A stretch of DNA of 64,000 nt from Flammeovirga pectinis (lineage in GTDB: Bacteria > Bacteroidota > Bacteroidia > Cytophagales > Flammeovirgaceae). The position numbers and the translations under genes were made by a program. The DNA is taken from assembly GCF_003970675.1 (NCBI RefSeq), contig NZ_CP034562.1, positions 62,001-126,000 of the forward strand, given 5' to 3'. The notes below the pieces were generated by a model, which was not told where the DNA came from, made no database searches, and saw only the letters and a program-made list of their open reading frames with translations. This document shows positions 1-64,000 of the stretch, piece after piece (within the stretch, counting starts at the first letter, position 1; each line of letters begins with the position of its first letter).

Positions 1-555
1 GAAATTCAACCTGATTTCTTATTGGGTTTCCAAAATAGCTTTACCTACAAAGGAGTTACTTTAAACTTTTTGATTGATTGGAATCAAGGTGGTAAGATGA
101 TTTCTAGAACTGTTGGTGATTTAAGATACGATGGTTTTGCAGAAGAGACCGCTTTAAATAGAGAGCAAGCATTTATAGATAGAAATGCTTATGTAGAAAA
201 CGGTGATGGAACATTAAGACAAAATGATATTGCTGTTACGCATCAGGATTATTGGCAGAGCTATTCTACAAGTGGAATTGCAGAAGGAGCCGTGTTTAAT
301 AAAACATATATAAAACTGAGAGAAGTAAGCTTGGCTTATACATTACCACCATCAATTATAAAAAAGACAAACTTCTTAAAGTCAGTTTCAATTGGGTTTG
401 AGGCAAGAAACTTATGGTTAATCTATAGTGAAATTCCTCATATTGACCCAGAGACAAGTTTATTCCAAGCAGCTAGTGATGCGTCTGGAGCTGTAGAAAT
501 GGGTAGTTTACCCTCAACAAGAAGTTTTGGAGGAAACCTAAAAATTATTTTTTAA
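1..555 (+). CDS. SusC/RagA-type TonB-dependent outer-membrane transporter, C-terminal end (partial)
   Basis: The reading frame is open from base 1, so this is the last ~184 residues of a gene that begins outside the window. It looks like the final strands of a TonB-dependent barrel: alternating hydrophobic/aromatic stretches, the segment YIKLREVSLAYTLPPSI followed by VSIGFEARNLWL, and a C-terminal RSFGGNLKIIF ending in an aromatic residue, all typical of SusC/RagA proteins. The SusD-like gene starts one base after the stop codon, the standard SusC-SusD arrangement. SusC-type barrels import ligands captured by the SusD lid, energised by TonB. The N-terminal plug is not visible, so the substrate cannot be judged from this gene. 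Confidence 0.88.
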   Translation, partial: EIQPDFLLGFQNSFTYKGVTLNFLIDWNQGGKMISRTVGDLRYDGFAEETALNREQAFIDRNAYVENGDGTLRQNDIAVTHQDYWQSYSTSGIAEGAVFNKTYIKLREVSLAYTLPPSIIKKTNFLKSVSIGFEARNLWLIYSEIPHIDPETSLFQAASDASGAVEMGSLPSTRSFGGNLKIIF

Positions 556-556
556 G

Positions 557-2050
557 ATGATTATGGATAAAAAAATTATAACCCTACTTCAAAGAGGATG
601 TTTGGCGTTGACTTTTCTCCTAACATTTTCTTGTGATAGTATTCTAGATATCAACACAGATCCGTTTGCCGCTGGAGACGATCAGATAGCAGAACAACCA
701 GGCTTATTGATGACAACAGTAATTACAAGTATATCATCTGATAAGGTGATGGAAACTAATTTATTTAATCGTTGGTCTCAGCATTATGTAGGTGCAGGGG
801 CATCTGTTTTTTCAGAAGCTGATAATTATTCAATACCAGCTTATCCTCAAACAAATACGTGGTCAACATATTATGTTTCAGCATTAAAAAATGCGAGTAG
901 AGGTGAGCAGTTAGCACTAAGCGTAGGAGAACAAAATACAGCAGCTCAATTTAAAATTATTCAAGCTTTTGCATTTTATCATCTTACATTAATGTTTGAA
1001 GATATTCCATTTTCAGAATCTTTAAATACAGATGTACTATTTCCAAAAGGAGATACTCAAGAGAATGTATTGAAAGGGATTGTTCAAATGATAGATCAAG
1101 CAATAGCTGATATAGACATAACTAATAATGAGAAAATAAGTGGAGAAGATTTGCTTTTTAAAGGTGATCTAACAAGATGGATAAAGTTTGCTAATTCAAT
1201 TAAAATTAAAACATTAATGGTTTTAGCACAGAAAGATCCTACATATGCTAAATCGAGATTAGAAAAAGCATTTAATGATGATCACGTTGATGAGCTAGCT
1301 GAACAAGTTCAATTAGATTATTATGATGATCTAACAAATGCGAACCAGTTTTATAAACTTCATTACCAATATGCAGGTGGGCAAAGTTTATTCTTCTATG
1401 CATCAAATCCATTTATAGATTTATTAAGGGGGTCTAATGATCCACGTATTGATATATTTTATGATCGTCCAGAGGGAACTTCAGAAGCAGTACCTCATAG
1501 AGGTGTAGACCCAGGTTCTCGTTCATCTTTTACAGTTACCTCTTCATTAAGCCTTCATTTTATTTCTGCAACTTCTCCAGATTTTTGGGTCACTGCCGCA
1601 GAAATGAGGTTTTTAAGAGCTGAAGCAATCCTTAAAGGTTGGATATCGGGAGATGCATCAGATGCAGACCAATATTACAAGGAAGGAATAATTCTCAATA
1701 TTATTCATTTAAATAATTTGGCAACAGTGTTGGATTCAGGAAGAGGAATTACACAAGGTGAGTTTGATATCTATATTGGAGGATTACCTGATTTGGATAA
1801 TCTTTCTGATGCAAATGCCATTAAAGCAGTTTACCAACAAGGGTATATTGAAACTTTTAATAGAGGAATGGATGCTTGGACTTATGTGAGACGAACGGGT
1901 TATCCAGAAAATAAGCCTTTACCAGTAGATGCTGTTTTGAGTAGCCATATTACAAGATTACCTTACTCTCCAAGTGAAGTAAGTGCTAATCCTAATATCC
2001 CAAAACAAAAAGCACTGGATTTACCAATGTGGTTTATGTCATCTAACTAA
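557..2050 (+). CDS. SusD/RagB-like substrate-binding outer-membrane lipoprotein
   Basis: A 497-residue protein with a lipoprotein signal peptide (lipobox LTFSC, predicted lipidated Cys26) and the opening CDSILDINTDPF, which resembles the SusD-like families found beside SusC proteins. Internal features such as FYHLTLMFEDIPFSES and WVTAAEMRFLRAEA fit the helical TPR-like fold of SusD. It would sit on the outer face of the outer membrane as the lid of the SusC barrel. The start at 557 is one base after the SusC stop; an ATG two codons later (563) is an equally possible start. Because a secreted subtilisin is encoded in the same run, peptides are a more likely ligand than glycans (inference, by analogy with RagAB). 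Confidence 0.9.
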   Translation: MIMDKKIITLLQRGCLALTFLLTFSCDSILDINTDPFAAGDDQIAEQPGLLMTTVITSISSDKVMETNLFNRWSQHYVGAGASVFSEADNYSIPAYPQTNTWSTYYVSALKNASRGEQLALSVGEQNTAAQFKIIQAFAFYHLTLMFEDIPFSESLNTDVLFPKGDTQENVLKGIVQMIDQAIADIDITNNEKISGEDLLFKGDLTRWIKFANSIKIKTLMVLAQKDPTYAKSRLEKAFNDDHVDELAEQVQLDYYDDLTNANQFYKLHYQYAGGQSLFFYASNPFIDLLRGSNDPRIDIFYDRPEGTSEAVPHRGVDPGSRSSFTVTSSLSLHFISATSPDFWVTAAEMRFLRAEAILKGWISGDASDADQYYKEGIILNIIHLNNLATVLDSGRGITQGEFDIYIGGLPDLDNLSDANAIKAVYQQGYIETFNRGMDAWTYVRRTGYPENKPLPVDAVLSSHITRLPYSPSEVSANPNIPKQKALDLPMWFMSSN

Positions 2051-2062
2051 AACTAAATACAC

Positions 2063-2980
2063 ATGAAAAAAATAGTAAATATATGGGTACTGTGTATTGG
2101 ACTGACTTTCCAGAGTTGCGAATTATACGATACTTATAAAGATGAAGTAAATGCTGAATTTATTGGTGAGACTGTAGCTTTTGCTGTTGCAACTCCAATA
2201 GGAGAAGCAGATTCAGTAAAAGAAAATTCAGTGCCGCTAAGTTTGACTGTAGAAATGCCAATGGCAATTCAAACAAATAGAGGAATTGAAGTAAGATATA
2301 CTTTTGAGGGAGATGCTGTGTTTGGAACAGATTTTACGGCAAAAGCTATTGAACGAAATGAACCTAATGCATCTGATGTTACTGAAAAATATGCAACTTC
2401 TCAAGGAGGAAAGTTTGTAATGAAAAATAGAGAGATAACAGAGGATGAATCTGGTGATGAAAGCTATACAAATACTCAAAATACAGCTATAATAGAAATC
2501 TCTCCTTTAGTAGTTGCAGGAGTTGATAAAACCTCAGGAAAGACTCTTTCAATTGTTTTATCTTCTGCAAAAAATCTAGATAATGGAGAGCAAATAACAG
2601 TTGGGCAGGGTGGAATTAAGAAAGAATATAATATTATTATTAATGATATTCATTGTCCAACAAGTCTTGCAGGTAATTATGGTGCTCAAATTTCTACAGA
2701 GACAGGTATCCAAGATATTCCTGATGTTACTTTAACAAAAGTAGATGCATTAGCCAATCCCGATGATATTTGGGGATTATATGATATTTCTAATATTGCA
2801 GGTGATATTCAAGATATTCCATTCCAAATAATTGATCAATGTGGAGAGTTTTTAGGGCCATCAGACAGTTACATTTCTGTACAAGGTGAAACTGAAACTA
2901 ATGGAAGAATAGTATTAGATGTAATGTTTAGTGATGGAACAACCACTAAACAATGGATTTTATATCTCACTAAAAAATAG
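2063..2980 (+). CDS. Surface or periplasmic lipoprotein with beta-sandwich-like regions, unknown function
   Basis: A 305-residue protein with a short signal peptide and lipobox FQSC (Cys19). It begins 12 bases after the SusD-like gene and ends 5 bases before the subtilisin gene, so it is almost certainly in the same transcript. The middle is rich in short beta-type segments and contains phrases such as GDAVFGTDFT and KTLSIVLSSAKNL that resemble Calx-beta or DUF4843-like extracellular domains, but I cannot assign a family firmly. Two Cys residues in the C-terminal half (near DIHCPTS and IIDQCGEF) could form a disulphide. Its likely role is an accessory surface lipoprotein of the SusCD complex (inference from position). 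Confidence 0.75.
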   Translation: MKKIVNIWVLCIGLTFQSCELYDTYKDEVNAEFIGETVAFAVATPIGEADSVKENSVPLSLTVEMPMAIQTNRGIEVRYTFEGDAVFGTDFTAKAIERNEPNASDVTEKYATSQGGKFVMKNREITEDESGDESYTNTQNTAIIEISPLVVAGVDKTSGKTLSIVLSSAKNLDNGEQITVGQGGIKKEYNIIINDIHCPTSLAGNYGAQISTETGIQDIPDVTLTKVDALANPDDIWGLYDISNIAGDIQDIPFQIIDQCGEFLGPSDSYISVQGETETNGRIVLDVMFSDGTTTKQWILYLTKK

Positions 2981-2985
2981 CAACA

Positions 2986-5900
2986 ATGATAAAGAATTAT
3001 TCTTTTCTTCTAGTACTCATTGGATGTCTCTTTTTAGGAAGAGATGTTGAGGCTCAGAAGTTACAATCAATCTCAAATCCAAATCAAAAATGGATAAGTC
3101 CTTCCATTAAAACTGCTCCTTCAAAATTATTTGTAAGGTTTAAAGAAGCGAATGATGTAAACTATGCTTACATGGAAAGTGGCCAACCTCAATTTGTTTC
3201 ATCAGAGAAGCAAAGGTTATATAAATTACTTACAGATGCACGTGTAAAATCTGTTTTAGAACCAATGAGTGTTCTTAAAAACAGTGTATCAGATGTACTT
3301 CAAATTACACTTTATAATGATAATGACTTAGAACGTTATCGTAATGAATTGAGTAAGGACAAGAATGTAATGTATGTAGAAAGTGTTCCTTTACCACAAA
3401 CATTTGCAGACCCTAATGATCCATTATTTTCAGATCAATACCATATTAATTTAGTTGGAGCAATAGATGCTTGGTCTAAAAAAACAGACAATCCGAATGC
3501 TCCAAAAAATGATATAGTTTTAGCAATTGTTGATGATGGGGTATTGATAACTCATGAAGATTTAGTAGCAAATATTTTTATCAATGAAGGTGAAACCCCT
3601 AATAATGGTAAGGATGATGATGGTAATGGTTACATTGATGATTACAATGGTTGGGATGCCTCTGGAACTACTTATGAAAATGGAGATCCAGACCCAACTC
3701 CTCCAGAAGCACAAGCAGGACGGTTTACATTTTCTCATGGAACGCACTGTGCTGGTATAGCAGGTGCAGTAACTAATAATGGAATAGGTGTTACTTCGGT
3801 TTCAAATAATGGAATTAAAATTTTAGCCGTAAAAGCAACATCAGATGATACTCCCTCTGCGAGGGCTATTACTCATTCAACAGAAGCGTTGATGTATGCA
3901 ATTGCAATGGAAGCAGATGTAGTGAGTATGTCTTTTGGTAGTTACTTCTATTCTGCTACTGTGTCTAGAATGATAGATGAAGCAACAGAAGATGGAATGC
4001 TTTTTATTGCAGCAGCAGGTAATGATAATGTAAACTTAGCAAGCTACCCTGCAGGATATAATAATGTAATTGCAGTCGCAAATACAACAAGTAATGATGT
4101 TAAATCTCCATCTTCTCAATATGGTTCTTGGATTGATATTTCGGCACCAGGTACTGATATTATTAGTACTGTAGCAGCTGATAATGGTAATCCGAAAGGA
4201 GATTATGCACCTTATACTGGTACATCAATGTCATGTCCATTAGTTGCAGGAGCAGCGGCTTTCCTTAAAACCCAAGATTCCACTTTGTCGCCAATACAGC
4301 TGAAAGCTTTACTTTTAGGAACTGCAACAGATATTAACCCAAGGAACCCTGGTTATCAGAATAGTTTGGGTGCAGGTAGAATAAATATGGATGCTGCAAT
4401 GGATGCTTTATTGGCAAATAGACCATTAGCTGCTTTTAATATCTTATCAGATAATGGTATCCTAAATCAAGAATTAGAATTTGAAAACCTATCTATTGGT
4501 AATGGTTTAACATACGAATGGAACTTTGGTGATAGTCAAAAAAGTAATGCAACTACTGATACAGTAGGACATACTTATACAGATATTCCTGATTTAGGCT
4601 CATACATTATTACACTTACTGTTACAGATTCTCAAGGAAGAAAAAATACATTTAGAAGAGGTATTCAGATGACTGAAGGACCTCCTTCTAGTCCAATAGA
4701 GACAGTGCCATTTGCTACTGACTTTTTATTAGACACAGGTGGTTTTGTAACAGAAACTGTATTCTTGGATGGAGGGTCTGGTAATGATATTTGGGAACAT
4801 GCAAGAGCAAGAGGGAATGTATTAAATAGTGGAGATTCTTCTGTTTGGGTTACTACTTCTGGTGGCGGAGTTCCTTTTAGGTCATTTTCGGCTATTTTAT
4901 ATACACCAACCTTTGATTTAACGACAGCGAATAGAGAATATAAAATTCACTTTACAAAGAGTATGGATATTACCTATTGTAATGCTCCGGCAGCTTGTCA
5001 GATGCAGTATACAATAGATAATGGAGGTACTTGGAAACTTTTAGGTGAAGCAAATGATGGTTTAGGAACAGGGTGGTATAATAAATCTCCCAATGATGCA
5101 TGTGCTATTCATCCTATCATTTTCCAAGATCAAGCAGGTTGGTTAGGTAACTTTGATAATGATTCTACATCATATAATGTATCATTTTTGGCAGGGGAAC
5201 AGGTTCGATTTAGATTTGTATACCGTCATGAATCAGCATTCCAAATCCAAGATACAGATGATGGCTTTATGGTCAGAGACTTTGAGGTGACATCTGAAGT
5301 TCCAACTGGAGAATTTACATCTCCGTCTATTGTTGAGTATATAAATAGACCCCTTGATTTTATTTATAATTCTGGAGGTGCAACAACATACGCATGGAAC
5401 TTTGGTGATGGTAACACATCAACAGATCAAAATCCTACTCATACTTATACAACAGCAGGAAATTATTTTGTTTCTCTTGAAGTGGATGGAAATACAGCAT
5501 CTAATTATCAGGATACGATAGCAATTTTAGGAGAAAAGAAAGCTCCTTTTTACCCTTCTGATGGTGGAGATTTAGAAACTAATGAGCTCTTGTTCTATCC
5601 ATATAACTTAGCAGGGAATGATTTAAAGAAAGGGAATTCGACAATTGATGGTAAGTCGGGAACAACGAGTGGAGATAGTGCATATGTGCTTGGCCCAGAT
5701 ACTACTGCTTACGAAGTACCAACAGGATTTTATCTTTATACATCAGTTTTTGATTTACCCGGTGATAGTAACAGTGGAGATTCTACACAAATGTTTTCTT
5801 TCAATATTAAACAAGATGTGGCAAATAAGGTAGATGGAATGTATACAGAGTATTCTGATGATTATGGAAAATCTTGGTCTCCTTTAGGGTATTTTATTGA

Positions 5901-6651
5901 TCCATCTTGGACAAATGCATTTTCTTCTGAAGATTATTGGGGAGGAGAAGGTATTCCATTAATAACGGGCTCTACAAATAATAATTGGGAAACGAAATTT
6001 ATACCTTTAGCAGGTTTTGAAGGTGAACAATTAGCCTTTAGGTTATTCTTTGTTGGAGCAAATGCAGATTCTAGTGGAGGTATAGGTTTAGCTTTAGATG
6101 ATTTTAGAGTAGTTCCTTATAATCCTCAAGTCACTTCTTTATCTTATTCAGTTGATAAAACGGAAGCTGGCTTAAATCAGGAAATAACTTTTACAAATAC
6201 ATCCGATGCTGATACAGCTTTAATAGGTTGGTACTTTGGAGAAGAGGGAGATGCTTTACCGTCGATAGCTTACGGCGCTGGCCCTCATGAAGTTTCTTAT
6301 ACTACAGAAGGTAGTAAATCAATAGCTATGTTTGTAATAGGGTCAACGACTCAAAAAGAATTTCAAAATGCTGTTAGAATTGATGCTTCAATTACAAGCT
6401 TAGAAGAGGAGATTGTTTCTAATTCACCTATAATATTCCCGAACCCTGGAGAAGGAAATCAATTACATATTTTATCAGATCAATTAATTGATAAAGTTGA
6501 AATTTATAAATCTACAGGTCAAGTTATGGGACTAAGTCAAAAGTTTGTGAACGGTGTAATGGATGTTTCTAAATTACCACCGGGAGTTTATATTTTAAAA
6601 CTCCAGCAACATAATGGTGAAATTTATCATAAGAAATTCATAAAAAAATAA
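2986..6651 (+). CDS. Secreted subtilisin-family (S8) serine protease with PKD domains and T9SS C-terminal sorting domain
   Basis: A 1221-residue secreted protease. After a signal peptide and prodomain-like region, the S8 catalytic triad is visible: Asp183 in IVDDGV, His251 in HGTHCAG and Ser414 in GTSMSCP, with oxyanion Asn346 in AAAGNDN. Two PKD-type domains follow (WNFGD near residues 510 and 804, each ending in an HTYT-like segment), alternating with beta-rich regions that look like adhesion or carbohydrate-binding modules, then a third PKD-like region near residue 1085. The last ~75 residues (IIFPNPGEG ... GVYILKLQ ... KKFIKK) form a type A T9SS sorting domain, so the protein should cross the outer membrane by T9SS and be released or anchored. 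It follows the SusCD-type genes closely, suggesting it produces the peptides that they import. Confidence 0.93.
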   Translation: MIKNYSFLLVLIGCLFLGRDVEAQKLQSISNPNQKWISPSIKTAPSKLFVRFKEANDVNYAYMESGQPQFVSSEKQRLYKLLTDARVKSVLEPMSVLKNSVSDVLQITLYNDNDLERYRNELSKDKNVMYVESVPLPQTFADPNDPLFSDQYHINLVGAIDAWSKKTDNPNAPKNDIVLAIVDDGVLITHEDLVANIFINEGETPNNGKDDDGNGYIDDYNGWDASGTTYENGDPDPTPPEAQAGRFTFSHGTHCAGIAGAVTNNGIGVTSVSNNGIKILAVKATSDDTPSARAITHSTEALMYAIAMEADVVSMSFGSYFYSATVSRMIDEATEDGMLFIAAAGNDNVNLASYPAGYNNVIAVANTTSNDVKSPSSQYGSWIDISAPGTDIISTVAADNGNPKGDYAPYTGTSMSCPLVAGAAAFLKTQDSTLSPIQLKALLLGTATDINPRNPGYQNSLGAGRINMDAAMDALLANRPLAAFNILSDNGILNQELEFENLSIGNGLTYEWNFGDSQKSNATTDTVGHTYTDIPDLGSYIITLTVTDSQGRKNTFRRGIQMTEGPPSSPIETVPFATDFLLDTGGFVTETVFLDGGSGNDIWEHARARGNVLNSGDSSVWVTTSGGGVPFRSFSAILYTPTFDLTTANREYKIHFTKSMDITYCNAPAACQMQYTIDNGGTWKLLGEANDGLGTGWYNKSPNDACAIHPIIFQDQAGWLGNFDNDSTSYNVSFLAGEQVRFRFVYRHESAFQIQDTDDGFMVRDFEVTSEVPTGEFTSPSIVEYINRPLDFIYNSGGATTYAWNFGDGNTSTDQNPTHTYTTAGNYFVSLEVDGNTASNYQDTIAILGEKKAPFYPSDGGDLETNELLFYPYNLAGNDLKKGNSTIDGKSGTTSGDSAYVLGPDTTAYEVPTGFYLYTSVFDLPGDSNSGDSTQMFSFNIKQDVANKVDGMYTEYSDDYGKSWSPLGYFIDPSWTNAFSSEDYWGGEGIPLITGSTNNNWETKFIPLAGFEGEQLAFRLFFVGANADSSGGIGLALDDFRVVPYNPQVTSLSYSVDKTEAGLNQEITFTNTSDADTALIGWYFGEEGDALPSIAYGAGPHEVSYTTEGSKSIAMFVIGSTTQKEFQNAVRIDASITSLEEEIVSNSPIIFPNPGEGNQLHILSDQLIDKVEIYKSTGQVMGLSQKFVNGVMDVSKLPPGVYILKLQQHNGEIYHKKFIKK

Positions 6652-6654
6652 GTA

Positions 6655-6688
6655 AAAAAGAGATTGTCAATAACGACAATCTCTTTTT
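6655..6688. terminator. Bidirectional intrinsic terminator between the protease and the TonB receptor genes
   Basis: A perfect 14-bp inverted repeat (6655-6668 and 6675-6688) with a six-base loop AATAAC. It is A-rich at one end and T-rich at the other, so a U-tract follows the stem on either strand. It lies between two convergent genes (stops at 6651 and 6691) and can end both transcripts. Confidence 0.9.
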
Positions 6689-6690
6689 CT

Positions 6691-9189
6691 TTAGAATTGT
6701 TTTTCTCCAAAAACAGTATTTTTATTGGCCTTTTTCTTAGAATTAAGTGAATAATTAACGCTTAGTTCTAAAATAGGACCATACCTGTAATATGTAGTTC
6801 TTTGATAAAAAGCATCTTCTCCAGTTATTCTATCTTGCCCTGTAGTATCTAACCCTTTAATATTAGATTGAAAAATGTCATTTGCTCTTCCTGTAAATGT
6901 CCAACTTGGTAGGGCAGTGGGTTTATATACCAAAGCAATATTACTCATATAGAACATATCATTTTGTCCTTGAGCAGTTACTGTTGCAGATTGTATATCT
7001 ATATCCCAAACTAATGAAAGTGTTTTATGAATATCAGCATTGATTGTAGATTTTAAACTCCAATTCATGCTACTTTGATCTATGTTGTAGTCGTAAATTT
7101 CGCCATTAATAGAATAGTGATATAACGAACCTCCTACAAATAGTTTCACCTTTTTAGCAATATCAAAATTTGCATTTAATTCAAGTCCTAAAGATTGATC
7201 ATTACCCGCATTAGTATAACTTCTCATAAGTACATTTTCTCCAGCATTTACCGTATTCACCCTAAAAACTGCATTTTCAACACCTCTATAAAAAGCTGTT
7301 ACACCTATTGTCTGATTACCAATGGATTTATTATATGTAATCTCAGCTAAATTTACATATTCAGGTTCTAATGTAGGGTCACCAACTTCATAGACCTCAT
7401 AATGCCTTCTATAAAGAAATGGAGCCATGTTTTTTGTTGGTGGACGATTAATTCTTCTACTAGCTCCAAATATAAATCGGTCATTTTCTGTCAATTCATA
7501 ATCAAGATTGATCGATGGGAAAAAATCCAATTTCTGAACTACAAATTCATCTTGTTCTGGAATATCTACGATAGGAAATACATTATAATTACCAACCTCC
7601 ATTCGCTGATCCATGTATTCCATTCGAACACCAGCTTTTAAACTGAATTTTCCCCAATGAGCTCCATAATCTACATAAGTTGCATAAATACCTCTCGTTA
7701 AGTTATAATTATTTGAGTAAGGGTGAGCATCCCAGCTTCCATTAGTGCTTAAAGTATCATAATTATAATTACCAGTTTGTTTTAAAAATTGGGGCTGTGC
7801 TCCAAAAGATAAAGTTTGATTATCAGCAATGGGCATTTCATAATCAATAGATAAACGAATACCATCTAAAGGCTGAACTGTAGTTTGAGTATAATGTGTT
7901 GTTACTTCTCCAATGGTCCCTGTTTCATTATCATAGATGTGATTTTTATTATCAAGGTCATCTCCTAAAGAAGAGTGTTCATATACTAACCCAAGAGTAA
8001 GTTTAGACATATTATCAAACTGAATATTATAATCTAAATTGGCTGTATGAAAATCACCATACCTTTCATGAGTATTGGGATTGTAGATATATTCATTAGT
8101 TCCAGGGATTAGATTACCATTAGCATCATTGTAATAATTATGGTATTTATAATTAGCAGTTCTTTTATTGCTTTTATGACCATAGAAATATGATGCAGAA
8201 ATAGATGAATTATCATTTATATCATACCCAATACCTAAATTTGCTGAATAATTAGTATGATACTCAGGGCGGTCACCTTCTGCATCCATATGATAAGTAC
8301 CACCTTTATACGGACCTTCAAATTGATTAATAGTAGACTCTCCTTCTCTTCTTCCATCCACATTTCTGCTAAGGTAATTTGTACCAAGGGTATAGGACCA
8401 TTTATCTTTTTGATGTGCAATATTAAAATTGCCACCACCTCTCACTGGTTCAGCTCCCTGTTGCCATGGAGATCCACCTAACATACCTCCAACATTTACA
8501 GAAGTTCCATTAAGCTCATTTTTATCAATTGTAATATTGATAATACCGGCTTTACCTTGTGCATCATATTTTGCAGAGGGAACAGTAATAACTTCAATAT
8601 TTTGTATAGAATTTGCTGAGATTTGAGATAGTAAAGTAGAAGGATCTATTTGAGTAGGTTTACCATTAATATATACCATAAATCCTTGTGTACCCCTTAC
8701 AGATACCTCACCTTCTGGAGAAACAGATATTGAAGGGAGTTTATTTAACATGTCAGTTGCTGTGCCACTTCTAGCCGTTTCAAAGTCAGCAGCAGCATAT
8801 ACTTTTCTATCTATTTTGGTACTTACTGTTTCACTCATTCCTTTAATTACAACTTCTTCAAGTTCCTGTAAATTTGGCGATACATACAAAGTACCTAATT
8901 GTACATCGGAATTAGATATAGAGATTTCTCTTTTAAAATTTTGATAACCTACAAATGTAGCTTCAAATGAATATTGACCTTGTTTTATTTTACTTATTGA
9001 GAATTTTCCATCGAAATCAGAACTTCCAAAATTGGTGATTTCATTATTCTGATTAATCAGTTTAACTGTTGCATAAGGGATAGTTTCCTTGGTTTCTTGA
9101 TCAATAAGTTGCCCTGTCACTGAGCGTGTTTGTCCATAACTTATTGAGCACAGAAGTACTAATAAGCATAGAGTGAATATTTTTTTCAT
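6691..9189 (-). CDS. TonB-dependent outer-membrane receptor with N-terminal carboxypeptidase-regulatory-like domain
   Basis: An 832-residue protein. It has a signal peptide (about residues 1-19, ending SYGQ), then a CarboxypepD_reg-like domain (about 22-105, with ETIPYATVKL and DFDGKFSI), a plug domain (about 115-235, with TATDMLNKLPSISVSPEG and VRGTQGFMVYINGKP), and a long beta-barrel of the family often annotated 'outer membrane beta-barrel / TonB-dependent receptor'. The C-terminus FGEKQF ends in Phe as barrels do. No SusD partner is nearby, so it is an isolated receptor; its substrate cannot be told from sequence. An AraC-type regulator lies upstream on the same strand, 244 bases away, and may control it. 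Confidence 0.88.
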   Translation of the reverse strand: MKKIFTLCLLVLLCSISYGQTRSVTGQLIDQETKETIPYATVKLINQNNEITNFGSSDFDGKFSISKIKQGQYSFEATFVGYQNFKREISISNSDVQLGTLYVSPNLQELEEVVIKGMSETVSTKIDRKVYAAADFETARSGTATDMLNKLPSISVSPEGEVSVRGTQGFMVYINGKPTQIDPSTLLSQISANSIQNIEVITVPSAKYDAQGKAGIINITIDKNELNGTSVNVGGMLGGSPWQQGAEPVRGGGNFNIAHQKDKWSYTLGTNYLSRNVDGRREGESTINQFEGPYKGGTYHMDAEGDRPEYHTNYSANLGIGYDINDNSSISASYFYGHKSNKRTANYKYHNYYNDANGNLIPGTNEYIYNPNTHERYGDFHTANLDYNIQFDNMSKLTLGLVYEHSSLGDDLDNKNHIYDNETGTIGEVTTHYTQTTVQPLDGIRLSIDYEMPIADNQTLSFGAQPQFLKQTGNYNYDTLSTNGSWDAHPYSNNYNLTRGIYATYVDYGAHWGKFSLKAGVRMEYMDQRMEVGNYNVFPIVDIPEQDEFVVQKLDFFPSINLDYELTENDRFIFGASRRINRPPTKNMAPFLYRRHYEVYEVGDPTLEPEYVNLAEITYNKSIGNQTIGVTAFYRGVENAVFRVNTVNAGENVLMRSYTNAGNDQSLGLELNANFDIAKKVKLFVGGSLYHYSINGEIYDYNIDQSSMNWSLKSTINADIHKTLSLVWDIDIQSATVTAQGQNDMFYMSNIALVYKPTALPSWTFTGRANDIFQSNIKGLDTTGQDRITGEDAFYQRTTYYRYGPILELSVNYSLNSKKKANKNTVFGEKQF

Positions 9190-9433
9190 GATAAAATTAG
9201 GTAGTATAAGTAGTCATCTATAAATCATAACGTATTTGGACTGTATTTTTAGCATTGGTTAGACTATAAAATACTAGAATATAAATTTCTTTATGATTTA
9301 TAAATACCTATTTAAAATTTGTTTGTAAGTAGTATAACTGTGCTTGCAATTTGTTAAATCAGGAGTAAATTAAAGAGGTCTATTTGAAAATAATAAGGAA
9401 CAATTGACTGTTCATGTGTTGTATAAAGAAATA

Positions 9434-10249
9434 TTAATCTTTTTGGCTACGGAAATATGCAGGAGTTTGCTCTGTATTCCTTTTAAAGTATTTGATAAAA
9501 TGAGAATTGTCCTTAAATCCTAATTCATAAGCAATTTCACTAACAGGTAAATTTGTGTAAAGTAAAAATCGTTTAGCTTCTTTTATAATGTATTCTGCAA
9601 TTAATTTAGAAGCAGATAACCCTATAGCATTCCTACAAATAGCATTTAAATTTTGAGGAGTAGTGTGTAATATCTCAGCATAATAATTTACACTGTTTTT
9701 GATATTATCGTTATTTTCTAATAGCTCCTTGAAAGCTGCATAGAGTGGAGGTAGATTAGATAATTTACTTTGGATTGGTTTTGTATTAATTAAAGTTTTT
9801 GCAAAAAGAGCCTTTAATAACCCTTCTATAATAGATTGTTGATATTTCGATGGATTTTTTGATTCTTCAACCAATAGTTCAAAAATTTGAGTAAGATTTT
9901 TTTCATCTTCAACTTCAACACAAACATGATTACTTATTTCAGAAATAAAGTTTTCTAATTGCTTATCAATAGAATGTTCTAAAAAAGATTTTTTCATAAT
10001 AATCACATACCCTTTTGGAGGGGTTGTAATTTCCCAGTGATGCATCTGTTCTTTTCGCATAAAGAAAAGAACAGGAGGTTTTATTTCATAAGTGTCATTA
10101 TCAATAGTATGATATCCTTTTCCTTCAGACAGAAAGATAACTTCGAAGTATTTATAGTGTTTGTGCGGTTTTGTTGTTCTGATTGAACTTCTAAAGGGCT
10201 CGATTTTAATATCTAAGTTTGCAGATTTATCTTTTACAGTAAGTTCCAT
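9434..10249 (-). CDS. AraC-family transcriptional regulator
   Basis: A 271-residue protein. The N-terminal half is cupin-like (HKHYKYFEVIFLSEGKGYHTID, with PPVLFFMRKEQMHHWEI), as in AraC-type sensors that bind small effectors. The C-terminal ~95 residues form the double helix-turn-helix: first helix pair around NYYAEILHTTPQNLNAICRN, second around VSEIAYELGFKDNSHFIKYF, followed by the family ending TPAYFRS. It is transcribed toward the TonB receptor gene, which is a candidate target, but the 244-base gap suggests separate promoters. The effector is unknown. Confidence 0.9.
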   Translation of the reverse strand: MELTVKDKSANLDIKIEPFRSSIRTTKPHKHYKYFEVIFLSEGKGYHTIDNDTYEIKPPVLFFMRKEQMHHWEITTPPKGYVIIMKKSFLEHSIDKQLENFISEISNHVCVEVEDEKNLTQIFELLVEESKNPSKYQQSIIEGLLKALFAKTLINTKPIQSKLSNLPPLYAAFKELLENNDNIKNSVNYYAEILHTTPQNLNAICRNAIGLSASKLIAEYIIKEAKRFLLYTNLPVSEIAYELGFKDNSHFIKYFKRNTEQTPAYFRSQKD

Positions 10250-10299
10250 AATTGCTTAGTCACGTTATTATTAAGTATCTCCCTAAATTAATACATAAA

Positions 10300-10330
10300 A
10301 AAAACGAGACTAATAATTAATCTCGTTTTT
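10300..10330 (-). terminator. Intrinsic terminator downstream of the class A PBP gene
   Basis: Inverted repeat 10300-10309 / 10321-10330 (arm AAAAACGAGA) with an 11-base loop. Read on the minus strand the stem is followed by a run of U. It lies just after the minus-strand stop at 10351, so it should end the penicillin-binding protein transcript before the AraC gene. Confidence 0.85.
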
Positions 10331-10350
10331 CTTTTAATAAATCTTATTTG

Positions 10351-12780
10351 TTACAAAATACCATCGTCAGTCTCGGTTGGTGTTACATATTCATCTTCCA
10401 AAGTTGAATCTGTTTCTGCACCGAACTCACCAAAGTTTTCTGCATCATATTTACTACAATCTAGTTCTACACCAATTGGTTTAGATGGCTCAGGAAATAA
10501 TCCTCTTTTATACCCTAGATCTCTACAAAGTTTTTTATCCCTGTAAACATCTTCCATAAAGTAGGCAAATGCAGGAAGTGCTTGTCTAGAACCTTGTCCA
10601 TATTTAATACTTCTGAAGTGTACGCTTCGGTCTTCACCACCACACCATACACCAGTTACTAAATCATTTGTAAAGCCCATAAACCACGCATCAGAGAAGT
10701 TTGCAGTAGTACCAGTTTTACCACCAACATGATAGACTGCTCCTGTTTTCTTATCTCTTTTAAAGTTATAACGATTTAATCTAAGAGCAGTACCACCTGC
10801 TTCTTCCGAAGTACCTCTTAACATATACGTCATTAACCAAGCAGTTTTTTCATTTAAAGCTTCTCTCTTTTTAGGAATAAACTCCTTTAAAACTCTACCA
10901 TTTTTATCTTCGATTCGAGTAATAAATTGAGGTTCCGTCCAAGTACCTTTATTAATAAATACAGAATAAGCTGTCACCATTTCATAAACAGAAACATCTT
11001 CTGTACCTAAACATAAAGAAGGAACACCTTTAATATATTTCTTATTATACCCTGTAATACCTCTTTTTCGTTCATCGTCCGTAACCATATAATCAAACAT
11101 TTGATCACGGATATATCTAAAACCAAATTTATCGGCAGAGTATTTTGCTAATTCTCTAGCTGTAAGTTCTTTTACAAGGTAAGCTGCTGCTGTATTTATA
11201 GATCTCGACATTGCTTGTCTTAACGTATAAGTTTTCCCGCTATAATAATCAGCATTTTTAGGAGTCCAAGGCTTATCAGCGATGGCTTCTTCTGCAGTAA
11301 ATGTAATTGGAACATCAGTAATTGGAGAACATGGTTGAAAACGATCTTCCAATGCTCTAGAATATAAGAATGGTTTAAATGTTGATCCAGGTTGACGATA
11401 TCCTAATCTAACATGATCATACTTAAAGTATCTATAATTAATACCACCTACCCAAGCTCTAATTTTACCTGTTTGAGGTTCCATTGACATCATGCCGATC
11501 TGTAAGAACATCTTATAATACTTTAAGGAGTCATAAGAGCTCATTAGAGTATCTTTTTGAAAATCTTTATTATTCCAAGTAAAGACTTTCATCTTCTTTT
11601 TAATTTTCAATTGCTTATCTATAGCAAGAGAATCATTACCTATTTGCTTTCTTAGTGTTTTATAAACAGCAGTTCTTCTAATAGAGTGTGCTAAGAAATT
11701 AGGAATAACTTTACCTTCTCTATCTCTCCAAGGATCTCCTTGACCTTTCCAATGATCATCAAAAAGACCTTGTTGCTCTCTCATATGTTTATCAACAGCA
11801 CTTTCGGCATACTTTTGAACACGAGAATCAATCGTAGTATATATTTTTAGACCATCAGCGTACAAGTCGAAACCATTTTCACGACAGTATCTAATTAAAT
11901 CTTTAACAACTTCTGCACGGAAATATGGAGCAATACCTTTATTATGATTTTCAACATTATAATTTAGGTTTAAGTCTTCTGCCATTAATTCTTTAGAAGT
12001 CTTCTCAGAAATGTAATTATACTTTTCCATCTGAGAGATTACCTTATTCCTTACATAAATTGCTCTGTCAGGGTGGTATCTCGGACTATAAAATGATGGA
12101 GCCTGTAAAATACCAACTAAAGTTGCAGATTGAGGAATTGATAACTGATCTGGTGATACACCATAAAAAGTTTCCGATGCAACATGAATACCAAATGCAT
12201 TTGAACCAAAATCAACGGTATTCAAATACATAGTTAAGATTTCTCTCTTAGTATAAGATGTTTCTAATTCTACAGCAACAACCCATTCCTTAAATTTATT
12301 TATAACAAGGTTGACTCCTTTAACGTCAGATAATCGTCCTTTTAAATTTGTTTCATTACGAATTTTAAAAAGATTCTTTGCTAACTGTTGCGTAATTGTT
12401 GATGACCCTCTTTTTTGTCCTCCTAAAACAATATACTTAAAGAGGTAATAAGGTACAGCTAAAGTAGCTTTGAAATCTATTCCACTATGCTCATTAAATC
12501 GAATATCTTCAGATGCATATAATGCATGAATTAGATTTGGAGATAAATCATCATATTCAGATTTTGTACGGTTTTTTCGGAAATATTTACCTAATAAAAC
12601 GCCGTCTGCAGAGTATAGTTCAGAAGCTAATTCACTTTTAGGGTTTTCTAAAATACTAGGATCGGGGAGTTCACCGTAAAGGTTAAACCAGTTATTTGTT
12701 AAAGAAAATCCCAAAAGAAGAGCACTTACGATGCCTACTATGAAAAGTACCCAAAGTGCTTTTATGGCTTTTAAATACAT
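10351..12780 (-). CDS. Class A penicillin-binding protein (PBP1A-like transglycosylase/transpeptidase)
   Basis: An 809-residue bifunctional peptidoglycan synthase. A single N-terminal membrane helix (about residues 10-30) anchors it in the inner membrane. The glycosyltransferase 51 domain has the lipid II polymerase motifs SEDIRFNEHSG (catalytic Glu91) and RGSSTITQQLAKNLF. The transpeptidase domain carries S466-T-F-K (active serine in GSTFKPF), the SxN motif at S527-I-N and K688-T-G-T. It ends in an acidic tail (TDSTLEDEYVTPTETDDG), which I did not see assigned to a domain. It polymerises glycan chains and crosslinks peptides in the periplasm. The gene appears monocistronic, with a terminator after it; the large TPR lipoprotein gene lies 165 bases upstream on the same strand. 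Confidence 0.95.
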   Translation of the reverse strand: MYLKAIKALWVLFIVGIVSALLLGFSLTNNWFNLYGELPDPSILENPKSELASELYSADGVLLGKYFRKNRTKSEYDDLSPNLIHALYASEDIRFNEHSGIDFKATLAVPYYLFKYIVLGGQKRGSSTITQQLAKNLFKIRNETNLKGRLSDVKGVNLVINKFKEWVVAVELETSYTKREILTMYLNTVDFGSNAFGIHVASETFYGVSPDQLSIPQSATLVGILQAPSFYSPRYHPDRAIYVRNKVISQMEKYNYISEKTSKELMAEDLNLNYNVENHNKGIAPYFRAEVVKDLIRYCRENGFDLYADGLKIYTTIDSRVQKYAESAVDKHMREQQGLFDDHWKGQGDPWRDREGKVIPNFLAHSIRRTAVYKTLRKQIGNDSLAIDKQLKIKKKMKVFTWNNKDFQKDTLMSSYDSLKYYKMFLQIGMMSMEPQTGKIRAWVGGINYRYFKYDHVRLGYRQPGSTFKPFLYSRALEDRFQPCSPITDVPITFTAEEAIADKPWTPKNADYYSGKTYTLRQAMSRSINTAAAYLVKELTARELAKYSADKFGFRYIRDQMFDYMVTDDERKRGITGYNKKYIKGVPSLCLGTEDVSVYEMVTAYSVFINKGTWTEPQFITRIEDKNGRVLKEFIPKKREALNEKTAWLMTYMLRGTSEEAGGTALRLNRYNFKRDKKTGAVYHVGGKTGTTANFSDAWFMGFTNDLVTGVWCGGEDRSVHFRSIKYGQGSRQALPAFAYFMEDVYRDKKLCRDLGYKRGLFPEPSKPIGVELDCSKYDAENFGEFGAETDSTLEDEYVTPTETDDGIL

Positions 12781-12945
12781 ATGTTATTAATATTCAGTAC
12801 TTAAACTAAAAGATGTCAATATAGATTAATAATTAAACAGCAATTTAGTTAATCTATTTATAAAGGTTTGATTTATTCAATCAATTGATACCTTCTATTT
12901 CAAAAAAATCATCACAAAACTAAACTTATAAATCAATAAATCATA

Positions 12946-15219
12946 CTATTCGTCTATCGTGATTTCAAAATCATGATACCTACCAGGAATGTAACCATTC
13001 TTTAATCTATTATCCGTTATTTCGCTTAACATGCCTTTTGCAATAGCAGAAAATTCACCTTCTGGATATATTTTTAAATAGTCATCCAAAGATTTTTTAA
13101 AGATCTTATAATACTTTGTTGTTCTCCCTACTAGTAAAACACGTAAGAAACGTCCTTTCTCTTCGTATGTGTTTTGAGGGAAGTCATTTAAAAGTTCATT
13201 TAATTTTTTATCAGATGCATTATAATTACCACTTAAATATAAATTATAAGCAGAAGAATAAAGATCTCTTATATAATTTTCCCTTTCATTTGTTTCCTTA
13301 ACATAATTAGGGTTTACCAACACTTTAGAATATAAACAGTCTGGATAATTATCTATTAAATATTTTTTAGCAACATCAGAATCACATTCCTCATAATCTA
13401 AACAAATAACATAAACTAGATAAGCAACTTCATAAGCATTTTCATCTTCAGGGTAGTTATCTAAGAAACGATGAAAATTAGCAAGAGCATTATCTGGAGT
13501 TTTAACCTTATACAGATATACTTTACCTAATTCAAAAAGAGCATCAGCTAACTTTTTATTAATACCAACTAACTCCTCTTCTGAAGTTGGAACTTCTTGT
13601 TTTCTTTCTTCTACAGATTTGAGGTTAGCAAAAAGATCAACATTTTCCTCCTCATCATTATTAGCATTATTTTTAGTATTTCTACCTTTTGATGGCGAAG
13701 GATTATCTCCTTGTTCAGGGTTGATATCATTAGAAGCGAAATCCATTTTATTAGATCTTCTCCAATTATCTTCTAATGGCCTTGAACCCCAATTTTTTAG
13801 AAATTGAGCTTTTCCTTGTGCTACAGCAGTAGAATTATAGAAGTAGAATTCTTTGGTTTCTTTATTACTAAATGATGCAGATTCAGAAGTTGCTGGTCGT
13901 TGCTTCTTCTTTTCATTCTCTTTTGCATATTGAGCCCTTAAGATAATTTCATCTTTTTCTTTCTGATATTCCTCTTCAAGAAATGCAGAGCGTTCTTCAT
14001 CATTCATATCATATAATTGAAGAAGGCGTTCTTGATCATTAATTATTTTGATGTATTTGGCTAAATCTCTTAAATACTCTGCTTTTTCTTTAATTTCTTC
14101 ATAACCATAAACAGATTCATCAAAATTTTGAAGTGCACTATCATAATAAGCAGAAGCAGCTATATAATCTTTTTTCTCATCATAATAGATAATTCCAGAT
14201 TCTAGGTAAGAGTGGCCTTTTTGTATTTTATTTGATGTACTTACTTGAACTGATTCATTAAACTCTTTTAAAGCTCTATCATAATCTGGCTTCCTCATTT
14301 CAAATTGAGCCATTTCATAATAGATTTTATCACGGTTATCCCAATTGTTATGATCTTTGAGTTTTTTGTCGAAATATTTCTGAATTTTCTTCGCCTGTTT
14401 TTCATCGTTAAAATCAACAGGTTGCATACTGTATGCACTGATATCAGCTTGGAATTCTAATTCATTTGTTTTAGAAAACTTCTCAGCTTTCGTATAGGCT
14501 CTATAAGCATTGTCAACTTTATTTTCTTCTTCTAACATTTGACCCAAGATGAAGTAGTATCGAGCTTTTTTATGTTTATTATCTTCAAGGTCTACAGCAA
14601 GCCTTAAATGTTGAATAGATTTTTTAAAGTTGACCTTGTTTCTATAATAGTGTGCTAAGTTTAAATGATATTCTTTTGTATTAACCTTATTATAAGGTTG
14701 TTTTTGTTGTTTAATTATATCTTTGACTAATATCATATTAGCCTCTTCATCAAGCTCAATGAACATTCTTAATAAAGCATTCAAAGCTGCATGTCTACTG
14801 TTTGGATCTGCAAATTTGGCGTTGATATATTTAAAAGTAGTCAATGCATTATCATAATCTTCTTCGTATAATCTTACCCAACCTACCAGAAGGTAACATT
14901 CATCAATCCAATCACTTGCTTTATGGAATTTGATTGGTCTTGAAGCTTTTGTAATAATGTAATCTAATTGATCTTTATGTGATAATGTTTTATTTGAATC
15001 TATAGGAATGAGTATTGAAAGTACATCATTATAATCATCTACGTTTTCATCAAAAATCTCCTGCTCAAATAAATCCATCCCTTCTTTAGCAAGGAAGTAA
15101 GAATTATAGTGTGTTGCAGTATCATGATAAAATTGACATCCTCCACTAATAATAAGTAGGGTGAGAAATATTGATTTTAAAAAGTAATTATTTATATGTT
15201 TTAGAAAAGTTTGCTTCAT
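12946..15219 (-). CDS. Large TPR lipoprotein, probable T9SS component SprE/PorW
   Basis: A 757-residue lipoprotein (lipobox ISGGC, Cys28). Most of it is tetratricopeptide-like helical repeats: recognisable units include YLLVGWVRLYEEDYDNALTT, ARYYFILGQMLEEENKVDNA, and near the C-terminus LFELGKVYLYKVKTPDNALA. A highly charged, low-complexity linker lies around residues 430-540. Early residues (TATHYNSYFLAKEGMDLFEQ) and the overall plan match the periplasmic lipoproteins SprE of gliding Flavobacterium and PorW of Porphyromonas, needed for type IX secretion. The family call rests on architecture and remembered similarity, so it is less sure than the TPR call. A generic TPR lipoprotein is the alternative. 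It is divergent from the M23 peptidase gene. Confidence 0.65.
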   Translation of the reverse strand: MKQTFLKHINNYFLKSIFLTLLIISGGCQFYHDTATHYNSYFLAKEGMDLFEQEIFDENVDDYNDVLSILIPIDSNKTLSHKDQLDYIITKASRPIKFHKASDWIDECYLLVGWVRLYEEDYDNALTTFKYINAKFADPNSRHAALNALLRMFIELDEEANMILVKDIIKQQKQPYNKVNTKEYHLNLAHYYRNKVNFKKSIQHLRLAVDLEDNKHKKARYYFILGQMLEEENKVDNAYRAYTKAEKFSKTNELEFQADISAYSMQPVDFNDEKQAKKIQKYFDKKLKDHNNWDNRDKIYYEMAQFEMRKPDYDRALKEFNESVQVSTSNKIQKGHSYLESGIIYYDEKKDYIAASAYYDSALQNFDESVYGYEEIKEKAEYLRDLAKYIKIINDQERLLQLYDMNDEERSAFLEEEYQKEKDEIILRAQYAKENEKKKQRPATSESASFSNKETKEFYFYNSTAVAQGKAQFLKNWGSRPLEDNWRRSNKMDFASNDINPEQGDNPSPSKGRNTKNNANNDEEENVDLFANLKSVEERKQEVPTSEEELVGINKKLADALFELGKVYLYKVKTPDNALANFHRFLDNYPEDENAYEVAYLVYVICLDYEECDSDVAKKYLIDNYPDCLYSKVLVNPNYVKETNERENYIRDLYSSAYNLYLSGNYNASDKKLNELLNDFPQNTYEEKGRFLRVLLVGRTTKYYKIFKKSLDDYLKIYPEGEFSAIAKGMLSEITDNRLKNGYIPGRYHDFEITIDE

Positions 15220-15390
15220 TTTTGACTAGCGGTTATGCTAAAATTTATATCTTAGATTGGCTAATTTACAGTTTTTATTCACCTAAAAGTTATAATAATT
15301 CAATAGTTACAAACAAAATGCAAAGAAAACGTACATTTATTGTAAATTTACCGCCGATTAACTTCTTAAACATAAGAAGAAACATATTAC

Positions 15391-16263
15391 ATGAAGAAAC
15401 AAGGGAAAACATTATCAGAGTGGCTAACCACTAGATTTGTTCTCGTAGTAAGAGATGAAGAAACATTTGCAGAGCGAGCAGCATATAGATTGAGTTATGT
15501 GAAAATCTTATTGTTGTTTGGTGTTGTATTTACCGTACTTGGCGGTTTAAGTTTTATTCTTGCTACAACAGTGTTGGCAAAGGTCTATGATCCAAGAGTA
15601 GCTTATCGTGAAGCGGATAGAAGATTGATTGAAATGGAAAAAACAGTTGATTCTCTTCAAAACGCATCTGATGAAAAAGATGTTTATATGGCCTCAATTA
15701 AAGCTATAATAGATGGAGAAGTAGAAGATGCTGAAGACATAAAAGCTAATATCGTTAAACAAGGAGAAGTTGAAGATATTGAAATTGACCTTAAAAAGAT
15801 AGATCCTGTAGATTCACTTTTTAGAAGTGAGTTTGAAGATATTGAACTTAAATCTGCACCTTCACAATTAACTACGGCAAGTTATGATGATGTATTCTTT
15901 TTTCCCCCAGTATCGAATGGAGTTCTCTCCAAAAAGTTTGATATTAGAAAAGGACATTATGGTGTAGACGTTTTAGCCAAGCGAAATGAAGGAATTACAG
16001 CAATTTCTGAAGGAACTGTAATATTAGCATCTTGGACTCAAGATTCTGGTTATGTAATCGGTATTCAACACAGAGGTCAAGTAATATCGTTTTATAAACA
16101 CAATTCTGTTCTTCTTAAAAAAGTAGGAGAAACAGTAAGGACAGGTGATATTATTGCAATTATAGGAAATAGTGGAGAGATGACTGATGGGCAACATCTT
16201 CATTTTGAACTTTGGGTAAACGGTAATCCTGTTGACCCATTAGATTTCATTCCTTTTGAATAA
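15391..16263 (+). CDS. Membrane-anchored M23 (LytM-type) metallopeptidase
   Basis: A 290-residue protein. Residues ~33-60 form one membrane helix, a short coiled-coil-like stretch follows, and the C-terminal ~120 residues form a peptidase M23 domain. The metal-binding signature appears intact: HYGVD (HxxxD) and HLHF (HxH), plus an intervening His in FYKH, so it may be an active peptidoglycan endopeptidase rather than a degenerate activator. It precedes the bactofilin gene by 58 bases; M23-bactofilin pairs are common and link cell-wall cleavage to cell shape. The chosen ATG at 15391 gives a short basic N-terminus before the helix. Confidence 0.9.
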   Translation: MKKQGKTLSEWLTTRFVLVVRDEETFAERAAYRLSYVKILLLFGVVFTVLGGLSFILATTVLAKVYDPRVAYREADRRLIEMEKTVDSLQNASDEKDVYMASIKAIIDGEVEDAEDIKANIVKQGEVEDIEIDLKKIDPVDSLFRSEFEDIELKSAPSQLTTASYDDVFFFPPVSNGVLSKKFDIRKGHYGVDVLAKRNEGITAISEGTVILASWTQDSGYVIGIQHRGQVISFYKHNSVLLKKVGETVRTGDIIAIIGNSGEMTDGQHLHFELWVNGNPVDPLDFIPFE

Positions 16264-16321
16264 TGATTTCAGACATATACAAAACGTACTACTGTAACGA
16301 TATAAATTAAATTAAAAAATT

Positions 16322-16771
16322 ATGGGTTTATTTGGAAATAACGAAGATAAAATCACACCTACTCAACAACCAAGTAATGTAACCAATAATACTATTGGTC
16401 AAGGAACTACACTTAGAGGTGATGTTGAGACACATGGTATTCTAAGAATGGATGGTAAGTTAATTGGTAACTTACATTGTCATTCTAAATTGTTTCTAGG
16501 AACTGAAGGACAAGTAGAAGGAGATATTTTTGCTCAAAATGCAGAAATCGAGGGTGAAATTCATGGAAAAATTGAGGTTGCAGATAATTTAGTTTTAAGA
16601 GCATCTGCAGTTGTTCATGGAGATATAATTACTAAAAAGCTTACAATTGATCCAGGAGCAATATTTAATGGTCAATGTCATATGGGCGAGTCTAGACCTT
16701 TATTAGCACCTTCGGATAATTCTTCGGAAGCTGAAAAGGTAGAAGATAATGAAACAACAGAAGCAGAATAA
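16322..16771 (+). CDS. Bactofilin (polymer-forming cytoskeletal protein)
   Basis: A 149-residue protein with the beta-helical bactofilin core at about residues 25-125, seen as repeated short strands with Gly turns (TTLRGDVETHGILRMDGKLIG, then GDIFAQNAEIEGEIHGKIEV). Flanking tails are unstructured and Asn/Thr/Glu rich. Bactofilins self-assemble without nucleotide and often recruit M23 peptidases, as encoded just upstream. The 3' end overlaps the AtpZ gene by 23 bases in another frame, so the bactofilin is probably transcribed with, and translationally linked to, the ATP synthase genes. Confidence 0.93.
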   Translation: MGLFGNNEDKITPTQQPSNVTNNTIGQGTTLRGDVETHGILRMDGKLIGNLHCHSKLFLGTEGQVEGDIFAQNAEIEGEIHGKIEVADNLVLRASAVVHGDIITKKLTIDPGAIFNGQCHMGESRPLLAPSDNSSEAEKVEDNETTEAE

Positions 16772-17060
16772 ATCTAATTTTTCAGAGAAAGCGTCAAAAG
16801 CTTCAAAAAAGTATTCGACTTTTTTGAAATACACTTCTGTTAGTACTGAAATGATAGTCACATTATTGATTTGTGCCTATGTTGGTAAGTACCTTGATGA
16901 GTATTTAAAAACTGAAGTTCCTTATTTTACTATTGGTTTTCTTTTGTTTGGAGTTTTTGCTTCATTATACATACTTATCAATGGGTTGCGGAAAATTTCG
17001 CAAAAAAAAGGGCAGAATATTAAAAAAAAAGGTAAAGATGACGGTTTTTATGAAAAATGA
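16749..17060 (+). CDS. AtpZ/AtpI-family ATP synthase accessory membrane protein
   Basis: A 103-residue protein with a basic N-terminus, two membrane helices (about residues 35-52 and 60-80) and a very lysine-rich tail. This is the AtpZ/ATPase_gene1 pattern found at the head of many ATP synthase operons, where the protein is thought to help c-ring assembly or magnesium supply. It begins inside the bactofilin gene and is followed after 76 bases by a second small membrane protein. Residue-level family motifs are weak, so the assignment leans on size, topology and position. Confidence 0.8.
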   Translation: MKQQKQNKSNFSEKASKASKKYSTFLKYTSVSTEMIVTLLICAYVGKYLDEYLKTEVPYFTIGFLLFGVFASLYILINGLRKISQKKGQNIKKKGKDDGFYEK

Positions 17061-17136
17061 TCAAAACATGCTTTGCGTTTAAAAGCTATTACATTATGTT
17101 TGCAATCGATTCGGCTGATTGGGCTGAAAAAATTAT

Positions 17137-17541
17137 ATGCAGCGAAGTTTACGAGCACGTTTCTATATAGGTTTATTAAAATTATCCATACTTTGTTTAG
17201 TAGGGGTAGTGATAATAGAGTTAATGGGGTTAGATTTAGGCCGTTTTATTTATATTGAAATCGTATTCAATGCATTTTTAGCGGTAATGTCGTATGAGAT
17301 TACATGTTTAGGAGCCTTATCGGGAGATGGGGAGATTTTTCATGGATTTTATGTGGCAACGGTTTTTATTAGGGTTTTACTATCTTTAACCGTTTTTACT
17401 TTGTTTTTTATTTTTGCAGACGCAGACAAACACGAGAAATTAGCTTTCATATTAAGTTTCTTCTTTTATTATTTTGCGTATACAATTTTTGAGATTGTAT
17501 GTCTCTATCCTAAATTGCAGGGTAAATCAGGTAATGAGTGA
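17137..17541 (+). CDS. Four-helix membrane protein of the ATP synthase operon (AtpI-like position)
   Basis: A 134-residue protein with four predicted membrane helices (about residues 10-30, 35-55, 70-92 and 98-120). No enzyme motif is visible. It lies between AtpZ and atpB, where other bacteria encode AtpI, and its end overlaps the start of atpB by 8 bases, so translation is probably coupled. The ATG at 17137 is the only sensible start because an in-frame stop lies at 17125. A role in Fo assembly is inference from position alone. Confidence 0.75.
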   Translation: MQRSLRARFYIGLLKLSILCLVGVVIIELMGLDLGRFIYIEIVFNAFLAVMSYEITCLGALSGDGEIFHGFYVATVFIRVLLSLTVFTLFFIFADADKHEKLAFILSFFFYYFAYTIFEIVCLYPKLQGKSGNE

Positions 17542-18607
17542 TTTTATAATAATGAAAAGTATTTTTTATTCTTTTTACAGACGCTTAGCATTGCTAGCAG
17601 TGCTATTTTCAGCACTTTCAACTCAAACATTACTTGCGAGTGATGATCAAGGTGAATCTAAAGAGATTCACATCAAAGAGTATAATCCAGTAGAGACGAT
17701 CTTACATCACGTTAAAGACGAACATAATTGGACGTTTGGAACGGTTACTGATGATCATGGTCACGAACATCATTATGGTATTACGTTACCCGTAATATTA
17801 TATGTACCTGGGCAAGGTGTTGATTTATTTGCTTCAAGCGAATTCTATCATCACAAACCTGTTAAAGGTAAGTATGCTACTTATGAAATGCATCATGAAC
17901 ATATTTCTAGAACTGATGAGGGAAAAGTTTACGATTTCTCATTAACAAAGAACGCAGCCTCAACAGGGTTGTCAGTACTTATTCTAATTATATTGTTTAG
18001 TGCAATATCTAAGGGTTATAAGAAAAATGCTGGAAAAGCTCCAAGTGGAATTCAATCCTTCTTTGAACCTCTTATTGTTTACATGAGAGATGAAGTGATT
18101 AAACCAAACTTAGGAAGTAAAACAGACAAGTTTATGCCTTATTTACTGACGTTGTTTTTCTTTATCCTTTTTAATAACCTTATGGGGTTATTACCAGGTG
18201 GGGCAAACTCTTCAGGAAATATCTCTTTCACAATGACTATGGCAGTAATCACGTTATTAGTAACTAATTTAAGTGCTAATAAGAACTATTGGAGCCACAT
18301 TTTTGCTACTCCAGGTGTTCCAGTGTGGTTGTTACCGATCATGATTCCAGTAGAAATTATTGGTATTTTTACTAAGCCAATTGCCTTGATGCTTCGTTTA
18401 TTCGCAAACATCACAGGTGGACATATTGTATTGTTATCATTTATGTCATTGGTATTTATTTTGGAAGCAGCATGGGTTGGAGGTGTAGCCTCTTTCATTA
18501 TCATTCCATTATTTTTTATGGAGATATTTGTAGCTGTATTACAGGCATATATTTTTACAATGCTTTCTGCATTGTTTATTAGTTCAGCTGTTGCTGAACA
18601 TCACTAG
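17534..18607 (+). CDS. atpB: ATP synthase Fo subunit a
   Basis: Subunit a of the proton channel. The C-terminal two thirds have the membrane helices of the family, including the segment LMLRLFANITGGH with the essential Arg (Arg288 counting from 17534) that faces the c-ring. The protein has an N-terminal signal-like helix (YRRLALLAVLFSALSTQTLLA) and a His-rich extracytoplasmic region before the first core helix, as in other Bacteroidota. I chose the ATG at 17534, which overlaps the preceding stop codon; the ATG at 17552 is also plausible and would leave the signal helix intact. The His-rich segment (DDHGHEHHYG) is unusual but not unique. Confidence 0.95.
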   Translation: MSDFIIMKSIFYSFYRRLALLAVLFSALSTQTLLASDDQGESKEIHIKEYNPVETILHHVKDEHNWTFGTVTDDHGHEHHYGITLPVILYVPGQGVDLFASSEFYHHKPVKGKYATYEMHHEHISRTDEGKVYDFSLTKNAASTGLSVLILIILFSAISKGYKKNAGKAPSGIQSFFEPLIVYMRDEVIKPNLGSKTDKFMPYLLTLFFFILFNNLMGLLPGGANSSGNISFTMTMAVITLLVTNLSANKNYWSHIFATPGVPVWLLPIMIPVEIIGIFTKPIALMLRLFANITGGHIVLLSFMSLVFILEAAWVGGVASFIIIPLFFMEIFVAVLQAYIFTMLSALFISSAVAEHH

Positions 18608-18626
18608 GAATTACTAAACTAGCTGT

Positions 18627-18648
18627 ATTTGAGTTAATTAACTCAAAT
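18627..18648. repeat. Perfect 22-bp palindrome between atpB and atpE
   Basis: The sequence from 18627 to 18648 is a perfect palindrome (arms ATTTGAGTTAA / TTAACTCAAAT). In RNA it would fold to a hairpin of about 9 pairs and 4 loop bases, with only a short U stretch after it. It lies 20 bases after atpB and 94 before atpE, inside an otherwise co-directional operon. Confidence 0.8.
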
Positions 18649-18729
18649 TTTGGTGATGTAATCAATAAAATGAATGATATTCGCACTAAGCGAAAGCTTC
18701 ATATACGTTTCTTTTTTAAAACTATTTAA

Positions 18730-18993
<264 letters not shown>

Positions 18994-19020
18994 TCCCTAA
19001 CTGAAGAAACATTTTGTTTG

Positions 19021-19060
19021 GATATCCATCGCTTAAGGGGTTTGCCCGGCGATGGATATC
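19021..19060. repeat. Strong hairpin between atpE and atpF
   Basis: A perfect 12-bp inverted repeat (19021-19032 / 19049-19060, arm GATATCCATCGC) enclosing a 16-base loop that can itself pair GGG with CCC. It is GC-richer than its surroundings and has no T-run after it, so it is not an ordinary terminator. It sits 47 bases before the atpF start and 27 after the atpE stop. An mRNA 3'-end stabiliser or processing element protecting the atpE message is one plausible role (inference). Confidence 0.85.
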
Positions 19061-19107
19061 TTCCAACAAAGAAACGTCAGAACGCACAACGCAAAATATA
19101 ATCGAAG

Positions 19108-19599
19108 ATGGATATAATAACTCCAGGTATAGGCCTTATATTTTGGAACACTTTATTCTTTTTAGTAGTGTTCTTAATTATTGGAAAGAAAATCGTTCCG
19201 ATAATTTCTAAGGCACTTAAGGATAGAGAAGATTCTATTGATAGCGCGCTCAAGAGTGCGGAACAAGCTAAAACTGATATTGAAAAACTTAAAGCGGATA
19301 ACGAGAAGATGAAAGATGCTGCTCGTGCTGAGAGAGAAGAAATTATCAATGCAGCTAAAGTTAGAGCGGATGAAGTGATAATTGAAGCAAGTGATGCTGC
19401 AAAAGCAGAAGCTTCAAGAATCATGACAGAAGCAAAAGCTTCTATCGAGGCAGAAAAAAGAGACGCGTTAGCTAACATCAAAGGTGTTGTTGCTGAACTT
19501 TCACTAGAAATAGCTGAAAAAGTTGTTCGCAAACAATTATCTAATGATACTGCTCAACAAGAACTTGTAAAAGAGTTAGTTGAAAGCGCTAAGATCTAA
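19108..19599 (+). CDS. atpF: ATP synthase Fo subunit b
   Basis: A 163-residue peripheral-stalk subunit. One N-terminal membrane helix (about residues 6-27, GIGLIFWNTLFFLVVFLIIG) is followed by a long Ala/Glu/Lys-rich coiled coil (about 35-150) that dimerises and reaches up to subunit delta on F1. Length and composition are normal for the family. atpH follows after 52 bases. Confidence 0.95.
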   Translation: MDIITPGIGLIFWNTLFFLVVFLIIGKKIVPIISKALKDREDSIDSALKSAEQAKTDIEKLKADNEKMKDAARAEREEIINAAKVRADEVIIEASDAAKAEASRIMTEAKASIEAEKRDALANIKGVVAELSLEIAEKVVRKQLSNDTAQQELVKELVESAKI

Positions 19600-19651
19600 G
19601 TTTAATAAGATCCACACGTGAGTTAAACCTCACTGTACATAAATTATAACC

Positions 19652-20191
19652 ATGAGTGCAGAATCTAGAGTAGCATCTCGATATGCAAAAGCATTTGTAT
19701 CGGTAGCTTTACAAGGACAAGATCAAGACAAATTGTATGAAGATGCAAATTTAGTTTTGAATACTATCAATGGTAGTAGAGAGTTAGCCAACGCGCTAAA
19801 CAGTCCTATTATTAAAGCCGGTAAAAAAGCAGCTATCCTTAAAGAGATTTTTTCAGCAAATGTAAGTGAACTGACTCAAAAGTTATTTAGCTTAGTTGTT
19901 GATAAAAACAGAACTTCAGCATTGAAAGAGATTATGCAATCTATTTTAGCGGAGTTCGATGTTGTAAAAAATATCCAAAGAGCTACTGTAGTAACTTCTT
20001 CACCTTTAGCTGCTGCTTCAAAAGCATTGTTACTTGATAAAGTAATAAAGTCTACAGGTAAAAAAGTTGAGCTAGAAGAAAAAATTGATTCTAGTCTCAT
20101 TGGTGGTTACGTTCTTACTGTTGGTAATATGCAATTGGATTGCTCTGTTAAAACACAGTTGAACCAATTGAAAGTAGCTTTTAGTAATTAA
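19652..20191 (+). CDS. atpH: ATP synthase F1 subunit delta
   Basis: A 179-residue stator subunit that joins the b-subunit stalk to the top of the alpha3beta3 hexamer. The N-terminal helical domain begins ESRVASRYAKAFVSVA, a close match to the family opening. The C-terminal domain contains the conserved end IDSSLIGGYVLTVGNMQLDCSV followed by LNQLK. Length is normal. A terminator-like hairpin follows directly after the stop codon. Confidence 0.95.
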   Translation: MSAESRVASRYAKAFVSVALQGQDQDKLYEDANLVLNTINGSRELANALNSPIIKAGKKAAILKEIFSANVSELTQKLFSLVVDKNRTSALKEIMQSILAEFDVVKNIQRATVVTSSPLAAASKALLLDKVIKSTGKKVELEEKIDSSLIGGYVLTVGNMQLDCSVKTQLNQLKVAFSN

Positions 20192-20199
20192 AAAAACTT

Positions 20200-20232
20200 A
20201 AGTATCCTTTAGAAGTTTAGGATACTTTTTTT
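20200..20232 (+). terminator. Terminator-like hairpin between atpH and atpA
   Basis: A perfect 9-bp inverted repeat (20200-20208 / 20219-20227, arm AAGTATCCT) with a 10-base loop and a run of seven T (20226-20232) at its 3' foot. This is the form of an intrinsic terminator, yet it lies inside the co-directional ATP synthase gene run, 9 bases after the atpH stop and 36 before atpA. It probably acts as a partial terminator or 3'-end former; full termination would require a separate promoter for atpA. Confidence 0.75.
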
Positions 20233-20268
20233 AGTAAAGAATAGTCAAAATTCAAATCCAGATACAAA

Positions 20269-21849
20269 ATGGCTCAAGTTAGACCAGATGAAGTGTCTGC
20301 GATCCTGAAAGAACAGCTTACAGGTTTTAAAGCTTCTTCTGATTTAGAAGAAGTGGGAACTGTTTTAGAAGTAGGTGATGGTGTTGCTCGTATTTATGGC
20401 TTGCTTAATGCTGAAGCTGGCGAGTTAATCGAGTTCGAGTCAGGTGTCGTAGGTATGGTATTGAACCTCGAAGAAGATAATGTAGGTGCCGTAATAATGG
20501 GTAAATACACAGATATCAAAGAGGGAGATACAGTAAAACGTACAAGACGTATTGCATCTATTAACGTAGGTGAGGGTATGTTTGGACGTGTTATCGATGC
20601 TTTAGGTAATCCTATTGATGGCAAAGGACCTATCGAAGGGGAGACTTACGAAATGCCTATCGAGCGTAAAGCTCCAGGTGTATTGTTCCGTCAACCAGTT
20701 GATGAACCAATGCAAACAGGTATCAAGTCTATTGATTCTATGACACCTATTGGACGTGGCCAACGTGAATTAATCATTGGTGACCGTCAAACAGGTAAAA
20801 CAGCAGTTTGTCTTGATGCAATCATTAATCAAAAAGAGTTCTACGATAAAGGAGAACCTGTTTTTTGTATATATGTAGCAATTGGACAAAAAGCATCAAC
20901 AGTATTATCTCTTGTTCAGTCTTTGGAAAAAGCTGGAGCAATGGCTTATACTGTAGTTGTTGCGGCTAATGCTTCAGACCCAGCTCCAATGCAATATTTT
21001 GCTCCTTTCGCAGGTGCAGCAATTGGTGAATTCATTCGTGATACTGGACGTCCTGCTTTAGCTGTTTATGATGATCTTTCTAAGCAAGCAGTTGCTTATC
21101 GTGAGGTGTCATTACTTCTTCGTCGTCCTCCGGGACGTGAAGCATATCCTGGTGATGTTTTCTATCTTCACTCTCGTTTATTAGAGCGTGCAGCAAGAGT
21201 TAACAAATCAGATGCTATTGCACAAAACATGAACGACCTTCCTGAGTCTATTAAACATTTAGTAAAAGGTGGTGGATCTTTAACGGCCCTTCCAATTATT
21301 GAAACTCAGTCAGGTGACGTATCAGCATATATTCCTACAAACGTGATCTCTATTACAGATGGTCAAGTATTCTTAGAAACTAACTTGTTTAACGCAGGTA
21401 TACGTCCTGCAATGAACGTTGGTATCTCAGTTTCACGTGTAGGTGGTAACGCTCAAATCAAACCAATGAAGAAAGTATCTGGTTCTTTAAAACTAGATCT
21501 TGCTCAATTCCGTGAATTAGAGGCTTTCGCTAAATTTGGTTCTGATCTAGATGCAGCAACGAAATTGACAATTGATCGTGGACGTAAAAATACTGAAATC
21601 TTGAAACAAGTTCAGTATATGCCGTACACAGTTGAGAAGCAAGTTGCTATCATTTGGGCAGGTACTAATGGTATTTTAGACCCAGTTGCTGAAAGCAAAG
21701 TAAAAGCTTTTGAATTTGAATACTTAGATGTTTTAGAAACAAAGTATACAGATACAATGCAAGCAATTGCTTCAGGTAAATGGGGTGATGATCAAATTTC
21801 TGTTCTACGTAAAGTAGGAGAAGAAATTGCTCAAAACCACAAGGGATAA
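20269..21849 (+). CDS. atpA: ATP synthase F1 subunit alpha
   Basis: A 526-residue non-catalytic nucleotide-binding subunit of F1. The Walker A motif GDRQTGKTA starts at Gly171, the alpha signature [17 protein letters not shown] is present, and the arginine finger lies in the SVSRVGG stretch. The N-terminus ([17 protein letters not shown]) is normal. Codon use is visibly more biased than in neighbouring genes, as expected for a highly expressed protein. The partner beta and epsilon genes are not in this window. Confidence 0.98.
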
Positions 21850-21859
21850 TTATAATAGA

Positions 21860-21903
21860 AATTAGCAACAGAGATATTGATTAAATATGTTCTGTTGCTA
21901 ATT
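21860..21903 (+). repeat. Long hairpin between atpA and atpG
   Basis: A perfect 13-bp inverted repeat (21860-21872 / 21891-21903, arm AATTAGCAACAGA) with an 18-base loop that contains a further short ATAT pairing. It begins 11 bases after the atpA stop and ends 23 before the atpG start. A T-rich stretch follows two bases later (CACTTTTTATT), so weak termination or mRNA 3'-end protection are both possible. Confidence 0.85.
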
Positions 21904-21926
21904 CACTTTTTATTACTCAGAAGAAA

Positions 21927-22820
21927 ATGGCTAGTCTTAAAGAAGTAAAAGAGAGGATCACCTCTGTTAACTCAACGCAGCAGATTACGAAAGCAATGAA
22001 AATGGTTTCGGCTGCAAAAATGCGTAGAGCTCAAGACCGTGTAATAGGTATGCGACCTTATGCTAACAAGCTTGAGGCTATACTAGATAACGTTACAGCG
22101 GCTCTTGGTAACGACTTTTCTAGCCCATTCGTTGAGGCACATGATGAAGTGAAAAGCGTTCTTGTTATTGCGGTTACTTCCGATCGTGGTTTAGCTGGAG
22201 CTTTCAATTCAAATATTACAAAAGAAACTACTCGTTTAGTAAAAGAAGAATATTCTTCTTTAGACAAAGCAGGTAGAGTCGAAGTTTTAGCAATAGGATC
22301 TAAAGGTCAAGATTACTTTAAAAGAAGAGATTTTGAACTGAATAGTGATTTTGTTAATTTCTTCCATGATGTAACTTTTGAAGAAGCTAGAAAATCAGCT
22401 GAATATGCTATGGATGGCTATATTTCAGGAAAGTTTGATAAGGTAATTATGGTATATAACGAATTTAAAAATGTGGCAACACAAATTGTTCGTTCAAAAC
22501 AATTTTTACCTTTCTCTTTAGATGTAGTTACGGATTCTGATGATAGCAACCAAGAGGCTGACTACATCTTTGAACCAGATAAAGAAGAAATTCTATCTGA
22601 GTTGATCCCGAAAACTTTAAAGATCAACTTCTATACGCACTTGTTAGATTCGAATGCGGCTGAGCATGGTGCTCGTATGACAGCAATGGATAAAGCGACT
22701 GAAAACGCAGGTGAGTTATTAAATGCATTGAAACTTGATTATAACAGATCTCGTCAGGCTGCAATTACTAATGAAATCCTTGAAATTGTTGGTGGTGCGG
22801 AAGCATTAGCAGGAAAATAA
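21927..22820 (+). CDS. atpG: ATP synthase F1 subunit gamma
   Basis: A 297-residue central rotor shaft. The N-terminal helix carries the family signature VKERITSVNSTQQITKAMKMVSAAKMRRAQ, and the C-terminal helix ends with the partner motif AMDKATENAGELLNALKLDYNRSRQAAITNEILEIVGGAEAL. The middle Rossmann-like part (SDRGLAGAFNSN) is intact. It is the last ATP synthase gene here; a terminator follows. Confidence 0.97.
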   Translation: MASLKEVKERITSVNSTQQITKAMKMVSAAKMRRAQDRVIGMRPYANKLEAILDNVTAALGNDFSSPFVEAHDEVKSVLVIAVTSDRGLAGAFNSNITKETTRLVKEEYSSLDKAGRVEVLAIGSKGQDYFKRRDFELNSDFVNFFHDVTFEEARKSAEYAMDGYISGKFDKVIMVYNEFKNVATQIVRSKQFLPFSLDVVTDSDDSNQEADYIFEPDKEEILSELIPKTLKINFYTHLLDSNAAEHGARMTAMDKATENAGELLNALKLDYNRSRQAAITNEILEIVGGAEALAGK

Positions 22821-22848
22821 TATACAACTGTAGTTTACAGTAAAATTG

Positions 22849-22882
22849 ATCTCAATCTTTTAAATAGGTTGAGATTTTTTTT
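22849..22882 (+). terminator. Intrinsic terminator of the ATP synthase operon
   Basis: A 10-bp stem with one G-U pair (22849-22858 / 22866-22875), a 7-base loop TTTAAAT, and an uninterrupted run of T at the 3' foot. It lies 28 bases after the atpG stop and is the natural end of the operon. Confidence 0.88.
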
Positions 22883-22975
22883 GTTTAAATTTATTATCGT
22901 TTTAAGGTATTGATTGGCTTAGTTTCTGTATTTATATGAAAAGTATAAATAATAACGATTCTTTACCAACAATTA

Positions 22976-23302
22976 ATGAACCTAATACAAAAACTCGTCT
23001 TTGGAGTATTATGTTTCTTCTTTACAAGTGTATTAATAAACTTTTTTGATGAAACTACCCAAGTTAATGCAAACGATAGTACAATAATTAGAAGTCCTTC
23101 AAATAATATTTCTGTAGGAACCATTGTATTTAAATGGAATATCCTTAAAAGTGATAATTATTTAAACCCTGTTGAAGTAGTTTTCAATGGAGAAAAATAC
23201 TTTTATAGGGGAGCTGGAACTGAGAAAATCGAAAATTTATTAAATGGAACTTACAAGGTGAAGATTACTTTATTGACTTACAACCTTTTCTCTTTTCATT
23301 AA
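22976..23302 (+). CDS. Short hypothetical secreted protein, possibly a gene remnant
   Basis: A 108-residue frame with a hydrophobic N-terminus that could be a signal peptide (about residues 5-24). The remainder (SPSNNISVGTIVFKWNIL, then FNGEKYFYRG and LLNGTYKVKI) resembles the first strands of a fibronectin III-like domain, which then stops abruptly. Its 3' end overlaps the convergent antiporter gene by 33 bases. The truncated domain and overlap suggest the 3' part of a longer gene has been lost, but it could also be a real small protein. No family recognised. Confidence 0.45.
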   Translation: MNLIQKLVFGVLCFFFTSVLINFFDETTQVNANDSTIIRSPSNNISVGTIVFKWNILKSDNYLNPVEVVFNGEKYFYRGAGTEKIENLLNGTYKVKITLLTYNLFSFH

Positions 23303-24571
23303 GAAAATATAAGCAACTGCACAAATTCCTAAAATAAAAGGATAATATAAATATTGCATTATTCCTAAAGGTGTAATTACCTCAGCAACTCCAACAGCTA
23401 CTAAAATTTGAGCACCATATGGAATTAGACCTTGTGTAAAACAAGAGAACGTATCAAGTATACTAGCAGCTCTTTTAGGTTCTATTTTATATTTAGTACT
23501 TATTTCTTTTGCTATTGGCCCACCAATAATAATTGCGATAGTATTATTTGCAGTACACATATCTATAAAAATAATTAGTAGAGCAATTCCTAATTCCCCA
23601 CCTCTTTCGTTCTTTATACGTTTCGTGATTGCATATATTACATAATCAATACCTCCATTAAAATGAGTAAGAGCAACAACGCCACCAATCATAAGGCATA
23701 ATATTATAGTGTCAGCCATACTCAAAAAACCGTCTGATGTAGCTGCAATAAATCCCCATATATCAAAGCTTCCTAAGTATATTCCAATTACACCAGAAAG
23801 AAGTGTACCTACTATTAAAACAATAAAAACATTTAATCCCACAAGAGCAGCAATTAAAACAACAATATAAGGCACTACTTTAATAAAAGAATATTCATAA
23901 GTACCAGATAAATCAAGTGAGATTCCACTAGTTGTTATTAAATAGATAGCTATTGTTATTAATGCTGCAGGGAGGGCAATTCTAATATTAGCTCTAAACT
24001 TATCTTTCATTTCAGCTCCTTGAGTACGTGCTGCTGCAATTGTAGTGTCAGAAATCATAGATAAGTTATCACCAAACATAGAGCCACCTATAACAGCTCC
24101 TAGACCTATTCCTACTGGCATACCTGTTTTTTCTGCAATATTAACTGCAATTGGAGCAATGGCCACAATAGTTCCTACTGATGTACCAACCGAAATAGAA
24201 ATAAAACAAGAGATAACAAATAAACCTGCAATAAGAATATTACTAGGTAAAAAGGTTAAACCAAGATTTACGGTAGAATCTATAGCACCCATTGTATTAC
24301 TCACTTTACCAAAAGCTCCAGCGAGTAGAAATATTAAGGTCATCATCATAATATCAGGATGCCCCATACCTTTAGCATAAATATTGATTTTTTCTATAAC
24401 AGATACTTTTGTATTCATAGAAATTGCAACAATTGATGCTAAAAGAAAAGCAACTGTCGCAGGCATTTTATAAAAATCTCCAGTAATGATTGAGACAGCT
24501 AAATAACTTACTAGAAAAGTTAATAGAGGTATCAAAGCAAAAGGATTACCTTTTTTTATATTCTGTTCCAA
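23270..24571 (-). CDS. NhaC-family Na+/H+ antiporter
   Basis: A 433-residue inner-membrane protein with about 11-12 helices. The signature region GSMFGDNLSMISDTTIAAARTQG (about residues 165-187) is typical of the NhaC/ion transporter superfamily, as is the second-half AL.HFNGG and NNTIAIIIGGPIAKEI. It exchanges Na+ for H+ across the cytoplasmic membrane, fitting a marine organism. Some homologues carry organic acids or amino acids, so the ion specificity is family-level inference. Confidence 0.85.
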   Translation of the reverse strand: MEQNIKKGNPFALIPLLTFLVSYLAVSIITGDFYKMPATVAFLLASIVAISMNTKVSVIEKINIYAKGMGHPDIMMMTLIFLLAGAFGKVSNTMGAIDSTVNLGLTFLPSNILIAGLFVISCFISISVGTSVGTIVAIAPIAVNIAEKTGMPVGIGLGAVIGGSMFGDNLSMISDTTIAAARTQGAEMKDKFRANIRIALPAALITIAIYLITTSGISLDLSGTYEYSFIKVVPYIVVLIAALVGLNVFIVLIVGTLLSGVIGIYLGSFDIWGFIAATSDGFLSMADTIILCLMIGGVVALTHFNGGIDYVIYAITKRIKNERGGELGIALLIIFIDMCTANNTIAIIIGGPIAKEISTKYKIEPKRAASILDTFSCFTQGLIPYGAQILVAVGVAEVITPLGIMQYLYYPFILGICAVAYIFLMKREKVVSQ

Positions 24572-24732
24572 TTTTGAAATTATTTATAGATTAAAACTTG
24601 GTGTAGCAATTTTATTATTACAGAATCGTGAAACTACAAAAGAATCGTTAGATGATTGACAAACAGTAGTTAATTTGATAGAAATGAGAAGTTGTTATAT
24701 GTCTTTTTAAAACTCCTCAACTTTCTTTAACA

Positions 24733-24774
24733 AAAAAGACTGAAGTAATACAGTTGTACTACTTCAGTCTTTTT
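24733..24774 (-). terminator. Intrinsic terminator downstream of asd
   Basis: A perfect 15-bp inverted repeat (24733-24747 / 24760-24774, arm AAAAAGACTGAAGTA) with a 12-base loop. On the minus strand the stem ends in a U-run. It lies 28 bases beyond the asd stop at 24802 and should separate asd from the antiporter gene. Confidence 0.9.
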
Positions 24775-24801
24775 GAAAATCTATTAATTAATAGGATATA
24801 C

Positions 24802-25791
24802 CTATACTAAACCGCTTGATACTAAATATTCAGCAATTTGAACTGTATTTGTAGCAGCACCTTTACGTAAGTTATCTGCAACAATCCACATGTTTACTGT
24901 TTTATCTTGAGTTTCATCACGACGAATACGACCTACAAAAGTCTCATCTCTATTGTGAGAAGTAAGAGGCATAGGATAAACATTGTTTAAAGGATCATCT
25001 TGTACAATAATTCCTTCAGAATCTGCTAAGATCTGACGTAATTCATCTTCATCAAATTCTTTTTCAAATTCAATATTTACTGATTCCGAGTGACCACCTA
25101 CCGTAGGAATACGTACAGTTGTAGCAGTTACTTTAACAGTATCGTCCTCTAAAATTTTCTTAGTTTCGTTAATCATCTTCATTTCTTCTTTTGTATATCC
25201 ATTATCTTGGAATACATCGATATGAGGAAGAACGTTTAAATCAATTTGATGAGGGTAAACCATATTTGCTTCTTTACCTGCTCTTTCATCAAATAATTGA
25301 TCAACTGCAGCTTTACCAGAACCAGTAACTGATTGGTAAGTAGAAACAACGATTCTTTTAATTGTATATTTTTCATGCAAAGGACCAATTGCTACAATCA
25401 TTTGAATTGTAGAGCAGTTAGGGTTTGCAATAATTTTATCTTCTTTTGTAAGTGATTTCGCATTTACTTCAGGAACGATCAATTTTTTAGAAGGATCCAT
25501 TCTCCAAGCAGATGAATTGTCAATTACTGTACTACCAGCTTCTGCAAATTTAGGAGCGTATTCTAATGAAGTACCACCACCTGCAGAGAAAATAGCAATA
25601 TCTGGTTTTTCTTCAATTGCTTGTTCTGCTGTAACTACTGTGTATTCTTTCCCTTTGTAAGAGAATTTTTTACCTGCTGATCTTGGAGATGCAACTAATA
25701 ATAATTCATCAAAGTGAAAATTTCTTTCATCTAATACTTTTAGAATTTGTTCGCCTACAAGACCTGTGGCGCCTACTATTGCTAATTTCAT
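24802..25791 (-). CDS. asd: Aspartate-semialdehyde dehydrogenase
   Basis: A 329-residue NADP-dependent enzyme that reduces aspartyl phosphate to aspartate semialdehyde, the branch point to lysine/diaminopimelate, threonine and methionine. The N-terminal dinucleotide-binding motif is VGATGLVGEQ, the catalytic cysteine is Cys126 in NPNCSTIQ, and the substrate-binding region includes VGGHSESVNIEFE. Length is normal. The minus strand has a possible Bacteroidota -7 element TATTTTTG at 25909-25916, about 110 bases before the start. The gene has its own terminator and appears monocistronic. Confidence 0.96.
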   Translation of the reverse strand: MKLAIVGATGLVGEQILKVLDERNFHFDELLLVASPRSAGKKFSYKGKEYTVVTAEQAIEEKPDIAIFSAGGGTSLEYAPKFAEAGSTVIDNSSAWRMDPSKKLIVPEVNAKSLTKEDKIIANPNCSTIQMIVAIGPLHEKYTIKRIVVSTYQSVTGSGKAAVDQLFDERAGKEANMVYPHQIDLNVLPHIDVFQDNGYTKEEMKMINETKKILEDDTVKVTATTVRIPTVGGHSESVNIEFEKEFDEDELRQILADSEGIIVQDDPLNNVYPMPLTSHNRDETFVGRIRRDETQDKTVNMWIVADNLRKGAATNTVQIAEYLVSSGLV

Positions 25792-25936
25792 GTTGTGATA
25801 GTTGGTTTGTTTGAATAACCGCTGAAGCCAAAATGATGACCTCTAATAGACTACAATGTAAATGTAGAAAATCTATTTTTAATATATTATTATTAAATCT
25901 GATTTATACAAAAATAACACAATGTGTTATAAAAAA

Positions 25937-25969
25937 AACAGCATTGCGTTTTAATACGTCAATGCTGTT
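25937..25969 (-). terminator. Intrinsic terminator downstream of the ECF sigma gene
   Basis: A 10-bp inverted repeat (25937-25946 / 25960-25969, arm AACAGCATTG) that can extend inward by CGT/ACG with one bulged base. On the minus strand it is followed by a run of U. It lies 14 bases after the sigma factor stop at 25983. Confidence 0.87.
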
Positions 25970-25982
25970 CTCTGTTCGTCTT

Positions 25983-26588
25983 TTAAAGTACGTTTTTACT
26001 ATTTTTTGCTAAATCATAGAGCAATTCTCTAGCTCTGTGTAATTGAGCTTTTATTGTACCTAAAGGAGCTTCAAGTTCAGTTGCAATTTCATCGTACGAT
26101 TTTTCTTCAAAATACCTGAGTTTAACTAGTCGTTGGTATTTAGGAGGAAGTAAACGAACAAATTCATGTACAATCTCAATTTTCTGTGCTTTAATAGCCT
26201 CTTCATGAGGTGTTAAGCCAGAATCTTGAATATTCATACTCATTGTGTCGCCATCTTTATTAGTGATTTCGGCATCAATAGAGTAAGTCTCTAATTTTTT
26301 CTTTCTAATAAAATCGATTGCATTATTAGACGCAATTCTAAATAACCACGTACTAAATGTGTAATCTTTTTTAAATTTTGATAGATTTTTGAAGGCTTTA
26401 GCGAAGGCCTCGATTGTTAAGTCTTCTGCATCATCTACATTTCTAACCATTTTTAAAATTGTATGATATACAGATTTACGATAACGTCCCATAAGCTTTG
26501 CGTAAGCTTGTTCGTTACCTTCAATCGCTTCGTCTATTAAGTCAAAATCTTCAAGCGCTTTTTGGGAAAACTGTCTGTCTAAATCCAT
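25983..26588 (-). CDS. ECF-type RNA polymerase sigma factor
   Basis: A 201-residue sigma-70 family factor. Region 2 is clear (YRKSVYHTILKMVRNVDDAEDLTIEAFAKAF, then FSTWLFRIASNNAIDFIRKKK), and region 4 has the helix-turn-helix KSYDEIATELEAPLGTIKAQLHRAR. I chose the start MDLDRQF at 26588 because region 1-like sequence begins there; the frame stays open further upstream to 26675, but that part lies wholly within the glycosyltransferase gene. No anti-sigma factor is adjacent, so control must come from elsewhere. The start overlaps the end of the glycosyltransferase gene by 10 bases, implying coupled translation. Confidence 0.93.
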   Translation of the reverse strand: MDLDRQFSQKALEDFDLIDEAIEGNEQAYAKLMGRYRKSVYHTILKMVRNVDDAEDLTIEAFAKAFKNLSKFKKDYTFSTWLFRIASNNAIDFIRKKKLETYSIDAEITNKDGDTMSMNIQDSGLTPHEEAIKAQKIEIVHEFVRLLPPKYQRLVKLRYFEEKSYDEIATELEAPLGTIKAQLHRARELLYDLAKNSKNVL

Positions 26589-27697
26589 GTTTTTCGCTTT
26601 GAGATCACAGAGGATACTCCAATTATAATTTGATATGCAATTAGCATAATGTCCAAAATCGGTACTTTCCACCACTTAAACTTTTCTCCTAAAACAGCAG
26701 AAAACTTTTTGAAACATATAATTAAAAACATTATACGTACCAAGAATAGTATTGAGAGGTGTAATAAATTTGTTACCTCATGTGGTAACAATAGTAAATA
26801 TATAAAATATACTGCTATGTGAGAAGTGCTAAGTGTACCTAATATCAATTTATTTGAAATTTTATAATGATATCCGGCACTTAAATGTCTCGTTTTTTGC
26901 CTAAACCACTCTTTCCAAGTAATTGGAGGCTTAGAGTAAGTTATCGCTTTTTTTGAGAAATAACTTATTGTATGCTCTTTTTTTGCAATTTGATTTACAA
27001 AGAGGTCGTCATCTCCGCTTAAAATGGTTTTATGTTGTTCGAACCCATTTACAGATTTCCAGAGTTGTTTTGTATAAGCAATGTTTCTACCTACCCCCAT
27101 ATAGTTAATACCTAAATTTGATAAGGATGTGTAAAGTAAAGCCGTGTGAAGTGTTTCAAACTGTGTAAAAACTTCTACTTTACTTTTATCATTACAGGTA
27201 TATAAGCCTACTCCTAATATTAAATCAGATGATATAAACTGATTTGACATCTCTCTAATCCAAGAAGTAGAGGAAGGAAAACAATCTGCATCTGTAAATA
27301 ATAGATATTCGTTTTTTGAAAAAAGAATTCCTTTGGTTAAAGCATACTTCTTAGGGCTATGATTTTCTATAGGCTTATCAATGTTTACTTTTTTTATAAA
27401 TGAATATTTTAAAGTATAACTATCAATAATTCTTTCGGTATTATCAGAAGATCTATCATTGACAACAATAATTTCAAAATTATGATAATCTTGATTTACT
27501 AAAACTTCTAAGAGTTTAGGAAGTGAATTTTCTTCATTTCTTGCTGCAATTATTACACTGACAGGTTTTTTAAAAGATTCAACTTTTGTTTGCTTTTTCC
27601 ACAAGTTTAGAGGGACAATTATTCCCCAAAAAAGTAATTGAGGAATGCAGAAAAGAAAGTAGAGTAGTGTCAAAAAATCTGTAGTCGAAAAATACAT
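26579..27697 (-). CDS. Family 2 glycosyltransferase, membrane-associated
   Basis: A 372-residue protein with an N-terminal membrane helix (about residues 7-30), a GT-A domain and two to three C-terminal helices. Catalytic-domain landmarks are VSVIIAARNEE, VVNDRSSDNT, the TDADC metal-binding motif, SGDDDLFVNQ and a QKTRHLSAGYHY segment in the position of the acceptor-binding region of processive GT2 enzymes. It probably transfers sugars to a lipid or growing glycan at the inner membrane; donor and acceptor are unknown. It starts 7 bases after the upstream gene's stop and overlaps the sigma factor gene. Confidence 0.87.
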   Translation of the reverse strand: MYFSTTDFLTLLYFLFCIPQLLFWGIIVPLNLWKKQTKVESFKKPVSVIIAARNEENSLPKLLEVLVNQDYHNFEIIVVNDRSSDNTERIIDSYTLKYSFIKKVNIDKPIENHSPKKYALTKGILFSKNEYLLFTDADCFPSSTSWIREMSNQFISSDLILGVGLYTCNDKSKVEVFTQFETLHTALLYTSLSNLGINYMGVGRNIAYTKQLWKSVNGFEQHKTILSGDDDLFVNQIAKKEHTISYFSKKAITYSKPPITWKEWFRQKTRHLSAGYHYKISNKLILGTLSTSHIAVYFIYLLLLPHEVTNLLHLSILFLVRIMFLIICFKKFSAVLGEKFKWWKVPILDIMLIAYQIIIGVSSVISKRKTWI

Positions 27698-27704
27698 ATT
27701 TTGA

Positions 27705-28988
27705 TCAGGTCTTTTGCTTTTTCTTTTTAGCTGCAGGAAATAGAATATTATTTAAAATTAATCTATAACCAGGAGAGTTTGGATGAAGGTTTAAATCAGT
27801 AGGCTCTTCACCTACTAAATGCTGATAATCTTCTGGATCATGTCCTCCATAGAATGTCCATGTTCCTTTGCCATAAGAGCCATGAATATACCTTACTTCA
27901 TTTGCTTCACTTGTTTCTCCAAGTACAATTACATCAGATTTTACTAACTGCTTTTTAAATGCAGTTGTTTGCCCCATGAAACCTTTGATATTTTGTTCAT
28001 GGTTCTGAGATAACATTGTAGGGATAGGATCCCATTTTGCAGAAAATGAGAAAAGTTTAAAATAATCATTTCCTTCCGTTAAGCCTCTTTCGTAATATTG
28101 ATTATCGATATTAGAGTACTCATATTTATAAGGATCCATGTAAAGTTTAAAATCCTTGAAAGCAAATGTCTGGCTGTAATCAAGTTTTGATTGAGCACTA
28201 GGGTCAGCAGGGTCTCCATCATACATAAAATCACAAATATCTACCCCATCTGCAGACAATGCAATATCATAGGTGTCAGTTGCAGAACACATTGCAAATA
28301 GAAAACCTCCACCAGCAGTAAACTCTTTGATTTTTTTAGCAACAGCTAATTTCAATTCAGATACTTTATTAAAACCATGTTTTTTAGCAGAGGCCTCAAA
28401 TTTTTTCTGATTATCAATGTACCACTTTTGTCTACCGTATGCCCTAAAGAACTTACCATATTGACCAGTGAAATCTTCATGATGCAAGTGTAACCAATCA
28501 TATTTTGGTAAAAGTTCTGCAATTACTTCATCATCAAAAACAACATCATATGGAATTTCAGCATAGGTTAAAACTAAAGTTACAGCATCATCCCAAGGCA
28601 TTTTAGCAGGTGGAGAATAAACGGCTATTTTTGGAGGTACATCCAAACGCATAATATCCATGTTTGCTTCTGGGTGTTCAATTTCTCTTTTTATCTGAAC
28701 AACTTGAGCATCAGAAATAACTTCATAGCTTACTCCTCTTACTACCATTTCGTTTTCGAAACTTTGGGCATATTTAAAGAGAAAACTCCCACCTCTATAA
28801 TTTAATAACCATTCTGCTTCTACCTCTTTTTGTAAAACCCAATAGGTAATACCATATGCTTTTAGGTGATTTGTTTGTGTTTTATCCATTGGTACAAGTA
28901 TATAATTTGCATAGCTGGTAAAACTATATACTACTAACAATAAGGTGAATAAAAATGGTTTGAATATATTTCTATTGTCTTTCTTCAT
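27705..28988 (-). CDS. Secreted protein of the Bacteroidota 'asparagine synthetase B-like' family, glutamine amidotransferase-like fold
   Basis: About 427 residues with a signal peptide from the start at 28988 (MKKDNRNIF, then a hydrophobic core ending SYA); an upstream in-frame start at 29027 would add 13 residues. The region NYILVPMDKTQTNHLKAYGITYWVL is recognisable from proteins that databases often call asparagine synthetase B. However, the sequence has no N-terminal catalytic Cys and no SGGxDS pyrophosphate motif, and it is exported, so that name is misleading. The motif GGGFLFAMCSATD resembles the nucleophile elbow of class I amidotransferase/ThuA-like folds. First gene of a three-gene operon with the glycosyltransferase and sigma factor. 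Function unknown. Confidence 0.75.
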   Translation of the reverse strand: MKKDNRNIFKPFLFTLLLVVYSFTSYANYILVPMDKTQTNHLKAYGITYWVLQKEVEAEWLLNYRGGSFLFKYAQSFENEMVVRGVSYEVISDAQVVQIKREIEHPEANMDIMRLDVPPKIAVYSPPAKMPWDDAVTLVLTYAEIPYDVVFDDEVIAELLPKYDWLHLHHEDFTGQYGKFFRAYGRQKWYIDNQKKFEASAKKHGFNKVSELKLAVAKKIKEFTAGGGFLFAMCSATDTYDIALSADGVDICDFMYDGDPADPSAQSKLDYSQTFAFKDFKLYMDPYKYEYSNIDNQYYERGLTEGNDYFKLFSFSAKWDPIPTMLSQNHEQNIKGFMGQTTAFKKQLVKSDVIVLGETSEANEVRYIHGSYGKGTWTFYGGHDPEDYQHLVGEEPTDLNLHPNSPGYRLILNNILFPAAKKKKQKT

Positions 28989-29251
28989 GAACTGTAAAAA
29001 GAAATCGTTTTTATACTTTTCGAGCAATTGATGGTATTATAGGCAATACCATCATAATTATAAATATATATAATTTATGAATGGTAAACTGCTCATATTT
29101 CAATTCTTTTAGTGATTTATACTTTTCAAAGTACTTAAATATTGTTTCAACCTTATGTTATTCAAGCTTAAATCAGTAGATTAGAGTTGATAATGCTTAA
29201 CGAAAAAATTATCACTAATTATTAACTAACGATTTCTTCTCGATTCAAACT

Positions 29252-30100
29252 ATGATTTTTTTTAAAGCAAGGTGCTGTTTTTTAGCCTTATGTCTATTGC
29301 TATTTTCTAATGTACAAGCACAAGATCCTTATTCTACAGGAACTTTATTTTCTTTTGGAGCATCTTCTATGGGCATGGGAAATGCGTCTATGTTTACCGT
29401 TGATACATGGTCTTCTGTAAATGCAATTGGTAGAACAAGCCAATTAGACAACCCAAGTATTGCTATTGGGCATAATTATTCTTTTCAAGAATTATCACTT
29501 TCAACAAAAGGAGTAGCAGCAGTCTTTCCTTTTAAACATTTTGTTCTTTCAACATCCTTTTTACGTTTTGGAGATGCTGTTTTGTCTGAACAAGATATTA
29601 GTGTTGGTATAGCACATCAAATTGGTATTGTTGAAATGGGATTAGGAACATCTTGGAGACAAGTTGGAGGGAATTATTTAAATCATCTTTCAGCACTATT
29701 AGTACACTATCATTTAGTAGCTCACTTATCAGATTATTTTTCAATAGGTTTAAATCTTAAAAATATAGGTCAGAATAATTATGAAGTAGGAGAATTTGGA
29801 GCAGATATATCTTCTTTATATGCTTTAGGATTTGAATATAAGATTGATGATGAACTACGTTTTGTTACAGAGATTAATAAATTAAAATACCACGATTTAA
29901 GTTATAAAATTGGCTTAGAATATTCTTTACATAAATCAATTATTATAAGAGGAGGTACAACTTTATTTCCTGTAGATATTTATTTAGGAACAACAGTTTT
30001 ATATAAATATTGGTCATTTGATTATGCTTTTGCTACTGATGATATTTTTGGTTGGTCTCATCAATTTTCTTTGGAATATACAATTACGAAAAGAAAATGA
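29252..30100 (+). CDS. Outer-membrane beta-barrel protein, PorQ/PorV-like
   Basis: A 282-residue protein with a signal peptide ending VQAQ and alternating short strands throughout. The opening GTLFSFGASSMGMGNASMFTVDTWSSVNAIG matches the plug-like start of PorV/PorQ and related FadL-type small barrels of the T9SS-associated family. It lacks the longer sequence of PorV, so PorQ-like is a family-level guess. Its stop codon overlaps the start codon of the next gene (ATGA), so the two are coupled. Confidence 0.6.
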   Translation: MIFFKARCCFLALCLLLFSNVQAQDPYSTGTLFSFGASSMGMGNASMFTVDTWSSVNAIGRTSQLDNPSIAIGHNYSFQELSLSTKGVAAVFPFKHFVLSTSFLRFGDAVLSEQDISVGIAHQIGIVEMGLGTSWRQVGGNYLNHLSALLVHYHLVAHLSDYFSIGLNLKNIGQNNYEVGEFGADISSLYALGFEYKIDDELRFVTEINKLKYHDLSYKIGLEYSLHKSIIIRGGTTLFPVDIYLGTTVLYKYWSFDYAFATDDIFGWSHQFSLEYTITKRK

Positions 30101-32106
30101 GGTGTTTTTTATTAGTAGTAGCAGTATTTTTTTTAAGAAATGGAATGCTTGCACAAAGTAAATCAGTTACTGATTTAGAACTATTGAACTTAGTTTTTGA
30201 AGATCAAGAATTAGATGATTTTTCTAAAGAGGAAATTGATTATTGGTTATCCCTTTTTAATCATCCTAAAAACTTGAATAAGATAAAACTATGGGAATTA
30301 CAAGAGCATTTTGGATTGACATATTTAGAAGTAAAAGGATTTAAAGAATATAAGGATCAGTATAACTATTTTAGTAGCACTAGTGAGTTAAAACGAATTG
30401 ATGGTTGGGACCTTGCCACTATTAAAAGAGTGAAAGCCGGGACTTTTGTAGAACAATCAACATTAAAACCATTTAAAGAAAGGTTACTACATCCTGATAT
30501 TAATTATTTGATAGTAAACAGTTCTACTAGTTTGCCATTAAGTAAAGGGTTTTCACAATCGATTTATAAAGGGATTCCAGTTGGCTTTCAGACAAGGTTT
30601 AGATGGGCTAAAAAACAAGATTACTCATTTTCCTTAACTCTTGATCAAGATAAAGGGGAGCCATGGCAGTGGAAACCTAAAAATATGCAGTATGGAATTG
30701 ATCATATTTCGGCTAATGCCTCTCTATATAATAGGGGTGTTTTTAAAAAAATAATGATTGGTGATTTTCAAATGATGTCTGGTCAAGGTTTGGTGTTTGG
30801 AGGTGGATATTTTTTAGGGAAAGGAGGTGACCCTATTTTAAATGTAGCTCGTGTAAATGATGGAATCCGTCCTTATACATCTGTTTCGGAAAGTGGTTTT
30901 ATGAGGGGGGTAGCTTCTGAGATAGAATTGAACAAAGTAATAAAGGTTACTCTTTTATATTCTAATAAAGAGATAAATATAAACCAAGTTGATAGTTTGA
31001 AGCGCTTTTCTACACTAACAAATTTTAGAAATGATAATGAAATAGAAAAGAAAGGAGGAGGTCGAGTTACTGTTTTAGGGTCAAGGGTTGCATATAATAA
31101 TCATAATTTAAATGTTGGAGTTAATATAGGTTTCATAAATTTTGATGAGAAAATTACACCTGCTATAAGAACAGACTCATTATCATTATTTAGAGGTGAT
31201 AAATTAATAAATTATAGTTTTGATACGAGATACCATTGGCGAAATATAAGTGTTTTTAGTGAATTCGCATTTTCGTATTCTAAAGGGAATGCATTCAACA
31301 TAGGAGCTTTTATAGGTTTAGCTAAGGGTATTGATTGGGTAGTTCAGTTTAGAAACTATGCATCAACTTATATAAGTTATTACGGTCATGCATTATCAGA
31401 AAATGGCCACCCAAATAACGAAAGAGGTTTTTATACAGGTTTTAGATGGCACAAGAGTAAACAGTTTGATTTATCTGCATATATAGATCTATTTTCATCA
31501 CCAACAGCTAAATACAGACAAGATGCGGGTAATGAAGGTTATGAATTAAGAGTAAGTTCAACGTATAACTTTGATAAGAATACAGCTTTAACTTTAAAGT
31601 ATCGTTTTAAACAAGTTGGGAATTATCAGCTAATGCCAAAGTACAATAAGGTGAATAGTTATGTGGAAGAGCAATGGACTAAATTTACGAGTATTTTAAA
31701 ATTAACAATCAATGAGCGTTTACTAATAAGTCCACGTTTACAAGTGACAAAGTATTTGTTAGAAAATGATTCGTGGGGATATTTACTCGCCCAAGATATG
31801 GTTTACAAGTTTAATAATAAGTTACAATTATCGTCTAGAGTAGCAATATTTAATGCTTCTAATTACGAAAATAGACATTATGCTTATGAAAGAAATGTTC
31901 AGTATTCGTTTTCTTTTCCTGCTTATTATGGAGTAGGTTGGAAAACCTACTTACTAGCGAAGTACAAATTTGGGTATGGGAATAGTATATCATGGAGATG
32001 GGGATATACTTCTTTTGAAGATAGGGCTACAATTAGTTCTGGATGGAATACAGTACCATCACGTTACAAACATGATTTAGTAGTACAATTAAAATTGAAG
32101 TTATAA
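30097..32106 (+). CDS. Secreted helix-hairpin-helix protein with C-terminal beta-barrel
   Basis: About 669 residues. A signal peptide (ending MLAQ) is followed by about 130 residues of helical sequence with helix-hairpin-helix character (LWELQEHFGLTYLEVKGFKEYKDQ, then FSSTSELKRIDGWDLATIKRV), as in ComEA-type DNA-binding proteins, and then about 500 residues of beta-barrel-like sequence. I chose the start at 30097 (MRCFLL) because it gives a signal peptide and overlaps the preceding stop by 4 bases; the frame is open from 30052. The combination is a recurring Bacteroidota family. DNA binding outside the cytoplasm, for example in DNA uptake, is possible but not shown. Confidence 0.75.
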   Translation: MRCFLLVVAVFFLRNGMLAQSKSVTDLELLNLVFEDQELDDFSKEEIDYWLSLFNHPKNLNKIKLWELQEHFGLTYLEVKGFKEYKDQYNYFSSTSELKRIDGWDLATIKRVKAGTFVEQSTLKPFKERLLHPDINYLIVNSSTSLPLSKGFSQSIYKGIPVGFQTRFRWAKKQDYSFSLTLDQDKGEPWQWKPKNMQYGIDHISANASLYNRGVFKKIMIGDFQMMSGQGLVFGGGYFLGKGGDPILNVARVNDGIRPYTSVSESGFMRGVASEIELNKVIKVTLLYSNKEININQVDSLKRFSTLTNFRNDNEIEKKGGGRVTVLGSRVAYNNHNLNVGVNIGFINFDEKITPAIRTDSLSLFRGDKLINYSFDTRYHWRNISVFSEFAFSYSKGNAFNIGAFIGLAKGIDWVVQFRNYASTYISYYGHALSENGHPNNERGFYTGFRWHKSKQFDLSAYIDLFSSPTAKYRQDAGNEGYELRVSSTYNFDKNTALTLKYRFKQVGNYQLMPKYNKVNSYVEEQWTKFTSILKLTINERLLISPRLQVTKYLLENDSWGYLLAQDMVYKFNNKLQLSSRVAIFNASNYENRHYAYERNVQYSFSFPAYYGVGWKTYLLAKYKFGYGNSISWRWGYTSFEDRATISSGWNTVPSRYKHDLVVQLKLKL

Positions 32107-32108
32107 AA

Positions 32109-32142
32109 AAGGCATGTAATCTAAATGTAGATTACATGCCTT
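32109..32142. terminator. Terminator hairpin between the convergent barrel gene and accA
   Basis: A perfect 15-bp inverted repeat (32109-32123 / 32128-32142, arm AAGGCATGTAATCTA) with a four-base loop. The minus strand has a run of U after the stem (the A-run 32105-32110), so it should work best for accA; on the plus strand the following sequence is only AATATA. Confidence 0.88.
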
Positions 32143-32163
32143 AATATATATCAGAGTAAAATA

Positions 32164-33123
32164 TTACTCATTAAAAACACCCATATTAGAGAATTTATCA
32201 ATTCTTCTATTTTTTAAAGTAAGGGTATCTAAAGCTTCTAATTCAGCTACTTCAGAAAGAATAGTTTCTTTCATTATCTTGAACATTTCTTGAGGGTTTG
32301 TATGTGCACCTCCAAGTGGTTCAGGAATAATTTTGTCAATTAACCCAAAAGATTTCATATCTTTTGCTGTTAACTTAAGTGCTTCTGCTGCTTGTTCTTT
32401 GTAATCCCAGCTTCTCCATAAGATTGAAGAACAAGATTCTGGTGAAATTACAGAATACCAAGTGTTTTCAAGCATCATAACAGAATCACCGATAGCAATT
32501 CCAAGTGCTCCACCTGATGCTCCTTCACCAATAACGATACAAATAACAGGAACAGTTAACTTGAACATTTCTTTCAAGTTCTTTGCAATAGCTTCTGCTT
32601 GTCCTCTTTCTTCTGCTTCAATACCTGGGAATGCACCCGGTGTATCAATAAAAGTAATGACAGGCTTTCTGAATTTTTCAGCTAAGTGCATTAAGCGTAG
32701 TGCTTTTCTGTAACCTTCAGGGTTAGCCATACCAAAGTTACGCATTTGACGTTGCTTTGTATTTCTACCTTTCTGTTGGCCAATCAGCATAAATGATTTG
32801 CCTCCAATATTACCGAAACCACCAACCATTGCTTTATCATCTCCAAATGCTCTATCACCGTGAAGTTCGATAAAGTCATCTGTAATCTGATAGATATAAT
32901 CTAAAGTATATGGTCTATCTGCATGACGAGACAGTTGTACTCTTTGCCAACGTGTTAGGTTTTCAAAAGTACTTACTTTCAACTGAGTAATTTTCTCCTC
33001 AAGTTCTTTTATAGCTGTACTTACATCAACATTGTTTTTAGATGCAAGATCTCTCATGTCTTCAAGTTTCGCTTCGAGTTCAGCGATTGGTTTCTCGAAA
33101 TCTAGCAGTGTATTTTGGTCCAT
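32164..33123 (-). CDS. accA: Acetyl-CoA carboxylase carboxyltransferase subunit alpha
   Basis: A 319-residue subunit that, with AccD, transfers CO2 from carboxybiotin to acetyl-CoA to make malonyl-CoA for fatty-acid synthesis. Conserved parts include the N-terminal helix with [33 protein letters not shown], the oxyanion-forming [15 protein letters not shown] and [12 protein letters not shown]. Length is normal. A Bacteroidota-type -7 element TATGTTTG is seen on the minus strand at 33218-33225, about 90 bases before the start. Confidence 0.97.
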
Positions 33124-33217
33124 TGCTGCGAAAATAAGGTGTTAAATTTAATTTAGAAAACAGCTCAATATACTTCTATTTTGAAAAATATTTTCTAAAC
33201 AATTACTATTAAGATGG

Positions 33218-33225
33218 CAAACATA
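33218..33225 (-). promoter_or_regulatory. Possible -7 promoter element of accA
   Basis: On the minus strand these eight bases read TATGTTTG and match the Bacteroidota consensus TAnnTTTG. I found no TTG at the expected spacing upstream, so only the -7 part is supported. A start site near 33210 would give an 85-90 base leader. Confidence 0.4.
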
Positions 33226-33274
33226 CACAATATTCGCCGTATTGAAATATCAAAAGCGTTAAATCACTAAAAAA

Positions 33275-33302
33275 AAGCCTCAACTAGTAGTAGAAGAGGC
33301 TT
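33275..33302 (-). terminator. Intrinsic terminator downstream of the Na/Pi cotransporter gene
   Basis: A 7-bp inverted repeat (33275-33281 / 33296-33302, arm AAGCCTC) with a 14-base loop. Read on the minus strand, the stem runs into a stretch of eight U. It lies 21 bases after the stop at 33324. Confidence 0.8.
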
Positions 33303-33323
33303 AATTTCAGTTATTTATATTTT

Positions 33324-35033
33324 TTAGTCAACCACACCTGCAAAGGCTTCTGAGATATTCAGAATGTGATCTCCAATTCTTTCTAAAGATGAAAGCAAAT
33401 CGTTGTAAGCTAACATTGTACCTGTAGAAGCATCATCACTATCAGAACGTTCAAGGTGTTTTCTACGCAACTCTTTACGTTTCTGGTTTACTGCTTTTTC
33501 AGCAATATTAGCTGCTTCTAGATCAATATTATCAGACTCAATGTTTTTCATCATTATATTGAAAGCGTTTTCAACAACGTCTAAGAACTCATCTAAATCG
33601 TTTTGTTGCTCTTTAGTAAGCCAGATTTTTTCGTCGTAACGTTTTTCAATAGTAAATGTGATTCCTTTGTAAATATCTCCAATGCGTTCTACTTCGTGAG
33701 CAGCTCTCATTAAGTTATTTACCTCATCTATTTGAGAAGAAGAAAGTAGTTGGTCTCTAGCAATCTTAGATAAGAAAATACTTACCTCTTGCTCCATTCT
33801 ATCTGTATTTTCTTCTACTTTTCGGAGTTTAGCAATGTATTGCTTTCTTTCCTTTTTATTCTCAACACTTGTATTAAATAAATTTCTTGAAGTATTAATC
33901 TGTTTTGCAATTATCTTAGAAAAACGTTTTACTTCATTCTTAGCCTGTTCTACACCGGCTTCGTTTGCTATTGGTCTACCATCAGATATGAATTCAAGAC
34001 TGTAATCATCTTGATCTTCTTTTTCTGGAACCATTTTAATTACAATATCTCTAATAGTACCAATAAAGAAAATCATTACTGATGTATTGATAATATTGAA
34101 AGAGGTATGGAATATTGATAAGGCGATAGGAACCGCCGTTGCTTCTAAAGTAATCGCACCGTCAGGACCAATTGTAGCACCTAAGTCTGTGTAGTTTGCA
34201 ACATAGTATTTAACGGCATCTAAGAAGAATGGATAGATTAATAACATCCAAACCACACCAGTTACATTAAATATTAAGTGAGCCCTTGCAGAACGTTTGG
34301 CGTTAGTATTACCAACCATTGCAGCAAGGTTAGCCGTAATAGTAGTACCAATGTTTTCTCCCAGTACCATTGCTGCTGCAATATCAAAAGGAATAACTCC
34401 TTGGTTACAAAGTACTAATGTAAGTGCCATTGCAGCACTAGACGATTGTACTATGATTGTAATTAATGTACCTACAACTACAAAAGCTGCAGGAGCAAAA
34501 ATTCCCAAGTGCTTGAAAGATTCTAAGAAAGATAATTGATCATGACTTAATGTTGGGACAGAATTTTTTAATGCTTCTAGACCAATAAATAAGATTGCAA
34601 ATCCAATTAAAGTATTTCCCCAATCTTTTGTTTTCTTGGAATTTGAAAACATCATAGGGAAGGCTACTGCAATAATCGGCATGGCTAATTTTGCCATTTT
34701 TACCTTAAACCCTAAAATAGAGATAATCCAAGCTGTTACAGTAGTACCAACATTGGCACCCATAATAACACCAATAGATTGTGTTAAGTTTAACAATCCT
34801 GCATTTACAAAACTTACTACCATTACAGTAGTAGCCGAAGAAGATTGTATGATTGTAGTTATCAAGAAGCCTGTAAAAACTCCTGCGAACTTATTCGATG
34901 TCATGGCAGAGAGGATTCCTCTCATCTTATCACCCGCAACATTCTGAATACCCTCACTCATTACTTTCATCCCGTAGATGAAAAGACCAAGTGAACCTAT
35001 AAGTTCTAGTAACTGAAATATTCCAAATTCCAT
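33324..35033 (-). CDS. Na+/phosphate cotransporter family protein with C-terminal PhoU-like domain
   Basis: A 569-residue protein. The membrane half contains the two inverted Na/Pi repeats, marked by QSSSATTVMVVSFVNAG and QSSSAAMALTLVLCNQG, each preceded by TGFLITTI or GTLITII. The last ~200 residues are a helical PhoU-like domain (MRAAHEVERIGDIYKGI and LERIGDHILNISEAF). It probably imports phosphate with sodium across the inner membrane, with the PhoU-like part regulating it. No phosphate-regulon genes are adjacent. Confidence 0.92.
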   Translation of the reverse strand: MEFGIFQLLELIGSLGLFIYGMKVMSEGIQNVAGDKMRGILSAMTSNKFAGVFTGFLITTIIQSSSATTVMVVSFVNAGLLNLTQSIGVIMGANVGTTVTAWIISILGFKVKMAKLAMPIIAVAFPMMFSNSKKTKDWGNTLIGFAILFIGLEALKNSVPTLSHDQLSFLESFKHLGIFAPAAFVVVGTLITIIVQSSSAAMALTLVLCNQGVIPFDIAAAMVLGENIGTTITANLAAMVGNTNAKRSARAHLIFNVTGVVWMLLIYPFFLDAVKYYVANYTDLGATIGPDGAITLEATAVPIALSIFHTSFNIINTSVMIFFIGTIRDIVIKMVPEKEDQDDYSLEFISDGRPIANEAGVEQAKNEVKRFSKIIAKQINTSRNLFNTSVENKKERKQYIAKLRKVEENTDRMEQEVSIFLSKIARDQLLSSSQIDEVNNLMRAAHEVERIGDIYKGITFTIEKRYDEKIWLTKEQQNDLDEFLDVVENAFNIMMKNIESDNIDLEAANIAEKAVNQKRKELRRKHLERSDSDDASTGTMLAYNDLLSSLERIGDHILNISEAFAGVVD

Positions 35034-35304
35034 ATCTTAAGAAAATACTACAAATTCAAAAAAGAATTATAATTTTTGAAGTTGCAAAGTAACTTAATTC
35101 ATTACTAATAAAAGCTGATTATTATTAATTTAATAATTTGTTAATCTAACTATTATATGATAATGATCAAGAAGGCTTAATTTAAAAGATTTATAAAAAT
35201 TAATTAGAAATGGCAAATACGCACAAAAAAGAGCGATTTTCCAATTCTTCTGTAATATTCTGATTTTCTATTTAATAATCATAATAATATTCGTCATTGT
35301 AGTG

Positions 35305-36207
35305 TTAGAAATAAATATTATTAGCAACTCGGAATGTATTAGCATGTGCTTCGATAATAAATCTTAATGATTTTGAGTATCCACCACCCATACTAACAAC
35401 TACAGGGATGTTAGAAGAGGAGCATTTCTTAAAAACGATCTCGTCTCTTTCTTTACATCCTTGAATACTTAAACCAAGTTTACCCAATTTATCAGTTTTT
35501 AATATATCCACTCCTGATAAGTAAAACACAAATTCAGGTTCAATAGATGAGAATAATTCATCAATATGTTTATTTAATACACTCAAATATTCTGAATCAG
35601 AAGTATTATCATTTAAAGCAATATCTAGGTCTGATTTTTCTTTATGCATAGGATAATTATTTGCCCCGTGCATGCTAAATGTAAAGACCTTCTGATTGTT
35701 TTTAAATATTTCTGCTGTTCCATTGCCTTGATGTACGTCTAAATCGATAATAAGAATTCGTGAAAACGCTTTTTGATTAATAAGATAATTTGCAGCTACC
35801 CCAAAATCATTGAGTATACAAAAACCTTCTCCATGGTCTGTGTAAGCATGATGTGTACCTCCTGCAATATTCATTGCTACTCCATATTGAAGTGCAAATT
35901 CAGTACAATCCACCGTACCCTGTGTTATTATCAGTTCTCTTAAAATAAGATCTTCAGACATTGGTAAACCTATTTTTCTAGCTTCATGATAGGTTAAGGT
36001 TTGTTCTATTAGCTTTTTCCAATACTCTTCAGTATGTGTTGTTAGAACAAATTCAGGATTAACAGGTGTTGGTTTAAAAAGGTTTTTATCAGAAATGGTT
36101 CCTTCATAAATAAGTTGCTCTACCAATAAAGGATATTTATCCATAGGAAACCGGTGCCCTTCTTCGACAGGGTGACCATAACATTCGTGATATGCAATTT
36201 TAAGCAT
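35305..36207 (-). CDS. Histone-deacetylase-fold (class IV/HDAC11-like) zinc deacylase
   Basis: A 300-residue arginase/deacetylase-fold enzyme of normal length. The active site is complete: His119-His120 in GGTHHAYTDHGEGFCILND, zinc ligands Asp157 and His159 in DLDVHQGNG, and Asp234 in SGVDILKTD; the oxyanion Tyr is probably replaced by or provided by the Gly-rich MGGGYS segment. The DLDVHQGNG form resembles class IV enzymes such as human HDAC11, which removes long-chain acyl groups, rather than class I enzymes. The bacterial substrate is unknown. It starts 3 bases after the CoA-binding gene's stop, so the two are in one operon. Confidence 0.88.
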   Translation of the reverse strand: MLKIAYHECYGHPVEEGHRFPMDKYPLLVEQLIYEGTISDKNLFKPTPVNPEFVLTTHTEEYWKKLIEQTLTYHEARKIGLPMSEDLILRELIITQGTVDCTEFALQYGVAMNIAGGTHHAYTDHGEGFCILNDFGVAANYLINQKAFSRILIIDLDVHQGNGTAEIFKNNQKVFTFSMHGANNYPMHKEKSDLDIALNDNTSDSEYLSVLNKHIDELFSSIEPEFVFYLSGVDILKTDKLGKLGLSIQGCKERDEIVFKKCSSSNIPVVVSMGGGYSKSLRFIIEAHANTFRVANNIYF

Positions 36208-36210
36208 ATA

Positions 36211-36570
36211 CTAATATGTTTGAGAAGAAAGCATTACCAAAGTACAGGCTTCTTCTGTAAATATTCCTGCCGCTGCTGCTTTCTGATAAAAAATAGGATT
36301 CTCTGTACCTGGATTAAATATTATTCTTTTTGGTTTAAGAGATATAATGTAATCTATCCATTCATTTTGTTTTTGAGGACCAACATACATCGTTACAGTA
36401 TCAACATCAACTATTTGAGGCTTATCATTGATGATAGGAATACCAGCAACAGATCCTTTTTTTATACCTAATGGAACAATTTCATGTCCTTTTTGTGTCA
36501 ACCTTTCAGCAGCAAAAAATGCATATCTAGAAGGGTTCGGTGTAGCTCCGATAATAACGGTTTTTTTCAT
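36211..36570 (-). CDS. CoA-binding domain protein (small, stand-alone)
   Basis: A 119-residue Rossmann-fold protein made almost entirely of a CoA-binding domain: KKTVIIGATPNPSRYAFFAAERLTQKGHEIVPLG, then TVTMYVGPQKQNEWIDYI and FNPGTENPIF. Such proteins are related to the CoA-binding part of succinyl-CoA synthetase but have no catalytic domain. It is co-transcribed with the HDAC11-like gene. A role in sensing or delivering acyl-CoA for that deacylase is inference only. Confidence 0.88.
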   Translation of the reverse strand: MKKTVIIGATPNPSRYAFFAAERLTQKGHEIVPLGIKKGSVAGIPIINDKPQIVDVDTVTMYVGPQKQNEWIDYIISLKPKRIIFNPGTENPIFYQKAAAAGIFTEEACTLVMLSSQTY

Positions 36571-36588
36571 TTGCTTCTATCTAAGAAT

Positions 36589-36643
36589 TAAGACAGAAAT
36601 TAGGACATTAACACTTACAATAAATGTCTCAATCCTGTCTTTA
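36589..36643. repeat. Interrupted inverted repeat upstream of the CoA-binding gene
   Basis: The segments around 36591-36610 and 36621-36640 can pair through GACAG/CTGTC and GACATT/AATGTC with an internal loop between. It lies in the 294-base space between the divergent CoA-binding and Grx-TrxR genes, 20 bases ahead of the former, so it would fold in that gene's leader RNA or act as an operator. The rest of this 294-base space shows nothing I can name. Confidence 0.45.
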
Positions 36644-36864
36644 ATATGAAGTTAATTGTTATTATTTTGATTCTAAAAATATAGGACTTGAAAAGTAGAT
36701 AAAAGTATATTTTTTACTACTCCTTATTTCAATCATAAGGGCTATTTAAATAAACTCGTAGTCAGATATTTGTAATTGAACTTGAATAATATGAACTTAT
36801 AATAGAAATACTACTTCCTTTTAGATAATCAAATAAAAATTTAAAACCCATAGACATTAAAAAA

Positions 36865-38271
36865 ATGAATAATATACTATTGTACGGTGCAGATTGGTGC
36901 CCAGACTGCCGAAGAGCAAAAGCATTCTTAAATGATAACAATATCGACTACACTTTCATAGATGTAGATTTAGATAAAGAAGCGACTTTAAAAGTAGAAC
37001 AGATTAATAATGGTAAAAGAATAATTCCGACAGCTATTATTAGTGGAAAATCATTTACAAACCCTTCTAATGTTGAATTATCTGCAGTTCTAGGAATTAA
37101 TGAAGTAGGCAGGGTTCAACTATTTGGAGCAGATTGGTGCCCTGACTGTAGAAGAGCAAAAAACTTTTTGAAAGACAATTCAATTAATTTTGAATTTATT
37201 GATGTTGATGAAAATGAATGGGCAACAGCTAAAGTAGAAGAAATCAATAAGGGTAAAAGGATTATTCCTACAGTATTAATTGAAGGTGTTGCGTATACAA
37301 ACCCAGATAATGTTAGTCTCACAGAACTATTATCTATTAATGTAGAAAAAGAGCATAAAGTCTTTGATACAATTATAATTGGTGGAGGAGCTGCAGGTTT
37401 AACAACATCTATTTATGCACAAAGAGATCGTTTTAATTCACTTATTTTAGAAAAGAAAAATATAGGAGGGAATGCTTTCTTAACAGAGAAAATAGAAAAC
37501 TATCCAGGCTTTAATTCTATTTCAGGTCCGGCTTTAATGGATAAAATGGAAGAACAGGCAAAAACTTACGGAGCAGAGATTAAAACTGGTGAAGAAGTAG
37601 TTTCTATTCTGAAAAAAGAAGGTTTGTTTAATGTAGAAACAAAGAGTACTACTTTTCTTAGCAAAACTGTTGTCTTATCTACAGGTTCAACATACCGACT
37701 ATTAGGTATTCCTAATGAGAAAGAATTAGTAGGCTCAGGTATTCACTTTTGTGCTACTTGCGATGGGGCATTTTATAGAGATAAAGATATTATTGTAGTT
37801 GGAGGAGGAAACTCTGCTTTAGAAGAAGGAATATTTTTAGCAGGTTTTTGTAAATCAGTTAAAATAGTTCATCGTTCAAGTGAATTTTCAGCATCAAAAA
37901 CTTACGTAGAGAAGTTAGAGGCTATAGATAATATTTCTACCTATCTAAATAAGACACCAATAGAATTTATTGCTAGTGAGAATGAAACCTTCCAATCTTT
38001 AAAGGTTAGAGATAATGATTCTAATAAAGAAGAATTAATTTCTGCAGATGGAGTTTTTATTTTTATCGGGTTAATACCAAATACATCTCCTTTTAAAGAA
38101 CTCATTGATTTAGATGAAAGAGGATTTATAAAAACAACAGGTTTAGCAGAAACTTCTGTTAATGGAATTTTTGCAGCAGGAGATTGTAGAGAGGGTGCTA
38201 TTGCGCAGGTAGCTGCGGCTACAGGAGAAGGTGTTTTAGCAAGTTATGGAATAAGAAACTTCTTAAAATAA
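36865..38271 (+). CDS. Fusion protein: two glutaredoxin-like (CPDC) domains plus thioredoxin reductase
   Basis: A 468-residue protein. Residues ~1-80 and ~83-160 are two near-identical glutaredoxin/mycoredoxin-like domains, each with ADWCPDCRRAK (Cys12/Cys15 and Cys92/Cys95) and a GKRIIPT cis-proline region. From ~165 a complete thioredoxin-reductase-type flavoprotein follows: FAD motif IIIGGGAAGLTT, redox-active Cys296-Ala-Thr-Cys299, NAD(P)H motif VVGGGNSALEEG and final FAD motif GIFAAGDC. It is likely a self-contained NAD(P)H-dependent disulphide reductase in the cytoplasm. Tandem duplication of the small domain is obvious also at DNA level. A Crp-type regulator follows in the same direction. 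Confidence 0.9.
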   Translation: MNNILLYGADWCPDCRRAKAFLNDNNIDYTFIDVDLDKEATLKVEQINNGKRIIPTAIISGKSFTNPSNVELSAVLGINEVGRVQLFGADWCPDCRRAKNFLKDNSINFEFIDVDENEWATAKVEEINKGKRIIPTVLIEGVAYTNPDNVSLTELLSINVEKEHKVFDTIIIGGGAAGLTTSIYAQRDRFNSLILEKKNIGGNAFLTEKIENYPGFNSISGPALMDKMEEQAKTYGAEIKTGEEVVSILKKEGLFNVETKSTTFLSKTVVLSTGSTYRLLGIPNEKELVGSGIHFCATCDGAFYRDKDIIVVGGGNSALEEGIFLAGFCKSVKIVHRSSEFSASKTYVEKLEAIDNISTYLNKTPIEFIASENETFQSLKVRDNDSNKEELISADGVFIFIGLIPNTSPFKELIDLDERGFIKTTGLAETSVNGIFAAGDCREGAIAQVAAATGEGVLASYGIRNFLK

Positions 38272-38339
38272 ATGAAGTGGATAGTAATTCTATGTTCTAT
38301 TAAAAAGAGATTAGCGTTGTATGTTTTTTAATAAACTAC

Positions 38340-38870
38340 ATGAATGAAGATAAAATAAGTGAGTCTATTCATACCATAAAACATTTTAAAAAAGGTGATT
38401 TCTTTCTTCAAAATGGAAGACCTTGTGTAGAGATTGGTATGTTAGAGAAAGGAGTTTTAAGAGGTTTTGTATATGATAATGATGGTAATGAAATCACTAC
38501 TCATTTTTATCAAGAAAAAGATATGGTAATAGGTAGCTTTATTCCTAAAACGAATGCAGTAATGACTGTAGAAGCTTTGGAAGATAGTAAAATATCGGTG
38601 GCAGATTATACAGAAGTAATGGAAAACGTAAATAAGAATATAGAAATTACAACTATTATTACTACTCAGTTTCAGAAGCTTAATAATCAGTTACAGGCAA
38701 GGCTAGTATCTTTACTTAATTTAAATTCAGTAGAAAAATATGAGCTCTTTTTAAATGAATATCCAAGCTTATTAAATAGAATACCCCACTATTATATTGC
38801 TAACTATCTTGGTATAACACCCACTCAATTAAGTAGAGCAAGAAGGCAATTTATCAACAAATGTAGATGA
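38340..38870 (+). CDS. Crp/Fnr-family transcriptional regulator
   Basis: A 176-residue protein. The N-terminal part is a cyclic-nucleotide-binding-like beta roll (FKKGDFFLQNGRPCVEIGMLEKGVLRGFV), without an obvious cAMP-binding PRARA segment. The C-terminus has a short helix-turn-helix (IPHYYIANYLGITPTQLSRARRQF) typical of the small Crp-like regulators of Bacteroidota. There is no Fnr-type Cys cluster. It starts 68 bases after the Grx-TrxR gene and may sense redox or envelope state; target unknown. Confidence 0.85.
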   Translation: MNEDKISESIHTIKHFKKGDFFLQNGRPCVEIGMLEKGVLRGFVYDNDGNEITTHFYQEKDMVIGSFIPKTNAVMTVEALEDSKISVADYTEVMENVNKNIEITTIITTQFQKLNNQLQARLVSLLNLNSVEKYELFLNEYPSLLNRIPHYYIANYLGITPTQLSRARRQFINKCR

Positions 38871-38901
38871 GAATTAAACTACTACATAGTTACTTTGTAG
38901 T

Positions 38902-39486
38902 ATGAAAATAGTACAAATATTAATTCTCTCAATGTGCTTGTTTACAGCATGTAATCATGCACATTACCATGAAAATGCTTACTCTTCTCAAGATGAAAAA
39001 GACACAGTTTCAGAAATAGTATCAACTTTTCCAACTGTTGGGTATAAAGTAGTTCATAAAGATACAATACCGTATGCTGTGGCTAAAGTGTTTCCATTGC
39101 TTGAACCTAAAGGACGTAAATTACTCTATGAAAATTGGGATCCAATTGAATTGAAGAAAGGAGAAGAAGGAACGTTAAAAGGGTTAATGTTATACTCGAA
39201 GTATGACGAAATGGATGTAACATTAACTGTTACACAATACAATCCAGAAAAGGGGCATATCCAATACCTTGTAATATGGGATGATTTTGAAATTCAAAGG
39301 ATTGATATTTTTTGTGTAAAGGGTACTACCGAAAATTCATCAATTATCAAATGGGTTGAGCATAATGCAGGGTTATATGAAAAAGGTATTCCTTTAGTGA
39401 AAATGTTCATTGAAGAAGGATATTGCATTAAAGCAGTAGATCGTTATTTAAATAATATTCAAAATCAATTACAAGATGGGAAATAA
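38902..39486 (+). CDS. SRPBCC-like lipoprotein, unknown function
   Basis: A 194-residue protein with lipobox LFTAC (Cys17) and a short His-rich N-terminal segment (NHAHYHENAYSS). The rest resembles a START/SRPBCC ligand-binding fold: the pattern AVAKVFPLLEP, EGTLKGLMLYSKYDE, IQYLVIWDDFEIQRIDIF and SSIIKWVEHNAGL is that of polyketide-cyclase-like proteins. It would sit in a membrane facing the periplasm. It overlaps the next gene by 11 bases. Confidence 0.65.
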   Translation: MKIVQILILSMCLFTACNHAHYHENAYSSQDEKDTVSEIVSTFPTVGYKVVHKDTIPYAVAKVFPLLEPKGRKLLYENWDPIELKKGEEGTLKGLMLYSKYDEMDVTLTVTQYNPEKGHIQYLVIWDDFEIQRIDIFCVKGTTENSSIIKWVEHNAGLYEKGIPLVKMFIEEGYCIKAVDRYLNNIQNQLQDGK

Positions 39487-39898
39487 ACTAAATCATACTC
39501 AATTAACTGATGATATATTTATTGATCAGTTTAGAAATGGATCATTAGATCCTGCATTATTTAATCATGAAGCACACTTAAGGTTAGCTTGGTTATATAT
39601 AACAACATTTGATTTAGAACGAGCTGAGTATGAAATTCAAAAACAATTACAGAATTATGTGAAAATTGTTGGCGCTTCAGATAAATACCATAAAACTTTA
39701 ACTATCGTTGCTGTTAGAATGGTAAATCATTTTATACAAAAATCAAAGTCTACTAATTTTGGTAATTTTATTAGAGAGTTCCCTCAAATGAATAAGGAAT
39801 TTAAGCAATTAATAAATACCCATTATAGTTTTAATATTTTCACTTCAGAAAAAGCAAGACAAGAATTTTTAGAACCAGATTTGTTGCCATTGGTATAG
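39476..39898 (+). CDS. Conserved hypothetical protein with a HEAHLRLAW motif
   Basis: A 140-residue soluble protein. The segment FNHEAHLRLAWLYITTFDLERAE and the later DKYHKTLTIVAVRMV are strongly reminiscent of a widespread hypothetical family; the spaced His residues could bind a metal, but no activity can be assigned. It begins inside the preceding lipoprotein gene (11-base overlap), so the two are translated together. Confidence 0.72.
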   Translation: MGNKLNHTQLTDDIFIDQFRNGSLDPALFNHEAHLRLAWLYITTFDLERAEYEIQKQLQNYVKIVGASDKYHKTLTIVAVRMVNHFIQKSKSTNFGNFIREFPQMNKEFKQLINTHYSFNIFTSEKARQEFLEPDLLPLV

Positions 39899-39910
39899 AA
39901 GTAGAAGGTT

Positions 39911-39974
39911 AATTTCAAATGTCAATTTTTATATAGAATCGAACATCCTAAATAAAAATTGATAACTTGAAATT
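39911..39974. repeat. Large dyad between the hypothetical gene and menB
   Basis: Arms 39911-39918/39967-39974 (AATTTCAA) and 39922-39932/39952-39962 (TCAATTTTTAT) can pair around a 19-base loop with a small internal bulge. There is no T-run, so it is not a standard terminator. The distal arm contains the TTG of the menB promoter. Confidence 0.7.
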
Positions 39975-39996
39975 AATTTGATAGTGCTTACATTTG
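39967..39996 (+). promoter_or_regulatory. Bacteroidota-type promoter of menB
   Basis: TTG at 39967-39969, a 19-base spacer, and TACATTTG at 39989-39996, an exact match to the Bacteroidota consensus TTG-N19-TAnnTTTG. Transcription should begin near 40003, giving a leader of about 20 bases before the menB ATG at 40024. Confidence 0.75.
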
Positions 39997-40023
39997 TAAG
40001 ACGTAAAAAACAAAAATAGAGCA

Positions 40024-40866
40024 ATGGCAAATCTTGATTGGAAAACAGAAAAAGAATACGAGGAAATAACCTTCAAAACGCTGAATGGTGTTGCAAGAAT
40101 CGCATTTAATAGACCGGAATGTCGTAATGCATTCACACCAAAAACAGTTGATGAATTATGGGAAGCGTTAATTATTTGCCATGAAAGTCAAGAGATAGGT
40201 GTAGTATTAATTACTGGAGAAGGTCCATCTGAAAAAGATGGAGGTTGGGCTTTTTGCTCTGGCGGAGATCAACGTGTAAGATCTACTACAGGGTATAAAG
40301 GAGCTAATGGAATTAATAGATTTAATATTCTTGATGTTCAACGTCAGATTAGATTTATGAACAAAGTAGTTATTGCTGTAGTTCCAGGTTGGGCAGTTGG
40401 CGGTGGCCATAGTTTACATGTTGTCTGCGATCTAACAATTGCAAGTAAAGAACATGGTAAATTTAAGCAAACTGATGCTGACGTAGCTAGTTTTGATGGT
40501 GGTTTTGGATCTGCTTATTTAGCACGTCAAGTTGGGCAAAAGAGAGCAAGAGAAATCTTCTTTTTAGGTGCAGAATATTCTGCTCAAGAAGCTTTTGAAA
40601 TGGGTATGGTAAATAAAGTGGTCCCTCATGAAGAACTAGAGCAAGTAGCTTATGATTGGTCGCAAGAAATTATGACTAAAAGTCCAACAGCTATTAAAAT
40701 GCTGAAATTTGGTTTCAATTTAATTGATGACGGATTAGTTGGACAACAAGTGTATGCAGGAGAGGCAACTCGATTAGCTTACGGTACAGACGAAGCTGTT
40801 GAAGGAAGAAATGCATTTCTAGAAAAAAGAAAAAGAGACTTTTCAGATTTCCCAAAGTTTCCTTAA
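40024..40866 (+). CDS. menB: 1,4-dihydroxy-2-naphthoyl-CoA synthase
   Basis: A 280-residue crotonase-fold enzyme that cyclises o-succinylbenzoyl-CoA in menaquinone synthesis. Diagnostic stretches are GWAFCSGGDQRVR (oxyanion hole), GWAVGGGHSLHVVCDLTIAS, the MenB-type FDGGFGSAYLARQVGQKRAREIFFLG and FLEKRKRDFSDFP at the C-terminus. Length is normal. It has its own promoter and a terminator and sits apart from other men genes, at least within this window. Confidence 0.97.
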   Translation: MANLDWKTEKEYEEITFKTLNGVARIAFNRPECRNAFTPKTVDELWEALIICHESQEIGVVLITGEGPSEKDGGWAFCSGGDQRVRSTTGYKGANGINRFNILDVQRQIRFMNKVVIAVVPGWAVGGGHSLHVVCDLTIASKEHGKFKQTDADVASFDGGFGSAYLARQVGQKRAREIFFLGAEYSAQEAFEMGMVNKVVPHEELEQVAYDWSQEIMTKSPTAIKMLKFGFNLIDDGLVGQQVYAGEATRLAYGTDEAVEGRNAFLEKRKRDFSDFPKFP

Positions 40867-40893
40867 ATCGATTTTTTTGAAAAATAATTTATT

Positions 40894-40932
40894 AGTCTTG
40901 AGTATATTTTATTTATGCTTAAGGCTTTTTTT
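40894..40932 (+). terminator. Intrinsic terminator of menB
   Basis: A 9-bp stem with two G-U pairs (40894-40902 / 40918-40926) and a 15-base loop, followed by a run of T. It begins 28 bases after the menB stop. Confidence 0.7.
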
Positions 40933-41066
40933 ATGTTTTAGAACTGAATATTTATCATAAAGTGATATATAATATTGTGAGTAATAATATATATATTGAT
41001 ATTTAGAAAGACTAAACTATAACTATTAGAAGTTCTTCAATTATCAAAATAAGCAAACGACTAAAA

Positions 41067-43118
41067 ATGATTTTTCAAAAAAATATATTTCTCTTATTTT
41101 TTTTAAGTTTAAGTTCCTTTTCTTATTGCCAGGAAGAAACACATACAGTTTCTTCAGGTAGTAAAATTGATTTTGGTACCCCTCCTTCAAAGGAAATGCT
41201 GGAACTTAAATCTTTTACTCAAGATACATCTGCTATTGCATTTATTGTAGGTGATTATGGTGAAATGGCTTTTGATTCTGACGCTACAGCATCAATGTAT
41301 CGTTTAAAAAAGCATATAAGAATTAAAGTCCTTAAAAATGGAGGATTGAAATATGGAAACGTTATTTTAAAAACATATGATATAAATGGTTTTAGGGAAT
41401 CAATATCATCTTTTGAAGGTAGGGTTTATAATTTAGAGAATGGGGAGATTGTGACTTCCAAATTTAAATCAAAAGAAATTATTGAAGAAAAGAATAGTGA
41501 TGATGTTTTGTTAGAAAAAATATTTCTTCCCAATGTTAAAGTAGGATCCGTAATTGAATATTCTTATGTTCTTAATTCTTATTTTTTGGGAAATCCACAT
41601 GATTGGAACATTCAACATGATATTCCATGCTTGGTTAGTGATTTTACCTTCAAAATGCCTCAATCTTTAAGGTTTAATGTAATAACGCCAAGGTATCTTA
41701 CTGTTTATGAATTTCCATCAGAAGTAATGAATCAACAAAGGTCCTATTCAACGATTGTGAGAACAAGCAAGATAGGGCGTCCAAATCAAAAGATTTATCA
41801 TGAAAAGACAGAATTATCCTTATTAATTAGAAGATGGAGAGCTGAAAATGTACCGTCCTATGTATTAGAACCATTCATTTCCTCAGAAGAGGAATTAAAA
41901 GCAAAGCTTAAAATAAATATTAGCAGTTCTTCTAACGGTATGTTCGACTATGCCAACTCTTGGTCTTCAATTTTAGAAGAGAAATATAAATTAGCTTATA
42001 AGGGAGTAGGTGAAAATAAATTAAAATTTTTAAAGGATAAGCTCGAACTTATACGAAATCAGTCTGAAGATAAATTGGTAAAAGCAAAACTTGTTTTTGA
42101 GTTAGTTCGATCAAGGATTAAATGGAATGGAGAATATTCTTCATTAAGAAGTGCAGCACCAAAAGAAATTTATAATAAAAGATCTGGAAATGTAATTGAT
42201 GTAAATTTATTTCTTGTTGATGCATTAAACCAAGTAGGTGTTTCTGCTGTATTAATGTATGGTAATATTAGAGGAAGAGGAAAACTAATTCAGAGTATTC
42301 CAGATGTATCACAATTAATTTATGGAACAGCAGTTGCTTCAATAGATGGAGAAAAAGTTGTTTTAGATGCAACTTCTGAATTTACCTCATTTGAATTAAT
42401 TCCGCAAAGAGCTTTGAATTATCAAGGTGTTTTGATGTCTAGTAATAAGCATGTTAATGGACAATTTATGGAAGTAATTCCTCAAGGTAAAGATGATTTA
42501 AATATAAGAATGAAGGTTGAGATAAATAATGATCTTAGCATAAAAGGTGAAAAAAGCATTACTTACAAAGGTTATGCAAGGGTTAATTTTAGAGAGTATT
42601 GTGATGAAATTTCAGAAGAAGAGTATATAACTTCTTTAGAAGAAAAAGTGATAGGGTTATCAATTTCAGATTATTCTAAAAAAGATATAGAAGATCTTCA
42701 TATTGAAGAATATGTCATGGAGAGAGAAAATGCTATCGAAAAAGTAGGTTCTAAGATATTTTTCAATCCACTAAATTTGATAGATGTGGCAGAAAATCCC
42801 TTTATTCAAGAACAAAGAATGTATCCTGTAGAATTTCCTTATGGTATTGACCGAAGGTATATTTTTCAAATAGAATTACCCCAAAATTATGATGTAGTAA
42901 ACATTCCTTCTTCTATACAGGTAATGTTACCTAATAATGGAGGTAGGTTTAAATTTCAAGTAAGTAAATACGAGAATAAGTTAATTTATATGGTTGATTT
43001 TGAATTAAATCAATTAGTATTTCTACCTGAAGAATATTCAAATTTAAAATTATTTTATGAAAAAGCTTTTTCTTTACAAACAATACCAATAGAATTAGTT
43101 CAGAAAAAAGAAAATTAA
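41067..43118 (+). CDS. DUF3857 protein with degenerate transglutaminase domain (first of three)
   Basis: A 683-residue secreted protein with a signal peptide (ending YCQ). The N-terminal half is a DUF3857 region (MYRLKKHIRIKVLKNGG, then FLPNVKVGSVIEYSYVL). The following transglutaminase-like core has lost its chemistry: where active relatives have a DCK motif it reads SGNVIDVNLFLVDALN, and the His position reads DVSQLIYGTAVAS; only the Asp-containing VVLDATSEFTSFELIPQRALNYQG remains recognisable. It is a close paralogue of the next gene and is probably co-transcribed (34-base gap). A structural or binding role in the periplasm is more likely than catalysis. Confidence 0.87.
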   Translation: MIFQKNIFLLFFLSLSSFSYCQEETHTVSSGSKIDFGTPPSKEMLELKSFTQDTSAIAFIVGDYGEMAFDSDATASMYRLKKHIRIKVLKNGGLKYGNVILKTYDINGFRESISSFEGRVYNLENGEIVTSKFKSKEIIEEKNSDDVLLEKIFLPNVKVGSVIEYSYVLNSYFLGNPHDWNIQHDIPCLVSDFTFKMPQSLRFNVITPRYLTVYEFPSEVMNQQRSYSTIVRTSKIGRPNQKIYHEKTELSLLIRRWRAENVPSYVLEPFISSEEELKAKLKINISSSSNGMFDYANSWSSILEEKYKLAYKGVGENKLKFLKDKLELIRNQSEDKLVKAKLVFELVRSRIKWNGEYSSLRSAAPKEIYNKRSGNVIDVNLFLVDALNQVGVSAVLMYGNIRGRGKLIQSIPDVSQLIYGTAVASIDGEKVVLDATSEFTSFELIPQRALNYQGVLMSSNKHVNGQFMEVIPQGKDDLNIRMKVEINNDLSIKGEKSITYKGYARVNFREYCDEISEEEYITSLEEKVIGLSISDYSKKDIEDLHIEEYVMERENAIEKVGSKIFFNPLNLIDVAENPFIQEQRMYPVEFPYGIDRRYIFQIELPQNYDVVNIPSSIQVMLPNNGGRFKFQVSKYENKLIYMVDFELNQLVFLPEEYSNLKLFYEKAFSLQTIPIELVQKKEN

Positions 43119-43152
43119 TAGCAAACGAAGAAAAACTAAAAATAACTAAATC

Positions 43153-45141
43153 ATGAATACAAAAAGCAGACTATTATTAATGCTCTTATTCTTTGTAATA
43201 AGTGGGCATTCTTACGCACAAACACTTCCTAAAAAATTAAACTTTGGGAAGATTGCTACAGAGAATCTTAAAATGACAACCTATGATGCAGATACTTCTG
43301 CCAATGCTCTTATAATTGGAGAATTTGGAGATATGTCGTTTGATATAGGGGGAAACGGACTTGTTTATAAACTTAAAAAACATGTACGTATAAAAATATT
43401 AAAGAAAGAGGGGTTAGATCAAGCAAATATTGTGCTTTCAACTTACGAATCTAGTGGAGATGGAGAATCTATTAGTTCTATTAAAGGAGCTGTATATAAC
43501 CTAGTTAACGGTAAAGTTGTAAAGGAAAAGTTCAAACCAAGTATGGTTCATGTAGAAAAAGTAACAGAAGAACGAACCAATAAAAAAATACATTTACCTA
43601 ATGTGAAAGTGGGCTCAATAATAGAATACTCTTACCTTTTGACATCAAGTTATGTATATTCTCCTGATAGTTGGATTGCTCAAAAAGATATTCCTGTTCT
43701 TGTAAGTAGTTTTGTAATGAGAACTTTAGATTACTTTGATTATAAAGTGATTAATTCTAGATATTATCAAATGCCAGAATTAAAATCAGAAGTTTCTTCT
43801 CAACAAATAAGAATAGATTCTGAGCAACAGACTATGACGGTAAACGTGAGAAGATGGAGAGCTGAAAATATCCCAGCATTTAAGTCAGAGCCATTAATAA
43901 CATCTCCATATGATTACTTGGCAAAATTAAAGATTGAGCTTAAGTCTTCAAATTATGGAATGAAACCTCATACAACATCTTGGCCAGCAGTTTTAGATGA
44001 TATCCGTAGGTCAGTTTATAACGGTAACTCTTCTATTGGCGTCGGCTTTATGAAAGATGAATTAGAAGCTATAATGGCTAAAACAGAAGATAAAAAAGAA
44101 CGTGCCATTTTAGTTTATACATTAATTCAATCACGTATGACATGGGATGGTAGCTATGGAAGGTACAAAAGTAGTTCTTTAAGAAAGAGCTATATAGATA
44201 AAAAAGGGAATGTAGTTGATGTTAATTTATTACTAATTGGGGCTTTGAACAAAGTAGGAGTAACTACTACACCTTTGTATGGTAGCACTAGAAAATATGG
44301 TAAAATTGTTAGAGGGTCTGCTGAAAAATCACAATTGATCTATGTAATGGCTGTATCTTCTATTGATGGGGATAAGGTGATTTTAGATGCAACTTCTAAA
44401 TCTACTCCTTTTGGTGTACTCCCTGAAAGAGCATTAAATTATCAAGGTGTTTTAATGTCTAACAACGATCATATTAATGGACAGTTTATGGCTATTAACC
44501 CAACAGCAAAGGATGATATTAGTATTCGAATGAAGATGAAAATAAATCCTGATTTAGGTATTGAAGGTAATAAGCAGGTTACTTATAAAGGTTATGCAGC
44601 TATTGATTGGAGGGATGAAGTGAATAGTGACGAAGAGGACGAGTACTTAACTTCTCTAGAAGAAGATGTTATAGGACTTTCTATCTCTGATTATGAAAAA
44701 GAAGGAGCTTCTAATAAGTACGAAAAAGCTATTGAGAAATATAATTTTGAGGTAGAAAATGTTATTGAAAAGGTGGGTGATAAATTTATTTTTAATCCTA
44801 TGTTTTTAATAAGCTTGAGTGAAAATCCATTTACTCAAGAAAAAAGACTTTACCCTGTAGAACTTCCATATAGTATAGATAGAAAATATACATTTCAGGT
44901 TGAATTACCTGAAGGATTTGATGTAGTGGATTTACCAAAACCACAGCAAATGGTGTTGCCTAACAAAGGTGGTAAGTTTAGATATCAAATAGTTAAAAAT
45001 AATAATATGCTTACTTTTCTTATTGATTTTGAGTTAAACAAACTGGTTTTTAATACGAATGAGTATACTCTTTTAAAGACTTTCTTTGAAAAGGCTTACT
45101 CAATCCAAAAGATGCCATTAGAACTTACTCAAATACAATAA
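43153..45141 (+). CDS. DUF3857 protein with degenerate transglutaminase domain (second of three)
   Basis: A 662-residue secreted paralogue of the preceding gene with the same order: signal peptide (ending SYAQ), DUF3857 region (KLKKHVRIKILKKEG, LPNVKVGSIIEYSYLL), dead transglutaminase core (KKGNVVDVNLLLIGALNKVGV; EKSQLIYVMAVSS; VILDATSKSTPFGVLPERALNYQG) and a C-terminal beta region (YPVELPYSIDRKYTFQVELPEGFDVVDLP). The catalytic Cys and His are again missing. The next gene starts one base after its stop codon. Confidence 0.87.
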   Translation: MNTKSRLLLMLLFFVISGHSYAQTLPKKLNFGKIATENLKMTTYDADTSANALIIGEFGDMSFDIGGNGLVYKLKKHVRIKILKKEGLDQANIVLSTYESSGDGESISSIKGAVYNLVNGKVVKEKFKPSMVHVEKVTEERTNKKIHLPNVKVGSIIEYSYLLTSSYVYSPDSWIAQKDIPVLVSSFVMRTLDYFDYKVINSRYYQMPELKSEVSSQQIRIDSEQQTMTVNVRRWRAENIPAFKSEPLITSPYDYLAKLKIELKSSNYGMKPHTTSWPAVLDDIRRSVYNGNSSIGVGFMKDELEAIMAKTEDKKERAILVYTLIQSRMTWDGSYGRYKSSSLRKSYIDKKGNVVDVNLLLIGALNKVGVTTTPLYGSTRKYGKIVRGSAEKSQLIYVMAVSSIDGDKVILDATSKSTPFGVLPERALNYQGVLMSNNDHINGQFMAINPTAKDDISIRMKMKINPDLGIEGNKQVTYKGYAAIDWRDEVNSDEEDEYLTSLEEDVIGLSISDYEKEGASNKYEKAIEKYNFEVENVIEKVGDKFIFNPMFLISLSENPFTQEKRLYPVELPYSIDRKYTFQVELPEGFDVVDLPKPQQMVLPNKGGKFRYQIVKNNNMLTFLIDFELNKLVFNTNEYTLLKTFFEKAYSIQKMPLELTQIQ

Positions 45142-45142
45142 T

Positions 45143-47068
45143 ATGATGACAAAGCAGCTTATAATAGTTTTAATGCTATTAATGATTGGGCAATTGAATG
45201 CTCAATCATTAGATAGTATTGATCCAAATTTAATTAAAGGAGCAAATAGTGTAATCCTCTCTTCAACTAGAGACTTTAAAGTCCTTGACGAAGGATCGGC
45301 AGAACTTCACTTTACTAAGAAAATTGTAATTTTAAATAAAGAAGGAAAAGACGAAGCACAAATGGTTGTCTTTTATGATAATTCCTCTAGTATTTCGGAT
45401 TTTAAAGGTTCTATCTATCAAAATGGATTTAAGAAACCAAAGAAGTTTAAAACTACAGAAATTATAGATAGAAGTACAGAAAGTAGTGGTTCAGTGAGTG
45501 TTACTGATGGTAGAGTACAATATATAGACCCTACTTTAACAACATACCCTGTTATTATAGAATACTCTTACACTAAAAAATATTCTGGACTTTTTAGTTA
45601 TCCTACATGGTACCCTGTTTCTGATTTTAAGCAATTTGTATTGTCATCTTCCTATACGCTTGATATACCAAAGGGATTTAAATTTAGACAAAAAATAAAA
45701 GGGATTGAAGATCCAATTGTATCAGAAAAAGAAGGTAGAGAAATTTATAATTGGTCTGTAAATAATTTACCAATTATAAAATCAGAAGCAATGCATTTAC
45801 CAGTGTATGAAATTTTTCCAAGTGTAGAAGTTCAACCTTATGGATTTGAATATGAAAAAACAAAAGGAAGGTTAGATACTTGGACTACGTTTGGTGATTA
45901 TATTTATTCTCTTAATAAAGGAACTTGGGATTTAAGTGATGAAACCAAATTAGAAATTAAAGAGCTTACAAAAAGCGCTTCATCAGACTTAGAAAAAGCA
46001 CAGATTGTATATAATTATCTTCAAAATAAGGTACGTTATATAAGTGTCCAATTAGGTATTGGTGGTTTAAAACCCGCTAATTCTTTACAAGTAGATACAA
46101 AGGGCTACGGAGATTGTAAAGGTCTTTCAAATTATATGTATACCTTACTTAAAGAGGTTGGAGTAGAAAGTAGGTATGCTATAATTTATGGAGGAAGAAA
46201 TCCATCGAAAGTAGATGTTGAAATGGTGGGTACTCAATTTAATCATGCAATTTTGTGTTTACCAACTGTTGCAGATACGGTTTGGTTAGAATGTACTAGC
46301 CAAACTACTCCTTTTGGGTATTTAGGTAAATTTACTGGTAATAGAAAAGCATTATTGATTGAGGATGGACATAGTAAATTAGTCAATACAACTTCTTATA
46401 GAGTAGATGATAATTTACAAACTCGAAAATCAGTAGTCAAAATAAATAATAATGGAGGGGCACTTGTAGAAGGTGACTTAGTAGGGAGAGGATATCAATT
46501 TGGTAATTTCTCTCATTGGGAACAATTGCCTGATAAAGAATTGAGAGAACGTTTTCTAAGAAGTTATGCTTTAACTACATCAGAACTTGTAAACCTGTCA
46601 ATTGATATTGATAAGTCTTATCCAGATCCTTCGGCTACTTTAGCTTATGTTGTAGAGGTCAAAGATTTTGGTAAAAACATCTCAGAAGGTAAATTAATTC
46701 CGTTATTCCCTTATTATGGAGATTATAGTTTACCTAAGAAATATAGGTCTAGAAAATTAGCTTTTAGCTTAAAATATGATTACAAAGATGTTGATGAAAT
46801 AGAATTTCATTTACCAGAAGGAACATCAATTGAAGAATTACCAACATCAAAAGAAATTCTTTCTGATTTTGGCTCTTACAGATCATCTTTTACTAAGGTA
46901 TCAACTTCTATTTATCTTTATAAAAGAGAATTCATTACAACTAAAGGAGAATTTGAAGCAAGTAGATATAAAGACTACTATGCTTTTAGAACTAAAATAA
47001 AGAAAGCTGATAAAGAACGTTTTTGGCTAAAAAATGCAAGTCAGAGTACAACAAAAGATGTTGAATAA
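45143..47068 (+). CDS. DUF3857 protein with intact transglutaminase-like triad (third of three)
   Basis: A 641-residue secreted protein with signal peptide (ending LNAQ), DUF3857 region and a transglutaminase-like core whose residues are in place: Cys325 in GYGDCKGLSNYM, His368 in QFNHAILCL and an acidic residue (Glu383) in VWLECTSQTTPFG. It is more distant from the two preceding paralogues than they are from each other. It may cleave or crosslink peptides in the periplasm, or simply bind them; activity is not proven. It is the last gene of the three-gene run. Confidence 0.88.
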   Translation: MMTKQLIIVLMLLMIGQLNAQSLDSIDPNLIKGANSVILSSTRDFKVLDEGSAELHFTKKIVILNKEGKDEAQMVVFYDNSSSISDFKGSIYQNGFKKPKKFKTTEIIDRSTESSGSVSVTDGRVQYIDPTLTTYPVIIEYSYTKKYSGLFSYPTWYPVSDFKQFVLSSSYTLDIPKGFKFRQKIKGIEDPIVSEKEGREIYNWSVNNLPIIKSEAMHLPVYEIFPSVEVQPYGFEYEKTKGRLDTWTTFGDYIYSLNKGTWDLSDETKLEIKELTKSASSDLEKAQIVYNYLQNKVRYISVQLGIGGLKPANSLQVDTKGYGDCKGLSNYMYTLLKEVGVESRYAIIYGGRNPSKVDVEMVGTQFNHAILCLPTVADTVWLECTSQTTPFGYLGKFTGNRKALLIEDGHSKLVNTTSYRVDDNLQTRKSVVKINNNGGALVEGDLVGRGYQFGNFSHWEQLPDKELRERFLRSYALTTSELVNLSIDIDKSYPDPSATLAYVVEVKDFGKNISEGKLIPLFPYYGDYSLPKKYRSRKLAFSLKYDYKDVDEIEFHLPEGTSIEELPTSKEILSDFGSYRSSFTKVSTSIYLYKREFITTKGEFEASRYKDYYAFRTKIKKADKERFWLKNASQSTTKDVE

Positions 47069-47106
47069 AAAAAGTCCTCTTGAAGTAAATTCAAGAGGAC
47101 TTTTTT
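47068..47106. terminator. Bidirectional terminator between the DUF3857 run and the PorE-like gene
   Basis: A perfect 16-bp inverted repeat (47068-47083 / 47091-47106, arm AAAAAAGTCCTCTTGA) with a 7-base loop, A-rich on one side and T-rich on the other. It lies between convergent genes and can end both. Confidence 0.92.
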
Positions 47107-47119
47107 ACGAATTCTATTT

Positions 47120-49087
47120 TTAAATTTCATCAAGCAGTGTTACCGTTGTTCTACGGTTAACCTGATGTTCTTCTTCTGTTTCTGCATTAAATACTACTGG
47201 TAGTAATTCACCATAGCCTTTTGCTTCAATTCTGTCTTTTTCAATACCTCTACTAATAATATAATTTACAGCAGATTCAGCTCTTTTTTGAGATAGCTTG
47301 ATATTGTATTTTTCCGACCCTCTATCATCTGTGTGTGAACCAAGTTCAATACTAATATTTGGGTGTTGTTCTAATAATGTAACAAGTTTATCTAGTTCTC
47401 TTGCAGCATCAATACGGATTCTATAATCATCAAAATCATAAAGGATATTATTTAAAGTAATTTCACCTTCTTCAATTAATTCATCATAAAAATCTTTTGT
47501 AAGATCAACCTCAGATTCTAATACCCAATCAACAATTTTTTCAGGTCTGTCTTTAATATCTTCTTGGTCAATCTCTTTGTCTGCAGTTGTATAATATACA
47601 GAATCTTGGAAATATTTTTCTTTTTGAGCAATCAAGATATAATCATCACCCATTACCAATTGTGTTTTAAACTCGTATCTCCCTTTATCATCAGAAAGTA
47701 CCTTTTCTACAAGCGAACCATCTGGTTTTAATAGCATAACATCCACACCTGCTAAAGGTACTTCAGAAGTATCTTTAACTCCAATAGAATTACCTGCTAA
47801 GAAATAATTGACAGGTTTATTAATTGGTGTTTTATCCGAGAAGAAATAAATATGATCTTGATTTGATTTATCATCACCAACTTGCCTTGATGATGTAAAA
47901 GCACCAAATCTTTTTTCTAAGAATACTAAACCAAAATCATCTGCAGAAGAGTTGAACGGCTTACCCATATTCTTAATTTTTATTTTCTTACTTTTTCTAG
48001 AAGCCTCAAATAAATCTAATCCTCCTAAACCTGGGTGGCCATCGGAAGCGAAGTACATTTTGCCTGTTGCAGCAACATAAGGAAACATATCATTGCCTCT
48101 AGAATTTATTTTAGGACCCATGTTTCTAGGTTTACCCCAAGTGCCGTTTACATTACGCTGAGACCTATAAATATCGATGCCACCATAGCCACCTTTTCTA
48201 TTAGAGGCAAAATAAAGTGTTTTTCCATTTACAGACAGGGCAGGGCAAGCATCCCAAGATTGAGGGTTACTAAATTTTAAGATAGTAGGTTCAGACCATT
48301 TTCCATCTTCAAAGCGAGATTCAAATAAATCTACTTCCTTATAGTCTTCTTTATGATGCCCCGTATTGCTACGTGCAAAAATCATAAACTTACCATCTCT
48401 GCTAAAAGTGGCAGAAGCTTCATGGAAATTAGGATTATTGATTAGACTATCAAAAAATGTTACCTGACCATTACAGCTATCAGCTTTATCAAAAGTGTAG
48501 CGGTATAAGTTGGCATATCCTTCTCCAGTTCCTTGATAGACAGCTTCAGAATCTCTTGTAGAAGTAAAGATTAGATCACCATTAAAGAAAGCGGGTGAAT
48601 AATCTGACTTATTACTACTTAATACTTCACAAAGTGATATATCAATAAATGGATCAACAACTTTGGATAGACTATCTACTAAATCAATTTGTTTGATTTC
48701 GTCTTTGGCTCTTCTGATTAATTGACGATCGCTACCCTCTTTAGCATACCTGTTAAAGAGTTTACGAGCTTTCTCATAATCACCTTGTAGTTCTAAGCCG
48801 TAGGCATAATAGAAATACATGTCCATATTTTCGTAACCGTTATCTTTTGCCTTTTTGTAATAAGGCAAAGCTTCTGATATACGATTAGAAAGGCGATATG
48901 CTTCTGCAATTTTATAATATGCTTCAGGTTTCTCTTTTGCATATTTATTGTTTTCAGCAATGGCTTCATACTTTTTTATTGCAGGTTGATATTCTCCTGT
49001 CTCGAAATGTTTTTCTGCAACACTTAGAGGAGAAGAACAACTAGCAATAATGCTTGCGATTGATATAAATAAAAGAAGACGCTTCAT
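47120..49087 (-). CDS. PorE-like outer-membrane lipoprotein (TPR, WD40-like, regulatory-like and OmpA domains)
   Basis: A 655-residue lipoprotein (lipobox IIASC, Cys17). In order: TPR repeats (about 20-125; YQPAIKKYEAIAE, ALPYYKKAKDNGYE), a WD40/PD40-like propeller (about 150-410; DLIFTSTRDSEA, FASNRKGGYGGIDIYRS, FASDGHPGLGGLDLFEAS), a carboxypeptidase-regulatory-like domain (about 420-500; PLAGVDVMLLKPDGS) and an OmpA peptidoglycan-binding domain (about 540-655; HTDDRGSEKYNIKLSQKRAESAVNYI). That order is the one known for PorE of the type IX secretion machine, which anchors it to peptidoglycan. Many Bacteroidota carry several paralogues, so it may be a relative rather than PorE itself. Confidence 0.8.
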   Translation of the reverse strand: MKRLLLFISIASIIASCSSPLSVAEKHFETGEYQPAIKKYEAIAENNKYAKEKPEAYYKIAEAYRLSNRISEALPYYKKAKDNGYENMDMYFYYAYGLELQGDYEKARKLFNRYAKEGSDRQLIRRAKDEIKQIDLVDSLSKVVDPFIDISLCEVLSSNKSDYSPAFFNGDLIFTSTRDSEAVYQGTGEGYANLYRYTFDKADSCNGQVTFFDSLINNPNFHEASATFSRDGKFMIFARSNTGHHKEDYKEVDLFESRFEDGKWSEPTILKFSNPQSWDACPALSVNGKTLYFASNRKGGYGGIDIYRSQRNVNGTWGKPRNMGPKINSRGNDMFPYVAATGKMYFASDGHPGLGGLDLFEASRKSKKIKIKNMGKPFNSSADDFGLVFLEKRFGAFTSSRQVGDDKSNQDHIYFFSDKTPINKPVNYFLAGNSIGVKDTSEVPLAGVDVMLLKPDGSLVEKVLSDDKGRYEFKTQLVMGDDYILIAQKEKYFQDSVYYTTADKEIDQEDIKDRPEKIVDWVLESEVDLTKDFYDELIEEGEITLNNILYDFDDYRIRIDAARELDKLVTLLEQHPNISIELGSHTDDRGSEKYNIKLSQKRAESAVNYIISRGIEKDRIEAKGYGELLPVVFNAETEEEHQVNRRTTVTLLDEI

Positions 49088-49269
49088 GTTTGTAATTTGC
49101 GTTTCAATGGTTTGCTAAGGTCAGTGAAATTGATTTTTTCAAAATGTTGATTTTAAAAACCTCTTGATTATAGAAGTTAGGAGTTTGTTTATTGATCTGC
49201 AAATTTATTTAATATGAAAACCGTTATTTATAAAAATGATTTTCTGGAGAATGCTGTTATTATAAACAG

Positions 49270-49303
49270 AAAAAGCATTGTCTATTTAAAAACAATGCTT
49301 TTT
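49270..49303 (-). terminator. Intrinsic terminator downstream of dapF
   Basis: A perfect 12-bp inverted repeat (49270-49281 / 49292-49303, arm AAAAAGCATTGT) with a 10-base loop. On the minus strand it is followed by U residues. It lies just beyond the dapF stop at 49324. Confidence 0.85.
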
Positions 49304-49323
49304 GTACAATCAAATTAATTGAA

Positions 49324-50103
49324 TTAACCTTCTATTTCTGCATTAAAAACAGGAGTTGCAGGTCCAGTTAAAATGATATCAGTATATTTTTTATCACTCA
49401 CCTTAGTAAAACCAACGGCTAATTGTCCGCCAAGAACTTTAACTTGAATAGGGCTTTGCATATCATGTTCAATATTTGCAGCAATTGCACAAGCTGTTAC
49501 TCCTGTACCACAAGCATACGTTTCATCTTCAACGCCTCTTTCAAAAGTTCTTACATCTAAAGACTGTTTTCCTGTTACTTGAGCAAAATTTACATTTGTG
49601 CCTTCTTCATTAAATCTTTCATTATGTCTGATGGCTTTACCTTCAGTTACACAATCAAAGTTTGCAAGGTCATTTTCAAAGCGAACGTAATGCGGGGATC
49701 CCGTATCCATAAAATAATGGTCGTTATTAACTTCTATCTCACCAGGAGGGTTCATTAATAAATGTACCAGTTGTTTATCATCTAAGGTTGCTTCATGAGC
49801 CCCATCTGCAGCCCAAAAAGACGTTTTATTTTCAAATAAGCCCAAGGTATGTGCAAATCTAACAGCACATCTACCTCCGTTACCACACATACTTCCTAAA
49901 TGTCCATCTGCATTAAAGTAAACCATTTCAAAATCATAGCCTTCTTTTAAGCGGATAAGAATTAGGCCATCTGCTCCAATACCAAAACGTCTGTGGCAAA
50001 GAAAAGCGACTTTTTCAAAATCGTTACTATTAAAAGTATTATTACGGTCATCGATCATAATAAAATCGTTACCTGCACCTTGGTATTTCCAGAAATTTAT
50101 CAT
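49324..50103 (-). CDS. dapF: Diaminopimelate epimerase
   Basis: A 259-residue enzyme that converts LL- to meso-diaminopimelate for peptidoglycan and lysine. The two catalytic cysteines are Cys73 in SMCGNGGRC and Cys198 in ETYACGTGVTA. The N-terminal FWKYQGAGNDFIMIDDR and the internal GIGADGLIL are family signatures. The length is close to normal. It is divergent from trpA. Confidence 0.97.
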   Translation of the reverse strand: MINFWKYQGAGNDFIMIDDRNNTFNSNDFEKVAFLCHRRFGIGADGLILIRLKEGYDFEMVYFNADGHLGSMCGNGGRCAVRFAHTLGLFENKTSFWAADGAHEATLDDKQLVHLLMNPPGEIEVNNDHYFMDTGSPHYVRFENDLANFDCVTEGKAIRHNERFNEEGTNVNFAQVTGKQSLDVRTFERGVEDETYACGTGVTACAIAANIEHDMQSPIQVKVLGGQLAVGFTKVSDKKYTDIILTGPATPVFNAEIEG

Positions 50104-50254
50104 TTTCTATGCTTTTTGTTAGAAAGTATATATCAGTTTTACAAGCCTATTTTGGCCTTAAAACTTTAAACGTTGCAAGTTATTAAAAAGATATGAGTTT
50201 TTGCTTTCAATTTGAATGTGTAACTTTCGGAGTTAACAAACAAAAAACAAAATT

Positions 50255-51031
50255 ATGCATAGAATAGACGAATTATTTCAGCGTAAGCCAGAAGAGGTAT
50301 TAAATATTTATTTTACAGCAGGCTATCCAAAATTAGACGATACAAGAACAATCTTAAAAAGTCTACAAGATAGTGGTGCAGATTTAATAGAAATTGGCAT
50401 ACCTTTCTCGGATCCAGTTGCAGATGGTCCGACTATCCAAAAAAGTAATGAACAAGCATTGGAAAATGGAATGACAATGCTAAAATTGTTTGAGCAATTA
50501 GAAGGCTTTAGAAAAGAAGTAGATGTACCTGTTGTAGTTATGGGGTATTTTAATCCAATAATGCAATATGGATTAGAGAAATTCTGTAAAGATGCTCAAC
50601 GTGTAGGGATTGATGGAATTATTGTTCCCGACCTTCCTATGATCGAGTACCAAATGAACTTAAAAGAAATGTTCAATGCACATGGTATTAGAAATACGTT
50701 CTTAATTTCGCCTCAAACTTCTGATGCGCGTATTAAAGAAATTGATGATAATACGGAAGGTTTTATCTATATGGTATCATCTGCGAGTGTGACAGGTGCA
50801 AAAACTGGAATTTCTTCTGAACAAGTTGACTACTTTAAACGTATTGAAGCAATGAAACTGAAGAATCCAAGATTAATAGGTTTTGGTATTTCAGACAATA
50901 AGTCATTTAAAGAAGCATCATCTTATTCTAACGGAGCTATTATTGGTTCTGCTTTTGTAAAACTGATTGGGCAATCGACGGATTTACCAAAAGATATTAA
51001 AGGTTTTATTAGTGCCGTAAGAGGAGAATAA
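50255..51031 (+). CDS. trpA: Tryptophan synthase alpha chain
   Basis: A 258-residue TIM-barrel enzyme that cleaves indole-3-glycerol phosphate to indole. Catalytic Glu46 and Asp57 lie in LIEIGIPFSDPVADGPTIQ. FYFTAGYP-like LNIYFTAGYP and the phosphate loop IGFGISDN are present. No other trp gene is near: it is bounded by divergent dapF and its own terminator, so here trpA is a single-gene unit. Confidence 0.97.
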   Translation: MHRIDELFQRKPEEVLNIYFTAGYPKLDDTRTILKSLQDSGADLIEIGIPFSDPVADGPTIQKSNEQALENGMTMLKLFEQLEGFRKEVDVPVVVMGYFNPIMQYGLEKFCKDAQRVGIDGIIVPDLPMIEYQMNLKEMFNAHGIRNTFLISPQTSDARIKEIDDNTEGFIYMVSSASVTGAKTGISSEQVDYFKRIEAMKLKNPRLIGFGISDNKSFKEASSYSNGAIIGSAFVKLIGQSTDLPKDIKGFISAVRGE

Positions 51032-51050
51032 GTAGTAAAAAAATAGATAT

Positions 51051-51091
51051 AAAAAAGACCTTGATCATTCTGGATGATCAAGGTCTTTTTT
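51051..51091 (+). terminator. Strong intrinsic terminator of trpA
   Basis: A perfect 18-bp inverted repeat (51051-51068 / 51074-51091, arm AAAAAAGACCTTGATCAT) with a 5-base loop TCTGG and a run of T at the 3' end. It lies about 20 bases after the trpA stop. Confidence 0.95.
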
Positions 51092-51120
51092 TGTGTATTT
51101 ATGGTTAGTATGTCTATCGA

Positions 51121-51519
51121 TTAACGACGAGACATTTTCAATACTTTCTTTTGAATCTTAGTGATATCTTTTCCTTCTTGCATTCCAGATAAGATTGCTT
51201 GGTTATAAGTATCGATTGCCATGTCTTTAGCACCATTTAAAGCAAGGTAATCCCCTTTTACTTCAAGGTTTTCAGAGTTAGCATCGATTGCGATTGATTT
51301 CTCAATCCAAACGTAAGCTTCACTTAAGTTTTTCTTTAATTCAATACATCTATCAGCAGCGTCAGCATAGATAGCCCAATCTGTTGCACTTGCATTTTCT
51401 ACAGTTGCACGTAGTTTATTAATTTCGTTATCCTCATTGTCATGAATACCTGCAAAAGAAGGTGCAGCAGTGATGATAGCTAAAAGTGCGATTGCGAAGA
51501 ATTGTTTTAAAGATTTCAT
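51121..51519 (-). CDS. Small secreted TPR-like protein, paralogue 1
   Basis: A 132-residue protein with a signal peptide (cleavage near SFA-G). The body is two to three TPR-like helices: ASATDWAIYADAADRCIELKKN, LSEAYVWIEKSIAI and LEVKGDYLALNGAKDMAIDTYNQAILSGM. This pattern resembles the C-terminal TPR segment of DUF2911 proteins, but no DUF2911 domain is present. It is a clear paralogue of the protein at 52277-52678. Periplasmic location is inferred; function unknown. Confidence 0.8.
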   Translation of the reverse strand: MKSLKQFFAIALLAIITAAPSFAGIHDNEDNEINKLRATVENASATDWAIYADAADRCIELKKNLSEAYVWIEKSIAIDANSENLEVKGDYLALNGAKDMAIDTYNQAILSGMQEGKDITKIQKKVLKMSRR

Positions 51520-52200
51520 GATTATATATGTTTGTGTTTTTTTAAATCTAAATGTTATATGCTTCTACTAATACCAATTGAGTGCCAATTGTTTCTATAT
51601 TGTTGATTTTCAATTTATTAGATATGGTCTTTGGTGTTTTAAGTGTAATCGTAACGCTGTTTGGGTTGCATAATTGGACATATTGTTCGTAATCGGTCAT
51701 TTTTTAGAGAATCTATCCAAATATTATTCTGATTTACTTTGTTTGTTTACAGTTGTTAAGAATTTAATACTGTTTTTTGATTAAATGACATAATATTCTA
51801 TGGATAACAGGGGTCTAGTTGTGGCTATTTTTATACGCTTCGTTATAGGATTGTTCATTGCAGATGTATCTTTTTAGTAATTTGATAAAAAATGAAGGTT
51901 ATTTTTAATGAAAGTGTAAAAATGTTTATTTTTATCTTTTTATTTTATGGTAATCGTAATAAATACCACCTAGTGGACAGTTTTTGATAAAAAGTGTTCG
52001 GTTTACATTATAGTCGCATTTGTAGTGTTATAAACGTTCGTTTTTAGTCGTTTTAGATAGGCTAGATTTAGATGTTTTCTAATTATTAATAGGTGCTAGA
52101 AACTTAGAACAATTCGATATATCTTATGGAAATCAAAAAGTCTTTAAAATAGAAAAATACCAACAGAAAGGGTAAAGACCTTTTTAGTTAGTATTTATAC
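51520..52200. other. Long non-coding region upstream of paralogue 1 (part of a 757-base gap)
   Basis: No credible gene on either strand. The region shares several short blocks, in the same order and similar spacing, with the region upstream of paralogue 2: CTACTAATAC with GTGCCA (about 47-75 bases from the gene start), TTGGACA-N3-TTGTTCGTAA-type sequence (51674-51692), TATCCAAATA (about 51715), and TAAAAAGTGTTCGGTT (about 51988-52003). It is AT-rich. Confidence 0.65.
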
Positions 52201-52228
52201 TGAACCTTTAAAATAGAGCATAAAAAAA

Positions 52229-52254
52229 GGTGTTGACGAATTAACATCAACACC
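52229..52254 (-). terminator. Intrinsic terminator downstream of paralogue 2
   Basis: An 8-bp inverted repeat (52229-52236 / 52247-52254, arm GGTGTTGA) with a 10-base loop. On the minus strand the stem is followed by seven U. It lies 22 bases beyond the stop at 52277. Confidence 0.82.
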
Positions 52255-52276
52255 ATTTAGCGTGAAATTATATTTA

Positions 52277-52678
52277 TTACTTGTTATACAGTTTCAATAA
52301 TTTTTTTTGTACAGCAGGGATATCATAATCACTGTCATTCATTCCTAAAAGGATAGACTGACGGTAAGCTTCCATTGCCATATTATTAGCACCATTAAGG
52401 GCTAGGTAATCACCTTTCAATTCGTAGTTTCTTGCATTTGGTGCAATTTCTAAAGCTGTATCTAACCAAACATAAGCTTCGCTTAAGTTTGTTCTTAACT
52501 CAATACATCTTTCTGCAGCATCAGCATATACAGTCCAATCATTTGCTGAAGCATTTTCTACACTATTACGAAGCTTAGTGATTTCGTTATCTTCATTATC
52601 TGTACTCGAAGCAAATACGCTTGTTAAAGAGAATAAAGTAACTAATGTGATTGCGAAGATGTTTCTAAGATTTTTCAT
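52277..52678 (-). CDS. Small secreted TPR-like protein, paralogue 2
   Basis: A 133-residue protein with a signal peptide (cleavage near VFA-S) and the same layout as paralogue 1: DNEDNEITKLRNSVENASANDW, YADAAERCIELRTNLSEAYVWLDTAL and KGDYLALNGANNMAMEAYRQSILLGM. The two are about half identical and lie in the same direction with separate terminators, consistent with tandem duplication. Function unknown. Confidence 0.8.
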   Translation of the reverse strand: MKNLRNIFAITLVTLFSLTSVFASSTDNEDNEITKLRNSVENASANDWTVYADAAERCIELRTNLSEAYVWLDTALEIAPNARNYELKGDYLALNGANNMAMEAYRQSILLGMNDSDYDIPAVQKKLLKLYNK

Positions 52679-53191
52679 GACCGTATATATTTAAATAATA
52701 AGAATGAAATTCGATTTTGATTACATTTCTACTAATACTAAATATGTGCCATTGTGGTTTAATTATTTGATTTACAGTGTATTGTAGTTTGTTTTTGGTA
52801 TTTAAAGTGATGTTTGTACACTTTATTTGTTTCTAATTTGGACAGAATGTTCGTAAATGAACAGTTTAAGTTCTTTTTATCCAAATAATATTTTATTTAA
52901 TGGTGTTTTGTAATATATATTCAGAATATATTAAATGTTTATTGTTGTTTTTTGTGTTTAATATTCTGTTTGGGGATTAGATTTATATTGTTGTTGAATT
53001 GAAAATATAGCCCTATTGTGTTTAAAACCTGTTTAGTTACTTTATTTGTAATTTTTCAATCTTTATTTATTGATTTAATAATTATGTAATTAAATCAGTT
53101 AGTTGTTTTGTGATTTTAGTAAAAAGTGTTCGGTTATGTGCTTTACTCTAAAAAAATGGATTTAGGTAGCCTATTTTTAATATTCAAAGCA
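52679..53191. other. Long non-coding region upstream of paralogue 2
   Basis: No credible gene. It carries the blocks shared with paralogue 1's upstream region: CTACTAATACTA and GTGCCATTG (52729-52755), TTGGACAGAATGTTCGTAA (52838-52856), TATCCAAATA (about 52878) and TAAAAAGTGTTCGGTT (about 53119-53134). An insertion sequence begins at 53198. Confidence 0.65.
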
Positions 53192-53197
53192 TTTTTA
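53192..53197. repeat. Left 6-bp target-site duplication of the insertion sequence
   Basis: TTTTTA at 53192-53197, repeated at 54500-54505 on the other side of the element. It is AT-rich and short, so some chance of coincidence remains, but it flanks exact inverted repeats. Confidence 0.75.
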
Positions 53198-54499
53198 CAA
53201 TACTCCGTAGAGTTTTCATTCACATATAAAAAATGGTGATTCGTATATTAAGCTTACAAACAAATCATACGAGATCACCATGAGAAGTATCGAAACACTC
53301 CTATTACAAATATTCAAAAAAATGTCAGAGATAAACAAATGGCAACGCTCATTTTTAATAGATCATTTTACTACTTTGCTCTCTTTTATGGGGAAGAATA
53401 ATTATATGAATTTAGCAAGGTATAGTAAATACAATGAAGGAAGTATTCGGTCTTGGTCTCAACGTACTTTTGATTATTTGACATTCAATATTCTTTTGAT
53501 AGAATCACTATTCAAAGAATCTCGTATCATCGCTTTGGATCCGAGTTATATTTCTAAAAGTGGTAAAGCAACACCAGGAGTTAGTTATTTTTGGTCAGGT
53601 TGTGCAGGTGCTCAAAAATGGGGGTTAGAAATAACAGGACTTGCAAGTGTAGGTTTAGAAAGTAAAACAGCAATGCATTTATCAGCCCACCAAAGTATCC
53701 CTGATGGTAAAGGCTTTAATTTACTTTCGCATTGTGCTAATTTAGTAGTGAATAATAAGGAGAAATACTTAAAAATATCTGATACTGTTGTAGTTGATGG
53801 GTATTTCTCAAAATATACATTCGTGAACCCTGTGACAGAATCAGGTTTTAAGGTGGTTAGTAAATTTGCTAAAAATATCTATTTACGTTATAAGTATACA
53901 GGAAAACCAACAGGAAAAAAAGGACGTCCAAAGACTTTTGACGGACGTGTAAAGTTCCAGAAATTGAATATGAACCATTTCCAATTAGTGACGGCAGAAG
54001 AAAATATGAAAATATATGAAGCAATTGTTCACAGTAGAAGCTTAAAACGTTGGGTGAAATGTGTAGTGGTAATCACCGTACTTGATACTGGTAAAGAAAG
54101 AAGAGAAATACTTTTTTCTACAGATCTAACAATGGAAGCAGAAGAGGTTATAGAAAGTTATCGCTTACGTTTTCAAATTGAATTTTTGTATAGAGATGCC
54201 AAGCAATTTGTGGGGCTCAATTACGGGCAATCAAGAAGTGAAATAAAAATTCATAATCATGTAAATATGTCCTTAACAGCAGTATCAATTGCCAAGGCAA
54301 TTCACTATTTTAACACGGATGTTATGGAGAAAAAAACATTTTCTTTGTCGAGTATTAAGACTCAGTATTTCAATAAGATGTACCTCGGAAAAATTATTAC
54401 TTGTTTCGGAATTAATGCCGAAACGAACATTAATTCCGAACATATTACTCAATTGGAGAATTTTGGCTGTATAGCTGCTTAAAACTCTACGGAGTATTG
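53198..54499 (+). mobile_element. IS4-family insertion sequence, apparently intact
   Basis: A 1302-bp element bounded by 19-bp perfect inverted repeats (53198-53216 and 54481-54499, CAATACTCCGTAGAGTTTT) and by a direct 6-bp duplication TTTTTA. It contains one full-length transposase gene (53280-54482), whose stop codon TAA overlaps the right repeat. Identical repeats, an intact reading frame and a perfect duplication suggest a fairly recent insertion. It did not interrupt any gene that I can see. Confidence 0.92.
53280..54482 (+). CDS. IS4-family DDE transposase
   Basis: A 400-residue transposase. The DDE triad is visible as Asp in IALDPSYISKSGKATPG, Asp in VVVDGYFSKY, and Glu in the IS4 signature Y-(2)-R-(3)-E-(6)-K, exactly matched by YRLRFQIEFLYRDAK. 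The N-terminal part (about 1-75) is helical and likely binds the inverted repeats. The frame is uninterrupted, so the element may be active. Confidence 0.92.
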   Translation: MRSIETLLLQIFKKMSEINKWQRSFLIDHFTTLLSFMGKNNYMNLARYSKYNEGSIRSWSQRTFDYLTFNILLIESLFKESRIIALDPSYISKSGKATPGVSYFWSGCAGAQKWGLEITGLASVGLESKTAMHLSAHQSIPDGKGFNLLSHCANLVVNNKEKYLKISDTVVVDGYFSKYTFVNPVTESGFKVVSKFAKNIYLRYKYTGKPTGKKGRPKTFDGRVKFQKLNMNHFQLVTAEENMKIYEAIVHSRSLKRWVKCVVVITVLDTGKERREILFSTDLTMEAEEVIESYRLRFQIEFLYRDAKQFVGLNYGQSRSEIKIHNHVNMSLTAVSIAKAIHYFNTDVMEKKTFSLSSIKTQYFNKMYLGKIITCFGINAETNINSEHITQLENFGCIAA

Positions 54500-54505
54500 T
54501 TTTTA
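54500..54505. repeat. Right 6-bp target-site duplication of the insertion sequence
   Basis: TTTTTA, identical to 53192-53197, immediately after the right inverted repeat. Confidence 0.75.
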
Positions 54506-54535
54506 TACTTCAGCAAAAAAGTAAATAGATAAAAA

Positions 54536-54561
54536 AAGAGCCTTTAAAAATAAAGACTCTT
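54536..54561 (-). terminator. Intrinsic terminator downstream of the E2 gene
   Basis: An 11-bp inverted repeat with one mismatch (54536-54546 / 54551-54561) and a 4-base loop. On the minus strand it is followed by seven U. It lies between the E2 stop at 54588 and the insertion sequence. Confidence 0.75.
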
Positions 54562-54587
54562 CCTTTGAATAGTATGTATTGAACAGG

Positions 54588-55901
54588 TTAGATAGATAAA
54601 TCTAAATCCCATTGTTCAAGTATATCAGCAACCTTTCTAACAAACATGCCGCCTAAAGCTCCATCAACAACTCTGTGGTCGTAAGAATGAGAGAAGTAAG
54701 CAAACTGTCTGATACCAATAACATCACCCTGAGGGGTCTCTATTACAGCTGGTTTTTTACGTATTGTACCTATTGCCATAATTGCCACTTGTGGCTGCAT
54801 AATAATAGGAGTTCCAATAGTATTACCAAAAGAGCCAATATTAGAAACTGTATACGTTCCACCAGATAATTCTTCTGGTTTCAATTTGTTTTCTCTTGCT
54901 CTTGTTGATAGATCCTGAATTTTTAAAGCTAAACCACTTAAGCTTAAACGGTCAGCATTCCTAATTACAGGAACAATTAGATTACCATTTGGCATAGCTA
55001 CTGCCATACCAATATTAATATCTTTCTTAACAATAATATTAGTGCCGTCTACTTGTACGTTTATCATAGGGTACTCCTTAATTGCTTTTGCAATAGCAGA
55101 GATAATGATAGGCATAAAAGTAAGGTTAGCACCTTCTTGTTTTTTAAATGCTTCTTTTGTTTTAGTTCTCCACAAAACAACATTTGTCAAGTCAGCTTCT
55201 ACACAAGAAGTAACATGAGGAGCCGTTTGTTTCGATTGGACCATTCTGTCAGCAATCATCTTGCGTACACGATCCATTTCAATAACCTCATCGCCATTAT
55301 CTAATGCTACTGCCGGAGGAGTAGTAGTTACTTTAGGAGCTGAAGAAATAGAAGGGTTAGAAGGTTTCTGAACTGTTGTTGCAGTTTTTTGAATAGGATT
55401 AGTAACACCGCTTTCAAGGAAATCTAACATATCCTTTTTCGTTACCCTTCCTTCTTTTCCTGTACCTGGAATACTATCCAACACCTCTTGCGAAATGCCT
55501 TCTTTTTTAGCAATATTTCTAACTAGAGGAGAGTAGAATCTATTTCCACTTTTCGCACTAATTTCGTTTGTATTATCTGTATTATTAGCATGTACAATAG
55601 TATTCTCTACTGCACTATTTGTAGTAGTTACTTTTGCTTCTGTTTCAGCATTATCCTCACCTGCAATTTCTACAATTGCAATGGCAGCTCCAATCTGAAC
55701 AACATCGTCTTTAGTAACTAATATTTTCTTTATTATTCCTTCTACAGTAGCAGGTACTTCTGTATCTACTTTATCCGTTGCTACTTCAACAACCGATTCA
55801 TCTAATGTAATAGAATCGCCTTCTTCTTTAAGCCATTCTAAAACTGTAGCTTCCATAACACCTTCTCCCATTGCTGGAAGAACCATTTCTACTTGTGCCA
55901 T
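54588..55901 (-). CDS. 2-oxo acid dehydrogenase complex E2 (dihydrolipoamide acyltransferase)
   Basis: A 437-residue acyltransferase. One N-terminal lipoyl domain carries Lys44 in VATDKVDTEVPA. A linker and a peripheral-subunit-binding domain (about 120-163; NRFYSPLVRNIAKKEG, GTGKEGRVTKKDML) lead to the catalytic domain, with His409 and Asp413 in SHSYDHRVVDGALGG. The single lipoyl domain and MVLPAMGEGVMEATVLEWL opening suggest a branched-chain-type or 2-oxoglutarate-type E2 rather than pyruvate, but this is not certain. E1 and E3 are not in the window. A TACCTTTG -7-like element lies at 55953-55960 on the minus strand, about 50 bases upstream. Confidence 0.9.
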   Translation of the reverse strand: MAQVEMVLPAMGEGVMEATVLEWLKEEGDSITLDESVVEVATDKVDTEVPATVEGIIKKILVTKDDVVQIGAAIAIVEIAGEDNAETEAKVTTTNSAVENTIVHANNTDNTNEISAKSGNRFYSPLVRNIAKKEGISQEVLDSIPGTGKEGRVTKKDMLDFLESGVTNPIQKTATTVQKPSNPSISSAPKVTTTPPAVALDNGDEVIEMDRVRKMIADRMVQSKQTAPHVTSCVEADLTNVVLWRTKTKEAFKKQEGANLTFMPIIISAIAKAIKEYPMINVQVDGTNIIVKKDINIGMAVAMPNGNLIVPVIRNADRLSLSGLALKIQDLSTRARENKLKPEELSGGTYTVSNIGSFGNTIGTPIIMQPQVAIMAIGTIRKKPAVIETPQGDVIGIRQFAYFSHSYDHRVVDGALGGMFVRKVADILEQWDLDLSI

Positions 55902-55952
55902 ATTGTATTTATTGAATTATAAATCGAAGACCAATGGTATATCAATTTTGTG

Positions 55953-55960
55953 CAAAGGTA
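55953..55960 (-). promoter_or_regulatory. Possible -7 promoter element of the E2 gene
   Basis: On the minus strand the bases read TACCTTTG, matching the Bacteroidota consensus TAnnTTTG. The upstream TTG part is not apparent at the usual distance, so this is tentative. It would give a leader of about 45 bases. Confidence 0.4.
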
Positions 55961-56149
55961 ATAAAAGACTTCTTAATAAATTAGTGTCCATCCTACGCAT
56001 AAATGATATTTATCATGTAATTAAGAATAATACATGTTAATATTTCTTAGAAAATACATTTTATGTATTTAATCTCCTAAATCTTTTAATAGCTTGAAGC
56101 AAAATTTGAAAATCTTCTATTCGGTTACCTACTACAAAAGTCAATAAAG

Positions 56150-58255
56150 TTGAGTGTTTCATTTATAGTACTTCTCTTTTTATTTGGTCCATCAGATAGT
56201 TTAACTACTGTATTAAGCGATACAGTTATTATAGATCAGCAGTTGGAACAGTTTTACTCACATTACAAACAAAGAAGTGACAGTGCAGCCTATTTTGCAA
56301 AAGAAGCATTACGTCTTTCAAACCAAATTAATGATATAAGCAGAGCAGGAAAATCGGCTCATTATTTAGGTGTTTATTATCATGGTTTAAATATAAATTA
56401 TGACAGTGCTCAGAAATACTATCTACTTGCTACAGACCCTGGTAGAACTCCCTATGAATTATGTATGACGTATACTAACCTTGGTAATATTTACCATAAT
56501 ATGCAGTATGAAAAAACAGCAATGCGTAATTTAATTTTGGCTGAAAAATATGCTTTAGAAGCTAAGAGTAATTCAAAACTAAGTAATATCTATACCCTAA
56601 TAGGAAGTATACTTTTAGGTACAAAACAGTACGATAGAGCAATTAGTTATTATAATAAAGCATATAACCTTGCTTTAGAAGATGATAAGCCCAAAAGGCA
56701 ATCAAATGCAGTTAATAATATTGGTATTGTTTATAAGGAAAAGCAAGCGTACGGAAAATCAATTAAATATTTTAAACAGAGTTATTTAATAAGGCAACAA
56801 CATGGTACGCCAAAACATTTATTAGAATCCTGTATTAATATTGCAGATAGCTATTTGGAGTATGATAAATTAGATTCTGCTAAGACGTATATTAACCTTG
56901 CTCAAAAATTATATACTGAAAATAAGATAGATAGCTGGTCTTCAGAGTTTTTGATCTTAAAAGCACATTTTTATAAAAAGATAAAAAAATATACTAAAGC
57001 AGAGAAGCTTTATAAAGAAGGTTTAGCCATTGCAGAAGAAAGAAAAAGTTTAAAAGATCAAACAATAGCCAAAAAGGGATTAGCTGATATTTATACAAAA
57101 ACACATCAGTATAGAAAAGCCAATATTCAGTTATCTAGTTTTCTAGAAATTGATGAGAAAGCGGACAGTATTAAGGCGAGTATAGAAGTAGCTGATATTC
57201 TTTTAGGTTTTGAAGTCGGTAAAACAGAAGACGAAAATAAAGCCTTAAAACTAGCAGCAGAGCAGACAAAGCAACTATTACTCTACCAAAGAACACTATT
57301 ATTTATATCGTCATTAAGTTTAATTTTATTGATAATACTAATTAGTTACCTCAATAAATCGTTTAGAAAATCTAAAATTTTAAACTTAGAATTAGAAGAT
57401 AGTTTAGGTATTGTTAACCATCAGAAAAAAGAAATAGAAAAAAAGAATACAGATTTATCAATCGCTTTAGAAGTAGTGAATGTACAGAAAGAACAGCTCA
57501 CTTCTACAAATAATAAATTGCATGAAAGTATTCGTTATGCTAAAGGATTACAATCATCAATGCTTCCTTCTAAAGATAAGTTGGATGAACTCTTAGGGGA
57601 TCATTTTATATTCTTTAAACCCAAAGACCAAGTATCAGGAGATTTTTATTGGGTATATGAGGTAGATAACATTAAGTATGTAGTCTGTGCAGATTGTACT
57701 GGACATGGTGTACCAGGTGCTTTTTTATCTGTTCTTGGTGTAGCAAGTTTAGAATATATCATAAATATTGAAGGTGTAAGAAAGCCATCTGAAATCTTAT
57801 ATAAAATTAATAATAGGTTTATTGCCCTTTTAAAAGATTTATCAAATTATATTCAAGACGGAATGGATATTTCTGTGGTTGCTTACCATTTAGATAAAGA
57901 GGAAATTGAATTTAGTGGTGCAAGAGCAAAAGTTTATTTAAAACAAGACAATAGCTTAAAACTCTTCAATACTGTAAAAAAAGCAGTAGGAGAAGAACAG
58001 AATACAACTTTTACAGATACTATTGTTAAAGTAAAAGAAGGAGATACATTGTATTTATCTACAGATGGTTTTAAAGACCAATTTGGTGGGAAAAAAGGGA
58101 AAAAATTAATGCATAAAAACTTTAAAATATTATTGGATGAAATATCTGAAATGGATACAAACCAACAATATAAGGTTATACGAAATTCATTTAATGAGTG
58201 GAAAGGTTCTTATGATCAAGTAGATGATGTATTAGTGATAGGTATAAAGATATAA
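56150..58255 (+). CDS. TPR-containing membrane protein with SpoIIE-type PP2C phosphatase domain
   Basis: About 701 residues. A hydrophobic N-terminus (signal or anchor) is followed by six or so TPR repeats (about 35-330; ISYYNKAYNLALEDD, SIKYFKQSYLIRQQHG), a membrane helix (about 380-400), a coiled coil (about 405-460) and a PP2C/SpoIIE-like phosphatase (about 475-701; FKPKDQVSGDFYWVYEV, ADCTGHGVPGAFLSVLG, DGMDISVVAY, LSTDGFKDQFGG, DDVLVIGIKI). Metal-binding Asp residues are conserved. It is the Bacteroidota version of an RsbU-type signalling phosphatase with a periplasmic sensor. No ATG is available near the 5' end; the TTG at 56150 is used here. The next gene starts 2 bases after its stop. 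Confidence 0.87.
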   Translation: MSVSFIVLLFLFGPSDSLTTVLSDTVIIDQQLEQFYSHYKQRSDSAAYFAKEALRLSNQINDISRAGKSAHYLGVYYHGLNINYDSAQKYYLLATDPGRTPYELCMTYTNLGNIYHNMQYEKTAMRNLILAEKYALEAKSNSKLSNIYTLIGSILLGTKQYDRAISYYNKAYNLALEDDKPKRQSNAVNNIGIVYKEKQAYGKSIKYFKQSYLIRQQHGTPKHLLESCINIADSYLEYDKLDSAKTYINLAQKLYTENKIDSWSSEFLILKAHFYKKIKKYTKAEKLYKEGLAIAEERKSLKDQTIAKKGLADIYTKTHQYRKANIQLSSFLEIDEKADSIKASIEVADILLGFEVGKTEDENKALKLAAEQTKQLLLYQRTLLFISSLSLILLIILISYLNKSFRKSKILNLELEDSLGIVNHQKKEIEKKNTDLSIALEVVNVQKEQLTSTNNKLHESIRYAKGLQSSMLPSKDKLDELLGDHFIFFKPKDQVSGDFYWVYEVDNIKYVVCADCTGHGVPGAFLSVLGVASLEYIINIEGVRKPSEILYKINNRFIALLKDLSNYIQDGMDISVVAYHLDKEEIEFSGARAKVYLKQDNSLKLFNTVKKAVGEEQNTTFTDTIVKVKEGDTLYLSTDGFKDQFGGKKGKKLMHKNFKILLDEISEMDTNQQYKVIRNSFNEWKGSYDQVDDVLVIGIKI

Positions 58256-58257
58256 GT

Positions 58258-58944
58258 ATGAATAAAGATACAGTTGAACATATATTTTTTGATTTAGACC
58301 ACACATTGTGGGATTTTGAAAAAAACTCTGAAGAAACACTTACTCACCTTTTCCATAAATATGGTATTGGAGATGGAAATGTAGCACTTCAAGATTTCTT
58401 ATCAGCATATAGAAAAGCAAACTTTGAACTATGGGAATTGTATAATTTTAGTAAAGTGACAAAAGAAGAAATTCGAGATAGACGCTTTCCTATGACTTTT
58501 ACAACGATTGGTTTAGACCCAACTACCACTCCTCCAACAATAGGGCAAGAATACTTAGAAATATGCCCAAGAAAACCCAATTTAATACCGGGTACTAGAG
58601 AATTACTATCTTCTTTAGAAGGAAAATATACTATGCATATTTTATCAAATGGTTTTGATGCTACGCAAGCTGTAAAGCTAGAAACTACAGGTATAGGTCA
58701 GTATTTTTCTACAGTGGTTACCTCAGAATCTTGCGGACATAAAAAACCATCTGCAGAAATTTTTGATTTTGCATTGCAACAAGCAGGAGCATCAAAAGAA
58801 AATTCTATTATGATAGGAGATAACCCTATAACAGATATTAAAGGAGCAAAAGAATACGGTTTACCAACAATTTATTTTGGTACAGAAACTACTGTTGCAG
58901 ATATAGAAATAGATAATCTACTATTAATTTTAGAGCATTTATAA
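58258..58944 (+). CDS. YjjG-like HAD-superfamily nucleotidase
   Basis: A 228-residue HAD phosphatase. Motif I is FFDLDHTLWDF (nucleophile Asp12 and acid Asp14), the cap has the YjjG-family NFELWELYNFSKVTKEEIRDRRF, motif II is HILSNGF, motif III Lys in CGHKKPSAEIFD, and motif IV GDNPITDIKGAK. YjjG enzymes dephosphorylate non-canonical pyrimidine nucleotides. The start is 2 bases after the phosphatase gene, so the genes are co-transcribed, though a functional link is not evident. Confidence 0.88.
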   Translation: MNKDTVEHIFFDLDHTLWDFEKNSEETLTHLFHKYGIGDGNVALQDFLSAYRKANFELWELYNFSKVTKEEIRDRRFPMTFTTIGLDPTTTPPTIGQEYLEICPRKPNLIPGTRELLSSLEGKYTMHILSNGFDATQAVKLETTGIGQYFSTVVTSESCGHKKPSAEIFDFALQQAGASKENSIMIGDNPITDIKGAKEYGLPTIYFGTETTVADIEIDNLLLILEHL

Positions 58945-58985
58945 ATGATCTTAATATCTTTGTAATAAAATTAGAATAAACATTT

Positions 58986-61900
58986 ATGGCAAGGATTGTA
59001 TACGGTAAAACATGGTGGGGAAAGCAATGGTTAAATGCTTTAACTGATATAGATTGGAGCAATAGGTTACCCAGAGGAAAAACGTATGCAAATAAAGGTG
59101 CAGTAGAAAAATTAGATCATTCTACCACTAAAATAACGTCTACTGTAGAAGGCTCTTACCATAATTGGTATAAGCAAAAAATAGAACTTATACCTTTTAC
59201 TAAAAAGGAAAAAGAAACGCTAGTTCAACATCTATTAGAGAATGAACTTGTGGTTGTAAAATTACTTTCTGGACAGATGAGCCAATCTGTAGAAAAAGTA
59301 CTAGAATCCTTAGAAATTTCTTTATTTCCTGCTTCTTGGAATGATTTATCAATGCATTGTAATTGCCCAGATATGGCCGTTCCTTGCAAGCACCTTGCTG
59401 CTGTAATATATGTTCTCACACAAGAAGTTGATAAAAACCCGTTTTTACTTTTTGAGTGGAAAGGGCTCGATTTAAAAAAAGAACTTGCAAAAGCAACAGG
59501 CATTACTAGTTTATCTTCGGATCCAATAATAGATATCAATTTATTATTAAGTGATACTGCCAATACCACAGTTACATCTACTACAGAAAATATAGATTTT
59601 TCTAAAATAACTCCACTTACCACTTCCTTATTTTCTTTATTAGCTGATGCACCTTTATTCTGTACCGCAAATTTTAAAGAACTACTTCAAAAACTTTACT
59701 TAAAAGTGAAACGAAATGCCTTAAAAGGTAGTGTTACTTTGGAACGAAATGAGGTATTAATCAATAAGTTGAAAAATACGGAAGAGTTATATCTAATTCT
59801 TGATCTACAACTTCAATTATGGGATTGTTTTTCGTACGAAGAGGAAAGTTATATTTCATTTTTTAATGGAAGAAAAGCAACTGCCTCTGATGTTATTGAG
59901 CTTATAGAAGTACTTTCTGATGATGAACTTGTAGAAATGCCCACTTTTGTACGTCAGTTAAAAGAGATTTCTATTTTTTGTAATCAATTGATGGAAAAGG
60001 GAGCATTTGTTCCAAGGCTTTTAAAGAATGAAGAAGTCTACTTTATTGAGTGGGTACCTGCTAGTTTTGAAAAATCTGTTAGCGATTTAATCAAACAGTT
60101 TACCGCAGCTATTGAGCTCGATAAACTAATTGTGAAAACTAATGAGGGAATGCGTTTTCTGCCAGCAGAAGAAGTTGTCAATAATTTATGCCATCTTTTT
60201 ATTCAACATGAAATAGAAAAAATATCGGCAGGGTTTATCACTCCAGAAGAAGAAATTTCTAATTTGTTTTTTGAAGGATTACCAAATTCTTTCCAGCAAG
60301 TTGGTAAAACAGAAGTACCTAAAAATATTCAGCATTGGTTAAAGGTGTTTTCTATTACGCACAAAGAGTTTGTACCTGCAATTCAGTTATTAGAAGAAGA
60401 GGAACATTACTTTGTACGTGTCGTAATTACAACAAAAGAGAATACAGAAGCACCAATTTCATTGCCTGTTTTTTGGAATGATATAGCTTATAGTAGTTAT
60501 AAATATGATGTTTTACAGGATTTACAGATTATTGCAGCACAATATCCAGATTTAGAAACGCATATTTTTTCTAAAGGTAAGCAGCCATTAATGTATGATA
60601 AGGAAGAAATTGTAACCGTTCTATTCGAAATTTTTCCAGTAATAGAACTTTTAGGTATTTCCTTGTTAATGCCAAAAGCTTTAAAGAAACTTATTCAACC
60701 CTCATTGTCTATTCGAGCAGCAGTAGAAGGTGTTCCAGATGAGGGAGAGAAAAGTTTTATGGGTATACAACAATTATTAGTATTTGATTGGGATGTTGTA
60801 ATTGGTGATTTATCCATTTCTAAAGAAGAATTTTTAGCTAAATATGCAGACCTATCGGGTATTGTAAAAGTTAAAAATGAGTACATACATTTTGATAAAG
60901 CAGCAATTCTAGAATTATTAAAGGAAATTGATACTCCTCCTAAATTTAAACCACATCAAATGACCCAAGCTCTTTTCTCTGAAGAAATTGAAGGGAAGAG
61001 TTTAACCTTTACAGATGAGTTAAAGGACTACATAAAAGAGTTAACATTAGATAGAAATGTACTTTTACCAGCGGCATTAAAAGCTACCTTAAGACCTTAT
61101 CAGGAAAAAGGTTTTAAATGGATGTACAAAAATACTAAAGTTGGTTTTGGTAGCCTCATTGCAGACGATATGGGGTTAGGAAAAACATTGCAGGTAATTA
61201 CGTTATTATTAAAATTAAAAGAAGAAGGAGCTTTAGAAAAGAAAAAAGCATTGGTAATTGTACCTACAAGTTTACTAACCAATTGGCAAAAAGAAATAAT
61301 TAGGTTTGCTCCAGGTCTAAATGCCTCGGTATTTCATGGAACGAATAGAAAATTAGAAAAGGAATTTGATGTTCTTATAACAACGTACGGATTAGCGAGA
61401 ACAGAAGAGAAAGCCCTAAAAAAAATAAAGTGGGGAGTAATGGTAATTGATGAAGCACAGAATATCAAGAACCCAAGTGCCCAACAGACTAAAATAATTA
61501 AAAGTATTAAAGCTGATACCTATATAGGTATGAGTGGTACTCCTGTAGAAAATAGGTTATCTGAATATTGGAGTGTGATGGATTTTGTAAATAAAGGATA
61601 TCTAGGTACTTTATCTAATTTCACTAAGACGATAGCACAACCTATTCAAAAATCAAGAGATTTTGAAGTACTTGATTATTTTAAAAGAATTACGCAACCC
61701 TTTATATTAAGGAGATTAAAGACTGATAAATCTATTATATCTGATTTACCAGATAAGATTGAGAAAAACCAATACATTAATTTATCACCTGCCCAAACAG
61801 TTATTTATAAGGAACTAGTAGATAGTGCCATGAAAGAAATTGCTGAAAATGATGGGAAAGCTAAAAAAGGATTGGTTTTAAAAATGATGATGGGATTGAA

Positions 61901-62483
61901 ACAAATTTGTAATCATCCTCAATTATTTTTAAAAGACCCCGTTTTACCTGCAGAAGATTCAACGAAAGTAAACCGCCTTTTTGAAGTTCTAGATCAAGTA
62001 AGAGAAAAGGGTGAAAAAGTACTGATATTTACACAATATAAACTTATGGGTACTTTATTACAAGAATGGATTGAACAGCGATACGGAAAGAAACCCCTCT
62101 TTTTACATGGTGGTAACTCTAGAAAAGAAAGGGATAAGATGGTAGATCAGTTCCAGACAATGCGTACTGAAAACATTTTTCTACTGTCTTTAAAAGCGGC
62201 AGGTACAGGTTTAAATCTTACGCAGGCAAACCATGTGGTACATTTTGATTTATGGTGGAACCCTGCTGTAGAAGCACAAGCAACAGATAGAGCATATAGA
62301 ATTGGACAAAAGAAGAATGTTATTGTGCACAGAATGTTATGTAAAGGTACAATTGAAGAGAAAATTGATGTGATGCTTCAACATAAAAAAGAACTTTCTG
62401 ACATGTCTATTGCTGAAGGAGAAACGTGGATTGGTAATCTAAATGATGATCAATTGAGAGAAATGGTTCATTTAGAGGGGTAA
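58986..62483 (+). CDS. SNF2-family DEAD/DEAH-type helicase with N-terminal SWIM zinc finger
   Basis: A 1165-residue Swi2/Snf2 ATPase. Near the N-terminus a SWIM zinc finger is visible (Cys125-x-Cys127-x6-Cys134-x-His136). A long middle region (about 150-690) has no motif that I recognise, though it may include a bacterial SNF2-associated domain. The motor follows: Walker A in ADDMGLGKT (Lys733), DEAQ at Asp822, TYIGMSGTPVENR, and in the second lobe FTQYKLMG, LKAAGTGLNLTQANHV and ATDRAYRIGQKK. It should translocate on duplex DNA; many bacterial members assist RNA polymerase or repair. Confidence 0.93.
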   Translation: MARIVYGKTWWGKQWLNALTDIDWSNRLPRGKTYANKGAVEKLDHSTTKITSTVEGSYHNWYKQKIELIPFTKKEKETLVQHLLENELVVVKLLSGQMSQSVEKVLESLEISLFPASWNDLSMHCNCPDMAVPCKHLAAVIYVLTQEVDKNPFLLFEWKGLDLKKELAKATGITSLSSDPIIDINLLLSDTANTTVTSTTENIDFSKITPLTTSLFSLLADAPLFCTANFKELLQKLYLKVKRNALKGSVTLERNEVLINKLKNTEELYLILDLQLQLWDCFSYEEESYISFFNGRKATASDVIELIEVLSDDELVEMPTFVRQLKEISIFCNQLMEKGAFVPRLLKNEEVYFIEWVPASFEKSVSDLIKQFTAAIELDKLIVKTNEGMRFLPAEEVVNNLCHLFIQHEIEKISAGFITPEEEISNLFFEGLPNSFQQVGKTEVPKNIQHWLKVFSITHKEFVPAIQLLEEEEHYFVRVVITTKENTEAPISLPVFWNDIAYSSYKYDVLQDLQIIAAQYPDLETHIFSKGKQPLMYDKEEIVTVLFEIFPVIELLGISLLMPKALKKLIQPSLSIRAAVEGVPDEGEKSFMGIQQLLVFDWDVVIGDLSISKEEFLAKYADLSGIVKVKNEYIHFDKAAILELLKEIDTPPKFKPHQMTQALFSEEIEGKSLTFTDELKDYIKELTLDRNVLLPAALKATLRPYQEKGFKWMYKNTKVGFGSLIADDMGLGKTLQVITLLLKLKEEGALEKKKALVIVPTSLLTNWQKEIIRFAPGLNASVFHGTNRKLEKEFDVLITTYGLARTEEKALKKIKWGVMVIDEAQNIKNPSAQQTKIIKSIKADTYIGMSGTPVENRLSEYWSVMDFVNKGYLGTLSNFTKTIAQPIQKSRDFEVLDYFKRITQPFILRRLKTDKSIISDLPDKIEKNQYINLSPAQTVIYKELVDSAMKEIAENDGKAKKGLVLKMMMGLKQICNHPQLFLKDPVLPAEDSTKVNRLFEVLDQVREKGEKVLIFTQYKLMGTLLQEWIEQRYGKKPLFLHGGNSRKERDKMVDQFQTMRTENIFLLSLKAAGTGLNLTQANHVVHFDLWWNPAVEAQATDRAYRIGQKKNVIVHRMLCKGTIEEKIDVMLQHKKELSDMSIAEGETWIGNLNDDQLREMVHLEG

Positions 62484-62677
62484 ATGAATAATATAGGGTA
62501 AGGGAAATATTTTGAAAGTTGAATATTTGTTCACCTGAGTTCAGAAATAGTATCAAATTGTCATTTTTTTAGCAAGCAATTAATTTTTGCTATTATTTGA
62601 TCAATTTTTAGCCTCACATCTGTGTTAGGAGTACTAGATTGCGGAAGTAATATAAATACTTATTTAATTTTTTGATT

Positions 62678-62818
62678 ATGACTGCAACACAAAACATCCA
62701 GACAAAAGAGCAAGCTCTAGCTACAATTATCAATAACAATCTTAAAAAGAAAAAATGGAACAAGGCATCTAAATGGTTGAAAGAGCAAATGCTACAATGG
62801 GAAATTGAAAATGTTTAA
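62678..62818 (+). CDS. Small basic protein, 46 residues, unknown function
   Basis: A short frame starting ATG at 62678 and ending TAA at 62816-62818. The product begins MTATQNIQTKEQ, has a strongly basic middle (NLKKKKWNKASKW) and an acidic end (WEIENV), which would make an amphipathic helix. A 40-base palindromic terminator follows after 19 bases, which supports this being a real transcription unit. I recognise no family. It could be a small regulator or RNA-binding protein; function is unknown. Confidence 0.55.
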   Translation: MTATQNIQTKEQALATIINNNLKKKKWNKASKWLKEQMLQWEIENV

Positions 62819-62837
62819 ACCATTCTTTAATACAATG

Positions 62838-62880
62838 AAAATCACCTTTTAAAATTTAAATTTTAAAAGGTGATTTTTTA
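62838..62880 (+). terminator. 40-base palindromic terminator after the small ORF
   Basis: A perfect inverted repeat of 20 bp (62838-62857 / 62858-62877, arm AAAATCACCTTTTAAAATTT), in practice a stem with a few loop bases at the centre, followed by T residues. It is 19 bases after the 46-residue ORF. Confidence 0.9.
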
Positions 62881-63045
62881 TATATAAGTACTTTTTTGAC
62901 CTCTATAAATACTAATTTGTTGAATGTGCTTAAAAAGGATATCATTTTAGTAATGTTACTCTATCTTGAAAATGGATTCTTCCAGAGATGATGTGAACTA
63001 CTATTAAAGTGAACCATAATTCTAATTATTAGCACAACAAATAAA

Positions 63046-64000
63046 ATGAAACAATTTTTAAGATTACTTACTCTAGTGTTGTTACACTTATGTTTTAGTA
63101 CTACTACTACTACTTTTGCACAAACAGATTTAAGCTTACCTCTTTTTAATAAAAAGCTGGTAATGGCAAGAAATCAACCCCTCTATAATTTTAGTAGAGA
63201 TTTAGGGCTGCTGAGAGCCATGAAATACGATAAGCTACAAGGAAATGATTTAGATAGTTTAAATGGTAGGTATAGAACATATACTCCAATGGTGTCTGAA
63301 ATGTCAAACCCAATGTCTTTAGAAGAGTCTGTAGAATATGAAATGCGAGCAGCAAAAGAAATGGGTATAGATGGTTTTAAATTTATATTCTACGTTACAG
63401 GTAATCGCTATTATTTAGACAAATTTGTAAAAGTTATTAATGCTTATTTTAAAGTAGCAAATAAAGAAAATATCGATTTTAAATTTTCATTGGTTTTAAT
63501 TAATCAAAAAAATAAATCTTTTGATGAAAATGAAATAAAAAGGTTATTAGTTTACCGCATTTCGGAATTATTTAGCTCAACAGATTTGTCAGACAATTGG
63601 TTAAAAACACCTGATGGAAGAATTACCCTTTTTACATCAAAACCAGAACTTATCATAAAAGACTTCTGGAAATTTAAAGGACCTAAAGAATATATTAACG
63701 ACCCATCAAAAATAAAGCGTATAGCAGCTGCTTATATGGATGTAGAAACAGGTGTGGGAGAAAAAATTGCTTTTATTTACAATACTTCATTTCCAGGTAG
63801 CCAAATATTTACGAATCAAATTTTAGATTATTTTCCTGCAGTTTCTGCAAATATTTATGCTCAAGTATTTCAACCTAATATAAAATCTTTGCAGAAAGTA
63901 TGTAAGAAAAGAGGTAGAGTATATATACAAGAAGTTTTTACAGATCAAGTTGGGTCACAACTTATGGTGAAAGAAACTGGTAAAAAAATTAATGAAAACT
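63046..64000 (+). CDS. Secreted protein, possibly glycoside hydrolase 71/99-like (5' part, cut by window end)
   Basis: A frame of at least 318 residues, open to the last base of the window. It has a signal peptide with a run of five Thr (encoded by ACT repeats) before FAQ. The segment EYEMRAAKEMGIDGFKFIFYVTGNRYYLDKFVKVINAYFKVA, with a preceding MVSEMSNPMSLEESV, resembles the GIDGF region of GH71/GH99-type glycosidases that act on alpha-linked or mannan-type polysaccharides. The catalytic part is not clearly complete in view, so the family call is tentative. A T9SS domain may lie beyond the edge. Confidence 0.55.
   Translation, partial: MKQFLRLLTLVLLHLCFSTTTTTFAQTDLSLPLFNKKLVMARNQPLYNFSRDLGLLRAMKYDKLQGNDLDSLNGRYRTYTPMVSEMSNPMSLEESVEYEMRAAKEMGIDGFKFIFYVTGNRYYLDKFVKVINAYFKVANKENIDFKFSLVLINQKNKSFDENEIKRLLVYRISELFSSTDLSDNWLKTPDGRITLFTSKPELIIKDFWKFKGPKEYINDPSKIKRIAAAYMDVETGVGEKIAFIYNTSFPGSQIFTNQILDYFPAVSANIYAQVFQPNIKSLQKVCKKRGRVYIQEVFTDQVGSQLMVKETGKKINEN

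Follow-up and report, generated by a model that had tools for sequence, protein, structure and literature searches.

Our findings point to the two long intergenic regions upstream of a pair of tandem genes for small exported proteins in Flammeovirga pectinis as sigma-54 (RpoN)-dependent enhancer-promoters, a reading that we hold to be very probable for each region. Sequence comparison gives the conserved stretches the look of enhancers, DNA switches that act from a distance, and not of a structured RNA leader; the arrangement recurs throughout the genus and, less clearly, in relatives further away. The window, by which we mean the whole 64-kb stretch of DNA analyzed (G000:C1:62001-126000), belongs to a genome of 6.68 Mb in 3 contigs, which together with eight other genomes made up a comparison set of nine Flammeovirga-like genomes. 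The features of the locus, in window coordinates, are as follows.

51121..51519, minus strand: copy a, encoding a 132-aa exported TPR-like protein (ORF, domain search, structure model)
51569..51588, minus strand: copy a, predicted sigma-54 -24/-12 element TTGGCACTCAATTGGTATTA (sequence comparison)
51596..51608, minus strand: copy a, box position upstream of -24, AATCAACAATATA, which misses the strict IHF-like pattern
51637..51647, minus strand: copy a, conserved TACACTTAAAA, 59 bp upstream of -24
51675..51691, minus strand: copy a, putative proximal enhancer dyad (UAS) TACGAACAATATGTCCA, 103 bp upstream of -24
51717..51731, minus strand: copy a, dyad-like Site II CAGAATAATATTTGG
51988..52003, minus strand: copy a, distal (FAR) half-site AACCGAACACTTTTTA
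52277..52678, minus strand: copy b, encoding a 133-aa exported TPR-like protein (ORF, domain search)
52733..52752, minus strand: copy b, predicted sigma-54 -24/-12 element ATGGCACATATTTAGTATTA
52760..52772, minus strand: copy b, IHF-consensus-like box AATCAAATAATTA
52839..52855, minus strand: copy b, putative proximal enhancer dyad (UAS) TACGAACATTCTGTCCA, 103 bp upstream of -24
52881..52895, minus strand: copy b, Site II TAAAATATTATTTGG
53120..53135, minus strand: copy b, distal (FAR) half-site AACCGAACACTTTTTA

Copies a and b are tandem paralogues (56% identical) and are adjoined by a gene that resembles trpA by eye. Their TPR matches score under the Pfam cut-offs, and copy b has a sub-cut-off NCBIfam match to the TPR protein PrsT (19.3 vs 312.2 bits). 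The structure model of copy a (pLDDT 86.7) consists of helical hairpins, and most of its PDB matches, none below E 0.001, carry TPR domains in their titles. Relatives number 7-10 in each of the nine genomes, among them 2-4 close paralogues at least 53% identical to copy a (28 in total), and the named relatives with the same protein are Flammeovirga throughout (8 loci). At E <= 1e-8 the exported TPR family is present in 35 of 291 genomes of the order, nine of the 35 being the genus itself. Elsewhere in the window (56150-58255) lies a TPR-rich protein whose C-terminal half appears by eye to be PP2C/SpoIIE phosphatase-like.

The initial annotation had described duplicated small secreted protein genes with shared upstream blocks in a fixed order, and this is what the locus holds, with offsets and strand as it gave them. 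Counted in gene orientation from the gene start, the -24/-12 block starts at -69 in copy a and -74 in copy b, a fifth shared block lies near -126 and -131 (CACTTAAAACACC and CACTTTAAATACC), the dyad block TTACGAACAnnnTGTCCAA (17/19 identical) starts at -173 and -178, the Site II block at -211 and -216 (AGAATAATATTTGG and AAAATATTATTTGG), and the distal block AACCGAACACTTTTTA (16/16 identical) at -484 and -457. A scan of 520 bp from each copy, using 19-base windows with at least 16 identities and an offset difference of at most 40 bp, gave 15 overlapping windows; 40 dinucleotide shuffles of copy a averaged 0.25 and never exceeded 5. The 17-of-19-base block and the identical distal block noted earlier are real and stand above chance, while the promoter block falls under the scan threshold between the two copies and was recognized through the genus alignment. 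A genome-wide search for further copies, as the initial annotation had proposed, found TAAAAAGTGTTCGGTT with at most one mismatch at only two places in 6.68 Mb, upstream of copies a and b, against one for the reversed-pattern control. An IS element (window 53197-54500), bounded by 20-bp inverted repeats ACAATACTCCGTAGAGTTTT, lies just upstream of copy b and begins about 60 bp past its FAR block, leaving every block intact; its 400-aa transposase (53280-54482) matches the NCBIfam IS701 family best, at 113 bits, below the 170 cut-off.

The block nearest the gene carries the evidence for the promoter, a call that we regard as well supported by the alignment. It takes the form TGGCA-N6-T[A/G]G[T/C]A, starting at -65 to -74, in 25 of the 27 close-paralogue upstream regions compared (one of the 28, G007:C116:193611, was left out, its locus missing). 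These 25 promoters comprise 23 distinct sequences. TGGCA, the T and the second G never vary among them, and the two G's lie 12 bp apart (first G to first G), as in -24/-12 promoters. Scored against a sigma-54 consensus, the 25 promoters each gave a shuffle p of 0.005-0.03. The genome of the window encodes RpoN with its three sigma-54 domains. A weak point is that both copies have T where the canonical base after the G of the -12 element is C, as do 18 of the 23 distinct sequences (C in 5). The groES promoters of the genus served as calibration, since groES is listed among the sigma-54-type promoters of Flavobacterium psychrophilum in the available part of that study (PMC9723704). Eight of nine were usable, L170 being left out because it lies near a contig end and the wrong start was picked. 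They read TTGGCACACTCTTGGCA, TTGGCACACTTCATGCA and TTGGCACACTTCATGTA, with TTGGCACATTTCATGTT in the genome of the window, and vary between GC and GT at -12; GT therefore seems natural in this genus, which answers the weak point in part. The two GT versions of the groES promoter nearest the window (those of its own genome and of G003) fall short of p <= 0.05, at 0.075 and 0.080.

Further from copy a the signal thins. The 18 single-gene regions of distant paralogues within the genus included five without a usable start (L087, L091, L093, L100, L103) and one that was parsed, gave no sigma-54-like match and was left out of the scoring (L097); of the 12 scored, among which L086 and L092 duplicate rows G000x and G003x, six reached p <= 0.05 for a sigma-54 site. 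Order-level relatives did so in 5 of 12, with 7 of 12 above, and two of those that reached it (L148, L152) have GC at -12. Several distant relatives carry CGnACA-type half-sites by eye.

Upstream of the promoter, a dyad of the form GAACAnnnTGTYC (the UAS) is present in 25 of the 27 close paralogues, and both the -24 element and the dyad are missing from the two others (G006_3 and G002_3). Its distance to -24 is 103 bp (14 regions), 104 bp (6) or 113 bp (5), the classes differing by one helical turn through a 10-bp alignment gap; tolerance of 10-11 bp indels has been proposed as a fingerprint of sigma-54 enhancers, natural and synthetic, in the accessible portion of one study (PMC4740811). The conserved TACACTTAAAA lies 59 or 69 bp above -24 in 20 of 27, and a second dyad, Site II (CAGAATAWTATTYTG), 39-40 bp above the UAS dyad in 21 of 27 by best match. 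The FAR element, similar to CAAAAnCGKACACTT and containing a CGnACAC half-site, is found in 23 of 27, placed 282-316 bp above the dyad and 386-426 bp above -24. Its helical phasing is only suggestive (Rayleigh p 0.007 over 11 distinct distances, orthologues not being independent), and any role that we give it is tentative. An IHF-like box, WATCARN4TTR, a loosened form of the IHF consensus, occurs in 17 of 51 rows (only rows scoring 10 or more were used) against 0.5 expected from mononucleotide shuffles, a count in which orthologues are not independent and two paralogues enter twice. It is present in 16 of 41 distinct family promoters, copy a not among them, and in none of eight groES promoters.

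Within the 64-kb window, WTGGCA-N6-TnGYA and GAACAnnnTGTYC occur only at copies a and b. Across the genome, UAS-like sites with at most one mismatch number 53 against 103 for the reversed control, and two of the four exact ones are those described here. Among the 30 of 53 sites that were read, only copies a and b have a relaxed -24/-12 match at the expected 95 bp, and two further sites have one at other distances; this pairing of UAS with promoter at copies a and b alone would fit a regulator that is dedicated, not global. The canonical TTGGCACN5TTGC is not enriched genome-wide (35 vs 34 for the reversed control), and a search for extra targets by the canonical -24/-12 or the UAS alone gave no excess over the reversed pattern. 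The promoter pattern with one mismatch has three additional matches in the genome, which we rejected as promoters by eye, two (L083, L084) lying inside long ORFs and one (L085) facing a gene end; a related promoter pattern has one additional exact match (L034). The LexA-type box of Bacillus is GAAC-N4-GTTC, and it was rejected as an account of the dyad because in the latter GAAC and GTYC are five bases apart.

In the model that we propose, the -24/-12 element is where RNA polymerase with RpoN would be positioned, and the usual distance between -12 and +1 would place the start of the message about 42-47 nt ahead of the ATG. The GAACAnnnTGTYC dyad, about 103 or 113 bp further up, would be the binding site of a dedicated NtrC-type activator. 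The distal CGnACAC half-site at 386-426 bp and a bend in the DNA would probably help this activator, which would loop back and open the promoter. A two-component signal may in this way switch on the small exported TPR proteins. Site II and the IHF-like box could serve the same assembly.

Three explanations had been offered for conservation so far from the genes, and of these the distant operator set is supported, given conserved dyads and half-sites spaced near-helically from the sigma-54 element; the two RNA readings are not supported. A structured 5' leader extending about 450 nt ahead of each gene, such as a riboswitch or attenuator, would account for conservation that reaches about -480, and the region upstream of copy b (52679-53140, minus strand) does fold better than its shuffles (z -3.10). 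However, the upstream region of copy a folds worse than its own (single-strand z +1.65), so the copies disagree, and the search for conserved RNA structure that had been suggested returned 0 consensus pairs from RNAalifold in 19 upstream regions. The predicted promoter, moreover, sits between the blocks and the gene; transcription from it would begin only about 42-47 nt ahead of the coding sequence, which would make the far blocks sites in the DNA. The conserved columns also bunch in short dyad-like blocks at near-helical spacings, and no Rfam family reached its gathering score in the sequence tested. We consider a leader highly improbable for these reasons, and a small RNA gene within each intergenic region hardly deserves more credence: conserved regions of about 450 bp without a long ORF would leave room for one, but the same lack of consensus structure and of an Rfam family at gathering score, together with the gathering of conserved positions in short blocks, speaks against it.

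An ordinary sigma-A-dependent regulator, whether a repressor or a class I activator, acting on GAACAnnnTGTYC is a somewhat more serious contender, though still an improbable one; TGGCA would then be the site of another factor or part of an unusual promoter. The dyad has the generic two-fold shape of an operator and copies a and b do lack the C at -12, but groES shows the same GT/GC variation, the -24/-12 geometry is exact, and the dyad lies about 100 bp up, in spacing classes one turn apart. In addition, only 2 of 27 regions have TAnnTTTG, given as the sigma-A -7 box in the available part of the F. psychrophilum study (PMC9723704), in the 150 bp upstream.

The genome of the window encodes seven strong bEBPs (enhancer-binding proteins). 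One of these, L069 (G000:C2:895161), is an NtrC-like response regulator of REC-AAA-HTH_8 architecture, and it is the sole one of the seven with orthologues significantly commoner alongside the TPR family. A reciprocal orthologue is found in 11 of 12 genomes with the exported TPR family, and without the family in 4 of 11 at >=55% identity (p 0.009) or 2 of 11 at >=60% (p 0.0006), values to be read in light of seven proteins, three cut-offs tried and genomes that are not independent. The tally covers 23 analyst-chosen genomes, namely 12 of the 26 family genomes outside the genus and 11 of the 256 without the family; the 12 have a short relative of about 130 aa, and the other 14 were matched in longer proteins only. 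In G252 the bEBPs covered were 9 out of 13, and in G024 they were 2 out of 3. In G098 the TPR family is present and the L069-type regulator was not found. L067- and L068-type proteins are near-universal across the tallied genomes and hence uninformative on co-occurrence; L068 appears by eye to lack an HTH at its end. The L069-type gene lies about 3 kb from a TPR-family gene in G009 and 21 kb in G164, and is not near one in the other nine genomes that have it. The dyad, as a sign of autoregulation, was absent near the bEBP genes at all seven loci. We name this response regulator, tentatively, as the best candidate for the activator of copies a and b.

The kind of control predicted here is already known, and copies a and b would belong to a new regulon under it. 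Sigma-54 promoters of the NtrC/LuxO type, exemplified by the Vibrio qrr enhancers in the accessible portion of PMC4740811, are alike in their -24/-12 element, in a dyad about 100 bp away, in one-turn spacing classes, and in having RpoN and NtrC-type activators in the genome. Copies a and b differ from them in GT rather than GC at -12 and in the extra Site II and distal half-site 386-426 bp above -24, and their activator is a candidate. The closest analogue in logic is the PrsK/PrsR-linked control of PEP-CTERM genes in Proteobacteria, where, as far as the available text of two papers goes (PMC1569441, PMC9850573), single exported-protein genes likewise have long intergenic regions holding sigma-54 and activator motifs, and an NtrC-like response regulator again matches them in phylogenetic profile; the first paper places the control motifs in Proteobacteria only (PMC1569441). 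Unlike PrsR, L069 scores 414.3 bits against that family (TIGR02915, its best NCBIfam match), below the 502.6 cut-off, and the targets here are TPR proteins with no PEP-CTERM domain among their Pfam (E<=1) and NCBIfam (E<=0.01) matches. In the same phylum, the sigma-54 (SM4) regulon of F. psychrophilum has -24/-12 promoters, including groES, one site being backed by mutagenesis; the available part of that paper lists chaperone, envelope and gliding genes as targets, with neither an exported TPR pair nor upstream dyads (PMC9723704). Accessible parts of two further papers give general background (PMC12316311, PMC7057263).

A broader proposal is that a PrsR-like two-component activator and sigma-54 control small exported TPR proteins across the order through phased enhancers at about 100 and 390-425 bp, as another phylum's equivalent of proteobacterial PEP-CTERM control; we find this conceivable and hold it more loosely than the choice of activator. 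Our literature search, which mostly took in papers outside subscription journals, found nothing that joins Flammeovirga with sigma-54 and, among the titles and abstract openings listed, none on this regulon. The locus offers a first lead on the control of an exported TPR protein family. It also offers a small collection of natural Bacteroidota sigma-54 promoters, open to testing, in which one-turn indels, a distal element and a candidate activator come together.

Two side observations concern other possible activators. Four groES regions (L167-L169, L172) carry a different dyad, TTTGTCAGTAAAACTGACA, directly above the sigma-54-like promoter, which suggests that another activator may serve the chaperones. 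Two further bEBP genes of the window's genome, L065 and L066 (G000:C1:386267 and 1577793), are each followed by what appears by eye to be a short Hpt phosphotransfer-like gene, and these neighbors suggest a phosphorelay into sigma-54.
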